Origin: Tritrichomonas musculus
Taxonomy: Eukaryota; Parabasalia; Tritrichomonadida; Tritrichomonadidae
Direction of reading: 5' to 3'
DNA: 64,000 nt
Assembly (NCBI GenBank): GCA_039105265.1
Contig: JAPFFF010000022.1
Coordinates: 1,612,001-1,676,000 of the forward strand
Positions 1-64,000 of the stretch are shown here, in pieces. The notes under the pieces are model-generated. The model saw only the letters and a program-made list of their open reading frames with translations. It was not told where the DNA came from and searched no databases. The stretch's first letter is position 1. The number at the start of each line of letters is the position of its first letter. The translations under genes and the position numbers were made by a program.

Positions 1-781
1 GTGCTGGTGGAGGTGGAGGTGGTGGTGGTATCTTTAGTTTTGTAATTTGTTCCTCTAGGTTCTTGATCTTGGTCTCATAATCTGCTTTTTGCTTTTCCAG
101 CTTTTTGTCCACATATTTGGTCATTATTTGACGAATTCTCCAATCCAACTTTGTGAGTGGATTTGGCTGCTGATCGGATTGGAGAATTATGTCCATTAAT
201 CTTTCCCAGCTTTTTGTCTCTTCCTCTGGTTCAGCTGGCAAAAAATTTATGACATGGCCAGGTTCTATTTGCAAATGAGGTTCTTCTTCCTCCTCTTGTT
301 GCTTGTTCAGCAAGTTTTGCGACAGATTCTGGTCTTGCTTATTCAGCAAGTTTTGCGACAGATTCTGGTCTTGCTTGTTCAGCAAGAGTTGCAACAATTG
401 ATTCGAGTCTTGCTTGTTCAGCAAGAGTTGCAACAATTGATTCGAGTCTTGCTTGTTCAGCAAGAGTTGCAACAATTGATTCGAGTCTTGCTTGTTCAGC
501 AAGAGTTGCAATAATTGATTTGCGTCTGGCTGCTGATTCGAGTCTTGCTTGTTCAGCAAGAGTTGCAATAATTGATTTGCGTCTGGCTGCTGATTCGAGT
601 CTTGCTTGTTCAGCAAGAGTTGCAGTAATTGATTCGAGTCTTGCTTGTTCAGCAAGAGTTGCAGTAATTGATTCTGATTTGTCATTTGCATGTCATTAAG
701 CATTGGCATTCTTTGGATTTGACGTTTGATGATTCGTCTTTGTTTTGAGTTTAGATTGTTGTTGTTGTTGTTGAAGAACAT
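1..781 (-). CDS. Gln/Asn-rich repeat protein with coiled coil, partial
   Basis: The reading frame is open from an ATG at 781 down to the left edge, so the C-terminus is missing (about 260 residues visible). The N-terminus has a run of Asn and a basic stretch. It is followed by about seven copies of a 13-residue unit of the form LLNKQDSNQLLQL, encoded by near-identical 39-bp DNA repeats, some separated by QPDANQ. Then come an acidic segment, a charged coiled coil (residues about 215-250) and a polyproline run at the window edge. I do not recognise the family. Low-complexity Gln/Asn with coiled coil suggests a structural or assembly role, but that is a guess. Confidence 0.6.
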   Translation of the reverse strand, partial: MFFNNNNNNLNSKQRRIIKRQIQRMPMLNDMQMTNQNQLLQLLLNKQDSNQLLQLLLNKQDSNQQPDANQLLQLLLNKQDSNQQPDANQLLQLLLNKQDSNQLLQLLLNKQDSNQLLQLLLNKQDSNQLLQLLLNKQDQNLSQNLLNKQDQNLSQNLLNKQQEEEEEPHLQIEPGHVINFLPAEPEEETKSWERLMDIILQSDQQPNPLTKLDWRIRQIMTKYVDKKLEKQKADYETKIKNLEEQITKLKIPPPPPPPPA

Positions 782-1137
782 TAAAAAAAAATGGTCAGCA
801 ATGGCGGTTTTTAAGAATAATTTATTCTCTCAATTATCGTTTCTCACAAAATTGAATGTCCGATCATTTTTATAATAAATAATTAGTTTTAATCTAACGA
901 TTAATTATTAATTATCTATATTAAGTATATATATTATTTTTATGATTATTATTAAAAAACAAATTATTAAAAATATTTCAATAAATTGAGAGAATGTAAA
1001 TTTTATTCCAAAGTATTTTATTTTTTAAATCTAAACTATTATTTAATATCTACATTAAATATACATATTTATAAAATAGTTATTTTTATTCTAAAAAATG
1101 TTTTTCCTATAGATTTTGAAAATTCTTTTGAAAAAGT
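782..1137. other. AT-rich intergenic region
   Basis: About 350 bp of very AT-rich DNA between divergent genes. No convincing reading frame, repeat family or structured RNA was seen. Promoters for both flanking genes must lie here; the plus-strand one is annotated separately. Confidence 0.5.
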
Positions 1138-1148
1138 TCACACTTTTT
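1138..1148 (+). promoter_or_regulatory. Trichomonad-type initiator, TCACAC, before the 1149 gene
   Basis: TCA followed by pyrimidine and A/T with the A at 1140 lies 9 nt before ATG 1149. The same arrangement precedes the genes at 2234 (A at 2223, 11 nt), 3779 (A at 3769, 10 nt) and 5066 (A at 5055, 11 nt). This matches the known Trichomonas initiator TCA(+1)Py(T/A) with short 5-prime leaders, and supports the chosen start at 1149 over an upstream in-frame ATG at 1116. Confidence 0.6.
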
Positions 1149-1568
1149 ATGTCTGAATACTTTGAAGACGAAACTGATTTTCTTGATTCTTTAGTTCATT
1201 ATGAGTTAACAGAAGAAGACAAAGAGCTCTGGCATCCTGATAATCAAATAGAAAAATTGGGGAAAGATATCTCACGGTCATTACATATATCTTCTCAAGA
1301 AGATAAAATTCCTAGTTTCGAATTAAGTCCAAAAGCCAAAATACCAGATAGCTTCCATATCAATCCCAAATTCTTGGCATTTTATAAATCTCTCAGAAAA
1401 GATAATTATTATGCAAATGAACTCAGAGATTTATATAATAGTTATTTTGGCACAAATTTAACCAAAAAAGGACTTGCACATATACTTGAAATAAGAACAA
1501 TGTTTTCTAATAAGCGTATTAGAATAAAAAATAAAAGATTAACAATATACACAAAAATTTTTTACTAA
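1149..1568 (+). CDS. Uncharacterised 139-residue protein
   Basis: Not recognised. The N-terminal 50 residues are acidic and look disordered (MSEYFEDETD start). The C-terminal part (about 80-139) is basic and helical, with a segment rich in Tyr, Leu and Lys that could be a small winged-helix or other DNA-binding fold; this is only a pattern impression. An in-frame ATG lies upstream at 1116, but the start at 1149 is preferred because of the initiator 9 nt before it. It lies on the same strand as the SF3 helicase gene, separated by a minisatellite, and shares its promoter type. Confidence 0.55.
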   Translation: MSEYFEDETDFLDSLVHYELTEEDKELWHPDNQIEKLGKDISRSLHISSQEDKIPSFELSPKAKIPDSFHINPKFLAFYKSLRKDNYYANELRDLYNSYFGTNLTKKGLAHILEIRTMFSNKRIRIKNKRLTIYTKIFY

Positions 1569-1574
1569 ACATTA

Positions 1575-1913
1575 CTGCATGAATCATTGAATTTTTTTTG
1601 TCCGCATGAATCATTGAATTTTTTTGGACGCATGAATCATTGAATTTTTTTGGACGCATGAATCATTGAATTTTTTTTGTCCGCATGAATCATTGAATTT
1701 TTTTGTCCGCATGAATCATTGAATTCTTGAATCATTGAATTTTTTTTGGACGCATGAATCATTGAATTTTTTTTGTCCGCAAGAAAATTGAATACTTCAT
1801 GAGGTCATGGCCGCATGAATTATTGAATGTTTTTTTATTGGACGCATGAATCATTGAATTTTATTGGACGCATGAATCATTGAATTTTATTGGACGCATG
1901 AATCATTGAATAA
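1575..1913. repeat. Minisatellite, about 12 units of about 26 bp
   Basis: Imperfect tandem units built on GCATGAATCATTGAATT followed by a T-run and GGAC or GTCC. Unit length varies from about 18 to 33 bp through differing T-runs, and one unit near 1780-1820 is degenerate. There is no conserved spacer series, so it is not a CRISPR array. It lies between the 1149 gene and the 3-prime end of the bZIP gene, and might be a marker of the element interior. Confidence 0.85.
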
Positions 1914-1953
1914 TTATTGAAAAACAAAAATAAAATACAAGCCAATTAGGTAT

Positions 1954-2184
1954 TCAATTGGGCTGATTCGTTATCATATTTACTTTTTCTCTTAATTCTT
2001 CTAATTCTCTTTTTTTCCTTTCTCTATATGCTTTTTGTTGTTGTTTTCTAGCTTCATGTCTTTCTTCTTCAGTAGCGTATTTTAGTTTTCGTCCTCTTTT
2101 CAAATTTTGTATACTTTCTGATTTGGTGAGCTTTTTGATAACATTTGTTTCATTAAATTCTGAAAGATCTAATCGTCCGGACAT
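1954..2184 (-). CDS. AT-hook/bZIP-like small DNA-binding protein
   Basis: A 76-residue basic protein. Residues about 30-35 contain an RGRK AT-hook-like patch, followed by a basic region with QQQKAYRERKK and a short leucine heptad stretch (ELEELREKV), the pattern of a bZIP DNA-binding helix with a very short zipper. It is clearly related to the protein at 61230-61523 in element B: both share an N-terminal FNET-VIK motif and the RGRK-KY-T-EER core. It is transcribed divergently from the SF3 helicase gene with only 49 bp between starts, so it could regulate that promoter. This is inference from position and fold. Confidence 0.7.
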   Translation of the reverse strand: MSGRLDLSEFNETNVIKKLTKSESIQNLKRGRKLKYATEEERHEARKQQQKAYRERKKRELEELREKVNMITNQPN

Positions 2185-2233
2185 TTATTTTTGAGAAAAA
2201 ATAAAAAACAAAAAAGCTCTTCACATTTCTGAA

Positions 2234-3667
2234 ATGACTGAAGAAGAACAAATGACTGAAGAAGAACAAATGACTGAAGAAGATCCTTATTTGGATGATA
2301 GTAACGATGAAGACCAAATAATAATTCAAAATGTCCTGCCACATTACCACCCAGATTTTAATGATAATGATCTTTGTGTCAACAATAACCCAATTAAACT
2401 TGACGGTGATGATTTATTGGCCCTTTATTCATTGTTGGAACCAAACGAAGAGAATTTTGGTCAGGTATTCAATTCAATATCTATTGCACCATATAAGACC
2501 GATTTCAAAAAGCAAATCATGAAAAGATGGTGGTGTCTCAAAGAGGGAAATAGTGAAGAATTTGTCGAAGAAAATTGGCTAAATAATCAAACTCTCAAAG
2601 GGAACAGATGGTTATTCGATTTCTTAAACTGTTTACCTCAAAGACAGAGGAATTACATGCTTGAGACGTACTTTAATAACACCATTAATGACTCAGCTCA
2701 AATTGAAACATATACCCATTTTTCATTAACTAGCATCAGACACAAAGACTATAGGAAAAGCACAGGGTTTGGCATCAGAGTCGGGGAATTCATGACTGAT
2801 CTTGTCAGAGTTGCTAAACATATTGATGTTGTGCCATCAATTTTTCTCCTCAAAGTGAGAGACCCAAAGTACAATCACGCACAACTGACATTCACTACTA
2901 TGGCACAGTTCAATCAAAAACTAAAGTCAATAACTTTGGGCAAAACGACAAAAGCAATTACAGCATATAAAGTTTTGCAGGAAGGAACAAATACAAACTT
3001 TTTGACAATAGAGCAGATGGCATTCTACACCGGACGATTGGATGTGTTTCAATTCTTCCAGGGATTTGATTATCCTTTATGCTTTGGACAAAATATAAGA
3101 CAAGAAGTTATTCAGCCATTCCTTTCTCATATTTTTGCCATCATATGCAAAAAAAGAAAAGATGTTTTCAATTATGTCATATCCTGGATATCGTATATTA
3201 TCCAAAATATTGGAAAAAAGACCAAAACAGCACTCGTCATAACAGGTATGCAGGGTACTGGGAAAAACACGTTTACTGACACTATTTGTAAACTTTTTGG
3301 TGGTTATGCCAATCCTGATGCCAAACTTGATTATCTCACAGGCAAATTTAATGGAAGTTTGATGTATAAAATGTTGCTTGTGTGTAATGAAGTAAAGAGT
3401 TTTATCGGCAACAAGAAATATGATGACGACACCTTAAAGACATTGATCACGGAAGAGTCAATTGACATTCACAAGAAGTATCAGGACGTCTTTACTCAGC
3501 AAAATGTTGCCAACTTTATCTTCCTTTCGAACAATTTTGCACCTATCAAAATAGCAGAAGATGATAGACGATACATAGTTATGGAAGTTTCAGCAGAAAA
3601 ACGAGGAGATAAAGACTATTTTAATAATCTTTATGGGTCCTTCACTCCTGATTTATCAATTGCGTGA
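2234..3667 (+). CDS. SF3-type helicase (D5/DUF5906-like)
   Basis: 477 residues. A Walker A motif GMQGTGKNT lies at about residues 338-346, a Walker B-like LLVCNE near 381-386 and a sensor/motif C FIFLSNN near 431-437, followed by a conserved DRRY segment. This is the arrangement of the poxvirus D5-like/DUF5906 superfamily 3 helicases used by viruses and plasmids to start replication. The N-terminal about 250 residues are unassigned. The first three codon sets are a perfect 18-bp repeat with three ATGs (2234, 2252, 2270); 2234 is chosen because an initiator TCACAT lies 11 nt upstream. The 3-prime end may be frameshifted: the +2 frame continues with YQLREDAYQFFQ to a stop at 3701. Confidence 0.8.
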   Translation: MTEEEQMTEEEQMTEEDPYLDDSNDEDQIIIQNVLPHYHPDFNDNDLCVNNNPIKLDGDDLLALYSLLEPNEENFGQVFNSISIAPYKTDFKKQIMKRWWCLKEGNSEEFVEENWLNNQTLKGNRWLFDFLNCLPQRQRNYMLETYFNNTINDSAQIETYTHFSLTSIRHKDYRKSTGFGIRVGEFMTDLVRVAKHIDVVPSIFLLKVRDPKYNHAQLTFTTMAQFNQKLKSITLGKTTKAITAYKVLQEGTNTNFLTIEQMAFYTGRLDVFQFFQGFDYPLCFGQNIRQEVIQPFLSHIFAIICKKRKDVFNYVISWISYIIQNIGKKTKTALVITGMQGTGKNTFTDTICKLFGGYANPDAKLDYLTGKFNGSLMYKMLLVCNEVKSFIGNKKYDDDTLKTLITEESIDIHKKYQDVFTQQNVANFIFLSNNFAPIKIAEDDRRYIVMEVSAEKRGDKDYFNNLYGSFTPDLSIA

Positions 3668-3778
3668 AGACGCATATCAATTCTTTCAAATTAATAAATA
3701 AAAGAATTAACTTTTATTAAATTATTCTTTTTTTTGAGAATGTTATGTGATCTGACATAACCGTTTTCATTTTTTTCA

Positions 3779-4423
3779 ATGTTCGCTATCTTATTGATAC
3801 TCATTGAATCATTTGAAAGACCTGATGGAATCCCGGAAGAGGCTAATTGGATACCTGCTTGGAATTTTACTCAAGTTTATGGAGACTGGGAAATGGATAC
3901 TTCTGACTTGAAGGATCATCTCTTCGTTCTTTATCAAGGAGGAATTCTTGAACAACAAATTACATGTTCTCGATTTTGGATAATTGGAATGAAAGACTCT
4001 AATTTTGATACAATTGACATTTATTTTGGACAATTAAGTCAATTAAACATTAATTGTAAATCAGATGTTCGTCAGAAATGGCAAGTTTTCTTTGATTCAC
4101 AATCAATGCCGATCACTACTGATACTCTCATGATCCAAAGCAGAAGTGCTTCTGCTCTTCATGGACTTTTTTATCTGTATGATCCTCCAAAACAAACTCC
4201 CTCATTAACTCCAACCATATCACCTGACCCTTTTTGCCCTGTCCCAAGAATTGTAAAAAAAAATCAATCTGAAGCCATTATATTGAAACATTGCAAATTC
4301 TCGAATATTAAATCTTACGAACCTGGAGGAATTATTTTTTCTCAGAATTGTATTCTTCTAGTTAGCAATTGCCAAATATTTAATATAACTGGTGGAGGAG
4401 CTATTTACTGGGTTTTTAACTAA
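3779..4423 (+). CDS. Pmp/beta-helix-like surface protein, probably C-terminally truncated
   Basis: 214 residues beginning with a short hydrophobic segment (FAILLILI) that could act as a signal peptide. The C-terminal 60 residues contain CKFSN, two GG-I/IF steps and a GGGAIYW end, the spacing of right-handed beta-helix repeats seen in chlamydial Pmp-like and trichomonad surface proteins. Such proteins are normally many repeats longer and end in a membrane anchor. Here the frame stops directly after the second repeat, immediately next to the 3-prime end of the neighbouring minus-strand gene. A trichomonad-type initiator TCATTT lies 10 nt before ATG. It is likely host-derived cargo or a captured fragment. 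Function in adhesion is an inference. Confidence 0.5.
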   Translation: MFAILLILIESFERPDGIPEEANWIPAWNFTQVYGDWEMDTSDLKDHLFVLYQGGILEQQITCSRFWIIGMKDSNFDTIDIYFGQLSQLNINCKSDVRQKWQVFFDSQSMPITTDTLMIQSRSASALHGLFYLYDPPKQTPSLTPTISPDPFCPVPRIVKKNQSEAIILKHCKFSNIKSYEPGGIIFSQNCILLVSNCQIFNITGGGAIYWVFN

Positions 4424-5002
4424 CTAAACGCAAAACTTAAGACATAAATGATAATTATTTAATAATTCATTATATTCTTTATTATAAACTTGTTTGAAAT
4501 CAGTGACGATTTCGCCGTTCTCTTTGAGTATTTTAATGGCTTCTATTCTTCGAATTGGGTTTGCTTTTCCGGCACAACAACCAATATCTTCATCAAGATG
4601 TACTTCGACTTCTGTGACTTTGAGAATTGCTTTTATGATTTCTTCTAAGCACTCTTTAGGGACAATAATAGAATGCTTAAAGATTAAATTGCTTAAAAGC
4701 GCTTTATCCTGATTTAAAAGTATTTGAGCATATGTTTCTAAAATCACACTTTTTGCGTCTGTTTCATTGATTTCCGGTTCTATTTGAGCATTCACGTCTC
4801 TTGTTATCACTATCTCCTCCTTCCCATCTTCTCGTTTATTTATAATAATATTATTATTTATATTTGAAGTCGATGACGATGCTGCTGTTGGCTCCAATGC
4901 TATATTTGCGTTAACACCAGTTGCGTTTGTTCTCTTCTTGATCATTTGCCTTGGAGATAAACCTGAAAATTTTAAGGGACCAATTAACTTCTGAATTATC
5001 AT
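4424..5002 (-). CDS. Conserved element protein with NEDxGC-type C-terminal domain
   Basis: 192 residues. The first about 100 residues are low-complexity (Ser/Asn/Ala). The last about 90 form a domain with the pattern LEEIIKAILKVTEVEVHLDED, GCCAG, then an IKILKENG strand and a Tyr/Leu-rich C-terminus. The protein at 57337-57945 in element C has the same domain (VELVINED, GCTGC, KILVSKNG) at its C-terminus. In both elements it lies beside the capsid region, so it is probably a virion or assembly protein. No named family is recognised. A 5-codon upstream ORF (M-A-G-Y-L) overlaps the start codon in ATGA fashion. Confidence 0.65.
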   Translation of the reverse strand: MIIQKLIGPLKFSGLSPRQMIKKRTNATGVNANIALEPTAASSSTSNINNNIIINKREDGKEEIVITRDVNAQIEPEINETDAKSVILETYAQILLNQDKALLSNLIFKHSIIVPKECLEEIIKAILKVTEVEVHLDEDIGCCAGKANPIRRIEAIKILKENGEIVTDFKQVYNKEYNELLNNYHLCLKFCV

Positions 5003-5065
5003 AAGTAGCCGGCCATTTATTTAAGAAGAAAACTTTAGAAAGAATAATCAAATCACACTTATATA

Positions 5066-5482
5066 ATGTCCATCCAAAAACTTGCTCATGAATTAACTCA
5101 GATCCAAAAAGAGCTCATGCCCCTCATAAAAGACATCCGGGCTTTATTAGAACAAGAAACAGAAGAGATCCCGATTTATAAAATAGAACAGATAATTCCA
5201 CTCATGATGGTTCGATACTGCAAACTGAGAAACCAAGAAATAGCTACAAAAAGACTAATAAATGTATGGATTCAAATGAATGAAGCAGAAAAAAGATATA
5301 AAGAAAAGAAAGAAGAAGAAGAGGAGGAAGAAAAGAAAGAAGAGAAGAAGAAGAAAGAAGAAAAATATATTAAAATGATCAGTACTGATTCTGACGATAG
5401 TCCTTTTAATTTTCCTTCTGATGATGAAAAAGAAGAGGATGAAGAAAAGAAAGAAGAAAAAGAAAAAGAAGAAGAAAAATAA
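5066..5482 (+). CDS. Lys/Glu-rich acidic protein
   Basis: 138 residues. The N-terminal 75 residues look like a helical domain (IQKLAHELTQIQKELM). The rest is a long Lys/Glu tract interrupted by a Ser/Asp-rich patch (STDSDDSPF) resembling a casein kinase II target. A trichomonad-type initiator TCACAC precedes the ATG by 11 nt. Divergent from the 4424-5002 gene with 63 bp between starts. Family not recognised. Highly charged tails of this type occur in host and viral proteins alike. Confidence 0.55.
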   Translation: MSIQKLAHELTQIQKELMPLIKDIRALLEQETEEIPIYKIEQIIPLMMVRYCKLRNQEIATKRLINVWIQMNEAEKRYKEKKEEEEEEEKKEEKKKKEEKYIKMISTDSDDSPFNFPSDDEKEEDEEKKEEKEKEEEK

Positions 5483-5509
5483 TTTAATTAATAAAAAAAT
5501 TAATTTAAT

Positions 5510-5941
5510 TTAATAGATATTATTTTTAATTATAACTGAGTGTTTAGGTCCATATATTATTGATCCTTTATTATTTTCATCTGCTAATCCTTGTATTCGA
5601 GCTAAATCTTCTGGCTTTTTCAGGTAAGGAGGCAAAAGTGGCGGTTTTTTCACATATCCATGGTGAATATAATGTTTTCCGTCAGTTAAGCTTACTGGTG
5701 GTTCATGAAGTCCTTTTGTTGTGTGCTGATTAGTTGGTGGAGGACGTACAGGTTTATTTTCTCGAACTATCGTTGGTGGCAAATTGACCTTGGGATTAAA
5801 AGTGACAGCATAAGTGTTATCGTTCGAAAAGATACCATAATGTTTGCCTTTGATAAATCGCACTTTTTCTGTATTTTCATTATACATTACTCCTTCTCTT
5901 CCTACAATCTCTGCATTTGGGGATTTATAATCATTAGCCAT
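5510..5941 (-). CDS. Uncharacterised Pro-rich protein downstream of capsid gene
   Basis: 143 residues, first gene downstream of the major capsid gene on the same strand, 22 bp apart. It contains two similar GKHY segments (residues about 32-35 and 87-90) and Pro-rich stretches (RPPPTNQ, KKPPLLPPYLKKP). No transmembrane segment. Not recognised; the position suggests a minor virion component or a cement-type protein. An AATTTTTC box lies upstream of ATG. Confidence 0.6.
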   Translation of the reverse strand: MANDYKSPNAEIVGREGVMYNENTEKVRFIKGKHYGIFSNDNTYAVTFNPKVNLPPTIVRENKPVRPPPTNQHTTKGLHEPPVSLTDGKHYIHHGYVKKPPLLPPYLKKPEDLARIQGLADENNKGSIIYGPKHSVIIKNNIY

Positions 5942-5963
5942 TTAAGTAAAGAAAAATTCTATT

Positions 5964-7640
5964 TTATTCAGGAGTTGTAATGTCATAATTCCCAATTCGA
6001 ACCAGTGGGGGCATGCCATTGGGCTGCACTAAAATCGAAATAGAAGCATCAACTAATAAACCTAATATTGGTGGCGTATCGACTATTTGAGAAAAATGCT
6101 TTTTATAATTCTCTGATTTATCATTTGGATCTTTTATTTGTGCATGTTCCTGTGTGACGATTATTTCGAAGTTAATTGGTGATAAACTTGTAAGGCCCTG
6201 TTGATATGTCCCATCTGTTTCTGTCGCAAAACCGATAAAGAATGAAGTCCTATCGTTTGGATATAAACCTGTTATATTGGCTAAAGGTTTACTTACATTA
6301 CATAATGAAGCGATAACCTCTTTATTGAAACCGGTTTGTTCACCATTCATATTCATTGCATTTTGACTATATTCAATGAATTCTGGATATTCACCATCTG
6401 TTCCGAAAGATTTGGCTGGAATATTGCCATAACCACCACAATTCAATTGGAAATGTTTAAAAAGTGGATTTTTGAAATATGTATGATGACGTTGATGAAG
6501 AGGGAATAAACAAAAGATAGAATCAACAAATCTTGGAGTGACAGTGACTGTTGTTTTGTCTTGGATTTGTTTTAATGCTTGAGTGCAGGTGTAAAATGAC
6601 AATGTTTGAGTTGGAAATGTGAGTGGATGTTGTGGATTTGAATAACGCTGAACCAATTGTTGATAAATCTCATTGTTTATACCAAAACATGGAATAATTG
6701 ATGAGCATTCAGTGATTTCATACTCATAGACTTGGAATTTTCGTAAATCAGAATAAAGAGTATATGGTGTTTCTGATGCTAATATTTCAGCTCCATCTGT
6801 CTTTTCTGATGCTTGGCCTGATGAATTAGCTGATGTACTTGAAATCCATATTTTAACATCATCACCAACAGGTGTGAATTCATTAGTGATCGTAGAAAAA
6901 GTATATTTACTTGCAAGAGATGGTTGAGCAAGTAAAGATCTTGATGGTCCACATGGACAACAAAGCATACCAGCACATGAGAAATATAATCTTAATTCGA
7001 GTTTTCCTGCAAAAGCTGGTAAATATTTTATATTTGATAATGGCAAGAATCTACGCAAATCAATTTTTAAATGAATCGTAAATGTTGCTGTTAAATCATC
7101 TTTTGGCCAATTAATTACTATTCCGCAACGAGTGGCAAAATTATTATTCCATATATCTTTATGTCTTGCCTTTGAGTATACATCTGCTCTCTTTGTTGTT
7201 TCATTCGCACAACATGCAGTTAGGAACGATTCTTCACAACCAAAGTTTTGTGTATATATCGTTATTCCGTTAGCTACTATTTCATATTTTTCAATAGCAT
7301 CTCTTGCATCTTTGAATCCAAACCAGATTTTATTGAATGGATAACCGCCAATATCACTCAAATCTGGTATCTTTTCATTTATATTCATTGTCACTTTTAG
7401 ATCAGCACGAATAAAACCATTATAGATGTCAGCTGTATTGTGTGTATTTGGAGAAATAATAACACTTGTATATGACCCTTGTTTTATTGGAGGTGAAGGC
7501 GAATAAGATGTTTGTGGATTAATTGAATACTGTTTGTTTGTATCAGAAGTGGCAATACAGCTATCTACAACATCGAAATATGACGCAATTTGCGAACAAA
7601 CTTCAGCTGATGTTTTCATATAAACCTCATGATTAATCAT
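5964..7640 (-). CDS. Major capsid protein, double jelly-roll (hexon-like)
   Basis: 558 residues, the size expected for Polinton major capsid proteins. The first jelly roll carries the conserved stretch FTIHLKIDLRRFLPLSN, then PAFAGKLELRLYF. The capsid protein of element C has the matching sequence FDLNVPFDDLLALQAFDLFP and GDLSIRF in the same place. A Cys-rich loop (AGMLCCPCGP) follows. It lies in an operon-like minus-strand run with the ATPase and the small Gly-rich protein. An ACTTTTTTTATTC box precedes ATG. The protein would form the hexagonal capsomers of an icosahedral particle. Confidence 0.8.
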   Translation of the reverse strand: MINHEVYMKTSAEVCSQIASYFDVVDSCIATSDTNKQYSINPQTSYSPSPPIKQGSYTSVIISPNTHNTADIYNGFIRADLKVTMNINEKIPDLSDIGGYPFNKIWFGFKDARDAIEKYEIVANGITIYTQNFGCEESFLTACCANETTKRADVYSKARHKDIWNNNFATRCGIVINWPKDDLTATFTIHLKIDLRRFLPLSNIKYLPAFAGKLELRLYFSCAGMLCCPCGPSRSLLAQPSLASKYTFSTITNEFTPVGDDVKIWISSTSANSSGQASEKTDGAEILASETPYTLYSDLRKFQVYEYEITECSSIIPCFGINNEIYQQLVQRYSNPQHPLTFPTQTLSFYTCTQALKQIQDKTTVTVTPRFVDSIFCLFPLHQRHHTYFKNPLFKHFQLNCGGYGNIPAKSFGTDGEYPEFIEYSQNAMNMNGEQTGFNKEVIASLCNVSKPLANITGLYPNDRTSFFIGFATETDGTYQQGLTSLSPINFEIIVTQEHAQIKDPNDKSENYKKHFSQIVDTPPILGLLVDASISILVQPNGMPPLVRIGNYDITTPE

Positions 7641-7657
7641 TTCTTGAATAAAAAAAG

Positions 7658-8146
7658 TTAATATATATCATCAAAGATTCTGTTTCGTCTTTGTCTTGGA
7701 ATTGGCGGTTCATAATATTCTTCTTCTTGTATTGGAGGAGGAGGAGGAGGTGCTTGTTTTGGTGCTGGAGTTTTCTTTGAGATTACTTCTTCAATTAATC
7801 GTTTTTGTTCTTTCTTTTCTCTTTTGCGTTTGATTTCATCACCCAGTAATTTGAGTTGATTTAAGATTTCAAGGTTTATCGTTGGATCGATTTCTTGACT
7901 TTTTGTGAGTTTTTTCGACTTTTGTTTTTGCATTTTGGGTTTTTCTTCTTCCTCTTCAAAAACTTCGTTCTCTTCATTTTCTGGAGTTTTCTCTTCTTTT
8001 TCTTCTTCTATTGGTGTTTCTCGCTTTTTAACAATATACTTTCCTTGCTTTCGAGTTGGCAAAACCTCCCAATCTGGATCGTCATGGCCATTTATCCACC
8101 TTTGAATAACCGCTAAACGTTTTGAGCCTGTTAAGTGTTTTGACAT
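7658..8146 (-). CDS. Charged protein upstream of capsid gene
   Basis: 162 residues. N-terminus basic (LTGSKRLAVIQRWINGH), middle very acidic (EEEKEEKTPENEENEVFEEEEEK), then a lysine-rich coiled coil and a proline-rich tail (APPPPPPIQEEEYY). It may be a core or scaffold-type protein given its place between the capsid and pVI-like genes. Not recognised. TTTTATTGAGTTTTAA precedes the ATG. Confidence 0.6.
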   Translation of the reverse strand: MSKHLTGSKRLAVIQRWINGHDDPDWEVLPTRKQGKYIVKKRETPIEEEKEEKTPENEENEVFEEEEEKPKMQKQKSKKLTKSQEIDPTINLEILNQLKLLGDEIKRKREKKEQKRLIEEVISKKTPAPKQAPPPPPPIQEEEYYEPPIPRQRRNRIFDDIY

Positions 8147-8175
8147 TTAAAACTCAATAAAATTGACTTTTCTTA

Positions 8176-8574
8176 TTATTCATAATTTGATGAATGTACA
8201 TGATTTATAGGTGCTGGTGAATTATTTGAACTACTCGATTCTGTTTTAGCGGGTTTTGGCATTTTATAGTTTTCATCTCTTCCTTGTGCATGATTATTGA
8301 TTTTTGTTAATGCTTCTCTTACATTGCCTTTTGGAATGTATTTTATTGCTGCATCCGCTACATTTGAGATTTTGTTTCTCATATTATCGCTTAAAAATGC
8401 TTTGCCTAAACTACCCATTGTTTTGCCTATTAATCCTGATTGATTTTTCATTATTCCTGTTGCATTATCCGCTAATTTACCTGCTAATCCTCCTGTTGCT
8501 GAATTTGCTGCTCCCATTAATAATTGACTTCCAAGGCCAATACTTCTTCTCGCCCATTTTCTAAATAATCCCAT
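8176..8574 (-). CDS. Small Gly/Ala-rich virion protein (pVI-like position)
   Basis: 132 residues starting MGLFRKWARRS, with an N-terminal Gly that could be myristoylated and an amphipathic basic helix. Next come a Gly/Ala-rich helical region (GAANSATGGLAGKLADNATG) and a Ser/Asn-rich tail. Element C has a similar small protein (55052-55304, start MGIGIFKKIKNAFKN) beside its capsid gene. In adenoviruses and relatives a protein in this position (pVI) disrupts membranes during entry. The assignment here is by composition and location only. Confidence 0.55.
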   Translation of the reverse strand: MGLFRKWARRSIGLGSQLLMGAANSATGGLAGKLADNATGIMKNQSGLIGKTMGSLGKAFLSDNMRNKISNVADAAIKYIPKGNVREALTKINNHAQGRDENYKMPKPAKTESSSSNNSPAPINHVHSSNYE

Positions 8575-8593
8575 TTAAAATTCAATAAAACGT

Positions 8594-9451
8594 TTAAGAT
8601 TCAAAATAGTATTTGTTTGCAGTTATGTTCATGATAAATTTGTCATGCGGTTCTCTATGTTGCAAGTATTCTTGCACAGTTGCCTTTGTATTTAAGTTGT
8701 TATTTGTTTGCTGCAATAAAGAGGTGAAATCTTCTTCTGAATAACCGCTATAACAGATAATATCGGTTGCCATACGTTTAGCATTTATGTGCACAAATCT
8801 TATCGTTTGAAATGCCATTATGCACGTTATGTTATAATGTCTTGTCTTTGTCAATAATTTAATAAATTCTGAATTACCGTTTTTCAATAAATCTGAACCA
8901 GCACAATCATCAAGAATAATCAGAGTATTGAATGGATAAGAGGCGGTTCCATATTTACAAAGCTTACTGGCAATATAAATGATTTTATCTTGAAGGTCAG
9001 TTAAATGATGCTTTTCAATTAAACGCCTCATCTCATCAGACGTTTCTTTCATTTTTGAGAGGATATGTTTGACAAGTGCATAATATTTTATTTTCCTTTT
9101 CAAATGTTTCTGAAGAACGCTCATTAATTGTTTTTCTGAGACATAAATTATTTTTGTTAGAATCTTTTTATTCAAAACTTCGGCGGTTTTATCCATTTTA
9201 CCAGACGTTGAGCAGAAATAAATTTTATGATAATATGGATGTTTAAATAATCTTTCAGTAATCATAATATGGCGCCAAATCCAATAACTTTTGCCAGCAC
9301 CAGGACGTCCAATCAAAAAGTATATCCCATTTGATGAAAACGGATAATTTTCTGATAATGGTTTGATCAAAGCGCCCTCAATTTCTCTCATACTTTTTCT
9401 GAGTGTCTCATTGATTAATTCTTCAACTTTTTGAATAATATTTCCTTTCAT
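8594..9451 (-). CDS. A32/FtsK-like genome-packaging ATPase
   Basis: 285 residues. Walker A GRPGAGKS at residues 48-55 and Walker B LIILDD ending at 181-182, followed by a sensor-like segment (CIMAFQTIRFVHINAKRM). This is the layout of the HerA/FtsK-related ATPases that pump DNA into capsids in Polintons, virophages and large DNA viruses. It is shorter than the element C version (341 residues), which has an extra N-terminal domain. It lies 14 bp downstream of the integrase on the same strand and upstream of the small virion protein. Confidence 0.85.
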   Translation of the reverse strand: MKGNIIQKVEELINETLRKSMREIEGALIKPLSENYPFSSNGIYFLIGRPGAGKSYWIWRHIMITERLFKHPYYHKIYFCSTSGKMDKTAEVLNKKILTKIIYVSEKQLMSVLQKHLKRKIKYYALVKHILSKMKETSDEMRRLIEKHHLTDLQDKIIYIASKLCKYGTASYPFNTLIILDDCAGSDLLKNGNSEFIKLLTKTRHYNITCIMAFQTIRFVHINAKRMATDIICYSGYSEEDFTSLLQQTNNNLNTKATVQEYLQHREPHDKFIMNITANKYYFES

Positions 9452-9465
9452 TTGATTAAGAATAA

Positions 9466-10608
9466 TTAAATGTATTTTCTGATTTTAACTGGTATGTTTT
9501 CACCTGTTTTCACCCAATACATTCGTTCTAACCGTGATAATATTGTTGGATTTCCTTCTCTCATACTTTTGGCATATGTATACCCTTGACTTCCATCATC
9601 CCATTTGACCTTGTATTGGTCATTTGCATTATTATACCCTAAAATCTCCTCTATGTTCCCTCTTTTGCCGTTTTTCAATGTTTTGGCCATAGGAACAAAT
9701 CCTTTCGCCTTAACTATTTTGTATCCAGGATAATCGTTCACAGATCTATCGTTAGCAGCAATTTTGAATAAATTACCAGATTTTGAATCAACTGTATATG
9801 CTTGATTGCTAACCATTCTTCGTTTTTTATTTTTAATCGTTTTTTCTTCTACGATACGTACTTTATCACCTTCTTTGAAATCATAAGGGTTTGCTTGCGT
9901 TTTATTTTTCAAAATATATTTCTGTTCGTCTTTGGCTGTCATTTTATTGGGGGCTGTTTTTATTTTAGTATGATATGATTCATTATATGCTGACATTAAT
10001 GACTGCATTTCTTTTGGTGAAATATTTCTTGTAGGTTTGTGTGTTAATTCACCTTCTTTTGATATATCTTTCCATATATCGGCATCTAACAAATTTTTGT
10101 TAACCGCTAAATCTCTTATCGTTCTCATAAAACGGTTTATTATTCCTAAATTATTGTGATTATCATCCGTTGTAGTCGTATATATAATTTTATGACTTTT
10201 CATCCAAGATGTCACTTCGTCTGATAAATAAGCAGCATCTTGATCTGAAGCGATTGAATGGCAATTTGGTTCTTCCTTGATGAATTTATTCAATGCTGAT
10301 TTGACCTGTAACGCCCCTTTCCCTCTCATCGGATATGCATAAGCTTTACGGGTATTTATATTGATAAGCATCAAATAATTCAAACCGTTAGCTCCTTTAT
10401 CGTTTATAAACGTATCCATCTGAAAACCTCCGGAATGAGACGATACGATAGGTATATATTTAGGAGTTGGCACTTTTTGATCATGAACAACGGATTCTGA
10501 TTGAAATTTCCTTATCTCTTTTTTCGAATAACCTTTTTCAAGTGCATGTTTTTCAAAAGCTGGACCACGGTATGGATATTCCTTGTATAATTCTGCAAGT
10601 GATGTCAT
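9466..10608 (-). CDS. rve-family integrase with C-terminal chromo-like domain; catalytic residue replaced
   Basis: 380 residues. The rve core has Asp65 (GFQMDTF) and Asp122 (ASDQDA). The third acidic residue of the D,D35E triad should be at 158, exactly 36 residues on, but the sequence reads GIINRFMRTIRD, placing Asn158 where Glu or Asp is expected (element C has VDATIRTLR, Asp193). The codon is AAC, one base from GAC. Residues 318-360 (NIEEILGY, QYKVKWDDGSQ) resemble a chromodomain, as in other Maverick integrases, for chromatin targeting. If the Asn is real the enzyme is likely inactive in strand transfer. It sits between the penton-like and ATPase genes. Confidence 0.85.
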   Translation of the reverse strand: MTSLAELYKEYPYRGPAFEKHALEKGYSKKEIRKFQSESVVHDQKVPTPKYIPIVSSHSGGFQMDTFINDKGANGLNYLMLININTRKAYAYPMRGKGALQVKSALNKFIKEEPNCHSIASDQDAAYLSDEVTSWMKSHKIIYTTTTDDNHNNLGIINRFMRTIRDLAVNKNLLDADIWKDISKEGELTHKPTRNISPKEMQSLMSAYNESYHTKIKTAPNKMTAKDEQKYILKNKTQANPYDFKEGDKVRIVEEKTIKNKKRRMVSNQAYTVDSKSGNLFKIAANDRSVNDYPGYKIVKAKGFVPMAKTLKNGKRGNIEEILGYNNANDQYKVKWDDGSQGYTYAKSMREGNPTILSRLERMYWVKTGENIPVKIRKYI

Positions 10609-10619
10609 TTTTTTATAAA

Positions 10620-11591
10620 TTAAACGTATAACATCTTATTATAAGGCAAGAACTGCATTTCCATGACAAAAGTTTCTCCATTGGGTAATTTAACGGGGGC
10701 ATTGTATTGTCTGGCAGAATATAATTCAATCCAAAACCGTTGATCAGAGGAATTCAATTTAAAATATTTGATAGGATTATAATAAATTTGTGAATTACCG
10801 ATATAATTATGTAATGATTGTTCGCCAAGTGAAGAATAAACTTTACATGAATGACGATCCCAAATATTATCAAAAGTTAGAACGTCATCCCAGAAATCAA
10901 AATATACATTCTTTTTATTTTGAGTAGGTTCGTCACCAATATTGAATACTTCTTCAAAATCTTTGTTTATTTCTTTCAATTTGAAAGCACAACCGTATGG
11001 ATCTAAAGAATTATTGTTTCGTTCAGAATATATTTTTTCATGAAACCCTCTATCGTCATAATAACCGTCAGTTTGTATATCTCTATTCAAAACATCAAGA
11101 TCAGATTGTTCAAATATTTCATAAGGATCCTTCCATAAAGATGAGATATAATTTTTCAATGAATTGTGGACTGCTTCAAAAAATCCTCTGAAATCTCTTT
11201 CTGTTGAGAGCCAGTCAATTACTTTTATTTCTTTGATTTTAATACTATTTTTATAACCATCTGATGTTTGCATATTGGTTATTTTTTCATTTGTCGTATT
11301 CCCCACAATAGATTGAAACATCTTTTTTACATATTTAGCAATTCTAATTGTGAATTCAAGTTTTCGTCTTTTTGAAACGAGCCACATTGACCTTACACCC
11401 ACAATTGTTTCGCCTTTGTTTGACGTTGACCAATCACCAGGAAAATTGAAATAAAAACGATTAAATTTGCTTGGATCTCTTTGTGAGTCCTCTAAGAAAA
11501 AAGCAGTCTCAATTGGGACAGGAACGTTAGCATCATGTACAATATTTTCACGATTAGGGTGTTGTGTTTTAACTCTTGGTGGTAACTCCAT
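10620..11591 (-). CDS. Penton-like minor capsid protein (putative)
   Basis: 323 residues. An N-terminal strand-rich part (NRFYFNFPGDW, ETIVGVRSMWLV) and a C-terminal end (RFWIELYSARQYNAPVKLPN, then FVMEMQFLPYN) bracket a variable insert. The much shorter proteins at 52401-52733 (element C) and, more distantly, 61529-62290 (element B) have comparable beginning and end patterns, and all lie near integrase or structural genes. This fits the single jelly-roll penton protein of Polintons. The call rests on pattern and position rather than clear motif identity. Confidence 0.55.
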   Translation of the reverse strand: MELPPRVKTQHPNRENIVHDANVPVPIETAFFLEDSQRDPSKFNRFYFNFPGDWSTSNKGETIVGVRSMWLVSKRRKLEFTIRIAKYVKKMFQSIVGNTTNEKITNMQTSDGYKNSIKIKEIKVIDWLSTERDFRGFFEAVHNSLKNYISSLWKDPYEIFEQSDLDVLNRDIQTDGYYDDRGFHEKIYSERNNNSLDPYGCAFKLKEINKDFEEVFNIGDEPTQNKKNVYFDFWDDVLTFDNIWDRHSCKVYSSLGEQSLHNYIGNSQIYYNPIKYFKLNSSDQRFWIELYSARQYNAPVKLPNGETFVMEMQFLPYNKMLYV

Positions 11592-11611
11592 TTTGACTAA
11601 AAATAAATATC

Positions 11612-11980
11612 TTACTTATTCTTTCTTGGTTTACTAGCATGAAGAATTATTTCCTTTGGAATTATATCTCCCTTTTTCAATTGAATCTGATAGGCTTTTG
11701 ATTTGACCATATTTTCATTCCTTTCACCTATATAACCAATTATCGATCCAAAAAGTGTGATTTTATGTACTGAACAATATTTGGCCACTAAATTCAATAT
11801 TTCTTTAACGTCCTCATAATCATCCCAATCAAATTTCTTTGCCCAATCAGTAAAGATTATTTTTTTGTTTGATAATTTAAACTTTGATTTACAAATTTCT
11901 GATAATTCAGATATTTCTGTCTTTTTCAATGTTTTATTAAAATAAAGTGAACATTCAATTGGCAAAATTAATTCTGGCAT
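11612..11980 (-). CDS. Uncharacterised 122-residue protein
   Basis: A compact mixed alpha/beta-looking protein with Trp/Asp-rich stretch (FTDWAKKFDWDDYED) and a Lys-rich C-terminus (HASKPRKNK). It lies between the protease and penton-like genes on the same strand with about 20-bp gaps, so it is likely co-expressed with them. Not recognised. AAATTTTTCAATAAATAAAA precedes ATG. Confidence 0.6.
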   Translation of the reverse strand: MPELILPIECSLYFNKTLKKTEISELSEICKSKFKLSNKKIIFTDWAKKFDWDDYEDVKEILNLVAKYCSVHKITLFGSIIGYIGERNENMVKSKAYQIQLKKGDIIPKEIILHASKPRKNK

Positions 11981-12005
11981 TTTTATTTATTGAAAAATTT
12001 TTAAT

Positions 12006-13469
12006 TTACATTCTTTTTGATTTATCTTTTGGTACACCAGATTCTACATCTTCATGAACATTCCAATAAGGGTATTTATATGATTTAGCTAAATTATATG
12101 CACCTTTTTTAATAAAATAATTATAAGTCTCTTGTTCGATTCTTTCCTTCTCAGCTTGACTCATTTTTTTTTTGGGGAGAGTCGGTTTTTCTGTGTTGTT
12201 AGAATGTTTTTGAAAACTGGGTGGTGTAGGTGGGAGGGCAGCTGTTTCTAATGATTTGCTCTTTAATTCACGTGCAATTCTTTGTCTAATATTAGGTACG
12301 TCATCTATTGGATAAGGCCATTTACCATCATGCAATAATATCCTTGCATTTTGCATCATTAATATAGCACAATCAATATCATTATTTTGTTTAGGAACAC
12401 GATTATATCTCATTGGATATTTCTGATTAATGCCTTGTGATTTCAAGAATTTATTTATTATTTTACCGATATCTGGGTATGCTTTCATGTTTGAATCATA
12501 TACACCGATATCTTTATTGCCATTATCGATTACTATTAATATCCAATGTTCCTCTAGTTCAGCAGGAATTACAATGCAATCATAATAATCAATTGGTTTC
12601 TTATTAAACTGTGGAGCTTTACTAAGATACTCAAAGAGAGAGTCCACTGCTTCTTGTTTCGGATTCTCATATAGATAATAAAACCAATCAGGAGGCAATA
12701 AGGCTACATGTCCTATTCTTTTCACCTTTTTTCCTTTTTCTACTAATAGTTTTAGATATGGATATACTTCTTTTGATTCTAATTGTGAATTATTATCAGT
12801 GATTGCATTATAATCAATAAATTGGTCTAGATCCATTGGAGGTGTTGGTGGTCTTGATGTGTGCCTTGATGTTTGTTTTGATGATTGAGGGGATGTTTGT
12901 GGGGGTGGGGGAGGAGATGGCGCTCTTGATGTACCGCTTGATGATAATGTAGATGTTTGAGAAGAAGACGATGAAGATGCCAACTTTTTAAGTATAGGTT
13001 TGGCCGAAGACGATGACTTTTTCTGAAAGATTGTTTTGTTTTGTGATGGCTCTTCTTGAGGTGGCGGTAATGCATCATCATTCTCTGGCTTCACCCATTT
13101 TGCATGTCTTTTTGGTTTGGGCTTATAATATTTTATGAACTTAAAGGCAGCATTATTGTCACTTTGCACCTTCCCATATTTAATGAAATAACGCCAAGCA
13201 GATTTAGCATTAGGCGATCCTTTATAGGCCAAAATTTCACCACTAAAACGTTCTCTAAATAATTTGCCCTTCATATTATTCGCAAATATTTCTAATTCAT
13301 CCCTAAACCCCTTTGCTGGTATCCAATTACAGGGCACTAAACATGTCACATAATTATTTGTGATATCTATGTATTTAAAATTGTGTTCTCTTTTCAAATC
13401 TGCAACTTTTTGATTTGTTATAGGTGGATTAAAACGAATTTGACCTTGAATAATTATTATATCTGACAT
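12006..13469 (-). CDS. Ulp1/adenain-like cysteine protease
   Basis: 487 residues from the ATG at 13469. The C-terminal about 230 residues hold a Ulp1/adenain-type (C48/C5) protease: His308 (EEHWILIVID), Asp325 (VYDSN), the oxyanion Gln in PKQNND and nucleophile Cys367 (DIDCAILMMQ). The middle (about 130-230) is a Ser/Pro-rich disordered linker. The N-terminal about 125 residues form an extra domain (MSDIIIIQGQIRFNPP). Such proteases cleave capsid precursors in Polintons and adenoviruses. The frame is open further upstream but has no ATG there, and that stretch overlaps the HNH gene, so the start at 13469 is preferred. Confidence 0.8.
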   Translation of the reverse strand: MSDIIIIQGQIRFNPPITNQKVADLKREHNFKYIDITNNYVTCLVPCNWIPAKGFRDELEIFANNMKGKLFRERFSGEILAYKGSPNAKSAWRYFIKYGKVQSDNNAAFKFIKYYKPKPKRHAKWVKPENDDALPPPQEEPSQNKTIFQKKSSSSAKPILKKLASSSSSSQTSTLSSSGTSRAPSPPPPPQTSPQSSKQTSRHTSRPPTPPMDLDQFIDYNAITDNNSQLESKEVYPYLKLLVEKGKKVKRIGHVALLPPDWFYYLYENPKQEAVDSLFEYLSKAPQFNKKPIDYYDCIVIPAELEEHWILIVIDNGNKDIGVYDSNMKAYPDIGKIINKFLKSQGINQKYPMRYNRVPKQNNDIDCAILMMQNARILLHDGKWPYPIDDVPNIRQRIARELKSKSLETAALPPTPPSFQKHSNNTEKPTLPKKKMSQAEKERIEQETYNYFIKKGAYNLAKSYKYPYWNVHEDVESGVPKDKSKRM

Positions 13470-13485
13470 TTTGAATAAAAATAAA

Positions 13486-13797
13486 TTACGGCATTTTACG
13501 ATTATAATTGTTTTCAGAATGCGTAACCCATCGTAAATTACATAGACGGTTATCTTTACGATTGCGGTTTTTATGATCGACTTCTTTTTTGTGAGCAGGA
13601 TCATCGTTAGGCAAAAATTGTTTGGCAATAATAACGTGTTTTAAATAATTTACACCATTCAAATTAACCGTCAAATAACCTTCATTGTGTTTTGAATCTT
13701 TCAATGGTTTACGTGTCTTCTTATTTCTTATGGTGAAAGGGTATTTATTTAAAATCTCATAGTCATTTATAAAGCCTTTTAATGGAACAAAGCTCAT
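13486..13797 (-). CDS. NUMOD4-HNH endonuclease
   Basis: 103 residues. The N-terminal half has the NUMOD4 pattern (GFINDYEILNKYPFTIR) seen in phage homing endonucleases. The second half has the HNH core VDHKNRNRKDNRLCNLRWV with the NNYNRK tail. It is closely related to the protein at 60616-61185 in element B (LKHILISKQFIPNDDP and VDHINHDR in the same order). Such enzymes nick or cut DNA and often act as selfish or recombination-promoting genes. It lies between the Rep-like and protease genes and is on the same strand. ATTTTTTGTATTTGAAAA precedes the ATG. Confidence 0.85.
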   Translation of the reverse strand: MSFVPLKGFINDYEILNKYPFTIRNKKTRKPLKDSKHNEGYLTVNLNGVNYLKHVIIAKQFLPNDDPAHKKEVDHKNRNRKDNRLCNLRWVTHSENNYNRKMP

Positions 13798-13814
13798 TTT
13801 TCAAATACAAAAAA

Positions 13815-14114
13815 TTAATCTAATGGCCGTTCACCAAATTCTTGGAAGTCATGTTTTCTCGTATTGTTATTCAGTATATATCGAATACACCAGCTGTTTC
13901 TACGAGGCACTTCTAAATGAGCATTATGACCAAATAAGCTCTTAACACACTTCATATCTTCTGGATTTTTGAAATAAATGAATGCATGACCATGATATCT
14001 GCCATTCTCACAAGTATCCTCACATGTACATAGATAAGTGGAGTTATCTGGCAGTTCTTTAGGGTATTCATGTGTCCAGAATGTGATCATATAGTTCCTT
14101 CTTTTTCCCCACAT
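13815..14114 (-). CDS. CRESS-type HUH Rep endonuclease domain, stand-alone
   Basis: 99 residues. Motif I: MITFWTHEYP. Motif II (HUH): YHGHAFIYF. Then a KSLFGHNAHLEVPRRN segment and motif III-like IRYILNNN followed by EFGERP. This order and spacing match the nicking domain of CRESS-DNA Rep proteins. The catalytic Tyr is present, but the Lys four residues on in YxxK is Asn here. No helicase domain is fused; an SF3 helicase is encoded separately at 2234-3667 in the same element. The predicted role is site-specific nicking to start rolling-circle-type replication. Activity is uncertain given the Asn. Confidence 0.7.
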   Translation of the reverse strand: MWGKRRNYMITFWTHEYPKELPDNSTYLCTCEDTCENGRYHGHAFIYFKNPEDMKCVKSLFGHNAHLEVPRRNSWCIRYILNNNTRKHDFQEFGERPLD

Positions 14115-14140
14115 TTGTTTTTTGATATGAAGAAAAAAAT

Positions 14141-14671
14141 TTAAAAATAAAAATAAAAATAGAGAAAAAAATTTATAAATGGCCTTGGTGAAATCATCGG
14201 CGCAGTTAGGTCTGGGCGACCGTTAAGGGCGCACAGCCTAACGTATACTACTGCATATAAATTATATAATCTACAATTTAATTCGATTTTCATTTTCTGT
14301 GTATCCCCATTATGTTTTCTATATATATCAAGTACTGGATATTCCTTTAATTTGTGCATTTTGTGTTTTGGAGCAATTTTATTGTATAGGCTTAAACACT
14401 GATCAAGTACTGAACGATTATCTCTTTTAAAATCGTTGACTTCTCCATTTGCTTTCAAATTTTCTTGTTTAATTTGTGCGAGAATAGCTTCTCCTACATA
14501 ATAATCATCTCCTGAAGACTTAACTTTATCCATAAAAGTTTGTAATTTCAAATCATTATGATATCTTAAATATTGTTTTGCTGGGTCGACTAACTTCTTT
14601 AAAAAAGTCATTGCTTGTTGAGCTCCTCCTAATTTGTTTGCAAAATCAGTATAATTTTCTATGATTACTCT
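14141..14671 (-). CDS. C-terminal continuation of the 14672-17446 protein after an in-frame TAA
   Basis: The frame of the large protein upstream continues without interruption after its TAA at 14672-14674, through VIIENYTDFANKLGGAQQA and an ATG at 14611 (MTFLKKLVDPAKQYLRYHN). Either this is a separate 156-residue protein starting at 14611, or, more likely, the true C-terminus of one protein of about 1100 residues carrying a premature stop or a read-through stop. The last residues are a Phe/Tyr-rich tail (NFFLYFYFYF). No known domain. Confidence 0.5.
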   Translation of the reverse strand, partial: RVIIENYTDFANKLGGAQQAMTFLKKLVDPAKQYLRYHNDLKLQTFMDKVKSSGDDYYVGEAILAQIKQENLKANGEVNDFKRDNRSVLDQCLSLYNKIAPKHKMHKLKEYPVLDIYRKHNGDTQKMKIELNCRLYNLYAVVYVRLCALNGRPDLTAPMISPRPFINFFLYFYFYF

Positions 14672-17446
14672 TTATACAAGTTCTGGAGGGCCCCAACTTT
14701 CCATATTCTTTAAGAATTCCCCATTTATTTCTTTTGTCTTATTTTGTAATGATGCTGTTTCAACAAGATATTTAATACCTTCTTGTACTGAAATACCTCT
14801 TTCATGAAAGAAGGCAAGAGCATTCTGAGGGTCTCCTAATTGTTGATCTTCAAAAATACTATCCCATAACCCAATAGCTTTTGTAATATCCCAAGTTTTA
14901 TTATTTTTATCAGTCCAGAGTTCACTTTTTAGGCCTTGGTCTTCTTGCTTCCAACCTTCTATCTTTTGAAGAAAATATTCTGTAATTTTTTTGATATTAG
15001 CAAGGAAACAACTCTTTTCAGACGAATAACGTGATGAGTCTCCTTTTTTGATAATATATTCTTCAAAAGATTGACATTTTCTAGCTATTTTATCAAATTT
15101 TTTATAGTCTCGGAAGACTGTCTCAACTTCTATATAATTCTTTAAGTCTAAAGGGTCGGTAATATCTTGATAATATTTATTTGTTGTGTTTGCTATCTCT
15201 TCTGGGAGTTCAATTTCTTCCGGAAGGTTTGATGAATTAAAAGTTTTTTTATACCACCAAGATATATCTTCTTCAACAAACTCATGATGAAAATCATTGT
15301 TGAATATAAAAACAAACCTATCACTTTCTGGATCAGGATTTCCAAAACCTTGTAAATATGCTTGTTTTATCTGCAAATACAGCTTTATTTCCTTATCTTT
15401 CTTACAATGACCAGCTATATCTTCCCAAGTAGCAATCCCAGGATATCTTTTGACCAAAGCTTGTATATTCGGATCTTTTGACCATTTCTCTTTTCGGGCA
15501 GTAAATTTGGCTAATTCTTCATCCAACATTTTGATAACACCATCATAATTACATTCTGGGTCATCCAACAAATCAATTTTCTTCTCATTCTGAAGAAAGA
15601 AATGCGGCTGATATTTGATTAATTCCATAGTTTTTGGATAAACTTTCTCTACATATTCACTGACTACTTTCTTGAAATTGAAGTGCTTTTTCACAACTAC
15701 TACAAAATATACAAAAGGTCTGCATCTTTTAATCAAATCATTTTTTTGTATTGATAATTGTTTTAGTTTTGGTAATTCGTTTTCTATTTCCTCTCTTAAT
15801 TGTTTTAAAGCTGCGTCTGCATCTCCTTTGTTTTCATTCTTCAAAGCAATATATTTTCCATCTAAGCCATTATCAATTGTAACATTTACATTAGGATCAT
15901 TAGAATTTTTGAGATGAAGAGGCATATCTACCCATATCTTTGTCTTAAATATATTTATCCATTCATCATATAATTGTTTCCAAGCAGCCTCTGACTTTGC
16001 AGCATCGACATTTATTTTTTGTATTGCCTGATCTTGAGGTAATTGAGAATATTCATCATATTTTTTCTGAACATCTTCTTCCTGATATTTTGGGAAATCT
16101 CTACCGAGCCATTCTTTGATTAAACTTCTAATGTTTTTATCTTTTGTAATATCTCTTTGAAAATCAACATCTACTTTAACAACTTTTTCTTTTTCAGATT
16201 TGATAACCTGCCAATTTTGAACCATAAAAGCAGCGGCATCTTTGATTCTCTTTTCTATTCCTGCTTTTGTTTCTAGAATATCATTCTCTGTTGATAAATA
16301 TATTTTCTTATATTGTTCTGCCATATACTGTTCAATATCTTGAGCTCCATTAAATATTGATATTATATTATCTATTTCTCTTTCCGCATAAATGCGTTGT
16401 TGACTGGCTAAATAAGCATCCCAATCTTGCTTAAATTGTTCAAAATTTATTTGGTCGATATGCTGATTTGCATAATATCCTGCATCATCATATAATTTAA
16501 TAGCTTGTTCTTTTATCATCTCATTACCAACAACGCATTTATTCCATTCTAAGTGCTTTAGTCTTTCTATGACCTGTAATTGTACAAAAGGATTATTGGC
16601 AGAAGCATATTCTCTAGCTAAATTATATCCTGTTAACCTGTGACCATGTGATTGAAGAACCAAAACAGCATAAGAAACTAATAAAATAGGCAGACTTTTC
16701 TTTAATATTGCTTCACCGTTCTCTTTCGTTAAAAAATTATCATTATTTTTTTCACCATTAACGTAACTCCAAAAGGTTGCTGCTTGAGTTTCTTGTGTTT
16801 GAGAATCACCGTCAAATGTGAAATCCCAGAGAATAGGAAGAAAATCAGAAGCTTGAACAATAATTAGGTCTCCTTTGACGTTATTGAATAAATTAATTGC
16901 CGGATTAGACTCTGTTTTAGCCTGCCAATCTGGAATTTCACAACCTTTGACTTCTTTCAAAAAATCATCAACCATCTTATAATATATAACATAATGAGCT
17001 CTCCTTGCTGAGAAAATACAATTTTCTGGCTTCATATATTCATTCAACTTTTCTTCAAAACACAGGGGAGATTGGTATGCTTTCTTCCAAATACGGAAAT
17101 AATATCTTGCTTCATTTTCTGTCCAACCAACTTGGTCGATAAGGTCTGCATAATTTGCAGGATAATCTAAACCTAATTTTTTATATCTTTCTTCTTGTAT
17201 AGTTTTAATCACATTGTCTAAATTATCAGCAGCATCAATATGAAATTCAATATTAGATTTATTTTCCTGAATGTTGTATGTTTCCCAAGTACTTAATGTT
17301 GCTGTTTCGATTAAGAGTCTGCAGGCATATTCACGGTCCTCTTCTGAAGTTAAAGCATCAATCCAATTTACTATTTCATTATTTGCTAGTACAGAACAAT
17401 TCGTTTGCATAAAAGTTTTTAATCCATCTACTGAGACAGCCGACAT
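14672..17446 (-). CDS. Large helical protein, probable structural or tegument-like
   Basis: 924 residues, strongly predicted alpha-helical by eye with many Trp, Gln, Lys and Glu, and no recognised catalytic motif. It occupies the right end of element A1. The giant gene of A2 and the 1719-residue protein of element C may be its functional counterparts: all are very long, helical and unassigned. Its frame runs on past the stop (see the adjoining entry). The start at 17446 (MSAVSVDGLK) is the first ATG after AT-rich intergenic DNA. Confidence 0.65.
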   Translation of the reverse strand: MSAVSVDGLKTFMQTNCSVLANNEIVNWIDALTSEEDREYACRLLIETATLSTWETYNIQENKSNIEFHIDAADNLDNVIKTIQEERYKKLGLDYPANYADLIDQVGWTENEARYYFRIWKKAYQSPLCFEEKLNEYMKPENCIFSARRAHYVIYYKMVDDFLKEVKGCEIPDWQAKTESNPAINLFNNVKGDLIIVQASDFLPILWDFTFDGDSQTQETQAATFWSYVNGEKNNDNFLTKENGEAILKKSLPILLVSYAVLVLQSHGHRLTGYNLAREYASANNPFVQLQVIERLKHLEWNKCVVGNEMIKEQAIKLYDDAGYYANQHIDQINFEQFKQDWDAYLASQQRIYAEREIDNIISIFNGAQDIEQYMAEQYKKIYLSTENDILETKAGIEKRIKDAAAFMVQNWQVIKSEKEKVVKVDVDFQRDITKDKNIRSLIKEWLGRDFPKYQEEDVQKKYDEYSQLPQDQAIQKINVDAAKSEAAWKQLYDEWINIFKTKIWVDMPLHLKNSNDPNVNVTIDNGLDGKYIALKNENKGDADAALKQLREEIENELPKLKQLSIQKNDLIKRCRPFVYFVVVVKKHFNFKKVVSEYVEKVYPKTMELIKYQPHFFLQNEKKIDLLDDPECNYDGVIKMLDEELAKFTARKEKWSKDPNIQALVKRYPGIATWEDIAGHCKKDKEIKLYLQIKQAYLQGFGNPDPESDRFVFIFNNDFHHEFVEEDISWWYKKTFNSSNLPEEIELPEEIANTTNKYYQDITDPLDLKNYIEVETVFRDYKKFDKIARKCQSFEEYIIKKGDSSRYSSEKSCFLANIKKITEYFLQKIEGWKQEDQGLKSELWTDKNNKTWDITKAIGLWDSIFEDQQLGDPQNALAFFHERGISVQEGIKYLVETASLQNKTKEINGEFLKNMESWGPPELV

Positions 17447-17530
17447 TCTTTATCAGATTTTAAATATAAATAAATTTTAATCATAGGTTTTTAAGCTATT
17501 TTTTATATAATTTTTCGTCTCAACAACTTC

Positions 17531-17639
17531 AAAACAACCAATTTTAGACCATTTATAGGCTTGAATAGGGCATCAACTAGGGGTCTTCTACAAGCTGTAA
17601 AACAACCAATTTTAGGCCATTTATAGGCTTGAATAGGGC
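17531..17639. repeat. Subterminal direct repeat of A1, two 41-bp copies
   Basis: Copies at 17531-17571 and 17599-17639 share AAAACAACCAATTTTAG followed by a CCATTTATAGGCTTGAA stretch, differing at one position. They lie 70-175 bp inside the right terminus, where element C also has short tandem repeats. A protein-binding function at the element end is possible. Confidence 0.85.
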
Positions 17640-17706
17640 GTAAATGGAGGGATTATTTGACAGACCGAAGGGACGTTAAATAATCACGCCATTTATATAT
17701 ACTACT
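17640..17706. mobile_element. Right terminus of element A1
   Basis: Ends ACTACT. Read inward the sequence starts AGTAGTATATATAAATGG, comparable to the B start (AGTAGTAATACT) and the C start (AGTAGTGATAGTG). A hairpin with arms GATTATTT and AAATAATC lies within it. The adjacent hexamer TTAATA (17707-17712) would be the target duplication, but its partner is outside the window. Confidence 0.65.
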
Positions 17707-18803
17707 TTAATACAAATAACTTTTTATTTGGATGATTAATGAATTTTGAAGGAGTTTCATAAGTTGAATTGAAATAATTATTGAATTTTGAAGCAGCAAC
17801 CATAAAATCATAATAATCTTGTAAATCATTGAATTTAACTTTACTCATATCATTAGAATTATTATTAATACCTTGTTCTTTCAATTTTGTATCAATTGAA
17901 CTTCTGAAAGTTGATTCATTTTGATTACTATTTTCTTGTTGTTGAATCCATTGTTTCAAATTTTCATGAAGCATATGAAATTGAGATTGACGATTTTCAT
18001 TTTGATTGGTATTAATTAAATGTGAATTTTCAAGTAAAGTTTCAACAACATGTCTTGTACCGTCTTCAAGTTCTTCAGCATTTTGAAGTTCTTTCCACTT
18101 TTTAAATAATCTCAATGTATCAATATATTCAAGATTAATATCATCTAACATTTTTTTACCATTTGGTCCAATTGTTGTAAATGTTTCCCAACTTTTTGGA
18201 GTGTCTTCAGAAAAAGCATGATTGAATTTATTCAAAGTTGGAATAATTTGAAAATAAATTTTTAAATCATTCAAATCTTTAATTTTCTGAACTTCAGAAG
18301 CATCATAATCATCTGGATGTTCAGTCATAAATTTTTGAATTAATGCTTCACGAGCTGCTTTTGTATTTGCATTCAATGTTTTTGATTCTTCAATTTCATC
18401 ATTTAATTCATCTAATTTTACAGTTGGAATTTCAGTTAATAAATCATCTATTGATGGATATTCTTTTTTCAATTTATGTTTTTCTCTAACTTTTGGTAAA
18501 TAATCTAATACAAATTCAATTCTTACCAATCTATCTAATAGATTTATATTTTCACCTTGAGAACTAGCGCTAATAAAATTGTTTAAATATTCAAAAGATA
18601 ATGAATTATAAAAATTGTCTTGTTGTTGTAAAGCAGTTAATTTTTGAATTACTTTGAAAAATCTTGATATTAAATCAACACTATCAAGAGAATCAATATA
18701 TTGTTGATATTTTTTATAAATTTCTGCATTTTGAGTTAATAATTGAAGTTTTGTGGTTTCAAATACTTTCTTTTTTGTATCTTCATCACCATTTAATTTT
18801 GTA
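17702..18803 (-). pseudogene. C-terminal part of giant A2 gene, cut by A1 and by a transposon
   Basis: The frame is open from 18803 to the TAG at 17702-17704, but that stop comes from the A1 terminus (AGTAGT), so the protein originally continued. At the other end the frame continues in the piece ending at 20488: the words FEEYTKL here and KQIFEE there join across the 1.66-kb insertion, which left a TATTCTTCAA duplication. The sequence is helical and Asn/Gln-rich with coiled-coil character. No recognised domain. Together with 20488-24926 it would have encoded more than 1,800 residues. Confidence 0.7.
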
Positions 18804-18813
18804 TATTCTTCAA

Positions 18814-20477
18814 AAGGTATGGAAACTTCTATCCACTCGACAGATCATTTTTCTTTCAAAATATAATTTTTTTAATGATGGTATTAATGATAAATATAAT
18901 ATAAAAAAGATATATTTTTCGAGAGGAATTTAAGATAAAAATAAATTATTTTTTTGTTAAAAATTGAATTCTAATCTGGTTATCTTAATTCAAAAAACTA
19001 TTTTTTATTAATTTTTTAATTATATTATTTTTAAATATAATTATATAAGTAATTTATATTTCATGAGGAAGAACTCGAAATTTATCTTTTTTTATATTCA
19101 TATCACAAATGATATGAATTATTTTAACCTAAAAGGCGAATTTTTTTTACCTAAAAGGCGAATTTCAAAATTTTGAAAATTATTAGTTTATGAAGGAAAT
19201 TGTTTTCTAATTTTCTTCATATTTATATTAAAAATTCTATTCTCAATTCGTTCAAATCACTTTTTCCACTTTTATTGTTTATTATAAAGCATCGTGGATA
19301 AGCAAACCAAGCAAAGATTATTCATTTTTAATATTTTTTCCTAAAACTCAAGCAAATTCGCCAAATTTACTGAATAAAAGCGATTTACAAAATAACTATC
19401 GTACAAATTCCAGCACATAGTTGACATGATGAAAAAACTATCGATAATTTATTTATTTATAAGAAAAATAAAACATACTGGAATTAATAAAAGAATTATT
19501 TTGTAAATCGCTTTTATTTAGTGAGTTTTTTGAATTTGCTTGAGCTTTAGGAAAAGACATTCTAAAATAATTATCTTTGCATGGTTTACTTTTCCACGTT
19601 GCGCTGGGATATACCTAAGAATTGTTTTGTAAACTACTCTTATTTAGTTATTTTGTTGAGTTTATTTGTGTCTTTGGAAGAAATACTATAAAAAAATAAA
19701 TTAACCTTTTTGGTCAAAAAAATTTCATCTTTATTGGTCAATTATAAAATTCATATCATCAATGATATGAACTATACAAAAAATTGATAACATCATATAA
19801 GATCTCCAAATCCACTCGAAAAACATGGCCTTTTTTTATTTTATTTTCTAATAAATAAAAAAATTAAGAACATATAAAAAAATTAAAAACTTTTGTCGAC
19901 TCATTCATCTTTAAATTGATTTTTTCTTAAAAAAACATTTTTTTCTCATTATGCATTTTATAAGATTTGAAATAAGCACTTTCATGCTATTTTTAAATAT
20001 GTTAATAATATGATAAAACAATATTAGACATATATTAAACTTTGATGAGGTTTTTTCCGTTGATCAAAAATTGCAAATTTTTGAAATTCATTTTTTCTTT
20101 GTTTTTCAGTAATAAAATTAAAATTATATTTTTTTGAATTTATATTTATTCTACAAATATTATATACATGACGATGGATTGATTTTTAATAAAAAATGAT
20201 CAATATTCAAGCTTTTTTTGCATAAAATAAAATTGAATTGAAAAAGAGTTTCCATACCTTTGTAAAAAGAGTGTTTATACTCGAAGTTCTCTAAATAGTA
20301 GAATTTTATAAATATAAATAAATTAATTCAATAATTAAAAACATGTTTAAAAAGATTAAATTATTAAAAATTAAATTTTTAAAATATTCAATCTTTGATC
20401 TAGAAAGTTATTCTCATTGAAATTATAGCGTTTGCTTTTTTACTTCAAAATAGATAGAAAAAGAGTTTCCATACCTT
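18814..20477. mobile_element. 1.66-kb non-autonomous DNA transposon (MULE-like) in the A2 gene
   Basis: Starts AAGGTATGGAAACT and ends with its exact inverse AGTTTCCATACCTT, a 14-bp TIR. It is flanked by TATTCTTCAA at 18804-18813 and 20478-20487 (9-10-bp duplication), and removing it restores the reading frame of the host gene. The duplication size fits Mutator-like elements. No transposase reading frame of useful length is present. A second copy of the end sequence lies 217 bp inside the right end (20246-20260), perhaps a terminal duplication. Confidence 0.85.
19289..19602. repeat. Fold-back element inside the 1.66-kb transposon
   Basis: Arms at about 19289-19405 and 19487-19602 are inverted copies at roughly 80 percent identity (shared words: AATAAAAGCGATTTACAAAA, CTCAAGCAAATTC, TGCAAAGAT). 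The centre is about 80 bp. It could be a separate MITE that jumped into the transposon, or an internal palindrome of it. Confidence 0.75.
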
Positions 20478-20487
20478 TATTCTTCAA

Positions 20488-22195
20488 AAATTTGTTTATC
20501 ATCTTTTCCTTGAAAATTTTGTTGATTTTTAAATTCACTGCAATTTGTTTCAGAAGCAGGTTGTTTTGTTTTAATCAAATATTTATGAATTTCAATCATT
20601 GCTTTCATATACCAATATTTTTGTTGATAACTTTGTTGAGGTAAAAAATCATCAAGTTCAATATTTGAATTTAATTCATCATTATATTCTTTTAATGTTG
20701 AATAAGCTTTGAAATAATCATCTAAATCTTTTTGTTGAATATTTTTCAAATCATCATTTGTTAAATCAGTATTTTGATATCTTCTTCTTAAATTTTCAAT
20801 AGCTGCATTTTTAGAAGTTGAATTTGATTTAAATTTAGTTAATTTATTTTGAATGGAATCATAAAAACTTTTAATATTTTCAACTGCAGCTTCATTAATA
20901 AATGATGAAACTTCAAAATTTTGAAAATCATTATTTAATTCTTGATAATTTGAATCATTTTCACCTAATAAATTACGAATTGCATTCAATACTGTTTTGA
21001 TTTTATCTTTATTGATATCATACAAATATTTGAAAACATAATTTTCATATTCATCTTTTGTATTATAAGGTAATAATTCAGTTATTGAAATATTTGTACC
21101 ATATTTTGAATTAATTCTACCAAGAAAACCAACTTTCAGAGAATCCAATGATTTTTTATCTTTTGTTTTTTCATCAAAATGTTGTCTCAATTCATAATAA
21201 ATTTGTTTAGGATTTTTACCTGAATCTCTTTTTTGTTTCCATTGTTCAGCATAATTAACTGCATCTGTATTTGATAAAGCTCTCAAATCTTCAACAATTT
21301 TATTATATTCTCTTTCATAATATTGTGAAACTGTATTTTCACAATATTTTGTCAAATCAGCTTCAGTTCCTTGTAGCATCCAAAATTTAATTGCATCAAT
21401 ATTGAAAGGAACATCAGGATAAGCAGTTTGATAATCTGATAATATTTGTTCAGTTCTAATAAGTCTAACATGTGAATTTGATAAATCATTTAAAAAATTA
21501 TTTAAATCACTTTCAGAAGTAATTGAATTAACTTTATCATCAATTTTTGAAAGTTGTGAAAACCAAGAATTTTCATTTTTAAATTCATTTATTGTATTTT
21601 GTTTAGTTATCTCAAAAGTTGAATTTTTAACAGGAACACTCATAACACCATTTGATTTTGTAGAAGGAACAAGAGGATTTTTAATTGTTGTTGAAGGATA
21701 TTTTGATAAAACAGCTTTTTCAATTGAATCTTTAACCAAATTATGAATTTTGACATTCTGTAAAGGAACTGAATTTTCTGGGTTTTCTTTTGGTGCTTGT
21801 GATTTAGTTTTCAAAATTGGTTGAGAAACAACATTTGATATTGGATTTTGTTGTGGTTGGAATTGTCTTAAGAAATTATTTGTGTATGGCAAAGGATTTT
21901 GACCTAATTGATTTCTTTCTTCTTGTGATAATTCAGTTCGAAAAGGTGCTATGTCAGCAATATTATTGAGAGTTTTATATTCATTAATTTGTGAAAGATA
22001 AAATTGTTCAGAATTTGATTCACCTTTTTTAGTATTTGTTGCTTGTTGTAATTGTGAATAATCTGAAAAAAGTGGTTGATTATTTTTGATATGAAAATAA
22101 TAAAACAAAATTTCATTATTTAATTGACAAATCCAATCTTTCAAATCAAATAAATGACTTGAAAAATCTAAAACACTTGGTCCTGAATTTTGCAA
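20488..22195 (-). pseudogene. Middle part of giant A2 gene
   Basis: About 570 residues in one frame, highly Asn/Gln/Ser-rich with helical stretches (for example KDDLKNIQQKDLDDYFKAYS just before the C-terminal end). Upstream the same frame is closed by TGA near 22203, while the N-terminal part runs in another frame to 22146, overlapping by 50 bp. A single-base indel near 22195-22203 explains both. Downstream it is interrupted by the transposon at 20477. Confidence 0.7.
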
Positions 22196-24926
22196 ATAAT
22201 TTATTCAAAAATTTAACTATTGGATAAGATAATAAATAACTTGGAATTGAATGAATATCACCACCAAATCGACTATTTATTTGTTCTTTTGTTTGTAAAG
22301 GAACTTCATTTCCTTCAAATTTGTTATGATATTCTTGATAAAATTGATAATAATCATCACATAATTTTTCAATGATTCTATTTGGAAATTTCATATTCAT
22401 TGAATACATTGAATAACTATATTCAATAATCCATTTGAAATCTTTTTCAGAAAAAATTGTTTGTTGTTGTTGTTGTTGATTATTTTCAATTGAATTCATA
22501 ACTTGTTGATTTGTTTGTGGATTACTTTCAGGTAAAATTGCATTTTGACAACGTTGATTAATTTTGATAAAAACATCTTTCCAAGAATTTTTATAATCTT
22601 TTTGAGTTTCTGACATTAATGTATTGACTTGAGAAATTGGATTATTTTGAATTAATGACTCATAATATCTTGCAATTACAGAATATGCATGAAATAGACT
22701 TTCATCTGAAATTGAATCATTTTGTGAAAATAATTGTTGAATTGTTTTTGTTGTGAAAACTTGTTGAGGGTTTGAAACCAATATATTGAATAAAACTGCA
22801 ATTGGGAATAATTTAACAAATCTATTATAACCTAACAAATCATCTTCAAAAATTTGATGTGCATCAGACCAAAAAGTCATATTTACAAGTTCTGGAATTA
22901 AATTTCTAAACTCATCAATCATTACAAGATAATATTCATTTTCATCTTGAATTTGATTATTTGATTGAGCAGAATAAATTCGACCAAATAATGAAACAGC
23001 TTCAGAAAAAAGTTCTCGTTTTTTGCTTTGAAAAATTGACCAATCTCTTGATAAATTTTGTATTTCCCAATTCTCTGAATTAGGAGTTGGTTGAGTTGGT
23101 TGTTGAGTTGGTTGAGAAACTGGTTGAATATTTTGAATTGATTGTTGAGTTGGTTGAGTTGGATGATGATTCAAAAGATTTTGAACATCCAAAGGATTAT
23201 TTGAATTTTGAATTGTTTGTTGGTCAGAAGCAATTTGTTGATTTTCTTGAGTTTGATGTTGAATTCTATTCAATAATTCATTTGGAGTGGTATTGAATTT
23301 TTTTGCAATTTCATTCCAAACAGTTTGAATATTTTGAAATCGATTCAACATTGCAAAAAATGAAATTGGTGGAGCTAAATTTGAATTGTAAAATATAAAT
23401 AATTGACCTGTTTGAGAGCAAAGTTGTTCATCTGATAAAATTGTGGATACAGAATTTAATAATTTTGATAATTGTGTCATATCTGGGCAATAATTCCAGA
23501 AAATATCACCAATTTTATCATCATCATTGAAATATTTCTGAAGAACTTGATACATATTTGAGAGATTTTCATTCATACGAGGTTGAGAAATATATTCATT
23601 AAATAATTCAATTTGATTGTAAGCATTATCAAGATTACCAAATTTGATAAAACAATCTATAATTGAAATCTTATTAGAATTGATATTCATCATATTAAAA
23701 CTTTTCATACTGAACCTCAAATAATCACAATATTCACGGAACTTCCGAATTTTATCAGTTTCAGCCCCTGAAATATGGATATCATCATCTTTTATTTGAA
23801 TATTTTCCCATTTTTTGAAAGTTGAATAAATATTTTGAATAACATTAAATTTTTCTTGTGGAGAACCTTGATTTGAATTCAAATATATATCAATTTGATT
23901 GGGTTGTTCATCATTTCCATAATACCAACATAATTCAATATATGATTTCATTTGTTGTAGTAAAATCATTGGGTCTTGAGGAGGTGGTGAATCAATACTT
24001 AATATTTGAATTTTCCTTGAATTTCTCTTTTTTGGTTGAACAATTACTTCTTGAGCAGTAATATGAGAACCTCTATTATTCAAAATATTATTAATTGAAG
24101 TTGAATTATTAAAATTTGAATAATAATTTTTAATCAAATTTGAATTTTGAGTTGAAACATTAATACCATTTTTATTAAATTCACTAATGAAAAATTGAAT
24201 TAAATCATCAAAACTATTATTGTGTGAAAGAACCATATCTTGAAAAGGAATTTTTTGAGAAGGTTGAAAAGCTTCACAATATTTTTTGTAAAGAAGGAAT
24301 GCAATAAAGTATTTAATTATATTTGTTGGTTCATTTTGATAAATTGACCAAGCAGCAAAAGTAATTAAAAAATTGTCAGATTTCAATTCTTCTACTGAAT
24401 AAGTTTCTCTTATTTCTTTTTCGAATTGAGAACATTGTTTTATATAATTTATTGATTTATCTAAAAATTGATTAGCTTGAGAAAAATCATTATTAAAATT
24501 CTTTGATATTGGTTGAATTGAATCATTCAAATAATTCATTGCATCATCATAATTTGGGGTTTGTACAACAATAGAATATAATTCAATTATTTTTCTAACC
24601 ATTTTCCAAAAATCATGAAATTGTTCTGGAGTTTTTGAAGTTCCTGTATAAAATGTTTCAATAAATAACGCAATATTTTGAATATAATTAGGATTATTTT
24701 CTTGTAAACCTAACAAATTATTAATTTCCAATACTGAAGGTAAAACAATTAAAATGTCTATAGAAGGAGTATAATTTTCACGATTATCTGCTTGAGAAGT
24801 TTGAATAAAATTTTCTTGATTAAATTCAATACCGTGTGAATTGAAATAAGATTGAATATCATTCATTTCATCAGGATGGTTTGAATTCATCCAATTCCAT
24901 GCATTTTGAAAATCTTCTAAAGTCAT
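22146..24926 (-). pseudogene. N-terminal part of giant A2 gene
   Basis: About 926 residues starting MTLEDFQNAWNWMNSNHP, Asn/Gln-rich and predicted helical, with a poly-Gln tract (NNQQQQQQ) and a repeated QPTQQ segment near the middle. The last about 15 residues (after KFLNK) are read out of frame because of an indel that separates it from the piece ending at 20488. ATTTTT boxes precede the ATG. No catalytic motif. Probably a structural or assembly protein of the element, comparable in size to the largest C proteins. Confidence 0.7.
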
Positions 24927-25041
24927 TTTTTTGTTTAAAAATAATTAAAAAATAATTAAAAATTTGAATTTATAATACAAAACAAAAATAAAAATATTTA
25001 AAAATTAAATTAGTTTATTGAAAAACTTTGAAAATTATTAA

Positions 25042-26100
25042 TTAAGTTTGATTCAAGATATTGAAGATTTGTTGGAGCTGAGAAAGATTTCCTTGAATCT
25101 CTTGAATCTTCTTCTTTCGGTCTTCAATTTCTCTTCTCTTAAGTTCAATTTGGTTCTTCAGGTCTTGAATACCGTTCTCAAAGTTGGATATTTCATCATT
25201 CAATCCTTGAACTTGGGTTCTGAGCTCTTTTTCATTTTCTTTCATCAAATTTGGATTTGAATGAATTATTTTGGTCAATTTTTTCACCATATCCAACAAT
25301 TCGTTCTTGGATTTCTTTGCCTCTTCCACAACTTCTTTTTGTTGAACCACTTTTTTCTCAGCTTCTTCATTTTGGGATTGAAGTTGTTTGGTAGCATTGA
25401 GAACTTCTTCTTCATTCTCTTTTGGACTAATTTGTGGAACTGGGAGAACTTTTTGTGGAACTGGGAGAGACATTGTGAAATTCCAATCCGTTAGGTCTTC
25501 GTCGTTATCAAAATTCATGAATCTCATTGAAACTTCTTTTGAGAGCAGATTCATGAATTCTTTACCTCTTTTGCTGAGACAAATATTCATGTAATAGAAA
25601 ACAGAAACGGATTGAATCACTAATCCAAAAACGTATTTCCAGAGATTTCCAATGTGGTTTGAGTGCTTTTGTCTTTCATCGAATAGTTTTCCTTCAAATG
25701 AATCGACCATAATTTGGCAATTGTCTATCAAAGGGTACATTTGAGCTGCTTCAATTGTTCCATTGACTACTTCTTTAACAATTTTGTTCAGGTAAGTTAT
25801 CAAATAAACGTATTCATCTTTAATCATGGGACCTTCTTTTTCAAGATTACTGAAATATAACTGAACTTTTTCTTTGAATTCATCACAACTTTGGAACCTT
25901 TTACCTGAACATTTTCTGAGTATAATTGGATTTTTCACACCTTTGATATCTCTTGGACTGAATACTACTTTTGGTTCAATAATTCTTTGTGGAACTTTCA
26001 ATGGAACGAATTCTTGTCTCTGAAACGGTTCTGGAACGGATTTTGCTACTTCTTGGGCTTTGGAATTCAATACTTTTCTATTTTCAACTTTTTTGTGAGA
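25042..26100 (-). CDS. Coiled-coil protein, in frame behind the 26101-26379 gene
   Basis: About 350 residues with a long C-terminal coiled coil (residues about 215-342) and a basic, Pro/Val-rich N-terminus (VPLKVPQRIIEPKVVFSPRD). There is no ATG near the beginning; the frame is open back to the TAA at 26101-26103, which is the stop of the preceding reading frame in the same phase. The simplest reading is one gene of about 446 residues, 25042-26379, with one stop mutation. Function unknown. Confidence 0.55.
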   Translation of the reverse strand, partial: SHKKVENRKVLNSKAQEVAKSVPEPFQRQEFVPLKVPQRIIEPKVVFSPRDIKGVKNPIILRKCSGKRFQSCDEFKEKVQLYFSNLEKEGPMIKDEYVYLITYLNKIVKEVVNGTIEAAQMYPLIDNCQIMVDSFEGKLFDERQKHSNHIGNLWKYVFGLVIQSVSVFYYMNICLSKRGKEFMNLLSKEVSMRFMNFDNDEDLTDWNFTMSLPVPQKVLPVPQISPKENEEEVLNATKQLQSQNEEAEKKVVQQKEVVEEAKKSKNELLDMVKKLTKIIHSNPNLMKENEKELRTQVQGLNDEISNFENGIQDLKNQIELKRREIEDRKKKIQEIQGNLSQLQQIFNILNQT

Positions 26101-26379
26101 TTATTTTTTCTCTGAAAAATAACCAATCAGAAAGAAAATGAAAAAGATGGAGAACAACATAATTGCATATATTTGACAATCAAAAACATTCATGTCTCGA
26201 ACCTCTGCTTCAACAAGTTTTTGGTTAATTAGTTCAAGTTCTTTTTCAAGTACTCTTTTCTTATCAAATAATTCGAAGGATGGTTTTTCTTTGAATTCAT
26301 GAATTGTTTCTTGCAATTGATTGAATATTATCTTTTTCTTTTTTCTTAAAATAAATGCAAGTTCATTTATTTCGCTCAT
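26101..26379 (-). CDS. Short coiled-coil membrane protein or N-terminal part of the 25042 gene
   Basis: 92 residues: basic coiled-coil region, then a hydrophobic segment at about 70-88 (YAIMLFSIFFIFFLIGYF) that would span a membrane, ending FSEKK just before TAA. The same frame continues for 350 residues after the stop. A trichomonad-type initiator TCACTT lies 10 nt before ATG. It could be a genuine small membrane protein; the absence of an ATG in the following frame argues for a formerly longer protein. Confidence 0.55.
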   Translation of the reverse strand: MSEINELAFILRKKKKIIFNQLQETIHEFKEKPSFELFDKKRVLEKELELINQKLVEAEVRDMNVFDCQIYAIMLFSIFFIFFLIGYFSEKK

Positions 26380-26436
26380 TTTAAAAAGTGAAGTGATGAA
26401 GTGAAAATAAACGGCTAAAATTTTAATTCAAAAAGT

Positions 26437-28672
26437 TTATTTAGAATATTCAAAATATTTTTCTCTTTTTCCTTCTTCATAATTTGTTTTTATTTTTCTG
26501 AAGAATTCATTTAAAGTTGAAACGGTCATATCTTTGTTCATTGAAAAACATGGTTGTCCTTGAGTTAAATCAAATTGAATACTTTTTCCGTTAAATAAGT
26601 ATTCATAAAGTTTCATTAAATCACCTTTGAATTTTGAATTAGCTGCATGATAAATTGAATTTAATGTTATTCCTTTTCCTCGAATAACATAATCAATTTC
26701 ATTAGTTGAATCAGTTATTTTGTGAATATACATTTTTTTCATTAGAAAATAAGCTTCAATTGACCATCGCATTTCATCATGGTCTTTAATTGAAGGAAAA
26801 TCACAATGAAATTGACCTAGATTATTTCCTATCAATTTTCTATTGTATTTCTTTTCATATTCAACTTCTAATTTAACTAAATCAGGGCATTCAATCATAA
26901 AACTATCCGTATCGACATAATAAATATGACAACCTTTATCAAAAGCTAAACACATAACTTCATTCATAATTCTTTTAGACATTGAAAGAACTTGAATTCC
27001 TAACAAAGAAAAATTGAAATGTTTATCAATTGGTTTCAATGTTTTAACGGCTGAAATTTCAGAATCATTTAATTCAATTGATTCAACAATTTTATTATAA
27101 TTTTTGGTCCAAAATTTATTTAATTCATCACCTTTCTTTAAATATTTCCAATCTTTTTCAACAGGTCTTTCAATTTATATAATTCTTGCAACGGATTTTT
27201 TTCTTTTTGATATTCTGTTCTTTTATCAAATATTTTTTGAATTTCTTCTTGAATTGTATAATCTCTTTTTCCAGACCAATAATAGCCTCTCAAAATTTTG
27301 TATTCAATTTTTTGAAATTCAATTAAATCTTCTAAATAAATATTATCAACTATCATCTTAATTTTTTCACCTTCTTTTAATTTGTCATCATTTAAATTTA
27401 TTCCATTAACTTTTCTAACAATTAATGGAAAAGCATAATGTTTGTTAACTTTTGAAATTTCAATTTCAACAATATAAGCACCTTGTTTTGATAAGAATTC
27501 AATGTTTAATTGGTCTGGTGAAATTACTTGTGGGATTCCTTCAACTGTATATAATCTTCTCATTGCACTTGGATATAAACTTTTTGCATCAAAATCGGTT
27601 AAATTTATCATTGTATGCCACTTTTTGTTATAAGCAGTCATGCATCTTCCTCCATAAATTGCATGAGAAAAAAATTTTCTAACAACTCCACCAATTTTAT
27701 ATAAATTCTTACCGTAATAAACTTTTCTATTAAAAACTTCATTTGCCAATGAACTTATTGAAATAAATTTAAATGGGTCAATTTTGAAGTCATCTAAGAA
27801 ACCTTTTCTAAATTTATTGAAACCTAATCTTAAAATATTAACGTCTTGTTCACAATAAAATTGAGAATATTTATACATATCAAATTCAAAATATTTAATT
27901 CTACAACCAGGAATTGAATCAATATTTCTAACAAAATTTAAATAATCTTCATTTGACCATTTTTTATCTTCATTTTGACCTACTTCTGAAATTTTCCCTC
28001 TATTATAAATTAATCGGTCTAACGTATAATATTTGTAAGGGAAAATTTCTTTTTTAATTTCACCTAATTCAGAAGTTAAATTAAACATTTTAGGTAATTT
28101 TTCTATTTACAATTCAAAATTGGTAAAGTATCTTTGAAATGTAAAATTTTCCCTTTGAAATTTATATCGGTCATCATTGTTTTAGTTCCTTTAATTATAG
28201 ATTTTTGAATACCAAATGAAGCTAACATTCTAATATCATAAGATAAATTGTGAAAATAAATAATTGATTCATCAGGTAAAAATTCTAATAATTTAATATT
28301 ACAATTTTTTCCTCTAAAAGTTTTGTTAACGGTTACATTTTCATTTTGAATAACACACATATAAGGTCTATGAATTTTACCTGAAACATCTGCTTCAAAA
28401 TCACAATACCAATAAGTTTGATAGAATTTTTTCTTAGGTTCTTTATATTTCTTAGGTTCAATTAATTGAATACAAAAATTCTTATCAAATTCTAATTTAA
28501 TATTTGAAACATCATTCTCAATTTCATTATAATAAATTGTATTGAGAATTGAATATTCACCATAAGTTATTGGTTTAAATAAATTCTTTTTAAATAATAA
28601 TCGAACTAAATTTGAGGAACTAATGAAATATTTAGATTTCCTCCAATATCTTTGATTATTATGTTTTGAAGT
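26437..28672 (-). pseudogene. DNA polymerase B (protein-primed type), broken, of A2
   Basis: Three frames together match a Polinton PolB. 28672-28103: exonuclease I YWYCDFEAD and exonuclease II YFHNLSYDIR. 28088-27138: motif A FDAKSLYPSAM. 27039-26437: motif C YYVDTDSFMIE and the KGITLN segment. Lesions: the N-terminus is removed by insertion of B at 28673; a single-base loss near 28100 shifts frame after DTLPILNCK; and near 27168-27173 the motif B region (NSxYGK in elements B and C) is missing altogether, with a second frame change. It therefore cannot make a working polymerase. Confidence 0.85.
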
Positions 28673-28682
28673 AGTAGTAATA

Positions 28683-28981
28683 CTAAGGAGGGCTACGATC
28701 TATCGATCTCCGCCCCTCCTTAGAACACAAGTAACACCTTATCGATAGTACTATGATAACTCCATATGAACGACCATTATATCGATAACGATTAACATCA
28801 ACGATAGTGTCATAATAGCTTATCATTAATGATATTAACATCATCAGTATGCCAATAATAGTTCATTAGTGTCGATTAATGGCGTTGATTAATGGCGTTG
28901 ATACATCCAGTATGTATGATCTTGCATGCGTCATCTCTATCGAATTCTGTACGAGTAACACCTTATCGATAGTACCATGAT
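28683..28981. repeat. B subterminal hairpin and direct repeats
   Basis: A hairpin with perfect 10-bp arms (CTAAGGAGGG at 28683-28692, CCCTCCTTAG at 28714-28723) lies 10 bp inside the element end. A 27-bp direct repeat (GTAACACCTTATCGATAGTA followed by CTATGAT or CCATGAT) occurs at 28731-28757 and 28955-28981. No gene lies in 28673-29037. Such subterminal repeats may bind transposition or replication proteins. Confidence 0.75.
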
Positions 28982-29037
28982 AGATTAATTAGACCGATCA
29001 CTCTATCGATATTAATCTAACTTTTATTCATCGACAA

Positions 29038-29367
29038 ATGACTACTAACTACTATATCCATTCAGCTGATTTCGAATGTGATAACGTTCCTGTCTATATC
29101 ATGCCAGCTGATATCAAACGAATAGTATCTCATAATCGTCATACATTCCATAAACGAATCTTCTTCTTCAGTCCGAGTGAACGTCAAGTATATCGTTACG
29201 ATCCTCTCATGAAAATCGTCCAATTAGTGAAGGGTGGTGAGATCGGTAATTCATTGAAGTTCAATCTAGTAACGGACGAGTCTAGACATGATAGCCTATA
29301 TGTTAGTGATCGAATGATAGCTTATACATCGAATATGAGTAAGATCGAATTGATAAAGAGTAAGTGA
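29038..29367 (+). CDS. Uncharacterised 109-residue protein of B
   Basis: First gene inside the left end of B. A compact strand-rich sequence (PVYIMPADIKRIVSHNRHTF, FFFSPSERQVYRYD) with no recognised motif. The start follows AACTTTTATTCATCGACAA. It is in the same orientation as PolB. Function unknown. Confidence 0.55.
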   Translation: MTTNYYIHSADFECDNVPVYIMPADIKRIVSHNRHTFHKRIFFFSPSERQVYRYDPLMKIVQLVKGGEIGNSLKFNLVTDESRHDSLYVSDRMIAYTSNMSKIELIKSK

Positions 29368-29419
29368 TGAATTCGCTGACGATGAAGAGTAAATGATGTT
29401 TATTTTTGGTTTCATTGAA

Positions 29420-29617
29420 ATGAGTGTTAAATCCATAGACGTTCTTGGTCGTAAAGTAGAATCCTCTATAGATTACTCGGAACCGACTCAAGATGAAATC
29501 GATAGAATACTATACGATGATATTCATATACGTGTCATCGTAAATGTCAATTCGACGGATGATTCCATTAATGTCGGTACTAACGTTATTATTGATGTGG
29601 ATGATAATTATTGTTAG
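29420..29617 (+). CDS. Uncharacterised acidic 65-residue protein
   Basis: Start chosen at 29420 (MSVKSIDVLGRKVESS) because TATTTTTGG lies 10 nt before it, the box seen before other B and C genes; an in-frame ATG at 29393 lies before the box. Rich in Asp/Ile/Val at the C-terminus (IHIRVIVNVNSTDDS). It ends 30 bp before PolB. Not recognised. Confidence 0.5.
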   Translation: MSVKSIDVLGRKVESSIDYSEPTQDEIDRILYDDIHIRVIVNVNSTDDSINVGTNVIIDVDDNYC

Positions 29618-29647
29618 ACTATGAAAATTATTTTTTATTTATCGTAA

Positions 29648-32600
29648 ATGACGAAGTTGTTGAGTAGACTATCGAAATCTGAGATTCTATCATTACCAGG
29701 GTTTGATAGATATGGATCACTCAAGATCAAAGAGTTGAAACCTATATTGAAGAAGAGTATCAAACAGATGAATATCGCTTTTAGAGGTGTACGTGTATCT
29801 GATTACGTTAATCGTTTCAATGAAATCAAACGTGAACAGAAACAGTCTGATGACGATCTATTCGAACGAATGTCGACAATGAAACATCAACAACAGAAAC
29901 AACATCAAAGTCATGAACAGTATAAACAGTCATTGAAAGATACAGCTATGTTCGAACGTTCATTGATGAATATGAGTGAACTCTATTCAGTTCCAAAACC
30001 AAGTGAATCTAAACTATTCATCGAATCGTTAATGAATGTCGATACTGAATATACGACAACCAAATCCGATGAACGACTCCGTTATGAAGAGAATGTTCAT
30101 GACAAAGATGAGTATCAAAACGAAATGAAGAGAATGATGATCGCTGTTAAGAATCATGAAACATTTGAAATCGATATCAATGATGATAGTGAGAAACAAT
30201 ACGCTTTCGTTCAAGTGTTACGACATATTCGTAAGATGAAATCATCTAAATGGAGACCTTACGTATTAGGTTTCGATATGGATGGACACGGTAGAGTGTT
30301 TCCATTAAATAAAGAGTCCGATCTCGAAACCATGATCCGATGTATCCTCGGTGAAATCACTGTAGAAGAATACTCTTCCGATTGTGATCCAAATTTAGTC
30401 GGTTGGGATTACATACCAGTTAGATTCGTTGTGAAGTTCATCGAAAAGAAGAAGAATGAAGAGACTGGAAAGACTGAGTTCATCGAAAAGGTTGATGGTG
30501 AAGAAGTAGTAGTTGAATCAGTTGATGACTTTCGTGACGCTTCAGATGGTGGATTCTTCCCATTCATCAACCTAATCAATGGTTTGGACTTGACTAGATA
30601 TCAAATATTCAACACCATTAACAAGAATAACTATCGTGATAACTGTTTCGTATACGCTTGTGTTCAATCAGGTGTGTTCAATGATGACGAACTTCATAAA
30701 CTTCGTTCAATAATGTTAACTCGATCGATACCAAACAAGAAGATATTGGAAATAGCTATTCAAATGAAGTGTCACTTCGTTGTATACAAATTTGATGATA
30801 AGAGAGATTCACGACATCAGAAACAACTCAGTGTTGATACTCGTAAGAATCCGAAAGTCATAGCTGATCGAAAGATTCAATTATTGTTATATAAAGAACA
30901 TTACATGATCGATATGAAAGAGATGATACCGATAACGAAGTTTTATATTAAATATCATGATGAGATTGATATGTTATATCCAAATATGAACATTCAACAA
31001 CGATTTCGTATTCGTGATATCAAAGATGATGATGATACTCCAAAATATAAACCAGATGATTGGACTGGAACTGAACTCACCACAGTTATTAAAACTATGT
31101 TCGAACATGGATGTTTCAGAGAGATCAATCAATGTGAACAGGGTATACTCGATACATGTGAGTTCGATAATCATTTGAATGACTACGTTAGTCTCAGTTA
31201 TGATGAAGAATCATGTTGTAGACTTGAATCGGCTGACACTAAGAAGATAACTGAATGGTCTCATATCTATTACGCTGATTACGAAACTGATGTAACTGTA
31301 TCTCCACATCGACCATATCTGATTTGTCTCTGTGATGACAAACATGTTGTACCATTCACTGGATCTAAACTCACGTCAACGTTCTTGATGTCACTCAAAA
31401 GTAATTCGTTAACGTACTTCCACAATCTGAAATACGACGCTTATTTCTTCATCCATGAACCAGATTGGGAGACACAGGTGACTCAACGAAGTGGAACTCT
31501 ATTACAAGTCGTTATGGACCATTATAAATGGATCAATGTTACCGATCCGAAAACGAAACAACCAGTTACGAAGAAGATTCGTGATAAACACTTAACATTC
31601 CGTAACAGCTATTCAATCATACCAGCTCCATTACGTGATTTCGATGACATGTTCAATCTAAAGGTTCATAAAGAGATAATCGCTTATCGAATCTATACTG
31701 AAAAGAATCTCAAACGAAAGACTATTCCATTCAGTGAATTCTATAATCAATACGTTAACGAAAACATCGATAAGAAATCCACTGACGAACTCGAAAAAGA
31801 TCGTGACCAATTGATTCGAAACGCTAAATTAGCTAAATCATACGATGAAACCAATAAAACAATCGATATCATGAAGTACGCTACGTTCTATTGTATCAAA
31901 GATTGTATTACGTTGATGGATGGGATGACGAAGTTCAATAACGATTTAGCTGAAGTGTTCACCAAAACCGATAAACCATGGATTGGTATTCATCAATTCA
32001 TATCTATCTCAGCTGTTGGTTATGATTTCGCTCGTATATATGGTTGTTTCGATGGATGTTATCTATTGAGTGGTAAACCACAGAACTTCATCCAACGTTG
32101 TGTCAGTGGTGGTCGTACAATGACAGCTAATAACGAAAAACAGTACATCGTTGATCGTATCCAAGACTTCGACGCTGTTAGTCTATATCCATCATCTATG
32201 TCAATTATGGATGGAGTCGCTAAAGGTAAACCAAAGGTGATTCCAGATGATTGTACTCATGAACAGTTAATGAGTTATGATACATTCTTTATCGAAGTCA
32301 ACATCAATAAATTATCGTGTAAGTCCAATCGTCCGTATAAGTTCGGTCATGTATTCAAACATAACGACAAAGGTTCGAAGATCTTCTGTAATGAAACAGT
32401 CGATCATTACTACGTTGATAAGATCACCTTGATGGATTTAATCGAATTCTATGATATTGATTACGAACTCATCCGTGGATACTATTTCGATGAAGGTTTC
32501 AACAAAAAGATCAATGAGTTCATCAAAACGTTATTCGATCTAAGATTGAAGTATAAGAATGAACATAATCCATTGGAGAAGACGATTAAACTGTTGTTGA

Positions 32601-33304
32601 ACTCCATCTACGGCAAATCAATATTGAAACCAATGAATGATGAAATCAAAGTCGTCAACAAGAAGAATCTTATATCATATATCTATCGTAACTATAACTT
32701 CATCAAAGAAGTATCATTCAATGATTCAACTAAATGTTTCGTTAAGAAGATCAAACCAATCAACAATCACTTCAATCTTCCACAGTTTGGAGCTTCTGTG
32801 TTATCGTGGAGTAAACACATCATGAATCAAGTGATGTCAACAGCTGAACAACATGGAATCGATATATACTATCAAGATACTGACTCGCTACACTTAAAAG
32901 AATGTGATGTTGATAGATTAGCTGAGATCTATAAAGAAAAGTATGGTCGTGATTTGATCGGTAAACAGATGACACAGTTTCATTGTGATTTCGATTCATT
33001 TCCAGGTGCTGTCGGTAATATTCATTCACGAAAGTTGATCGCTCTCGGTAAGAAATCATATCTCGATATACTCGAAGATGAAACCGGAAACACTGGTTAT
33101 CACATACGTATGAAGGGAGTTAGTCGACAGTGTATACTCAATAAGTGTAAACGAATGAATATCACAGTTGAAGAGTTATACGAACGATTATACAATGGTG
33201 AATCAATCACATTTGATCTCACTGATGGTTGTAACTGTTTTCGTAAGACGAAGTGTTTCCAACAAATCACATTACCACAGTTCTTACGTAAAGTTCAATT
33301 CTAA
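29648..33304 (+). CDS. polB: DNA polymerase B, protein-primed, of element B
   Basis: 1218 residues, intact. The N-terminal region includes a SAP-like helix pair (LSKSEILSLPGFDRYG) and an OTU-like segment starting DNCFVYACVQSG near residue 330. Exonuclease I is YADYETD (Asp544), exonuclease II TYFHNLKYDAYFF and exonuclease III YCIKDC. Polymerase motif A is FDAVSLYPSSM (Asp842), motif B LLLNSIYGKS (Asn985) and motif C YYQDTDSLHL (Asp1077), with a KGVSR segment near the end. This is the protein-primed family B polymerase typical of Polintons, which would copy the linear element from its ends. TTATTTTTTATTTATCGTAA precedes ATG. Confidence 0.93.
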   Translation: MTKLLSRLSKSEILSLPGFDRYGSLKIKELKPILKKSIKQMNIAFRGVRVSDYVNRFNEIKREQKQSDDDLFERMSTMKHQQQKQHQSHEQYKQSLKDTAMFERSLMNMSELYSVPKPSESKLFIESLMNVDTEYTTTKSDERLRYEENVHDKDEYQNEMKRMMIAVKNHETFEIDINDDSEKQYAFVQVLRHIRKMKSSKWRPYVLGFDMDGHGRVFPLNKESDLETMIRCILGEITVEEYSSDCDPNLVGWDYIPVRFVVKFIEKKKNEETGKTEFIEKVDGEEVVVESVDDFRDASDGGFFPFINLINGLDLTRYQIFNTINKNNYRDNCFVYACVQSGVFNDDELHKLRSIMLTRSIPNKKILEIAIQMKCHFVVYKFDDKRDSRHQKQLSVDTRKNPKVIADRKIQLLLYKEHYMIDMKEMIPITKFYIKYHDEIDMLYPNMNIQQRFRIRDIKDDDDTPKYKPDDWTGTELTTVIKTMFEHGCFREINQCEQGILDTCEFDNHLNDYVSLSYDEESCCRLESADTKKITEWSHIYYADYETDVTVSPHRPYLICLCDDKHVVPFTGSKLTSTFLMSLKSNSLTYFHNLKYDAYFFIHEPDWETQVTQRSGTLLQVVMDHYKWINVTDPKTKQPVTKKIRDKHLTFRNSYSIIPAPLRDFDDMFNLKVHKEIIAYRIYTEKNLKRKTIPFSEFYNQYVNENIDKKSTDELEKDRDQLIRNAKLAKSYDETNKTIDIMKYATFYCIKDCITLMDGMTKFNNDLAEVFTKTDKPWIGIHQFISISAVGYDFARIYGCFDGCYLLSGKPQNFIQRCVSGGRTMTANNEKQYIVDRIQDFDAVSLYPSSMSIMDGVAKGKPKVIPDDCTHEQLMSYDTFFIEVNINKLSCKSNRPYKFGHVFKHNDKGSKIFCNETVDHYYVDKITLMDLIEFYDIDYELIRGYYFDEGFNKKINEFIKTLFDLRLKYKNEHNPLEKTIKLLLNSIYGKSILKPMNDEIKVVNKKNLISYIYRNYNFIKEVSFNDSTKCFVKKIKPINNHFNLPQFGASVLSWSKHIMNQVMSTAEQHGIDIYYQDTDSLHLKECDVDRLAEIYKEKYGRDLIGKQMTQFHCDFDSFPGAVGNIHSRKLIALGKKSYLDILEDETGNTGYHIRMKGVSRQCILNKCKRMNITVEELYERLYNGESITFDLTDGCNCFRKTKCFQQITLPQFLRKVQF

Positions 33305-33328
33305 GTCAACTATTTTTGTGTTGATGAA

Positions 33329-33520
33329 ATGGAATATCATTTCGTAGACATCAAGGGGTTCAATGGTCGATACGAGATATCGATTGAAGAACCATACATA
33401 ATTCGCGATAAGTTAACATATTACGTCATTGATGAGTGGCATAACAATTATGGAGATGTCGGTGTTATCTTAAACGGTGAATTCTATCTCATTACTGAGT
33501 TGATTTCAAACTTAAATTGA
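33329..33520 (+). CDS. NUMOD4-like domain protein without nuclease
   Basis: 63 residues. The pattern DIKGFNGRYEISIEEPYIIR followed by VGVILNGEFYLITELI aligns with the N-terminal half of the NUMOD4-HNH protein at 60616-61185 (DHEDYEILNEYPLTIR, then WLNHQPYLKHILIS) of the same element, but the HNH half is absent. It could be a DNA-binding remnant or an inhibitor/partner of the HNH enzyme; both are guesses. CTATTTTTGTGTTGATGAA precedes ATG. Confidence 0.55.
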   Translation: MEYHFVDIKGFNGRYEISIEEPYIIRDKLTYYVIDEWHNNYGDVGVILNGEFYLITELISNLN

Positions 33521-33544
33521 ATCTATTATTTTTATTCTACCGAA

Positions 33545-34006
33545 ATGTCTGTCGAAATCAAACCAACCGTCAAAAGCTTCGTCGAAACCATTCATCCAAT
33601 CAACACTGATAAACTCTACGTGTATCTCGATAGTAAGATCTATCCAAACGAGTTCGGTATCAGTGTTCGTCCATTACTCGTCAAATACGGATCAACTGTT
33701 ATAGACATGTCCAAGATGATCGATATGTTTGGTAAGGTTCCATACATCACAGTGAAAGAGAATCGTTTTCGATCAGTATATAGAGATCCAATGTTGATGA
33801 CAATCGATTTGAAAACAAAACAATACAAAGACAACACTTATTATCAATACTTCATCGATAAACTATGTTTACAATCCGAATTGAAGAGATATGAAGTGAT
33901 CTACAACAAAGCTCATAAAGTCATCAGTGAATATAAACAAACGATCACTAAGAGTCAATCAGTTGATGATTTCCGTGAGATTGATAAAGATGACGAACCA
34001 ATCTAA
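33545..34006 (+). CDS. Uncharacterised 153-residue protein of B
   Basis: Mixed strand and helix (KLYVYLDSKIYPNEFGISVR, then a C-terminal Lys/Glu helix). It follows PolB on the same strand, 38 bp after the NUMOD4-like gene and before the non-coding locus. TTATTTTTATTCTACCGAA precedes ATG. Not recognised. Confidence 0.55.
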   Translation: MSVEIKPTVKSFVETIHPINTDKLYVYLDSKIYPNEFGISVRPLLVKYGSTVIDMSKMIDMFGKVPYITVKENRFRSVYRDPMLMTIDLKTKQYKDNTYYQYFIDKLCLQSELKRYEVIYNKAHKVISEYKQTITKSQSVDDFREIDKDDEPI

Positions 34007-34018
34007 ATGGATTCATTC

Positions 34019-34253
34019 TATTTTTGATCAAAAAAGATGATCATCATCGAACAAAAACCAACTGTCTTCGTAGATGCGTCATGCATTCGATATGAGATGA
34101 TACGTACCCGGGATGATACCACCCCATAAAGAGAAACAATATGCATCTACTCGGTTGGGGAAGAGACTGGAAGTCTTTTCATTACGAGGATTACATTTGT
34201 CAACAAATGCTTCTGTGTTATCTATACCACAAGTAATAGTTTACCACAAGGTG
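34019..34253 (+). ncRNA. Candidate structured non-coding RNA of B, 5-prime part (interrupted by C)
   Basis: Starts at a TATTTTTG box (34019-34026). Stem P1: GTAGATGC (34070-34077) with GCATCTAC (34143-34150). P2: GGGATG (34110-34115) with CACCCC (34120-34125). P3: 9-bp hairpin 34160-34168/34172-34180. P4: CATTTG/CAAATG hairpin 34194-34209. A block CCACAAGTAATAG lies at 34228-34240. Element C has the same ordered features at 36386-36570, with compensatory changes in P1 and P2. No reading frame is conserved between copies. C inserted at AAGGTG (34248-34253), so the locus continues at 60057. Confidence 0.55.
34248..34253. repeat. Target site duplication of C, left copy
   Basis: AAGGTG immediately before the AGTAGT start of C; identical hexamer at 60057-60062 immediately after its end. 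Six-base duplication is the Polinton hallmark. The homologous uninterrupted sequence in C (36571-36576) contains one AAGGTG at the same place. Confidence 0.95.
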
Positions 34254-34353
34254 AGTAGTGATAGTGTATCAATAATCGGGACCAGATAAATCCCACCCAA
34301 AAACGCCTTTAAATGGCCCATATTTGGGCCCCATAAATTCCAAAAATGGCCCA
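34254..34353. repeat. Left TIR of C, 100 bp
   Basis: Identical over 100 bp to the inverse of 59957-60056. Starts AGTAGTGATAGTGTATCAAT. Identity stops after a CCAAAAATGGCCCA block. Confidence 0.97.
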
Positions 34354-34540
34354 TATTCGGGTCAATATTCAAAATCCACATACCGCATACTACCCCAAAA
34401 CGCTTATAAAACGCCCATATTCGGGCCCATACAAATTCCAAAAATAGGCCGCATATGGTCCACCTATGGCCCACCTATGGCCAACATATGGGACCACCTA
34501 TGGGACCACCTATAGCCCATACTGAATTCCAAAAATAACG
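34354..34540. repeat. Left subterminal repeats of C
   Basis: Short degenerate repeats: CCCATATTCGGG twice, then several copies of the type ATGGNCCACCTATGG up to about 34515. The right end has related ATAAGTGGNCCATAAG repeats (59930-59960). Probable binding sites for element proteins, or a replication-related array. Confidence 0.7.
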
Positions 34541-34578
34541 CGATTCTCAAACCAATTCGATTTTTTATCCAGTTAGAA

Positions 34579-34881
34579 ATGAATTCAGCAACAGCTGCCA
34601 TACCACAACTCTCCACTGTCGAAGCTAATGGTGTCAAACTCGATTACCTCGAACGCGTCATCCTCAAGAAATACCCCCAATGGAAATCCCTTGCATTCGA
34701 CTACCACAACGACGATGATTTCATGGACGATCTCATCGACACAATATCAAATTTCGAAACTGATTTGGAATCCCTTCGAGCCAAAATCATAGATGGTGAT
34801 AGCTATGATCGCAAGGAACTCGATTTGGGGCGTATCAAGATGCTATTGAAAATACTCGCATTCTCATATGAATATGCTTGA
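34579..34881 (+). CDS. Uncharacterised 100-residue protein of C
   Basis: Acidic, probably helical (FMDDLIDTISNFETDLESLR). First gene inside the left TIR. CGATTTTTTATCCAGTTAGAA precedes ATG. Not recognised; its location next to the KilA-N gene suggests an early or regulatory function, which is a guess. Confidence 0.55.
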   Translation: MNSATAAIPQLSTVEANGVKLDYLERVILKKYPQWKSLAFDYHNDDDFMDDLIDTISNFETDLESLRAKIIDGDSYDRKELDLGRIKMLLKILAFSYEYA

Positions 34882-34985
34882 GCATTTATGCATTCGCATT
34901 CCCATTATATATTTTTGGACTCAACTTCATATGAGGTAATAACTAGCTGGTTCGCAATGCAACTCAATTTTTTATCGAATTCCAA

Positions 34986-35759
34986 ATGGAATCAACTGGG
35001 TCAAATACACCAATGGCAGCTGTTATCGAACCAATCGATGATGAGTATGAATACATCCAATATAATGATAAGCTCCGTTTGATACATTCCATTAAGGATG
35101 ATATGTACCAGATGCAATCGATTCTCAATGCATGCAATTCCAAGAAGCAGGCTTATCGATGGAGGCAACTCGCTGAAACCAATGAAATACTCGATGAATT
35201 ATCGGCACAGCAAAATTGCTGTCCCGAGGATTTGGTGCAAAATCGAGTAAATATTGGTAATTCCCATTTGCAAGGTATATACATTCACCGACTACTGGTC
35301 AATGATGTTGCATGCTGGGCAAGTCGAAAGTATGCCATATATATTGCTCAGCTTTTGGATGCTCATTTTGAGAAGCAACGCGAGCAGATGAATAACAAAA
35401 TCAATGACCTCACTACAAGGGCTGTCCCCAAGGATCACAAAAATAGCTACCGATATATGATATGGCTTGAGGATCTCCCCAAAGATAAGGATTCTGTGGT
35501 ACTCCATCTTGTTCGTCGCAACAAGCATTCATGGAGGCAGGTCAGTAGGATATATCAAGATAAGAAGAAGCGCTGGATATTTATTGATGACCTACCCATC
35601 GCAATGACCCCGAATGAAGATATCAAGCGAATGGCCAAAGCTATGTTCAAAGGGGATGATGTCACTGTAGGTGGCACTAGGATTACCATCAAAAGATCAT
35701 GCCTTAATGATTTTCACACAGCTGTGGACAAATATTTCACAACCACAATGCAATCATAA
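34986..35759 (+). CDS. KilA-N domain protein
   Basis: 257 residues. Residues about 88-125 (QGIYIHRLLVNDVACWASRK then YAIYIAQLLDAHF) match the C-terminal half of KilA-N, a DNA-binding domain of phages, poxviruses and large DNA viruses. The C-terminal about 110 residues (YRYMIWLEDLP, LHLVRRNKHSWRQ) form a second domain of the kind often attached to viral KilA-N proteins. Likely a DNA-binding regulator. A palindromic CAGCAAAATTGCTG inside the coding region (about 35211-35224) also occurs in two non-coding spots of C. Confidence 0.75.
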   Translation: MESTGSNTPMAAVIEPIDDEYEYIQYNDKLRLIHSIKDDMYQMQSILNACNSKKQAYRWRQLAETNEILDELSAQQNCCPEDLVQNRVNIGNSHLQGIYIHRLLVNDVACWASRKYAIYIAQLLDAHFEKQREQMNNKINDLTTRAVPKDHKNSYRYMIWLEDLPKDKDSVVLHLVRRNKHSWRQVSRIYQDKKKRWIFIDDLPIAMTPNEDIKRMAKAMFKGDDVTVGGTRITIKRSCLNDFHTAVDKYFTTTMQS

Positions 35760-35816
35760 GTACATTCGAGTCAAAATCCCTGGAACAGTCGAAAATAATA
35801 TTTTATTTTTGCATAA

Positions 35817-36371
35817 ATGGATACTGGTACAGATATTGAAATGGATACTGGTACAGATACTGATACAGCTACTGGTACAGCAACTGATGCTGAGATACTC
35901 CTAAAGATCGTAGATGGTATCACCGATTTGCGCCGAGATGTCAAGCATTTGATTAAGCGTATGAACCATAAACGCAAACCATCTACTGATACCCCAAAGG
36001 CTGAAGCACATATCGACACCACTCAGGACACCACTCAGGATGCAAATGACTCACCTCCTGAGACTCCATCTATTGAACATCCTCGACCTCGTTTAAATCG
36101 CACCCATATATTCAATCGAAGCAAGTTCCTGGATATTGGGGATCACGACCGATTGATCCAATATGTCACATCACAGGCGGTAATCGATGCGATCTCCCAA
36201 GCAGAACCTCATAAACGTGTATCCCTATTGCGTAGACTCATACGCGATAACATAAAGTTGAGTATCTCCATGTATATGACCCAAAAACTAATCAACACCC
36301 ATATGCCTATAAACGGTCCCCCAAGGGAAACAGCTCCAGACCCAGATGAGATTGATACAACCGATTTCTAA
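35817..36371 (+). CDS. Uncharacterised protein with Thr/Asp-rich N-terminus
   Basis: 184 residues. The N-terminus is a repeat of DTGTD-type words encoded by a TACAGATACTG-like DNA repeat. The middle is disordered and Pro/Thr-rich; the C-terminal 80 residues are helical (YVTSQAVIDAISQAEPHKRV). ATTTTTGCATAA precedes ATG, the cleanest example of the box at 5-nt spacing. Not recognised. Confidence 0.55.
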   Translation: MDTGTDIEMDTGTDTDTATGTATDAEILLKIVDGITDLRRDVKHLIKRMNHKRKPSTDTPKAEAHIDTTQDTTQDANDSPPETPSIEHPRPRLNRTHIFNRSKFLDIGDHDRLIQYVTSQAVIDAISQAEPHKRVSLLRRLIRDNIKLSISMYMTQKLINTHMPINGPPRETAPDPDEIDTTDF

Positions 36372-36385
36372 CCGTAGTCCAAAAA

Positions 36386-36630
36386 TATTTTTGCAAAAAC
36401 CGACCCCATGATGGATGCGTAATGCATTCTCTAGAGGAACCAATATACGGACCCGGGATTGCACATCAATCCCTCAAGGAAAATACCTGCATCCACCATG
36501 AGGCTGGTTGGGGTTGCAAATGCCGGCAAATGCCCGTATTACCCCATAATCCACAAGTAATAGCTTACCCAAGGTGTTTAGTGCGCTTGGGCTCTATCAC
36601 AAATATGGACCGGAAATAATACGAAAAATC
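36386..36630 (+). ncRNA. Candidate structured non-coding RNA of C
   Basis: Second copy of the B locus. TATTTTTG box at 36386-36393. P1: TGGATGC (36412-36418) with GCATCCA (36489-36495). P2: GGGATT (36455-36460) with AATCCC (36468-36473). A GGTTGGGG word and CCACAAGTAATAG (36551-36563) follow, then AAGGTGTTTAGT and CTATCACAAATATG. Relative to B, an A-T pair in P1 became G-C and the closing pair of P2 changed G-C to T-A, so pairing is kept while sequence changes. It lies between 35817-36371 and PolB. No conserved reading frame. Confidence 0.55.
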
Positions 36631-36716
36631 GGTATGGCAGTGGATCGAACCTATGCCTGCCGCCGAAGCTGGGAGACATCCTTCTTGATCCAACAACTAT
36701 ACCAGTTAGCGCTAAC
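36631..36716 (-). ncRNA. tRNA-like segment with A-box, B-box and T-run (C copy)
   Basis: On the minus strand: palindrome GTTAGCGCTAAC (36705-36716) resembling a Pol III A-box TRGYNNA--GG, GGTATAG, then a B-box-like GGTTCGATCC and CCATACC pairing with GGTATAG, followed by TTTTT. The distance GGTATAG to CCATACC is 73 nt, tRNA-sized, but the T stem does not pair, so it is not a canonical tRNA. The B copy is at 60116-60189. Confidence 0.45.
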
Positions 36717-36819
36717 ACATATATGATTCCGATTTGCTATTTAATCGAATAAAATTCAAAAATAGTATGTCATCAACTGCGTTGCGATGATTATTTTTGT
36801 ATTTTTACCAATGGGGTAA

Positions 36820-39800
36820 ATGAGTAAGATTACTAATTGGAATTTCGATAAAAAGGTTCTACCCACAGACATTGTCAGAGACTATATCAATATCATCAAT
36901 GAGGAGTTCGATGGGGGTATCTCAACCAACAGCCCATATGTTGGACAGCTGAGCAGTCTCATAAAGTTCCTGAATGAGAACTCATTTGTAGCTCACACTG
37001 GTTTTGATCCCGACAATAAGCTCAAGGAATCAGATCTTGATACATTCATCAGACGACTGAGGCTTACGCGTGCTGAGCAGGAGCGTCTCGAGAAATTGGG
37101 ACTGGAACATGCTGAACGTTTACTGAATAGCAAGATTATTACTAAGAATTTTGCTAGAAATATTCAAGCCACAAATACTGTTGACGCTTATATCGATATC
37201 GCTAATGAGGAGTTCGATGGCAATATCCCATACGACACACCATATAATGAACGACGGAACGGTTTCATAAAGTTCCTAAATGACAATGCATTCGTATATC
37301 GTACCGGTTTTGATCGCGATTATTATCTCGAGGAATCCCATTTTGAGAAATTCTTTGAGAGACTGCGTGATGAACAAGAGGATGAGCTGCTGAGGGATGC
37401 AACTAACAAGAATCTGATTGCACTTGAGGAGGTCAGACTTGAACGTGAACTCGCTAAGAAATCGGAACAGGAGCGTATTGAACAGGAACGTCTCCAGAAG
37501 CGGGAACGGAAACAGGCTGAGAAATTGAAACGCGATCGATTGAAACAGAAGCGGGAACAGGAGAAGAAACTGGAGCGTGAAAAGCATCGCAAGATTAGTA
37601 CTAAGAATTTCGTTAAACGTATTATACCCGAGGAAACTGTTGAAGAATATATCGATAAAGCCAATGAGGAGTTCGATGCCAACATCCAATTCCGTAACAC
37701 ATCATATAATGAACGACTGAGCAGTTTCGTAAAGTTCCTGAATGATAATTTATTTGTATATCGCACCGGTTTTGATCGCGATTATCATATCAAGGAATCA
37801 GATCTTGATACATTCTTCGAGAGACTTGAGACTGAACGCCGTGCAGCCGTAGATAATGATTACTTCAATAATTTCAATAGAGATGATTACAAGATTGAGG
37901 ACAACATTGATGAACGCCAGCAATTGAATACCTGGATTAAGTTCATTCAGCAATTAGATGATGAACACAAAGCATATTCATATTTCAACAAGTATTATCC
38001 CGAGTATCTCGATAGAGCTGAAATACAAGATATACTCCGAGACAGGACTAAGGTTACAAAACTGAATCATATTATCGGTAGTAACGCTAATATTGATGAT
38101 AACAAAGCATATTCATATTTCAACAAATATTTCCCCGAGTATATCGACAGAACTGAAATACATAATATACCCCGAGACAGGACTAAGGTTACAAAACTGG
38201 TCCATATTATCAATGATTCCCCCAAGGCCCCCGAAAACATTGATGATCTCCCCAAGGACCCTGAAAATAATGAAATACTCGATTACCTCAGTGAGTTCGG
38301 CCATCAGTTCAAATCGAAACACACCGATTTCCTCATGGTGAATGAACCTGATAGCTATGATAGGGCTGTTGAGGCTTGGCGATCATATGTCAAATATGCT
38401 GATAGTGATTACAAGGAGCGTGAGGATATCGATACCTATGAGCCAATATACATATACTACTTCAACTCGATATCCTCATTGAACACAATATATGAGGGCT
38501 TGCAACAGGTCTATAAGCGTGAGGTAAAACCATTCAAAATCTATTTCCAACTCTCGGGTGTATTTGAGACCCCCTATGCTGAGAAAGTGTTTGGGTATTC
38601 ATGTGAATATGCAGCTAGGGAAATCAATTGGAACAACTATAAATCGGCTATCCCAATTGTGGTTCGTGATGAGCAATCACTTGATATCGTGAAGTACTAT
38701 ATTGAATCAGTACTGCACTCATATGAGACCTCAACATCTGGAACCAAGCTGATTATGGTAGGATCAGTCTCATTCACGGTATCTCGAATGGTCAAGGTTA
38801 GTGGTCCAATCAAGGATTTACATCCTGAGATCAAAAATAGCAAATTCATCATCACGGACAATGCCGATGACAATCTATGTTGGTACCGATTTCTGGCTGC
38901 ATGTCTAGATGACCATCTGGTTGACCCTGAATCTGGTTGCAAAACTAAGCACCGTACACAGGCAGCTAGGAAGCTCCTATGCGAGGATCACCATATAGTG
39001 TATTCTACTAAGCCATCTCAAGATGCAATCGACCTCCTGAACAACTATCCGGGAACATCAATTGAATCCATGAAGGCATCTGCTGAGAAGCATCACTTGA
39101 ATGTGGACATCTATGAGTACTTGGAGGATCTCAAAGTCTATAACCTTCAGGACCAATGGAAATACAATGAGGAGCAGGGACTGCATTCCAACTCATTTAG
39201 GAAATCCGCATTGCTGTACACCCAAAATCGAATCATCCACATAATGTACATCAGGGATGCTGAGAAGCTGACCAACATCCATATCTGCCCAAAGTGTGGC
39301 TCATATGCCCATTACGGTCATTACAATATGAAGTGTTTCGAGAACCATGTTAAGAACTGTGATGGGGTATTTCGAAAGCGATTCATACCCAATCGTGAAC
39401 CACTACCATACTGTCCACATATACTCAGCAATCCGGTGTACGAATATTGCTTAGCCTATGGTCTCGAATGGAAACCCAACATATATTACATCACCTACGA
39501 TTTCGAAACTGTTGAACAGCCTGTGAATACATCTATTGGTTCATCCACAACCATCAACTCACGACTGATTCCCCTGAGTGTATCATCATGTGTCAAATCG
39601 CAATCTGGTTGTACCACAAAGCACTTCTCATTAAGAGATTCAGCTGAGTTCATCATCAAGTGGATCGAGTGGTTGTTTGAGCAATCCAAGCAGGTGTATC
39701 ACGATAAGGTTCAATACATGAAATCCTTCATCAATCAACCAGTTGACAATCTCAAAACCATTGATCGCAACCTGAATGTGATAACCGTATTTGGATTCAA

Positions 39801-42396
39801 CTCGAGTAGATTCGATAGCAACCTATTCAAGGAGTATCTCAACTACAGTTCAGCCAAGCGAAATATGTTCTGGAGTGTTGAACCCAATAGCATCATTGGT
39901 ACCACATCCTCATTGAAGCAGTTCATATTGAAGTCTCCCAAATACGACACCAAGTTGCGATTCATCGACGCACAATCATTTGTCGCTGGAGGTACATTAC
40001 GACAATTCGGCGTAGACTTTGGGGGAGTTGAGAATAGCTCGAAGGGTGTGTTCCCATATGAAGCCATCAACACTGAGAACTACAATGAGGTCCTCTCAAA
40101 AGCAGAGCCATTTGAGTATGAAGCGTTCTACAGCTATCTCAACCAGAAGAACCCATTGACACCAGATGATTACAAACTATATCTCGAGGATGCCAAAAAC
40201 TATAAAACCCGATGGGACTACCTACTTGCATACAATGATAATGATGTCGAGATGATGATCAAACCCATTGACAACCTGATTGCACTCAATGCGCAGTACA
40301 ACGTGGACCTCATCTCAAACCTATCGCTAAGCAAGAATGCATCCTGTATCAAGTATGCACTCGCATATAAGGAATTCAATCCGAATGCCGAATACTCCAT
40401 ACAGAATCCCATTAACAAATTCAAACCAAACCTCGATTGGTGGCGATTCAAATGTGAGAACTACTATAACCAGGATGTCAAATATAATCTAGCTCATAAG
40501 GACAAACCCAGGAACCTCGATAAATGTGTTTGTGAGGAGCAATTCGATAAGTTCATGGAGATGTACAACAATCCAGATACTGGCAAGTGCCATCTCTGTG
40601 GTGAGCACTTCACATGGACCAACAGACCTACTCTCGATAGAATCAATAATGATATCGGTCATGAACTCAGCAACTGTAAACTCGCTTGTGCGGAATGCAA
40701 CAGACTTCGCAGTCGTGATGACCCCAATATAACCAAACTCCGAATTCAGCTGAAGAAGTACTGCAAGATGATGCATCTCCCAACACTCATCAACGATGAA
40801 CAGGAGTATTACAGCTTACGGAACAACATCACTGGTGGTCTATCCAATGTCATGCATCGAGTCAACATCAAGGGTCATACCAAAATAAACCGTTTTAGGT
40901 ACAACGCCGTTGATCACAAGGTAATCTCATATGATACTCCACACACGATGACTCATATTGTTGGAGTTGATTTCAACAGCTTATACCCATCTGCATTCAG
41001 TTCAACCAAACATGATGCCAATCCATATCACGGGGGAGTCATGTATATGCCAGGTTCCATGATGGAGCGATTCGAGGTGTACAAGGACGGGGTCAAAAAT
41101 ATGAAGACCTACAACACATGTATGGGTATCATCAACAACAGCCAGAAGCACCGAGATCATCCCGAATTCCTGTTCAAAGCGGAGGTCATGTTGAAATGCC
41201 CAATATCCAAAATCAACTACTTCATCAATTTCCCACCTGTATTTCGCAATTTCGATATCACCAATGATGAGACCACAATTGGCCCATATATGCACGACTA
41301 CATGACTCACAATAAGCTCCCATCTGTTGACAAAACTGAACGGAAGCTGACCATGAGTGTTGATACAATGGGTACCTATCAGACATTCTCGAATTACTAC
41401 CTCTGGTTCCTCCTCGACCATGGACTTGTCATCGAGGATATCAAGAGTCTCACCACATACGAGGCTCACCGTGGATTCAACCCATTCGTTAGCGAGTTCA
41501 TGAAACGCCGTCAGGATATCATCTCTGGTGTTGCTAAGGGAAATGAAAAATTTTATAAGATCAGCATGAATGGCTCATATGGGTACGATGGGATGAACAC
41601 CGAGAAGTTCTCCAAAATCAAGATATGCTCACGCGATAAGACCTTCCAGAATATCATCTACGACAACTATGTCAGTGGCACCAAATTGAGTGATGACAAC
41701 TATCTACTCCAGATGAACCCGAAGAGCTTCAAATGCACGACATGCCTTCAGGAATCATTCTGGACTCTAGATAATGCCAAATTCTGGTATCTCACATTTA
41801 TATACGACTTCATGTACAAGTGCCTTGATGTGGAGCGATTCCATTTCATAGAGGGGGACACTGATAGTGCGTATTTTGCGGTTGCTGGTGATGATACCAA
41901 GGGGTCCGATCAAGAGTTCAAATACATCATCAAGAATAGGGCATTCTATGATGAGAACATATATAAGTTCATGCCGAATCCCAATATAAATACAATCGCT
42001 GATGAGAAGAAAATACTGGGTCTCTGCATTGAGAAATATGGTGAGAATATGATAGCGTTGGCTCCCAAGTGCTACACCATATTTAATAGTGGAGCTGTGA
42101 CCAAGGCACTCAAACTCAAGGGGGTCTCCCTCAAGAAAAACCATATTACAAGTGATGATTACAAGGACATCATCGACAATGGTGGTGTGAAGGTTGGCAA
42201 AAATATCAATCTGCAGATGGTGATGAATAACAAAATCCAGAGCAAAATCAGTGAGATGACGATGTCCAAGATCACGGTAAACAAGAATGCTCTCACCGGG
42301 ACTCACACCAAAATGATTGTCCTCGAGAACCAATCCTGTGCCCCATTCATCCACGGACTCACATCAGGGGACTATATTATATGCAATTCGAATTGA
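36820..42396 (+). CDS. polB: DNA polymerase B of element C with N-terminal repeats and embedded HNH
   Basis: 1858 residues, unusually long. N-terminus: three about 80-residue repeats (NEEFDG or NEEFDA, then KFLN-N--FV--TGFD; near 28, 130, 285) and a shorter double repeat (AYSYFNKYYPEY). An OTU-like segment DNLCWYRFLAA has Cys687, followed by a zinc finger CPKCGSYAHYGHY near 825. Exonuclease I is YDFETVE (Asp894). An HNH/endonuclease VII-like domain sits between exonuclease and polymerase: CHLCG (from 1257), TLDRINNDIGHELSNC, CAECN (from 1290). Motif A is DFNSLYPS (Asp1384), motif B MNGSYG (Asn1584) and motif C GDTDS (Asp1680). All polymerase residues are intact. Confidence 0.93.
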   Translation: MSKITNWNFDKKVLPTDIVRDYINIINEEFDGGISTNSPYVGQLSSLIKFLNENSFVAHTGFDPDNKLKESDLDTFIRRLRLTRAEQERLEKLGLEHAERLLNSKIITKNFARNIQATNTVDAYIDIANEEFDGNIPYDTPYNERRNGFIKFLNDNAFVYRTGFDRDYYLEESHFEKFFERLRDEQEDELLRDATNKNLIALEEVRLERELAKKSEQERIEQERLQKRERKQAEKLKRDRLKQKREQEKKLEREKHRKISTKNFVKRIIPEETVEEYIDKANEEFDANIQFRNTSYNERLSSFVKFLNDNLFVYRTGFDRDYHIKESDLDTFFERLETERRAAVDNDYFNNFNRDDYKIEDNIDERQQLNTWIKFIQQLDDEHKAYSYFNKYYPEYLDRAEIQDILRDRTKVTKLNHIIGSNANIDDNKAYSYFNKYFPEYIDRTEIHNIPRDRTKVTKLVHIINDSPKAPENIDDLPKDPENNEILDYLSEFGHQFKSKHTDFLMVNEPDSYDRAVEAWRSYVKYADSDYKEREDIDTYEPIYIYYFNSISSLNTIYEGLQQVYKREVKPFKIYFQLSGVFETPYAEKVFGYSCEYAAREINWNNYKSAIPIVVRDEQSLDIVKYYIESVLHSYETSTSGTKLIMVGSVSFTVSRMVKVSGPIKDLHPEIKNSKFIITDNADDNLCWYRFLAACLDDHLVDPESGCKTKHRTQAARKLLCEDHHIVYSTKPSQDAIDLLNNYPGTSIESMKASAEKHHLNVDIYEYLEDLKVYNLQDQWKYNEEQGLHSNSFRKSALLYTQNRIIHIMYIRDAEKLTNIHICPKCGSYAHYGHYNMKCFENHVKNCDGVFRKRFIPNREPLPYCPHILSNPVYEYCLAYGLEWKPNIYYITYDFETVEQPVNTSIGSSTTINSRLIPLSVSSCVKSQSGCTTKHFSLRDSAEFIIKWIEWLFEQSKQVYHDKVQYMKSFINQPVDNLKTIDRNLNVITVFGFNSSRFDSNLFKEYLNYSSAKRNMFWSVEPNSIIGTTSSLKQFILKSPKYDTKLRFIDAQSFVAGGTLRQFGVDFGGVENSSKGVFPYEAINTENYNEVLSKAEPFEYEAFYSYLNQKNPLTPDDYKLYLEDAKNYKTRWDYLLAYNDNDVEMMIKPIDNLIALNAQYNVDLISNLSLSKNASCIKYALAYKEFNPNAEYSIQNPINKFKPNLDWWRFKCENYYNQDVKYNLAHKDKPRNLDKCVCEEQFDKFMEMYNNPDTGKCHLCGEHFTWTNRPTLDRINNDIGHELSNCKLACAECNRLRSRDDPNITKLRIQLKKYCKMMHLPTLINDEQEYYSLRNNITGGLSNVMHRVNIKGHTKINRFRYNAVDHKVISYDTPHTMTHIVGVDFNSLYPSAFSSTKHDANPYHGGVMYMPGSMMERFEVYKDGVKNMKTYNTCMGIINNSQKHRDHPEFLFKAEVMLKCPISKINYFINFPPVFRNFDITNDETTIGPYMHDYMTHNKLPSVDKTERKLTMSVDTMGTYQTFSNYYLWFLLDHGLVIEDIKSLTTYEAHRGFNPFVSEFMKRRQDIISGVAKGNEKFYKISMNGSYGYDGMNTEKFSKIKICSRDKTFQNIIYDNYVSGTKLSDDNYLLQMNPKSFKCTTCLQESFWTLDNAKFWYLTFIYDFMYKCLDVERFHFIEGDTDSAYFAVAGDDTKGSDQEFKYIIKNRAFYDENIYKFMPNPNINTIADEKKILGLCIEKYGENMIALAPKCYTIFNSGAVTKALKLKGVSLKKNHITSDDYKDIIDNGGVKVGKNINLQMVMNNKIQSKISEMTMSKITVNKNALTGTHTKMIVLENQSCAPFIHGLTSGDYIICNSN

Positions 42397-42401
42397 ATAT
42401 T

Positions 42402-42482
42402 GGGTGTACGGGATTTTCCGCAGACCCGGATTTCATGGAGATAACCACTAATTCCCTGGAACAGCAAAATTGCTGTCCCGAT
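42402..42482. repeat. 81-bp inverted repeat of C, left copy
   Basis: About 90 percent identical to the inverse of 53989-54069. Contains GGATTTCATGGAGATAACCA and ends with the palindrome CAGCAAAATTGCTG inside a longer hairpin. Located between the convergent 3-prime ends of PolB and the fibre-like gene, so it could also act as a transcription end signal. Confidence 0.85.
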
Positions 42483-42484
42483 AA

Positions 42485-45400
42485 TTAGGCCTTAAACACA
42501 GCTAATGTGGATCCGTTGATGATACCAGTTATGATGCCCACGGTCATACGATTTATTTTTGAGGTTATCGCGGTCTCACCAGTGAGTATCTTCAGTTTAT
42601 TATCAGCGTTATCAATGAATACCTCATCCCCAATGGAATAGCATGAGGAGTCCTCAACCTTAACCATGTAATCCCCATGAGTGGCGAATGTGATACAACT
42701 ATTGGCTTCATCGATTCTCACACATATACCAACATACTCCTTCCAGGTACCAGTGGTCTTCACACTACATATGCAATCAGTGGTGTCAGCTTCAGTGCTA
42801 GGGACCCATTTAGAATCCTCACGATGATACACCTTACCGGTCATATATACTGGAGCTCCAATGACGAAATCGGTGATGGTGTTAACCGATGGCTCGATTG
42901 GGGAGTAGTGGGTGATGGTTGTGTTTGATTGTGCACCGTAAATAGCAGCCTTGAATGTTGCTAAATACCCTCGGGACATGATTTGTCTTGAATATAGTTG
43001 TCTAGCATCTAATAATTCCTGAGTAGTTGTCCAGGGATATCCACCTATTGGGAAGCTATATGTAAGTGTACTTGATGTTATATCAACAGTGCCTTCATAA
43101 TATAGTGGGAATTTGAAATTGTCGAAATACACAGTCCTCTGATGTAATACTATTACTATGTTATGGGGATTTCCATCTGTATCACGGAATAACACCCTTA
43201 TTTCACAACATAGTGCATATTCACTTACTATGTATTCCAGTTTAATCACATTATCTTCAAGTTTTAGATAACGAATTGATATATCCGAGGACCCCTCCGC
43301 AATTGGACTGCAATCAATGGCACACCTTTTTATTAGCTGCTCATCTGTAACAGCATTCGACTTCAATGCAAAGTTATCAGTCACATATTTCACCGAAGTA
43401 ATCATATCATCGCTCACAGGTTGGTTGCTGATTAATGTGATAGACGCATCATATATATTGGTCAGTGTATCATCCGCGACTCTCAATGAGACGACACGTG
43501 TAGCTACACGAATATCTATCGATTCACCCCCGGAGGGGCTGAGAGCTGTCGCATCACTTGACTCACTTGACTCACTACTTACTGATTTGTATATGAGATT
43601 TGCACCCTTTCGACCAGAATACGTATATTCGGCTTCTTCATATGATGCATCTTCGGCATTTCGTTTGAACTTCACGAGAATATTTTTGGTTGTTAATACC
43701 CTTCTGATATATTCATCTGGGATTACACAACCACTATCATTCTGTGCACATTGAATTGTGAATCGTTCTGGACTTCCATCAGCAACATTCGAGTCTTTGA
43801 TAAATGGTGATTCGATTTGTGCTCTAATGAAATTATATGCTATTGGATTATTATTTCTATGTGCTGCAATATATGATACATATACAATTTGTCCATCATC
43901 ATAACGCCATATTATTCTATCAATGCGTTTGCCATTGCTATCATACCCGTCCATGCTGTCATAAGTGCTAGTAGAACCATTTGGTTTAAATACTACATCA
44001 ATATGCATTATATCATCATCTTGATTATCACCCCAATTAACATCAAATACCAAATGAACTCCAGCATTGGGTAGCCTAGGGGTAATATATGCACCGTCAT
44101 ATAATTTTGCAGGATATTCAATATTCAATTCAGTGCCATATAGTGCGGTACTCAATGCAGATTCATTAACCAAATCTGTGGGGATCTCAGGGATATCCGT
44201 TTTGAGAGCGTACTCACTTAAGTTCGCAAGCTTCGCGTACTTCCCATCAGCCACATCCTTGGTCTCATACTTGTCTAATTCATATGCGAGCTCATCTTCA
44301 TCGACGAACTTCTCATCAGCCTGACCACTAGTATAATATGGTGTCAAGTCAACTGGTTCCGGGATATCCGATTTCAAAGCATAAGTGTTCGACACGTATC
44401 TAGCTGAATAAGCGTTTTTGGCTGTTGGTTCGACAGTTTTGGTTATTGAACATGACAGTATTTCCGGTGTATCACCAGTTCCTGGATTGATTAATTCATG
44501 GGAGTTATACAGATACCAAAGACTAGAATCACTTCCTTCCATGCGCAGTATCTGAGAGGGTAGATTATCATCATCGTCATTGTACGAATAGTCTGCGTGA
44601 ACATAATGGGCCGTATAGTAGCTGTCTGATGAGACAATATCCAACCCATATTGCTCAATCAGTACATGATATGGGTCGTAATCCAAATCAAGAATTGTAT
44701 TATTGGCGATTGTGAATTGAATAGTTGTTTGCCCCTCGATAATCTCTGGGATATAGCCTTTCACTTGATCAATAATCGCTGGGAGGTCATCTTTTGGAAC
44801 ATATTGTTCGGAACAAGAATCCAAAGCCGCTTGAAGACCTTCATTAGCCGCCATACTTGTTAAACACATTGATGCTTGAGCTGATAATGGTTTAACATCT
44901 TCAGCCATCAATTTCTGAAACATTTCGTCTGATACTTGGTGTCTTATGTTCAATTGCAACTCACTATTTTTGAGTACTTCTGGTATCTCTGACAAGTCTT
45001 CTTTTTTCGCGTATGGTTCCAAAGCAGTTGTCAAAGCAGATTCATTAACCAAATCTGTAGGTATTTCAGGTATGTCAGTTGATAATGCAAAATTGTTAAC
45101 AATGTAATCACGTAATGTATTAACAGCGTTTTCAATTTCTTCACTACTAGCATACTTTAATAATTCTTTATTGAATTCCTCTGTTTTCAAATAATCGAAT
45201 AAATCAGTTGTTTTTGCGTAAGACTGTAAGTCCTGCGCTTTAGCGTACTCACTTAAGTTCGTAAGCTTTGCATACTCATCAAGATTCGTAAGCTTCGCGT
45301 ACTCGGTCATATCTGGTAAGTCCTGGGTCTTAGCGTACTCACTTAAGTTCGCAAGCTTCGCGTACGGTTCCAAAGCTGTACTCAATGAATCACTCGTAAC

Positions 45401-45787
45401 GATGTTCTCAGGGACCTCAGGTATTTCAGTAGATAGCGCACAGTTTTTGGCGATGTAATCACGTAATTCCCCAATGGCACCATCCACATCTTCACTAGAT
45501 GCGTACTTCAGCATCTCCGTATTGAAATCCTCGGTTTTCACATAGTCGAATAGCTGGGTTTGCAAAGCATATGACTCAAGGTCCTTGGCTAAGGCATATT
45601 TTTCGAGTTGCGCACCAACTGTACTCGTAATGAGTTCCTTGATTTGCTCCTGGTTGGGACCAGTTATATTCGAGCCATTGGACCCATTGGCATGACACAT
45701 GCATGCATACTTTTTGATGTACTCTATTAGTAACTCGTCAATAGTGGACGCTTTTATAGAAAATCCACTCTGTTCTATACTGAACAT
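42485..45787 (-). CDS. Fibre-like protein with YAK heptad repeats
   Basis: 1100 residues. The N-terminal about 350 residues contain many units of the form LSEYAKxxDL/LDEYAKLTNL separated by Pro-rich EIPEVPENI turns, as in trimeric phage or viral tail fibres. Later segments repeat ALKSDIPEP-type units. The C-terminal about 150 residues (APVYMTGKVYHREDSKW, GICVRIDEANSCITFATHGD) look like a compact beta-rich head. It may be the vertex spike or fibre used for cell attachment; inference from the repeat type. Divergent from the 45806 gene with 18 bp between starts. Confidence 0.6.
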   Translation of the reverse strand: MFSIEQSGFSIKASTIDELLIEYIKKYACMCHANGSNGSNITGPNQEQIKELITSTVGAQLEKYALAKDLESYALQTQLFDYVKTEDFNTEMLKYASSEDVDGAIGELRDYIAKNCALSTEIPEVPENIVTSDSLSTALEPYAKLANLSEYAKTQDLPDMTEYAKLTNLDEYAKLTNLSEYAKAQDLQSYAKTTDLFDYLKTEEFNKELLKYASSEEIENAVNTLRDYIVNNFALSTDIPEIPTDLVNESALTTALEPYAKKEDLSEIPEVLKNSELQLNIRHQVSDEMFQKLMAEDVKPLSAQASMCLTSMAANEGLQAALDSCSEQYVPKDDLPAIIDQVKGYIPEIIEGQTTIQFTIANNTILDLDYDPYHVLIEQYGLDIVSSDSYYTAHYVHADYSYNDDDDNLPSQILRMEGSDSSLWYLYNSHELINPGTGDTPEILSCSITKTVEPTAKNAYSARYVSNTYALKSDIPEPVDLTPYYTSGQADEKFVDEDELAYELDKYETKDVADGKYAKLANLSEYALKTDIPEIPTDLVNESALSTALYGTELNIEYPAKLYDGAYITPRLPNAGVHLVFDVNWGDNQDDDIMHIDVVFKPNGSTSTYDSMDGYDSNGKRIDRIIWRYDDGQIVYVSYIAAHRNNNPIAYNFIRAQIESPFIKDSNVADGSPERFTIQCAQNDSGCVIPDEYIRRVLTTKNILVKFKRNAEDASYEEAEYTYSGRKGANLIYKSVSSESSESSDATALSPSGGESIDIRVATRVVSLRVADDTLTNIYDASITLISNQPVSDDMITSVKYVTDNFALKSNAVTDEQLIKRCAIDCSPIAEGSSDISIRYLKLEDNVIKLEYIVSEYALCCEIRVLFRDTDGNPHNIVIVLHQRTVYFDNFKFPLYYEGTVDITSSTLTYSFPIGGYPWTTTQELLDARQLYSRQIMSRGYLATFKAAIYGAQSNTTITHYSPIEPSVNTITDFVIGAPVYMTGKVYHREDSKWVPSTEADTTDCICSVKTTGTWKEYVGICVRIDEANSCITFATHGDYMVKVEDSSCYSIGDEVFIDNADNKLKILTGETAITSKINRMTVGIITGIINGSTLAVFKA

Positions 45788-45805
45788 TTAATATAAAATA
45801 AAGGT

Positions 45806-48800
45806 ATGCTTAGCCGTATTAGTAAGGAAGTCCAGGATCGCACAACCCGTGAGCTTCTTATTTATTTAAATTTACGTGAAGTACCAAATGGGCTCATCTA
45901 TAATATATTGTATGTCATCGATCATCCAAGATTCTTCAATGAAGAGGCAAAAGAAATACTCGATGAACTGAAAGTCATGTACGATTCATCTAGAAATGGT
46001 AAACCACCTTTAAATAGTGTTGTTAATGGTACTGCATCCAAGTTAAGAGATCTGAACCAATATTTGATTGACCCACAGTATAAAACCCCGGATCTCTCAG
46101 CCGAGGGGTTTTATAAGTTTTTATCCACTGAATTCAGCGCATCAGAGTTTGGCCTCCCTGATATATCATTTACCAACACCCCTACTATAACATTTGTCTT
46201 CCAGGGTATGATAGATGTCATCAAGAGGCCAGACATGTACGGCGATGAGATAAAACAGGTAATCAAGGAGATGTTTGAAGCTTGGGATAAATACTACTAT
46301 TATAAATCAGATGATGCTCACGAAAAAATTGTGAAGGAAAAGATTAAGCAGTATATCCCCATATTCAAAGATATTGAACCATATCTGGTACCTCAGCCGA
46401 TTAGAACTCTTAATGAGTATAATATCCAGGATCACGCAACCCGTGAGGTCATTAAGTTTTTATATAGTGAATGTGGTATATCAGATGAAGTCGTGAATAA
46501 TATTATACAAGTCCTCACTTATACAGAAGCATACACACCAGAGATAGTAAATGCGATCGATGAGATGAAACGCGCTTGGGAGTCTACCGACTTTAATAAT
46601 CCTAATCAGGTTGATCGTTTGAAGCAAAGTCTTATGAATTATGTCACGACTTACTTCAAAGATCCATATTCATATTTATTAGCCCAAGCGATTATTACTA
46701 GAGCCCAACACCCCACATACCGTAAGATCCTTGAGTTTTTATCTAGTAAATGCAAAGTGTCAGATGAAGAAATCCAAAAGTTGAAATGGGGTATCGAAAA
46801 TTCATATGCTTACAAAGTAGAAGGATTACGTATACTCAATGATCTGAAACGCGCTTGGGAGTCTACTGACTTTAATGATCCTAATCAGGTTAAACGTTTG
46901 AAGCATGAGCTTGGTACTCTCGCCTACGAGTTCTTCACAGATTCGGATTTTTATCTGGAGCCCCAAGAGATTATAAATATCGTTGGTAAAGCCAAGGACT
47001 CCACATATCGTGAGCTTCTTATGGCTTTACATGACGGCAATACACCAGATGAATTCATCACTAATATGGTACATGTCATCAATAATCCAGATTCGTATAA
47101 TGATGAGATACTAAATTTCCTCCAAAACTTGAGAAAAATGTTCTATGATTCCGAACCGATGAGTGCAATAATGCTTAATATGACCGATTTACGCATTAAT
47201 CTGAGCGCGACTAATATAACCGGTTTCTTCGCAAGTTATAATCTGAATAAATATTTGGAACACCAAGCGAAGTCCCTATCGAAACCCCAACCGAAGCCAT
47301 TAGGAGATATTCCAGGATCGGTACCCCAACCGAAGTCCAAAGCAAAGCCATTAGGAGATATTCCAGGATCGGAACCCAAGCAGGAACACCAAGCGAAGTC
47401 CCTATCGAAATCATTATGGAATATTCCTGAACCCGAATCTGGCCCGAACCGCGAATTCATTAAGTTTTATACATTTATACGTGTATATTTCAAAATACCA
47501 AATGCAGACATCACTAATATGAAACATGTCATCAATAATCCAGATGCGTATAATGAGGCGTTAGTAAATGAAGTGCGTAGCATGATAGATATTTGGAATA
47601 CATACGACGATAAGAAACTGGAGCGTGAAAAACTTAAAGCAAGTCTTAAACCTATTGTCGATACTTTCTTCAGAGACCTGCGTAAATATTTGGAACCCCA
47701 AGGAGATCCAAGCGAAGTCCCTATCGTGGAACCCCAAGCGAAGTCCAAAGCGAAGTCCAAAGCGGAACCCAAAGCGAAGCCATTAGGGGATATCCCAGGA
47801 CCGGAACCCCAACCGAAACCCCAATCGAAGTCCCAGTCGAAGTCCAAAGCAAAGCCATTGGCGGATATCCCAGGACCGGAACCCAAAGCGGAACCCATCA
47901 AAGAGGGTGATAGTATTGACGTCCAGCACCGTAAGCTTCTTGAGTATTTATCTAGTGAATGCGGAGTGTCAGATGATTGGATCACTAATATGACACATGT
48001 CATCAATAATCCAGAATTGTACGTCGATGCGATAGTAAATGCAATCGATAATATGAGGAAAGCTTATGCACGAACCCACTTAAATGATACTAGGTCAGTT
48101 ACAAGTTTGAAGAACCTCCTTAAGCAGAGCGCTTCAATGTATTTCAGAAATCCGAATAAATATTTGAAACCCCAACCGAAACCCGAAGTACCACCTCAAG
48201 CGAAGTCCCAGTCGAAGCCCAAACCGAAGTCCAAAGCGGAACCCAAAGTACCACCTCAAGCGAAGTCCCAGTCGAAGCCCAAACCGAAGTCCAAAGCGGA
48301 ACCCAAAGTACCACCTCAAGCGAAGTCCCAGTCGAAGCCCAAACCGAAGTCCAAAGCGGAACCCAAAGTACCATCCAAACAGGAACCCCAAGCGAAGCCA
48401 TTAGGGGATATCCCAGGATCGGTACCCCAACCGAAACCCCAACCGAAGTCCAAAGCGGAACCCATCGAAGTGGGGGATAGTATTGACGTCCAACACCGTA
48501 AGCTTCTTGAGTATTTATCTAGTGAATGCGGAGTGTCAGATGAAGTCATCAATAAATTAATACATGTCATCAATAATCCAAATTCGTACAATGATAAGAT
48601 ACTAAATGTGATCAAGGGGCTGAAACACAAATGGGAGATTATCACCAGTAAAGGTCATGATATTAACCCTGGTCGGGACCAATATTGGAAGCAACATATT
48701 ATGACTGATGTCACTACTTTCCTCAAAGAACTAGATCTATATTTGAATCCCCCACAGGAACCCCAAGGAGATCCAAGCGAAGTCCCTAGCGTGAAACCCA

Positions 48801-50965
48801 AACCGAAACCCCAAGCGAAGTCCCTACGGAAATCCCTACTGAAATCCCCAAAGAAGCCATTAGGGGATATTCCAGGATCGGAACCCTCAGGAGATCCAAG
48901 CGAAGACTCAAGTGATGATGATGATGATGATGATTATAGCGAAGTCAAGTACCCCAGATACCGTAAGCTCCTTAAGTTTTTATCGGTTGTATGCGATATA
49001 TCAAAATCGTTCATCAATAATATTATACAAGTCATCAATAATTCAGACTTGTACGACGAAGAGATAGTAAATGCAATCGATGAGATGAGGCAAAATTGGG
49101 TTAAAACAGACTTTCGTAGTAACGATCAGGTTGACGAGTTGAAGAAAAGGCTTACGATGTATGCCAAGAATTACTTCCAATATCCGAACCAATATTTGAA
49201 ACTCCAATCGATACCCCAAGCGAAGCCCAAAGGAGATCCAAGCGAAGTCCCTAGCAAAGTCCCTATCGTGGAACCATTAGCGGATATCCCTGAGATAGCA
49301 CCCAAAGGAGATCCAAGCGAAGTCCCTATCGTAGTACCCCCTGAGGAACCCTCGGAGATCCCATTAGGGGATATACCTGAGGAACCACATATCGAGGAGG
49401 AAGAGGAGGAACCGGAATTCAAAGCGACATCCCAATTGATATCTCAATCGATGACAAATATATCCCCTGAAATCGAGTATACAAATAATAACATTTTTTC
49501 TTCACCTAAAGAAACTATGTCAGAAGCACCATCCTTTATAGGATCTGATACACGTAGCAATTTAAATAGACTCGCGGCACCAGAAGTTGAAGATATTGGT
49601 GATTGGGGACATGATGAAAGAACATCAACATTCATAGAAGATCTAACTCAAGAAAACCCATTTGACGCTTCACAATTAGCAGCCGAATACCAAGCCAAAA
49701 GACGTGGAACCACGGGAATCCGAAAAGGCAAAGGTTATGAACAAGTACATGATGCGATGGGTAAGTTTAAAATACACAATTTATCAAAGGTTCATGACAC
49801 ATCCAAATACAAACGTGACTTCCTCGACTTAATCATTAATGGGAACTATCGAATTAAATATATTCCAGATGCAGCTCGAAGAGATACTGCACATGAATAC
49901 TGCAAGAATCATCTCGATGCTGATGGAATACCTTTATATAGATTACTACCAACAAACTCCTCAGACCCATTAGGCAATTCCATTACTGATCTTAATGGAG
50001 ACCAGGTTGATGATATTGTCCTTGTTGATAAACGTGGTAGTCCAGTCATTATAAATGGATATCAACTCGTTCAAGCATCACCATATAAGAAGGCTTGGGC
50101 TGCATCATACCCGACAAAGAGTGCTCGTAAACAGAACCCATTTAATGCGTGGTTGGCTGATATGTTCCAGAAATCACTTGATAAAGTTAATTGGGAAACT
50201 GGTGAGTATAATCTGGAGGCGAATGAGAGTATGAGTAATATGATTGATACTTATTCAAAGATTGGATTACCTAAACCCAGAATAAGTAAACGATTAACAC
50301 CAAATTCATATTGGGCATCTGTGTTCTCCCATATATGGAATTTCTTTTGGAATACCTTGTATAAGCCTGTTGGTCCACTCAGGAAATTAACAGATTATCT
50401 CAGTAGTGCTAATGCAATGTTTGCTACGCTATATGATCAACCAGCTCTACGTTCCATTGAAACTAGTAAGGGTCAGAAGATAGCTTATCCAGATTGGATC
50501 CTTTATAAGAAGGTCAATTCCGGGAAATATAATGTAGACGTTGGTGGAAAACTTCAAGATGATACTCAGAAAGTCATTCGTACACATATTAATTTCACTA
50601 CTAATGAAGCATCGATTAATGAGGAACACTGGACTGAACGTTTCCAAGTCATCCTGAATACACTCGCTCATATTGTATTCATACAAGGTATGAGGGTAGA
50701 CCCTAGTAGTGCAGAGCAAAAACAACATGAGCTGTTGCAAATGTTATATAATACTGCTGTTTATGGAGACAAGAAGCGTTTGAAGTATAATCGAGATAAG
50801 TACAAAAATAATCTCATCCAATTCCTGGATTCAGATGTTTATAAGAATAGGGGATATGCTGATTACAAGGAGACTAAAGCTCAATCAGCTGAAGTGGCTC
50901 GTAAAAATGCTGTAAAACAATACTTCATAGACGACTTTGAGCAATTAGAAGAAGCAGAAGAATAA
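45806..50965 (+). CDS. 1719-residue repeat protein, probable structural
   Basis: About nine repeats of roughly 45-100 residues with the consensus YRKLLEYLSSECGVSD, then HVINNPDSYNDEIVNAI, then a basic helix and YLEPQ. Repeats are joined by Lys/Pro-rich linkers containing KPLGDIPGSEPQ or KSKAEPKVPPQ. Three exact 60-bp DNA repeats lie at 48181-48360. The C-terminal about 480 residues form a different domain, with DLNGDQVDDIVLVDKRG (a Ca-binding-like loop) and a Trp-rich segment (SVFSHIWNFFWNTLY). No enzyme motif. Size and repeat nature suggest an internal virion or tape-measure type protein, or one binding host factors. Confidence 0.65.
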   Translation: MLSRISKEVQDRTTRELLIYLNLREVPNGLIYNILYVIDHPRFFNEEAKEILDELKVMYDSSRNGKPPLNSVVNGTASKLRDLNQYLIDPQYKTPDLSAEGFYKFLSTEFSASEFGLPDISFTNTPTITFVFQGMIDVIKRPDMYGDEIKQVIKEMFEAWDKYYYYKSDDAHEKIVKEKIKQYIPIFKDIEPYLVPQPIRTLNEYNIQDHATREVIKFLYSECGISDEVVNNIIQVLTYTEAYTPEIVNAIDEMKRAWESTDFNNPNQVDRLKQSLMNYVTTYFKDPYSYLLAQAIITRAQHPTYRKILEFLSSKCKVSDEEIQKLKWGIENSYAYKVEGLRILNDLKRAWESTDFNDPNQVKRLKHELGTLAYEFFTDSDFYLEPQEIINIVGKAKDSTYRELLMALHDGNTPDEFITNMVHVINNPDSYNDEILNFLQNLRKMFYDSEPMSAIMLNMTDLRINLSATNITGFFASYNLNKYLEHQAKSLSKPQPKPLGDIPGSVPQPKSKAKPLGDIPGSEPKQEHQAKSLSKSLWNIPEPESGPNREFIKFYTFIRVYFKIPNADITNMKHVINNPDAYNEALVNEVRSMIDIWNTYDDKKLEREKLKASLKPIVDTFFRDLRKYLEPQGDPSEVPIVEPQAKSKAKSKAEPKAKPLGDIPGPEPQPKPQSKSQSKSKAKPLADIPGPEPKAEPIKEGDSIDVQHRKLLEYLSSECGVSDDWITNMTHVINNPELYVDAIVNAIDNMRKAYARTHLNDTRSVTSLKNLLKQSASMYFRNPNKYLKPQPKPEVPPQAKSQSKPKPKSKAEPKVPPQAKSQSKPKPKSKAEPKVPPQAKSQSKPKPKSKAEPKVPSKQEPQAKPLGDIPGSVPQPKPQPKSKAEPIEVGDSIDVQHRKLLEYLSSECGVSDEVINKLIHVINNPNSYNDKILNVIKGLKHKWEIITSKGHDINPGRDQYWKQHIMTDVTTFLKELDLYLNPPQEPQGDPSEVPSVKPKPKPQAKSLRKSLLKSPKKPLGDIPGSEPSGDPSEDSSDDDDDDDYSEVKYPRYRKLLKFLSVVCDISKSFINNIIQVINNSDLYDEEIVNAIDEMRQNWVKTDFRSNDQVDELKKRLTMYAKNYFQYPNQYLKLQSIPQAKPKGDPSEVPSKVPIVEPLADIPEIAPKGDPSEVPIVVPPEEPSEIPLGDIPEEPHIEEEEEEPEFKATSQLISQSMTNISPEIEYTNNNIFSSPKETMSEAPSFIGSDTRSNLNRLAAPEVEDIGDWGHDERTSTFIEDLTQENPFDASQLAAEYQAKRRGTTGIRKGKGYEQVHDAMGKFKIHNLSKVHDTSKYKRDFLDLIINGNYRIKYIPDAARRDTAHEYCKNHLDADGIPLYRLLPTNSSDPLGNSITDLNGDQVDDIVLVDKRGSPVIINGYQLVQASPYKKAWAASYPTKSARKQNPFNAWLADMFQKSLDKVNWETGEYNLEANESMSNMIDTYSKIGLPKPRISKRLTPNSYWASVFSHIWNFFWNTLYKPVGPLRKLTDYLSSANAMFATLYDQPALRSIETSKGQKIAYPDWILYKKVNSGKYNVDVGGKLQDDTQKVIRTHINFTTNEASINEEHWTERFQVILNTLAHIVFIQGMRVDPSSAEQKQHELLQMLYNTAVYGDKKRLKYNRDKYKNNLIQFLDSDVYKNRGYADYKETKAQSAEVARKNAVKQYFIDDFEQLEEAEE

Positions 50966-50967
50966 AT

Positions 50968-52362
50968 TTAATCGGGAATATCACCCATATCATTATCTTT
51001 GTTAAAACCTTGGAACCCAAACCCTTTGAATTTAATTACCGGCTGTGCAGCGGATGGCTTAACAGCAGGAGGCTTTGCCGTAGATGGCTTTGCCGTAGAT
51101 GGCTTTGCCGTAGATGGCTTTGCCGTAGATCTGGTTTTAGAACTACTATTTTTGGACTTAGCTGATGACGGTCTAGGCATCATATTGGGTGGAATATGTA
51201 TCTTGCTATTCAAACCACGTGATGACAAACAACTAGTAGATGATATATGTGGAGGTGGTTGGATAGGTTGTATTGGTGATTCAGGTGCCATGAACTGATA
51301 TATTTCAGTTGATTCACTATTATCAAGGTCCTCAATATGCAGACTTTGGGAGTTATTGGGCTGGAATCCGATGTTTTTGAATGATGGTCCAAATGATACC
51401 GAATTGGATTTGGATGGTGTTGGAGTATCACGTATTCTATCACGCGGTTTGCTAGCAATTCGGTTTTGACTCTTGTTTGGTGTTAGAACCCTAGCTGATG
51501 ATTGTATGCTTGGATTACTTATGGCCTCGAAATCGAGCTTGCTTTGCTGTAATCTATTTCGAATATTTCTAACCAGGTCATACTGTGTTTCATATTTTAC
51601 GCGATATTCTTGCTTATCACCATTTTTCTTAGCTAGAGTAATTGGTGCGGTTGCAGGCCGAATATCCGTCGAACGATATACACCATTGCCATCAACCTTG
51701 GGCTGTTTGCGTATATCATTAATACGTTGTTCAGTTGTAATTGGCGTTACACCTGGTGGTGGTGGAAGGGGTTTTGGACGAGGTGCATTTGTGGGTTTTT
51801 TGGCAAATGCAAACTCAATATTCTTCTCACTTTGTCTGGACTTATTAGGGCTGTGATATACACGAGTGTTTTGAACAATATTCACAGTGGGTATTTGGTC
51901 ACTCTCTTCAGCCAATAATGGGATATAAAATCCTACGTCGCTACTCCGCCCAACTGTTAGCCGAACTTTATTAACAATGTTTACCTCGAAATATTTAACT
52001 GGCAAACATATATTCATATTATCAGTTAGTCGTTTTGGACGTTCCCCTGGGAACTTCTCTAGATAAACAACATCTTTATCGAATGAGTTTTCCCAAGTCC
52101 AGATATAATCCGCATCATACGAATTTGACAAACAGAAGTAATATTTTATAGACTTAATTCCAATGCCATCCTCATCAGGCTCTTTTCGAGCAAAGAAGTT
52201 ACGTACAAATGGTGGTGGTATTATCACGTGAGGTATTATATAAATGGTGTGACCATTTGGACTAATAGTTATTTGATCTATAGCATTGTTTTTATTTAAA
52301 TTATCATATTGTCCGGGTTCTATCGTGAGAGTATTAGTCGCATGATCATAATGTCTACTCAT
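50968..52362 (-). CDS. Uncharacterised protein with strand-rich N-terminus and TAKPS tail
   Basis: 464 residues. The N-terminal about 165 residues are strand-rich (ITISPNGHTIYIIPHVIIPP, CLPVKYFEVNIVNKVRLTVG) and may form a jelly roll or other beta fold. The rest is Pro/Ser-rich and disordered, ending with STAKP repeats encoded by four 15-bp DNA repeats (about 51077-51136). It lies just upstream of the penton-like and integrase genes on the same strand, with TTATTTTTGGGTAA before ATG. Possibly a minor capsid protein; unproven. Confidence 0.5.
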   Translation of the reverse strand: MSRHYDHATNTLTIEPGQYDNLNKNNAIDQITISPNGHTIYIIPHVIIPPPFVRNFFARKEPDEDGIGIKSIKYYFCLSNSYDADYIWTWENSFDKDVVYLEKFPGERPKRLTDNMNICLPVKYFEVNIVNKVRLTVGRSSDVGFYIPLLAEESDQIPTVNIVQNTRVYHSPNKSRQSEKNIEFAFAKKPTNAPRPKPLPPPPGVTPITTEQRINDIRKQPKVDGNGVYRSTDIRPATAPITLAKKNGDKQEYRVKYETQYDLVRNIRNRLQQSKLDFEAISNPSIQSSARVLTPNKSQNRIASKPRDRIRDTPTPSKSNSVSFGPSFKNIGFQPNNSQSLHIEDLDNSESTEIYQFMAPESPIQPIQPPPHISSTSCLSSRGLNSKIHIPPNMMPRPSSAKSKNSSSKTRSTAKPSTAKPSTAKPSTAKPPAVKPSAAQPVIKFKGFGFQGFNKDNDMGDIPD

Positions 52363-52400
52363 TTACCCAAAAATAAACTCCTATATAGGCCATACTGTGG

Positions 52401-52733
52401 TCAATAGATTAGCAAGCACGATAGCACGAATGCATCGGGTTTTATCTCATTACCATACAGGTCTGTGAACCATATTTTGAAATCCCGCTTGGTCCTATTG
52501 AGCATCTCATATTTGCGATACTTGGTTTGCCGTCTGTTGGCTAGCATTATGAAGTGGTCACAGTATGGGTCGAATTCTACAATATCCGAGTGTACCATCA
52601 AATCACCGATGATGGTCTTATTCAGGATAGCTCCCACATACTGCACTACGATGTACTTCTTATTGCGACTATATATGAAATCCTCAGGTAGCTTAAACTC
52701 GGTGGTCTGTGTATGGAAATAGCGCTTTGGCAT
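52401..52733 (-). CDS. Small penton-like or minor capsid protein
   Basis: 110 residues, strand-rich (IVVQYVGAILNKTIIGDLMV) with the ending FKIWFTDLYGNEIKPDAFVL. The beginning and ending resemble those of the A1 protein at 10620-11591 (ETIVGVRSMWLV and FWIELYSARQYNAPVKLP), as if the A1 protein had a large insert. Next to the integrase (4 bp). Assignment to the single jelly-roll vertex protein is tentative. Confidence 0.5.
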   Translation of the reverse strand: MPKRYFHTQTTEFKLPEDFIYSRNKKYIVVQYVGAILNKTIIGDLMVHSDIVEFDPYCDHFIMLANRRQTKYRKYEMLNRTKRDFKIWFTDLYGNEIKPDAFVLSCLLIY

Positions 52734-52736
52734 TTA

Positions 52737-53963
52737 TTAGATAGCAAAGTACTGCTTATAGTCTTTACCTAGCGATGCATAATTGGGTGCCACGAATCGG
52801 GTATACATAATGGGGACAGTTACGGTAGCTCGCTCATCATCAGACTTAGGTATTCGACCAGTTGTGGTTTTGGTATACGGTACATAGAACGCAGTTCCTG
52901 CTTGATTATCATCATTCAACTGGAATCTACGATATGGCTTCAGCAATTTGCATTCGACGTTCCCATTATGGTATCTAATGAATTCGGCAATCTCATTGAA
53001 CACACGCCTCTGCTTCTCATGCTTCTTCTCAGTTTTGGATGTATCGTAATGGACCAATATGATATTCCCCTTGCGATAGCTCAGCAGTCCACCCATTTGC
53101 ATATTATTTTTGACTCGACGTAGCCGCCGTTGGCAATCCCTGATGTATCTCCACTCCAAATCTGGGTTGTGCTGCATTTGATTGGGTGTGTAGTATATCC
53201 ACTTTGGTTCCCTTGCTAGATACGGGTCATATTGGATTCCATCATCTCGGTAATTGGGATTGGGCATTCGTAGAGACCGATGTGGTGTGTTGTTATAGAA
53301 GTGGACCATCTGTTGCATCAGGTATGGGTCTCCAATCCTACGATTATCTAAACCGAATGCATTACGGAGTGTCCTGATGGTTGCATCAACGATTTTGTGA
53401 GCGTTGTTGTGTTTGGATTTATCGACAATCACTGCATTGCGGTCAATCAACACATTTTTGGTACCTCTATATTTACTTCTGGATGGATTGTAGCGGCCAA
53501 GTATATCAAGCACTTTGAGTAGGTTATTCTCACCATCGCATTTGATGGTATTGAATTTGAAGTCATCATATTTCTCAAGAATGATTTTGGTGTATGCAGT
53601 CTTGATGGTATCAGCTAGTCTGTTCTTAAGTGGTTCAACAATTAGATACCGCGTGTTGACATTCACCATGATGAGGTAAATGGTTTCATGGACTACCACG
53701 GACTCGGTTCCATCAGCCCTTGTGGTGTACTTCACAAACATCAAATCGACTTCCCAACATCCGGGTTCCAATGAGAAATCCGGTTTTGAATAGGGACTGC
53801 ATGATTTCAATTTGAAGTCCTTCACGAATGGCTCATGATGAGTTTCTGGGTTGATGATGAACTGTGATGGGTCCAATTTCGATATCTTGGATTTGAATGG
53901 GTACTTGAGCAGCGAATTGTACTCATTGTCGAATATCTTGAACGATTTCCTGTTGTCGGTCAT
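52737..53963 (-). CDS. rve-family integrase of C
   Basis: 408 residues. rve core with Asp73 (CWEVDLMF), Asp143 (IKCDGEN) and Asp193 in KIVDATIRTLR, the position of the catalytic Glu and commonly Asp in this transposon group. The linker between second and third acidic residues (49) is longer than the D35E norm. The C-terminal part is basic (CQRRLRRVKNNMQMGG) with strand-rich ends like an SH3/chromo-type domain (GNIILVHYDTSK). It would process and join the 100-bp TIR ends, creating the 6-bp duplications. CTATTTTTGCACATTAA precedes ATG. Confidence 0.85.
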   Translation of the reverse strand: MTDNRKSFKIFDNEYNSLLKYPFKSKISKLDPSQFIINPETHHEPFVKDFKLKSCSPYSKPDFSLEPGCWEVDLMFVKYTTRADGTESVVVHETIYLIMVNVNTRYLIVEPLKNRLADTIKTAYTKIILEKYDDFKFNTIKCDGENNLLKVLDILGRYNPSRSKYRGTKNVLIDRNAVIVDKSKHNNAHKIVDATIRTLRNAFGLDNRRIGDPYLMQQMVHFYNNTPHRSLRMPNPNYRDDGIQYDPYLAREPKWIYYTPNQMQHNPDLEWRYIRDCQRRLRRVKNNMQMGGLLSYRKGNIILVHYDTSKTEKKHEKQRRVFNEIAEFIRYHNGNVECKLLKPYRRFQLNDDNQAGTAFYVPYTKTTTGRIPKSDDERATVTVPIMYTRFVAPNYASLGKDYKQYFAI

Positions 53964-53988
53964 TTAATGTGCAAAAATAGTGGTCTCA

Positions 53989-54069
53989 ATCGGGACAGCA
54001 AAATTGCTGTTCCAGGAAATTAGTGGTTATCTCCATGAAATCTGGGTCTGCGGGAAATCCCGTCGACCC
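53989..54069. repeat. 81-bp inverted repeat of C, right copy
   Basis: Inverse of 42402-42482, with CAGCAAAATTGCTG and GTGGTTATCTCCATGAAA. It lies between the integrase start and the end of the coiled-coil gene. The same GATAACCACTAA word forms the last codons of the coiled-coil gene just right of it, so a small local duplication has happened. Confidence 0.85.
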
Positions 54070-54074
54070 CATAT

Positions 54075-54308
54075 TTAGTGGTTATCGCTTGATAATTCAG
54101 CGAGCTCATTCTCGAGTTTGGCGACCTTCTCCTTCAGACTATTGATATCCTCAATCAGTGATTCACGAACGGCTAGTCCATTACTACCCAGCATACCCTC
54201 TTTGATGTTATTGAGGTGGCCCTTATACATATAGCACTTCTCCTTGAGATCGTGTTTGATGCGCTTAAGCTCTGGAATCTCCTTCTTGTATTCTCCCAAT
54301 TCAGTCAT
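54075..54308 (-). CDS. Small coiled-coil protein
   Basis: 77 residues. C-terminal leucine heptads (LIEDINSLKEKVAKLENELA) predict a dimeric coiled coil. Its final codons DNH-stop overlap the repeated GATAACCACTAA word. Divergent from 54343 with 34 bp between starts. Not recognised. Confidence 0.55.
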   Translation of the reverse strand: MTELGEYKKEIPELKRIKHDLKEKCYMYKGHLNNIKEGMLGSNGLAVRESLIEDINSLKEKVAKLENELAELSSDNH

Positions 54309-54342
54309 TTAGATATGAAAAAAAGTGTTTTTTCAAGATTAA

Positions 54343-54570
54343 ATGTCATATGAAGAACGCCGTGTATTAAGAGATTCAAATGGGCTCACGTATTTCAATC
54401 ACCTGGAACGTCACATGCGAAATAGGCGAACTATGAGTTGTACCAAACCCACAGTCCCAAAATATGAAGATAAGGGGTGTGTTGTGCATGACCCAATCAT
54501 CAAGTCAACATCATCAACTCTACACCGCTCACTCAATCACCAGGTAATCCCAAATAATTCCAAGATCTAA
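54343..54570 (+). CDS. Uncharacterised basic 75-residue protein
   Basis: Basic and Asn/Ser-rich (FNHLERHMRNRRTMSCTKPT). The ATG follows GTGTTTTTTCAAGATTAA. Its last 4 bp overlap the convergent gene on the other strand. Coding status moderate; it is short with no recognised motif. Confidence 0.45.
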   Translation: MSYEERRVLRDSNGLTYFNHLERHMRNRRTMSCTKPTVPKYEDKGCVVHDPIIKSTSSTLHRSLNHQVIPNNSKI

Positions 54571-55001
54571 TGCCTCAGGAGACTGTTCACTGCATCGGTA
54601 CACTCATTCACAGTACTGGTGAGCTGATTTATTTTTGTGGTGATCACGCCAATGGTGTTCTCCAGAGTGGTAATCCGCTTGGTGTATTCATCAACTGTTG
54701 ACTGCAATGCATTGATGTCAGCACGAATGCTTGCAAATTGGATCTCCACCAGGTTGTCACTATCGGCTTGCTTGGTGATCTTCTTGAGAAACACATTACT
54801 GGAGCCATCCTTGCCAGTGCGTTTGGTAATCCTGTACTCGCATTCGGGGGTGATTATTTTGTAGGTTTTATTGAGGTAATTGGTGGTCTTCTCATTGAAC
54901 ATATCCTTGTACTTCTGGTAGAACAGGTCGAACTCCTCTACTGAGTTGAACGTGCGTTGCTCCATCTTGTTATCATTAATAACCCTAATATCGCAATTCA
55001 T
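54567..55001 (-). CDS. Coiled-coil protein, 144 residues
   Basis: Start at 55001 (MNCDIRVINDNKMEQRTF) because TATTTTTG lies 12 nt upstream; longer alternatives would include the box. N-terminal about 80 residues form a basic domain (YKIITPECEYRITKRTGKDG). The C-terminal about 55 residues are a regular heptad coil with repeated TLEN/LTSTV words (ALQSTVDEYTKRITTLENTI), a possible trimeric stalk. Not recognised; location near the capsid genes suggests a virion part. Confidence 0.55.
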   Translation of the reverse strand: MNCDIRVINDNKMEQRTFNSVEEFDLFYQKYKDMFNEKTTNYLNKTYKIITPECEYRITKRTGKDGSSNVFLKKITKQADSDNLVEIQFASIRADINALQSTVDEYTKRITTLENTIGVITTKINQLTSTVNECTDAVNSLLRH

Positions 55002-55051
55002 TTCAAAACGGACAAAAATATATTCGCATGTATGTGGATATTCTATGATGA

Positions 55052-55304
55052 TCAAACCTTGTCCAGTATGGATTTGCCTATATCATTAGCTTTGCTTACG
55101 TAATTGAGTCCAGTGCTGATGGTGTCTACAACTGGTCCAACACCTGGTATGAAGTCGGCGATTGGCTTGATCCTATTGATGATCCCCTTTCCAATATCAA
55201 CTGCCCTTGGGATGTTGCGGATGACAGTTTGAGCTGCATTCTTGAGCTTACTGCCGACGTTCTTGAAAGCGTTCTTAATCTTCTTGAAGATGCCAATACC
55301 CATT
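55052..55304 (-). CDS. Small amphipathic virion protein (pVI-like position)
   Basis: 83 residues from ATG 55304: MGIGIFKKIKNAFKNVG, then a basic amphipathic helix and a hydrophobic PGVGPVVDTISTGLNYV segment. Similar in start and composition to A1 8176-8574 and likewise adjacent (divergent, 46 bp) to the capsid gene. An N-terminal Gly suitable for myristoylation. It could be membrane-active, as adenoviral protein VI is; inference by analogy. Confidence 0.55.
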
Positions 55305-55350
55305 TGGTATATACAAAAATGTGATTTCAAGCTTTTTTCCAAGATACAAA

Positions 55351-57294
55351 ATGAGATACAGGAACGAAAGAGCTCACAATTTGAAATACGAGGTTGGGAA
55401 TGTCAATGACACATTCCAGAAGATGCGAAATATCATCAATGTGAATGATGGTACCAGAAGCTTCTCATTTAGAACTGTCGATTGCCATGACCAGCCAGCC
55501 CCATTTCACCAAGGCCAGTACTCACAGATTTCATTAACTCACCCCGACCACTTCATTAGCGATATCGACAAAGGCTTCCTCACATTCCACATCAAACTCG
55601 ATTTGCAATTGAACACCGATTTGGCCAAATTGCAACAGATTGATGATCCAAATAACTTCTATAAACTGTTTGTCGGATTTAAGTCCTCGAACCAATTATT
55701 CGACAGGCTCGAGATTCTCCATAACAATGTCAATGTCGGATATCAGCAAAATGAATGCATTCGCGAGGGCTTCCTATACTCGGTTTTGAAACCAGAGACT
55801 GAGAAGATGCGCCGCAGATTCGTTCACAGCTTATGGGAGAACATCAGCAATTACAGTCAAACTCATGCTGGCTCATACGTTAATCTCAATAGCTTCAAGG
55901 ATGGTGGTAAGACCACAACTGAATTCGACTTGAATGTACCATTTGATGACTTGCTTGCATTACAGGCATTCGACTTATTCCCCAACGGAATCATTGGTGA
56001 TTTATCCATTAGATTCCAAGTCAGTCCAGCTGGTCTTGTTTGGGCTGCCATTGACCCATATACGGTTGCTGAAGCCAAGGCATTCCTAGAAGATAATGAT
56101 ACCGTATCCCCAGAGGAACTCAAACAAATCAAAGCTCATGGACATCTCAAACACCAATTCACTCAAATCGGTAATGAGGCTATCATCCCAGGACCTGGTG
56201 ATAATCCAAATCCACCATCTCCCGAACCAACACCAACTAAATATCAATTGAAGTATGAAGTTAGAGAACAATATGTATCTGCATCTGGAGGTGATTTCGA
56301 TGATCTGATTGAAAATTGTTCATTAATCTTTGCATTTACAGATGAAGAGTTTACTGAACTTGGAATCGAAAAGACTGATGATAATAAAGCAATTTGCCAA
56401 GCTCATTATACCAAAGAACATGGTAAATTACCTCAACCATCACATGCAGGTCATGTCTACGTCAATTTCGTATCTAAAACCGAAGCTAATAAATTGATGA
56501 GTGCTCATTACTCATCACAACCAGCAACACTCACTGTTAACCGAATGACCATCACTCTCTGTAAGTCCAACATGCAAGGCTATGGTGTTTGTGAAGCCAC
56601 TCGTGCAAGCATTGAATCCATATTACGTGAGGGCCTAGTAATCCCATCTCAAAAGGTCGATTACCATGCATTCCCAATTGCAGCTGCCGCTAACGGAATC
56701 AAGTCTACATTGAATATCCCATTAATCAATGTCACAAGCATGTCATTGTTGTTCCCCAAGCATCACAATGATTTGACTGTATTTGAGAATCCGGTTTACC
56801 AAAACTGCTTTTTGAATATCGGTGGTAAGAACTTCCCAGATGAGAATGTCAGTACCATTGGCGCCAGATTCTTCGAAAGCCAATTAACAGCAGGAGACCT
56901 CGATGGTATCACACTCCAATGTTCAAAGGAATTCGAAGATAGCTTCACCATGCCCAAGAACGATGAAAACGGTGTTCGATATCGAAATACATTGAGTGAT
57001 GCCACATCATTTGTATTCAATGTCCAAACTGAACGTGCATCTGCTGGATACTGTTATGATGGCTTAGATGGTGGCAAAGGCAATATCCAAATTCAAGTCA
57101 ATGGTCAACCAATATTCACTGGTGATAATGATACGTATTACAAGATTATCGAACCAAGTGGAGCCATTGTTAGACCACCACCTGTACAACTCTGTTTATG
57201 CAGAGACACCTACTTCAAGCTCTCACTCGATGGCCTCGAATATATCGATGATGAATCACCAGCTGGCTCACAAGTTGATCCAGAAATGGCATAA
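55351..57294 (+). CDS. Major capsid protein, double jelly-roll, of C
   Basis: 647 residues from the ATG at 55351. The first jelly roll includes GFLTFHIKLDLQLNTDL and FDLNVPFDDLLALQAFDLFP, then GDLSIRFQVSP. A Pro-rich loop (GDNPNPPSPEPTPTK, residues about 290-305) separates an inserted domain. The second jelly roll contains LINVTSMSLLFPKH and a C-terminal PPPVQLCLCRDTYFKLSLDG. It is larger than the A1 version (558) through the insert. It would build the icosahedral shell together with the penton-like protein. Confidence 0.8.
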   Translation: MRYRNERAHNLKYEVGNVNDTFQKMRNIINVNDGTRSFSFRTVDCHDQPAPFHQGQYSQISLTHPDHFISDIDKGFLTFHIKLDLQLNTDLAKLQQIDDPNNFYKLFVGFKSSNQLFDRLEILHNNVNVGYQQNECIREGFLYSVLKPETEKMRRRFVHSLWENISNYSQTHAGSYVNLNSFKDGGKTTTEFDLNVPFDDLLALQAFDLFPNGIIGDLSIRFQVSPAGLVWAAIDPYTVAEAKAFLEDNDTVSPEELKQIKAHGHLKHQFTQIGNEAIIPGPGDNPNPPSPEPTPTKYQLKYEVREQYVSASGGDFDDLIENCSLIFAFTDEEFTELGIEKTDDNKAICQAHYTKEHGKLPQPSHAGHVYVNFVSKTEANKLMSAHYSSQPATLTVNRMTITLCKSNMQGYGVCEATRASIESILREGLVIPSQKVDYHAFPIAAAANGIKSTLNIPLINVTSMSLLFPKHHNDLTVFENPVYQNCFLNIGGKNFPDENVSTIGARFFESQLTAGDLDGITLQCSKEFEDSFTMPKNDENGVRYRNTLSDATSFVFNVQTERASAGYCYDGLDGGKGNIQIQVNGQPIFTGDNDTYYKIIEPSGAIVRPPPVQLCLCRDTYFKLSLDGLEYIDDESPAGSQVDPEMA

Positions 57295-57336
57295 GAAATA
57301 TGGCATTAGTGGTAAAAATATTTTTGCACTTTGGAA

Positions 57337-57945
57337 ATGTCTCTCCATAAGGCTAGAATTCTATCAAGTGAGAATGATGCGAGTGTTAAGCAAGAGCAGA
57401 ATGTGAATATTAAGATTGCCGCGAATAGACCTCCACCAGTTCAACCGGTATCATACCCTCAAGTCCCACAGATGCAACCCCAAATGGGATACAACCCCGA
57501 AAGGGGTTATCCTCAAAATGGCACACAGGATGCAAATTTTACTACAGCCTCGACAACTGGTCCATATCCATCAGTTGCTCCAATAAACAGTCCACCGACC
57601 GATCGTTCATTAGACCCCGACACTGACGACTTGGGTACCAAAAATAAATTCCTCGAGATATTGCTGAATATCTATGAGACCAATCCACTGAGGATGAACA
57701 ACTATCTAGTGTGTCATAGCAACACGCTGATGGAGCTCATTAAGATACTCACTAAGGCTGACAAGGTTGAGCTGGTCATCAATGAGGATAGTGGGTGCAC
57801 TGGTTGTGTTTCAAACTCGAAGTACATGAAAATCGATAAGATATTGGTGTCCAAAAACGGGGTATCCAATGAGTTGAAATATGGATATAACCATGTATGG
57901 ACCGAGCTCATAAGACACTCGATATCACTCAAAATTTGTATTTAA
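57337..57945 (+). CDS. Conserved element protein with NEDxGC-type domain (C copy)
   Basis: 202 residues from ATG 57337, with ATATTTTTGCACTTTGGAA before it. The first about 100 residues are Pro/Gln-rich (YPQVPQMQPQMGYNPERGYP). The C-terminal about 100 form the domain shared with A1 4424-5002: TLMELIKILTKADKVELVIN then ED, GCTGC, KIDKILVSKNG and a final basic/aromatic helix. Next gene after the capsid protein on the same strand. No known family name; conserved Asp/Cys pattern could bind metal. Confidence 0.65.
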   Translation: MSLHKARILSSENDASVKQEQNVNIKIAANRPPPVQPVSYPQVPQMQPQMGYNPERGYPQNGTQDANFTTASTTGPYPSVAPINSPPTDRSLDPDTDDLGTKNKFLEILLNIYETNPLRMNNYLVCHSNTLMELIKILTKADKVELVINEDSGCTGCVSNSKYMKIDKILVSKNGVSNELKYGYNHVWTELIRHSISLKICI

Positions 57946-57955
57946 ATTTGCATAA

Positions 57956-58105
57956 ATGTCCAGCGCTAGTGAAATCATTATGAATATACTATTGGGATTG
58001 ATATTGGTGACCAATGTAGTTGAACTGCTATTACTGGTATCGCTTACAGCTGAAGATGAACCACCTGAGCTGACTGATGAGCTAAGGCGTACATTGTATG
58101 CCTAA
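57956..58105 (+). CDS. 49-residue membrane protein
   Basis: ATG 57956 to TAA 58103-58105: an N-terminal polar segment (MSSASEIIMN), one hydrophobic helix (ILLGLILVTNVVELLLLVSL) and an acidic tail (TAEDEPPELTDEL). AATTTGCATAA precedes ATG, the box-to-ATG arrangement used by neighbours, and it fits exactly between two real genes. Small single-span proteins occur in virions of related elements. Not recognised. Confidence 0.55.
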   Translation: MSSASEIIMNILLGLILVTNVVELLLLVSLTAEDEPPELTDELRRTLYA

Positions 58106-58124
58106 AAGCTTTATTTTTGATTAA

Positions 58125-59150
58125 ATGTTATATTACAAGCGCCTACAACCAACCCTTTTCGACTATACATCTATTGAATTATCAGACAGTTCCAGTGAAG
58201 ACCCAATTGATCTTGATACATTCGATAGGTACCAGAGGCAGCAACCGGTATCCCAGAGATTCGATGTTAATGGGAGTTTCACTCCCACCCGCATCTTCGA
58301 TGTTGATGCGGCTATGAGTGAGGCCTATTCCAAGAATAGGGATAAAATCACGAATGCATCCATAAGGCCAATCGCTAATGGGATCTATGCGTGGTACAAT
58401 ACTTTGAACATACTGGTGGCATCACAAGGTAAAGGCAAGAGCCATACAGTAATTCGCGATATCATTCAAATGAGTAGACTCAATAACGGGGGCTTTGGGG
58501 GAACCCCTGAGGATTCGCAGAATCCGATCGCTGGTGCTCATGAGCCCATTGGGCTCTTCCACCTGATCGTGTATGTGAGTAAGAACGGTATTATAAATGA
58601 TTCCACATTTGAATCTCAACGCGAGCTCATCAACTTACCCATTGAGGTCGTCGCTGATAGTAATGCTGAACGGTATTTGAAGGAGCTCGATCTATGGAAG
58701 GAGTTGTACAACAAATATAGCACAGTTGGGAAGGCTACAATCGACGAGTCCAAGCTGCAGCAGATGTTTGAGTTCCTCCATATCAGCAAACTCGGGAAAC
58801 CCAATGTACCACTCAACACCATAATCCTGTGTGAGGACTTCATTAAGAGCAAGCTATTGAAATCAGCATACTTCACAAACTATATCACCCAGTTGCGTCA
58901 TAAGAACTCAATCGTATACATCAATATCCAGTTCTTCAAGGGTGTGCCAACCGATTACAAAAATAACTGCACATCATTCTTCATATTCAATGGGTTCTCA
59001 CGGCAGAAACTCAATTACATATATCAGCAGGTGAGCATACCTTGTGAGTTCGAGGAGTTGTGGCAAAAATATAGGACCTTATCTGGACATGATTTCATAT
59101 TGGTGAACACAGTTGAACATGATATGCAAGTGGTGTACTCAAAGGTTTAG
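58125..59150 (+). CDS. A32/FtsK-like genome-packaging ATPase of C
   Basis: 341 residues. Residues 1-90 form an extra N-terminal region (TSIELSDSSSEDPIDLDTFD). Walker A SQGKGKS is at 100-106 and Walker B NTIILCED near 230, followed by a sensor segment (NSIVYINIQFFKGVPTDYKN). It matches the A1 ATPase in motif order. TTATTTTTGATTAA precedes ATG. It would drive packaging of the element genome into the capsid. Confidence 0.85.
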   Translation: MLYYKRLQPTLFDYTSIELSDSSSEDPIDLDTFDRYQRQQPVSQRFDVNGSFTPTRIFDVDAAMSEAYSKNRDKITNASIRPIANGIYAWYNTLNILVASQGKGKSHTVIRDIIQMSRLNNGGFGGTPEDSQNPIAGAHEPIGLFHLIVYVSKNGIINDSTFESQRELINLPIEVVADSNAERYLKELDLWKELYNKYSTVGKATIDESKLQQMFEFLHISKLGKPNVPLNTIILCEDFIKSKLLKSAYFTNYITQLRHKNSIVYINIQFFKGVPTDYKNNCTSFFIFNGFSRQKLNYIYQQVSIPCEFEELWQKYRTLSGHDFILVNTVEHDMQVVYSKV

Positions 59151-59626
59151 GCAAAATCTGGGTCAGCATCCAATACCAAATCCTGATGCTTGCCGATGAA
59201 TACATCAGGTTCTGCAATATTATATTTTTCACGTAATTTGGCTATGAGATCCTTGGTATTTATATTGGTTCTCTCAATCGAGTAGTTGTAATACGGGTAT
59301 TCCTTGTATTCCTGCTTTTCGGTATTCCCATTTACGAAGAACTCCTGCATGTTGACACTCAATTTGCGTCTACTATTGGATGTCAATTTGACAAATTCGA
59401 GGCTCATCTCCTTGAGCTTATTAGGGTAGAATCTAATGGTTTCAGTACCATTCTGGAGTGATACATATAGGACCTTCGCGAGGTACAATGAGTTCTTCAA
59501 ATTGAATGGGAACTTGTCACATAATATCGCGAAATTGCATTTTGCAAATCCATCAGGCTTTGGCAATAGGGCTACTAGTGTGTTGATGTATTCGTAGACA
59601 TTGAGGTGGTTTGGAGTGGCTTCCAT
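59147..59626 (-). CDS. Uncharacterised 159-residue protein of C
   Basis: Mixed fold (CNFAILCDKFPFNLKNSLYL, IRFYPNKLKEMSLEFVKLTS). Last gene before the right TIR. Its 3-prime end overlaps that of the ATPase by 4 bp (convergent). GATTTTTTATCGCATCCCAA precedes ATG. Not recognised. Confidence 0.55.
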   Translation of the reverse strand: MEATPNHLNVYEYINTLVALLPKPDGFAKCNFAILCDKFPFNLKNSLYLAKVLYVSLQNGTETIRFYPNKLKEMSLEFVKLTSNSRRKLSVNMQEFFVNGNTEKQEYKEYPYYNYSIERTNINTKDLIAKLREKYNIAEPDVFIGKHQDLVLDADPDFA

Positions 59627-59734
59627 TTGGGATGCGATAAAAAATCAATATTCAAATATAAAAATAGGTTTTCCCAAATTCATCTGGGTACCAAATATGG
59701 AATATTTTTGTCTGTCATGGTCTGTGTCGCCATC

Positions 59735-59956
59735 GGTCTGTGTCGCCATCAGCTTGTTCCATTAGCTTCGGCATGAAATGCCTCAGGAACGAAGTTCCGT
59801 TGTTCCATTAGCTTCGGCATGAAATGCCTCAGGAACGAAGTTCCGTTGTTCCATTAGCTTGTTCCATTAGCTTGTTCCATCAGCTTGTTCCATTAGCTTG
59901 TTCCATCAGCTTGTTCCATAGGTAGTCCCATAAGTGGTCCATAAGTGGGCCATAAG
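59735..59956. repeat. Right subterminal tandem repeats of C
   Basis: No gene in 59627-60056. Two exact copies of a 46-bp unit (TTCCATTAGCTTCGGCATGA start, then AGGAACGAAGTTCCGTTG) are followed by six copies of the 14-bp type CTTGTTCCATYAG and then CCATAAGTGG-type repeats leading into the TIR. Each 46-bp unit contains the inverted pair GGAACGAAGTTCC. Probably end-associated regulatory or replication sequence. Confidence 0.85.
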
Positions 59957-60056
59957 TGGGCCATTTTTGGAATTTATGGGGCCCAAATATGGGCCATTTA
60001 AAGGCGTTTTTGGGTGGGATTTATCTGGTCCCGATTATTGATACACTATCACTACT
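59957..60056. repeat. Right TIR of C, 100 bp
   Basis: Exact inverse of 34254-34353; ends ACACTATCACTACT. Confidence 0.97.
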
Positions 60057-60062
60057 AAGGTG
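60057..60062. repeat. Target site duplication of C, right copy
   Basis: AAGGTG directly after the right TIR of C. Confidence 0.95.
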
Positions 60063-60115
60063 TTTAGTTCGCTAGGGTTCTATCACAAATATGATACAAA
60101 ATAACACAGAAAAGT

Positions 60116-60189
60116 GGCATAGCAGCGAATCGAACCAATGTTCCGGACCACCGATTCATGACTCTACCACTATACCCGTTAGCGCTAAC
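60116..60189 (-). ncRNA. tRNA-like segment with A-box, B-box and T-run (B copy)
   Basis: Minus strand: GTTAGCGCTAAC (60178-60189), GGGTATAGTGGTAGAG, B-box-like GGTTCGATTC, then CTATGCC, which pairs with GGTATAG over 7 bp, and a TTTT run. The two ends and the A/B boxes are shared with the C copy (36631-36716), but the middle is different and shorter by 12 nt. As in C, the T stem does not form, so a normal tRNA is unlikely. Confidence 0.45.
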
Positions 60190-60346
60190 GTTTATTAGAT
60201 ATCGATTTACTATTTATTCTGTTCCAGCTATATTCCATCACGATATATTCCATCATAATTATCCAAAATTTTTCAAAAATAGTTTTCATATCACATGTCA
60301 AAAATTATGTATAGTATCGATGTTTCGACTATGTAAACCGGTCCCT

Positions 60347-60530
60347 CGGAATTTCCGTACTAGACATATCGTTAATGAAAACCACTGTTTTTGATACAAA
60401 ATGGACCATAAAACGAAGAATCTGCGAATCGTGATATCTATGTTGATTTCTATCGAAAATCCACTGTTTCGAACCTCTAAACGCTAGTGCGGAAATTTCC
60501 GCACTAGACATATCGTTAATGAAAACCACT
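60347..60530. repeat. Direct repeat with 24-bp perfect palindrome
   Basis: Copies at 60347-60386 and 60490-60530 share ACTAGACATATCGTTAATGA followed by AAACCACT. The second copy begins in a perfect 24-bp palindrome (60484-60507) centred on GGAAATTTCC; the first has a decayed version. It lies in the 425-bp gene-free stretch between the tRNA-like segment and the HNH gene. A dimeric protein binding site or replication signal is possible. Confidence 0.85.
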
Positions 60531-60615
60531 ATTTATACGACATTTCGACCATTATGTAACGTTCAACATAATTAACATCAAACTAGTTTGTATCTATTAT
60601 TTTATCGTAATTGAA

Positions 60616-61185
60616 ATGAGTTACGTGACACTACTTGATCATGAAGATTATGAGATCTTGAATGAATATCCATTAACGATTCGTCGTAAGAGAGATCAAT
60701 TTACACCAACCGAGTCATTCAATACAAATGGATATATACGAGTATGGTTGAATCATCAACCATATCTAAAACACATTTTAATATCTAAACAGTTCATACC
60801 AAACGATGATCCTACACATAAAACACAAGTCGATCATATCAATCACGATCGAACCGATTATCACATCGAGAACCTTCGATGGGTCAGTCCATCTGATAAC
60901 TGTCGAAACAAATCATCACATAGAGGTGTTGATTATGATTTCGTTGATGATATACCAGAAGATTCTATTGTTGTCGACTTTTATGATACACGAACTGGTC
61001 ATTACGAGTTCGATGACTACTATTTCTATGATGATGTATTCTATTTATACAATGGTATCAACTATCGAGTGTTATATGTAAACGAAACCAAATCCGGAAA
61101 CAAGTTTGTACATATGAATGACATTAACGGTAAGTCAGTTGGTGTATATTATTCGAAATTCAAACAACAACACGATTTAATATAA
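60616..61185 (+). CDS. NUMOD4-HNH endonuclease of B
   Basis: 189 residues. NUMOD4-like N-terminus (LDHEDYEILNEYPLTIRRKR), LKHILISKQFIPNDDP, then HNH core VDHINHDRTDYHIENLRWV and a DNCRNKS tail at about 95. The C-terminal 90 residues form a further strand-rich domain (VVDFYDTRTGHYEFDDYYFY) absent from the A1 homologue. Related to 13486-13797. The role could be homing or resolution of replication intermediates. TATTATTTTATCGTAATTGA precedes ATG. Confidence 0.85.
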   Translation: MSYVTLLDHEDYEILNEYPLTIRRKRDQFTPTESFNTNGYIRVWLNHQPYLKHILISKQFIPNDDPTHKTQVDHINHDRTDYHIENLRWVSPSDNCRNKSSHRGVDYDFVDDIPEDSIVVDFYDTRTGHYEFDDYYFYDDVFYLYNGINYRVLYVNETKSGNKFVHMNDINGKSVGVYYSKFKQQHDLI

Positions 61186-61229
61186 ACCATTTGATTCGAT
61201 TATAATTTAATATTTTATTTTCAACGCAA

Positions 61230-61523
61230 ATGACTATCAATACCGACATCTTCAACGAAACAGACGTAATCAAATCATTACGATCCAAACAATCCGACGA
61301 ATTAGTCACTGACGACAACAATGTCAATGAACTAGTCGCTGATGAACCAACCACTCCATCCAAATCCAATCGTGGACGTAAACGTAAGTATCAAACTGAT
61401 GAAGAGAGAATCATCGCTAGACGCTTACAACAAAAACAATACCGTGAACGAAAGAAACAAGAGTTAGCTGAGTTACGCGCGTTAAAAGCTCGTCTCGACG
61501 CTGAATCCAAATCAAACGAGTAA
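61230..61523 (+). CDS. AT-hook/bZIP-like protein of B
   Basis: 97 residues. N-terminal DIFNETDVIKSL motif, an acidic middle, AT-hook-like NRGRKRKY, then the basic region TDEERIIARRLQQKQYRERK and short leucine heptads (QELAELRALKARL). Same family as 1954-2184. A probable transcription regulator of element genes. TATTTTATTTTCAACGCAA precedes ATG. Confidence 0.7.
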   Translation: MTINTDIFNETDVIKSLRSKQSDELVTDDNNVNELVADEPTTPSKSNRGRKRKYQTDEERIIARRLQQKQYRERKKQELAELRALKARLDAESKSNE

Positions 61524-61528
61524 ATCCA

Positions 61529-62290
61529 TTAATGTAATTTCATTTTTGGATTCTCTGATGGTTTAACTTTGATGATAACGAACATCGGACTGGCTAACAC
61601 TACTGGTTGATACTGGAAGTCGACTAGTTGTAGATCGATTTGTTTGAATGAATCTATGTTAACGATATTTTTGATTGGTTTACCATAGGTTTCGAAGTTC
61701 TGGATGATTGGTGTATCTGTGTCGATGATATGATCGATACTTGCTATGACTGATGGTGTGTATTCGATGTCACCGATATTAGATTGAATAGCTTGACCCT
61801 GTTTCGATACCAGATATAGTTTATTCGCATAGTCTCTAATCGGTCTCTCAGCTATAATCAATTCATTAGCTGGATATACTGTATTGAGTTTCATGTTGTA
61901 TAGTCCAGTGACTAATCCAGCGCGATGATCAATTCGTGTGAATTTGAATCCATCCACTAACGGAGTAATCAGTGTTCGACCTCTACTTCCATCACCATCA
62001 GCGTTAATTCCGACATTGAAATAATTATCAGCACCATTCCATGTGAGTATACTATTAGCATCTTTCTTACTAACGTTGAACAGATCTAGACACTCCAATT
62101 TATGTTTTAGGGTAAAACACATAAAATAATCATATTCGAATTCGATTACATCATCTTCTGTCGTTATCAATAGATCTCTCGTGTTTATCGAAGCGACATG
62201 ATATTCAATGTACTCACAATTCCATGGTATGTTAATGTTTGCTTGTAAATGACTGTAGTCCGGTCCGGTACTTTGTAACGATAACAGCAT
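61529..62290 (-). CDS. Penton-like minor capsid protein of B (putative)
   Basis: 253 residues, strand-rich throughout. The N-terminus (ANINIPWNCEYIEYHVASIN) and the C-terminus (FKQIDLQLVDFQYQPVVLAS then MFVIIKVKP) have the typical Polinton minor capsid pattern, where the last strands mention bending residues before a basic tail. A GKSR-like GDGSRGRT loop in the middle. Convergent with the bZIP gene (6 bp) and divergent from the 62294/62306 gene with almost no gap. Confidence 0.6.
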   Translation of the reverse strand: MLLSLQSTGPDYSHLQANINIPWNCEYIEYHVASINTRDLLITTEDDVIEFEYDYFMCFTLKHKLECLDLFNVSKKDANSILTWNGADNYFNVGINADGDGSRGRTLITPLVDGFKFTRIDHRAGLVTGLYNMKLNTVYPANELIIAERPIRDYANKLYLVSKQGQAIQSNIGDIEYTPSVIASIDHIIDTDTPIIQNFETYGKPIKNIVNIDSFKQIDLQLVDFQYQPVVLASPMFVIIKVKPSENPKMKLH

Positions 62291-62305
62291 TTTATGTTAA
62301 ATAAA

Positions 62306-64000
62306 ATGATTACCCCATTAGCTGTGCGTGCAATGGCATTGAAAGATCGCGGTTACAAAATCAAAGTCAGAGACGATGAATTGAAGATCACCAAAGACAG
62401 TAAAGTTGATGATGTTCGTATCAATTGTATCTACACCAAGAACGAAATCGATGAGCTGATTAAAAACACCAAATCAGAGATTAATGATAACTCACTATTC
62501 GAACTCCGCGAATCCAATCAACTGTATCTATATAAACCATCATTGATCACTCAATCAAGTAAGTACTATGAGATGATATGGAATATCGATCCGAACTATG
62601 AAATTCCATTACAGTTAGAATTCGAATTCAAAGACCATCTGTTTGGTCATACATGGTCATTGATATGGGATGGTCATTCATGGACCGGAAACAACGTCGT
62701 GAACCTATCATTCAATAAACAGTCAACCGTTAGAAACAACAATGGAAGTCCAGCGATAGTAGTTCGTCACAATGATTACATCGCTAAATGGATCCGATGT
62801 TTCGTAGATACCGTCAAAGACTCAGACAACTATGCTACTATATTATCCAAATACGTTACAAACTGGAGAGTAATGTACGCTGATGGAACCATCATCAACG
62901 TATCTGATGATAACGTTAAACTCGGTGAATCACCTCATTACGATAACATCGATGTTCAACAATTCGGTGTTAAAGTATCTAACGACGTATCCAGTAAGAA
63001 CATGTTGTACGTACTAGCTGATATCAATATCAACGGTTTTGTAACTCCATTGAAGTGGGATCTGAACATAACTACTCCAATCAACCTTCATTATCTGAAT
63101 ACTCGTGACAACAACCCTGTTATAGAGTCATTCACATACATCCGCGAAGTCAAACACTCGAACAAGTCTATTCCAGAAGAGAATACCAATAACGACATTC
63201 ACATCTATATCGAGAAAGAGTATTTCGAACAGAAACCAGATACCGCTGATGAGACGTACAATCCATTCGATATCATGATCACTCAACAGTTCTATGAAGT
63301 CAAACCAGATCCACGTGAATGTACTACCATCACCACTGATAATAACATCTACTCATCTAAGATCATATGGGCTGATAACATCATGACAATGCGTAGAGAT
63401 CTGAACGTAGTTGGTGGTACCGTTGACGTACTTGCATATGACTACTCAGTGTTACGTGCTATCATCAATGGTATCCAAGAACAACTTCGTTTACAAGCTG
63501 CGTATAACGAGTACATTGATTCTATTCGTAAAGGTTTAGCGATTGCTAGTGACATAATCACGATACATTCAGGTGCAGTGAATATGGTTAAAGATCTATC
63601 AACTCTATCCATGACAGGTGAGAACATGAACATCAACACATATCGAACTGAAGACTTTACATTCCCTGGAATGGGTGGACCGAATGATGATTACCCCGGC
63701 GGTAAACAACCGATTAGTGGTAAATTCCTCCTCGATATGGATACTAGCGCTGCTGGTCAAGTACTGAAACGATTCATTCCAACACAGACTGAGATTCCAG
63801 CAGCTACATCATCGTTAACTGCTACTGATTTGGTACTAAACGCGATGAACTCGTTAACTCAGATCGGAACTACAACCACGACATTAATTGCTGGTGGATT
63901 AACATTAGATCGAGTACCGGAAATGATTGATGGTGTAAGAGTTATTCAACAATCGATACAAACTATTACTGATTCAGTTCGCGAATTGCGTCGTAGATGG
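62306..64000 (+). CDS. Large protein of B, partial (structural or fibre-like)
   Basis: Open from ATG 62306 (an in-frame ATG also at 62294) to the window edge, about 565 residues visible. N-terminal helix pair (YTKNEIDELIKNTKSEIND), then a strand-rich domain (IPLQLEFEFKDHLFGHTWSL), repeated strand segments, and from about residue 350 a helical region (VLRAIINGIQEQLRLQAAYN) that looks like a stalk. No recognised motif. Its place next to the penton-like gene suggests a spike or fibre analogous to the C protein at 42485-45787. Starts 3 to 15 bp from the divergent gene start at 62290. Confidence 0.5.
   Translation, partial: MITPLAVRAMALKDRGYKIKVRDDELKITKDSKVDDVRINCIYTKNEIDELIKNTKSEINDNSLFELRESNQLYLYKPSLITQSSKYYEMIWNIDPNYEIPLQLEFEFKDHLFGHTWSLIWDGHSWTGNNVVNLSFNKQSTVRNNNGSPAIVVRHNDYIAKWIRCFVDTVKDSDNYATILSKYVTNWRVMYADGTIINVSDDNVKLGESPHYDNIDVQQFGVKVSNDVSSKNMLYVLADININGFVTPLKWDLNITTPINLHYLNTRDNNPVIESFTYIREVKHSNKSIPEENTNNDIHIYIEKEYFEQKPDTADETYNPFDIMITQQFYEVKPDPRECTTITTDNNIYSSKIIWADNIMTMRRDLNVVGGTVDVLAYDYSVLRAIINGIQEQLRLQAAYNEYIDSIRKGLAIASDIITIHSGAVNMVKDLSTLSMTGENMNINTYRTEDFTFPGMGGPNDDYPGGKQPISGKFLLDMDTSAAGQVLKRFIPTQTEIPAATSSLTATDLVLNAMNSLTQIGTTTTTLIAGGLTLDRVPEMIDGVRVIQQSIQTITDSVRELRRRW

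What the first reader, a model, noticed from the sequence alone, without database searches (positions are those of the whole stretch)
34019..36630. Conserved structured non-coding locus shared by two different Polintons
B (34019-34253) and C (36386-36630) share an ordered set of features without a conserved reading frame: a TATTTTTG box, GATGCGT-ATGCATTC, ACCCGGGAT, a GCATC partner strand, GGTTGGGG, CCACAAGTAATAG and AAGGTGTTTAGT. Stem P1 pairs in both (GTAGATGC/GCATCTAC and TGGATGC/GCATCCA), with an A-T to G-C change on both strands. Stem P2 pairs as GGGATG/CACCCC and GGGATT/AATCCC, again changed on both sides. Conservation of pairing rather than sequence suggests an RNA made by the elements; no such RNA is known to me in Mavericks.
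Basis: partly seen in the sequence, partly recalled or inferred. Interest (0 to 1): 0.88.

Follow-up and report, generated by a model that had tools for sequence, protein, structure and literature searches.

The report
Structured RNA gene in Polinton elements
Large virus-like mobile elements in a mouse gut protist carry a previously undescribed, strongly folded RNA gene that looks built for the cell's tRNA-making polymerase, so these elements may make their own helper RNA much as adenoviruses do.

Summary
The shared locus is real and much larger than reported. It is an RNA gene of about 320-370 nt on the MINUS strand, antisense to its neighbours; copy C spans 36394-36716. Copy B is one gene split by C's element (34254-60056; TSD AAGGTG): 3' part 34052-34253, 5' part 60057-60189. 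The host is Tritrichomonas musculus. I examined 130 copies, some truncated; pattern counts suggest roughly 300. It has A-box-like and B-box-like sequences near the 5' end, three folded domains, and a final T5 run after a long closing helix. Pairing is conserved (92% of cells canonical against 82% in a tree-aware null, 0 of 300). Departures are G.U on the minus strand rather than A.C, which fixes the strand. A copy found afterwards (L173) keeps 78 of 93 pairs. No match in Rfam, ARAGORN or IMG/VR at the sensitivity used. The TATTTTTG "promoter" is on the wrong side and absent from 44 of 93 copies. Best reading: a Pol III-type element-encoded noncoding RNA. Its function is unproven; a decoy for the host's small-RNA or dsRNA machinery, as with adenovirus VA RNA, is the likeliest. 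Transcription has not been shown.

The parts
36394..36716 (-). RNA gene copy C, whole (about 320 nt), 5' end near 36716, 3' end at 36395-36399
   Evidence: alignment of full copies; positions
36730..36744 (-). conserved upstream element TTAAATAGCAAATCG (TATA-like)
   Evidence: TAAAT upstream in 88 of 89 unique copies with enough flank; positions
36705..36716 (-). 12-nt perfect palindrome GTTAGCGCTAAC at the 5' edge
   Evidence: in 80 of 99 unique copies (78, and 2 within a 14-nt palindrome); palindromy with other letters in GTCTGGCCAGAC and GTTAACGTTAAC
36690..36705 (-). A-box-like CTGGTATAGTTGTTGG
   Evidence: conserved GGTAYAGT in the copies; likeness to the A box is from a recalled consensus
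36642..36651 (-). B-box-like GGTTCGATCC
   Evidence: TTCGAT[TC] in 98 of 99 unique copies; B-box consensus recalled
36622..36631 (-). first T run (CGATTTTTCG) between domains I and II
   Evidence: 4, 5 or 6 T in 29, 68 and 1 of 98 unique copies
36535..36624 (-). domain II
   Evidence: covariance model R1, 105.1 bits, E 6.3e-25; pair counts
36489..36508 (-). closing helix III, 5' arm
   Evidence: native arm pairs beat swapped arms, 0 of 1000; positions
36400..36418 (-). closing helix III, 3' arm
36394..36401 (-). GGTTTTTG, Pol III-type terminator
   Evidence: last run is 5 T in 95 of 98 unique copies; no run above 4 T inside II-III in the 98
34052..34253 (-). RNA gene copy B, 3' part (domain III, half of domain II)
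60057..60189 (-). RNA gene copy B, 5' part (domain I and the other half of domain II)
   Evidence: weak model hit 60022-60109, 21.3 bits, E 0.014
34143..34158 (-). copy B helix III, 5' arm
34058..34077 (-). copy B helix III, 3' arm
60127..60136 (-). copy B B-box-like GGTTCGATTC
34248..34253 (.). target site duplication AAGGTG, left
60057..60062 (.). target site duplication AAGGTG, right
34254..34353 (.). left TIR of the nested element that holds copy C
   Evidence: 100% complementary to 59957-60056
59957..60056 (.). right TIR of the nested element

Best explanation
Several families of Polinton-type elements in Tritrichomonas musculus encode a structured noncoding RNA of about 320-370 nt. It lies antisense to its neighbouring genes; in the pPolB-bearing families examined it lies downstream of pPolB. 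Its layout is that of a type-2 Pol III gene: A-box-like and B-box-like sequences near the 5' end, then three folded domains, then a T5 run directly after a long closing helix. SHOWN: conserved position and orientation, conserved pairing, strand, absence of a conserved reading frame, and no match to a known family. INFERRED: that Pol III transcribes it (about 0.7), reading through a first T4-T5 run to the final T5 or making both a ~95-nt and a full-length product. FUNCTION (about 0.3, inference only): an abundant structured RNA that occupies host dsRNA or small-RNA machinery (a Dicer or PIWI-like Argonaute pathway) and so protects element expression, as adenovirus VA RNA does. The stated confidence is for 'an element-encoded structured RNA on this strand with Pol III architecture', not for the function.
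For: Copies: 245 exact 13-mers against 2 for the control; 96 of 100 examined places are the element, and all 34 more taken from other patterns hold it or part of it.
Pairing: 96 consensus pairs, 92.3% canonical against a tree-aware null of 82.1 +- 1.7, 0 of 300; both-changed cells 383 against mean 127, max 226. Slid partners give 33-43%. Helix III and IIa native arms beat swapped arms, 0 of 1000 each; helix I 11 of 1000. L173, not used to derive the structure, keeps 78 of 93 pairs against null mean 61.5, max 72 of 2000.
Strand: a strand-neutral alignment of 38 distinct arm pairs gives 551 Watson-Crick, 74 G.U, 11 A.C, 22 other, 17 gaps. Consensus energy is -114.5 against -73.5. Seven copies give z -2.7 to -9.2 on this strand against +0.4 to -3.6 on the other.
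Pol III layout: B box in 98 of 99, last run T5 in 95 of 98, no run above T4 within II-III; the 20 host tRNA genes looked at (19 Lys, 1 His) have a run of 5 or more T within 4 nt of the gene end.
Linkage: 20 of 29 listed pPolB places of 64-69% identity have a GTCTGGCCAGAC-class RNA 1.4-2.2 kb downstream, 20 of 20 antisense.
Small-RNA pathway in a relative: T. vaginalis has PIWI-like Argonautes, a Dicer ortholog and 34-nt RNAs on Mavericks (PMC7845603, passages).
Against: No transcript has been seen. The first T4-T5 run straight after domain I would stop Pol III if T5 is enough in this host, and the host tRNA genes suggest that it is; then domains II-III would not be made from this promoter. Domain I is no cloverleaf (ARAGORN none). 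The statistics rest on related, recombining copies. The single-pair G-test found 3 pairs above E<0.05, 1 of them canonical. On domain II alone, both-changed cells (24 against 9.0) and covariation score (0.137 against 0.101) beat all 500 shuffles, but the number of pairs with a change on both sides does not (3 against 2.0; 126 of 500), nor do further pair types (10 against 11.3; 500 of 500). The plus strand's own fold also passes the tree-aware test (91.7% against 80.1%), as a mirror of the same helices would. L173's both-changed pairs (6) reach but do not exceed the null maximum (mean 1.6, max 6). The small hairpin after domain II is not paired the same way in the family of copy C. The function has no direct test.
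Confidence: 0.72

Rival explanations
1. The transcript is only domain I: a tRNA-like RNA of about 95 nt that ends at the first T4-T5 run, while domains II-III belong to a second transcript or to a longer unit.
For: A T4-T6 run stands there in 98 of 98 unique copies although its flanks vary; the 20 host tRNA genes looked at have a T run straight after the gene; a host tRNA-His scores above the best of 300 shuffles against domain I in 4 of 6 copies tried, by 7.5, 6, 2.5 and 0.5 units.
Against: Domains II and III also keep their pairing and end in their own T5; I recognised no second promoter by eye; in 2 of the 6 copies the tRNA-His score is below the best shuffle.
Confidence: 0.15
2. The RNA serves the virion rather than the host interface: a packaging or assembly RNA, in the manner of the phi29 prohead RNA (recalled).
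For: It is element-encoded, present in families with different gene sets, and strongly structured. Polintons share protein-primed replication with phi29 (recalled).
Against: Nothing links the RNA to packaging: the window's ATPase-like protein matched none of the 37 five-kb loci. No Rfam match to any family.
Confidence: 0.12
3. A tRNA-derived SINE-like hitchhiker that once inserted in Polintons and was carried along.
For: A tRNA-like A and B box at the 5' end with an unrelated body is the SINE layout (recalled).
Against: Same place and orientation within families: 20 of 20 antisense 1.4-2.2 kb after pPolB in one class; 26 of 35 listed KilA-N places of at least 63% identity on C1-C10 have it within 2.5 kb downstream. 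It ends in T5, no A tail. Pairing is kept across copies.
Confidence: 0.07
4. One reading: an RNA read from the plus strand, starting after the TATTTTTG box.
For: The plus strand folds too and passes the tree-aware test; TATTTTTG is near in 49 of 93 unique copies.
Against: Departures from Watson-Crick pairs are G.U on minus 74 times and would be G.U on plus 11 times; weaker energies and z-scores on plus; box absent in 44 of 93.
Confidence: 0.04
5. A DNA-level element (origin, packaging or recombination site, or protein-binding palindromes) rather than an RNA.
For: A perfect 12-bp palindrome at the edge keeps its symmetry with changed letters in two classes.
Against: A DNA hairpin gives no reason for G.T on one strand only, and the asymmetry is strong. 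Promoter-like and terminator-like marks lie at the two ends.
Confidence: 0.06

Closest known systems
Adenovirus VA RNAI/II (PMC7589676, passages; PMC6599070, search listing with start of abstract)
   Same: Virus-encoded, Pol III-type with A-box-like and B-box-like sequences, strongly structured, several domains, 3' T run; works-like candidate
   Different: VA RNA is about 160 nt (recalled) against 320-370; box A lies in VA's terminal stem (PMC7589676), here the closing helix III lacks it; no Rfam match; whether this host has a PKR was not tested; transcription unproven
Noncoding RNA genes reported in Polinton-like viruses and virophages (tRNAs, group I introns and others; PMC12220804, passages)
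   Same: Noncoding RNA genes inside elements of this broad kind
   Different: Those were found with Rfam and ARAGORN; this RNA matches neither
tRNA genes of the host
   Same: A-box-like and B-box-like sequences; T run; B-box stretch GAGTTCGATTCTC shared with host tRNA-His in some copies
   Different: No cloverleaf; a long structured body follows; ARAGORN none
tRNA-derived SINEs (recalled)
   Same: tRNA-like head with unrelated body
   Different: Fixed place and orientation within elements, T5 end, conserved pairing
phi29 prohead RNA (recalled)
   Same: Small structured RNA encoded by a protein-primed dsDNA virus
   Different: No sequence or family match; no link to packaging found

Membership tests
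Adenovirus VA RNA | match to known family models | tested here: not met
   No Rfam gathering match in the window; low-threshold scans of parts of the window and 8 loci give only chance-level hits
Adenovirus VA RNA | internal A and B boxes and 3' T run | tested here: met
   By sequence only: B box in 98 of 99, T5 in 95 of 98 unique copies; A box by resemblance to a recalled consensus
Adenovirus VA RNA | length about 160 nt (recalled), box A within the terminal stem (PMC7589676, passages) | tested here: not met
   297-409 nt from 16 nt before the A box to the last T; closing helix III lacks the A box
Adenovirus VA RNA | inhibits PKR, feeds or blocks Dicer | not testable with these tools
   needs biochemistry
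tRNA | cloverleaf | tested here: not met
   ARAGORN 0 genes in the window and in 35 loci
tRNA-derived SINE | dispersed independent insertions | tested here: not met
   Fixed place and orientation in the families examined; an own target duplication was not searched for, and not every copy's surroundings were read
Group I intron or other Rfam family | covariance model match | tested here: not met
Polinton (element with copy B) | protein-primed DNA polymerase B | tested here: met
   window 29648-33304, PF03175, E 6.5e-28
Polinton (element with copy C) | TIRs and 6-bp target duplication | tested here: met
Polinton (element with copy C) | pPolB, integrase, ATPase, capsid | tested here: inconclusive
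   Of these none by Pfam; KilA-N only. A 668-aa ORF has 423 homologues among the candidates scored and a beta-rich model of low confidence, pLDDT 56.9; fold search not answered

The most novel reading that the evidence does not exclude
Polintons, the proposed kin of adenoviruses (recalled), make a VA-RNA-like Pol III RNA that blunts the host's small-RNA silencing of the elements; its closing helix has changed repeatedly while its shape was kept, as expected in an arms race.
Probability: 0.22. Interest if true: 0.92.

Novelty: new variant of a known kind. Interest (0 to 1): 0.74.

Why it matters
Virus-encoded Pol III RNAs such as VA RNA matter in animal virology, but the literature searches listed no report of such an RNA in Polintons or Mavericks. 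Those searches covered open-licence PMC texts only, and I read passages of five papers, not the listed papers in full. If transcribed, this would be an element-encoded RNA family, in hundreds of copies, in a group where Mavericks have swollen the genomes and where a relative makes 34-nt small RNAs that map to them. It gives a direct handle on how elements and silencing interact in parabasalids, and its covariance model can be used to look for the RNA in other trichomonads.

Tried and rejected
Plus-strand RNA starting at TATTTTTG: rejected on G.U asymmetry, energies and lack of conservation of the box. Conserved short protein: rejected. Known RNA family or true tRNA: no match. Relatives in IMG/VR by two DNA patterns and one protein: none. 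One prokaryotic contig (L049) with the 19-mer: chance-like, best blastn match 26 nt, no model hit. Antisense guide to the element's own genes: blastn of the stated B and C intervals (not of domain I) against the window gave, apart from the copies themselves, no match with E below 0.1. R-scape-like single-pair test: little power, 3 pairs, 1 canonical. TAAAT upstream as a host Pol III mark: in 88 of 89 RNA copies, but host tRNA genes only 8 of 20 against 4.4 shuffled (107 of 2000), so not convincing. tRNA-His origin of domain I: above the best of 300 shuffles in 4 of 6 copies (one by 0.5 only), below in 2. First link tests suggested that the RNA was absent from distant families (0 of 8 KilA-N places of 57% or less; 0 of 16 pPolB places of 82% or less; both lists are of scored candidates only, 148 of 611 and 83 of 1248). 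Fetching 7 of the 17 KilA-N places and 3 of those 16 pPolB places without a pattern hit showed that the patterns miss divergent copies: L164 (remnant cut by a TIR), L170 (relative in architecture), L172 and L173 have it; in L165-L169 and L171 none was recognised. Nine of 29 pPolB places of 64-69% identity have no hit to the third pattern either and were not read. Confirming element C's capsid by structure: low-confidence model, fold search unanswered. 18S identification of the host did not complete; the host name comes from contig lengths in protein records.

Rows dropped: L024, L039, L045 and L087 carry the 13-mer but are not the element. L046, L065, L073, L085, L088, L137, L144, L150, L153 and L155 are truncated or rearranged, or lack a part my extraction required, and were left out of the 120 full copies. 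One search aligned 46 of the 81 unique copies; one search used 27 of 32 unique domain II pieces.
Full report
WHERE WE ARE. Matches to the window's polymerase lie on Tritrichomonas musculus contigs of 11,419,247, 6,594,767 and 9,756,398 bases (P0017, P0043, P0071). These are the lengths of contigs C1, C6 and C2 of the window's assembly, so the host is T. musculus. The window holds an element with pPolB (29648-33304) that carries copy B. It is cut by a nested element at 34254-60056 with 100-bp TIRs and the 6-bp duplication AAGGTG, which carries copy C next to a KilA-N gene. The nested element shows no pPolB, integrase or ATPase among its Pfam-scanned ORFs, so it is Polinton-like by ends and company.

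THE OBSERVATION. The motifs are as described, and B and C are alike beyond chance. A 13-mer of the locus occurs 245 times in 193 Mb against 2 for its reversal. I fetched 100 such places (92 from the first 100 listed, 8 from a DNA search): 96 are the element, 4 are not (L024, L039, L045, L087). A further 34 places from other patterns were fetched and all hold it or part of it. With 245 13-mers, others found only by the 20-mer or the palindrome, and 45 of a GTCTGGCCAGAC class, the total is near 300. This is an estimate: patterns miss divergent copies and a few hits are not copies.

STRAND AND EXTENT. Folding favours the minus strand. In a strand-neutral alignment of 38 distinct arm pairs of the closing helix, which scores only Watson-Crick matches, there are 551 Watson-Crick, 74 G.U, 11 A.C, 22 other and 17 gapped positions as read on minus. 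Over the consensus pairs G.U to A.C is 1776 to 205, although that structure was derived with G.U allowed. MFE z-scores are -2.7 to -9.2 on minus and +0.4 to -3.6 on plus in 7 copies (60 shuffles each). Read on minus, the gene runs from a conserved upstream TAAAT element (88 of 89 copies) and a palindrome through A-box-like and B-box-like sequences to GGTTTTTG.

STRUCTURE. Domain I: a long stem holding both boxes, with a C(UUCG)G tip in many copies. Domain II: about 90 nt, stems IIa-IId. Domain III: a closing helix of up to about 20 bp with an apical hairpin, abutting the last T run. In domain II, pairs 3-95 and 6-92 change together without exception in 27 sequences. On domain II alone 24 cells are changed on both sides against 9.0 shuffled (0 of 500), but the number of such pairs is not unusual (3 against 2.0, 126 of 500). 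Helix III takes several different sequences that stay complementary, if with some mismatches; native arms beat swapped arms 0 of 1000 in helices III and IIa, and 11 of 1000 in I. Tree-aware test on 99 unique copies, 300 simulations: 92.3% canonical against 82.1 +- 1.7, both-changed 383 against 127 (max 226). Against my reading: the single-pair APC test gives only 3 pairs over E<0.05, 1 canonical; the plus strand's own fold also passes (91.7% against 80.1%), as a mirror of the same helices would; and copies recombine by domain (L018 joins a domain II like that of copy C to domains I and III like those of L009), so events are fewer than cells.

AN OUT-OF-SAMPLE CHECK. pPolB places of 82% identity or less seemed to lack the RNA (0 of 16). 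I fetched the stretch downstream of three: two hold a divergent copy (L172 cut by the piece; L173 whole, nearest L130 at 79% in the kept columns), one none that I recognised (L171). L173 keeps 78 of 93 pairs of the structure derived without it, against null mean 61.5, max 72 of 2000; its pairs changed on both sides, 6, equal the null maximum (mean 1.6). It scores 68.4 bits, E 3.4e-16 with the domain II model. A pattern from its 5' edge then found 45 copies against 0 controls. Twenty of 29 listed pPolB places of 64-69% identity have one 1.4-2.2 kb downstream, and all 20 are antisense; nine have none by this pattern. L170, beside a KilA-N of 54% identity, shows a B box, a T run and a wholly different 16-bp closing helix ending in GGGTTTTTG. 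That arm occurs 172 times in the genome, in the listed part mostly as two direct arms and one inverted. I take L170 as a relative in architecture, not proven by sequence.

CONTEXT. Of 37 five-kb loci, 27 match proteins of the window's elements and 10 do not; one of these ten has a DEAD-box helicase upstream (L018). Twenty-six of 35 listed KilA-N places of at least 63% identity on C1-C10 have a pattern-found RNA within 2.5 kb downstream, 0 of 8 of 57% or less. These 26 are 26 of the 83 RNA places on C1-C10; the others lie elsewhere, in part beside pPolB. For pPolB of at least 84% it is 6 of 7 within 5 kb. The RNA thus goes with certain families, at a fixed place and antisense.

MECHANISM. The layout (A and B box, structured body, T5 end) points to Pol III; 20 host tRNA genes looked at, 19 of them Lys, have a T run at their end. 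The T4-T6 run after domain I in 98 of 98 copies is the main difficulty: it may stop the polymerase and give a ~95-nt product. For function, I lean to a decoy for host dsRNA or small-RNA machinery. A relative, T. vaginalis, has PIWI-like Argonautes, a Dicer ortholog and 34-nt small RNAs; its small-RNA reads cover for example 3,188 of 3,551 Maverick integrase and 2,546 of 3,183 KilA-N genes (PMC7845603, passages). VA RNA acts as a decoy for Dicer (PMC7589676, passages). Changing letters with kept shape in the closing helix fits a decoy better than a guide. None of this is tested.

KNOWN OR NEW. There is no match among 4227 Rfam families, by ARAGORN or, with the patterns and protein tried, in IMG/VR. 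Polinton-like viruses are reported to hold tRNAs, group I introns and other Rfam classes (PMC12220804, passages). A survey of integrated viruses of protists has no 'non-coding' in its main text (PMC10120064, passages), and a paper on T. vaginalis noncoding transcripts has no 'Maverick' (PMC4223856, passages). My literature searches listed no such RNA in Polintons, within open-licence PMC. It works like, at most, VA RNA; it is not a member of that family by the tests made here.

Noticed in passing
L013, L054, L076, L097 (domain I tip); L017, L030, L101 (domain III tip); gene downstream of the RNA in L009: Tiny double-hairpin inserts of about 26-29 nt (TTTGCNNNGCAAA-like next to GTCC...GGAC-like), sitting in loops of the RNA and, as about 27 nt in one gene start, also in what looks like coding sequence. 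TTTGCNNNGCAAACTCC occurs 67 times in the genome against 0 for the reversed control, several of them beside copies of the RNA gene.
   Followed up: partly
window 34254 (copy B); L065, L085, L164: RNA genes interrupted by element ends beginning AGTAGT; two of them (L065, L164) at the same AGGGAT site. Polintons may insert into each other's RNA genes, but no rate was compared.
   Followed up: partly
5' edge of the RNA gene, window 36705-36716: A 12-bp perfect palindrome whose symmetry is kept with different letters (GTTAGCGCTAAC, GTCTGGCCAGAC, GTTAACGTTAAC); could be a protein-binding site or a hairpin.
   Followed up: no
window 55288-57294: 668-aa ORF whose shorter relatives (539 aa, 51-53% identity in two blocks) are frequent in metagenome contigs (one cluster stands for 318 contigs); beta-rich, possibly a capsid protein.
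   Followed up: partly
window 60523-61185: HNH endonuclease gene (PF13392) directly after the RNA gene in the element with copy B; a relative lies near the RNA in 4 of 37 five-kb loci.
   Followed up: no
window 45797-50965: Long repeat-rich 1722-aa ORF with many degenerate repeats.
   Followed up: no
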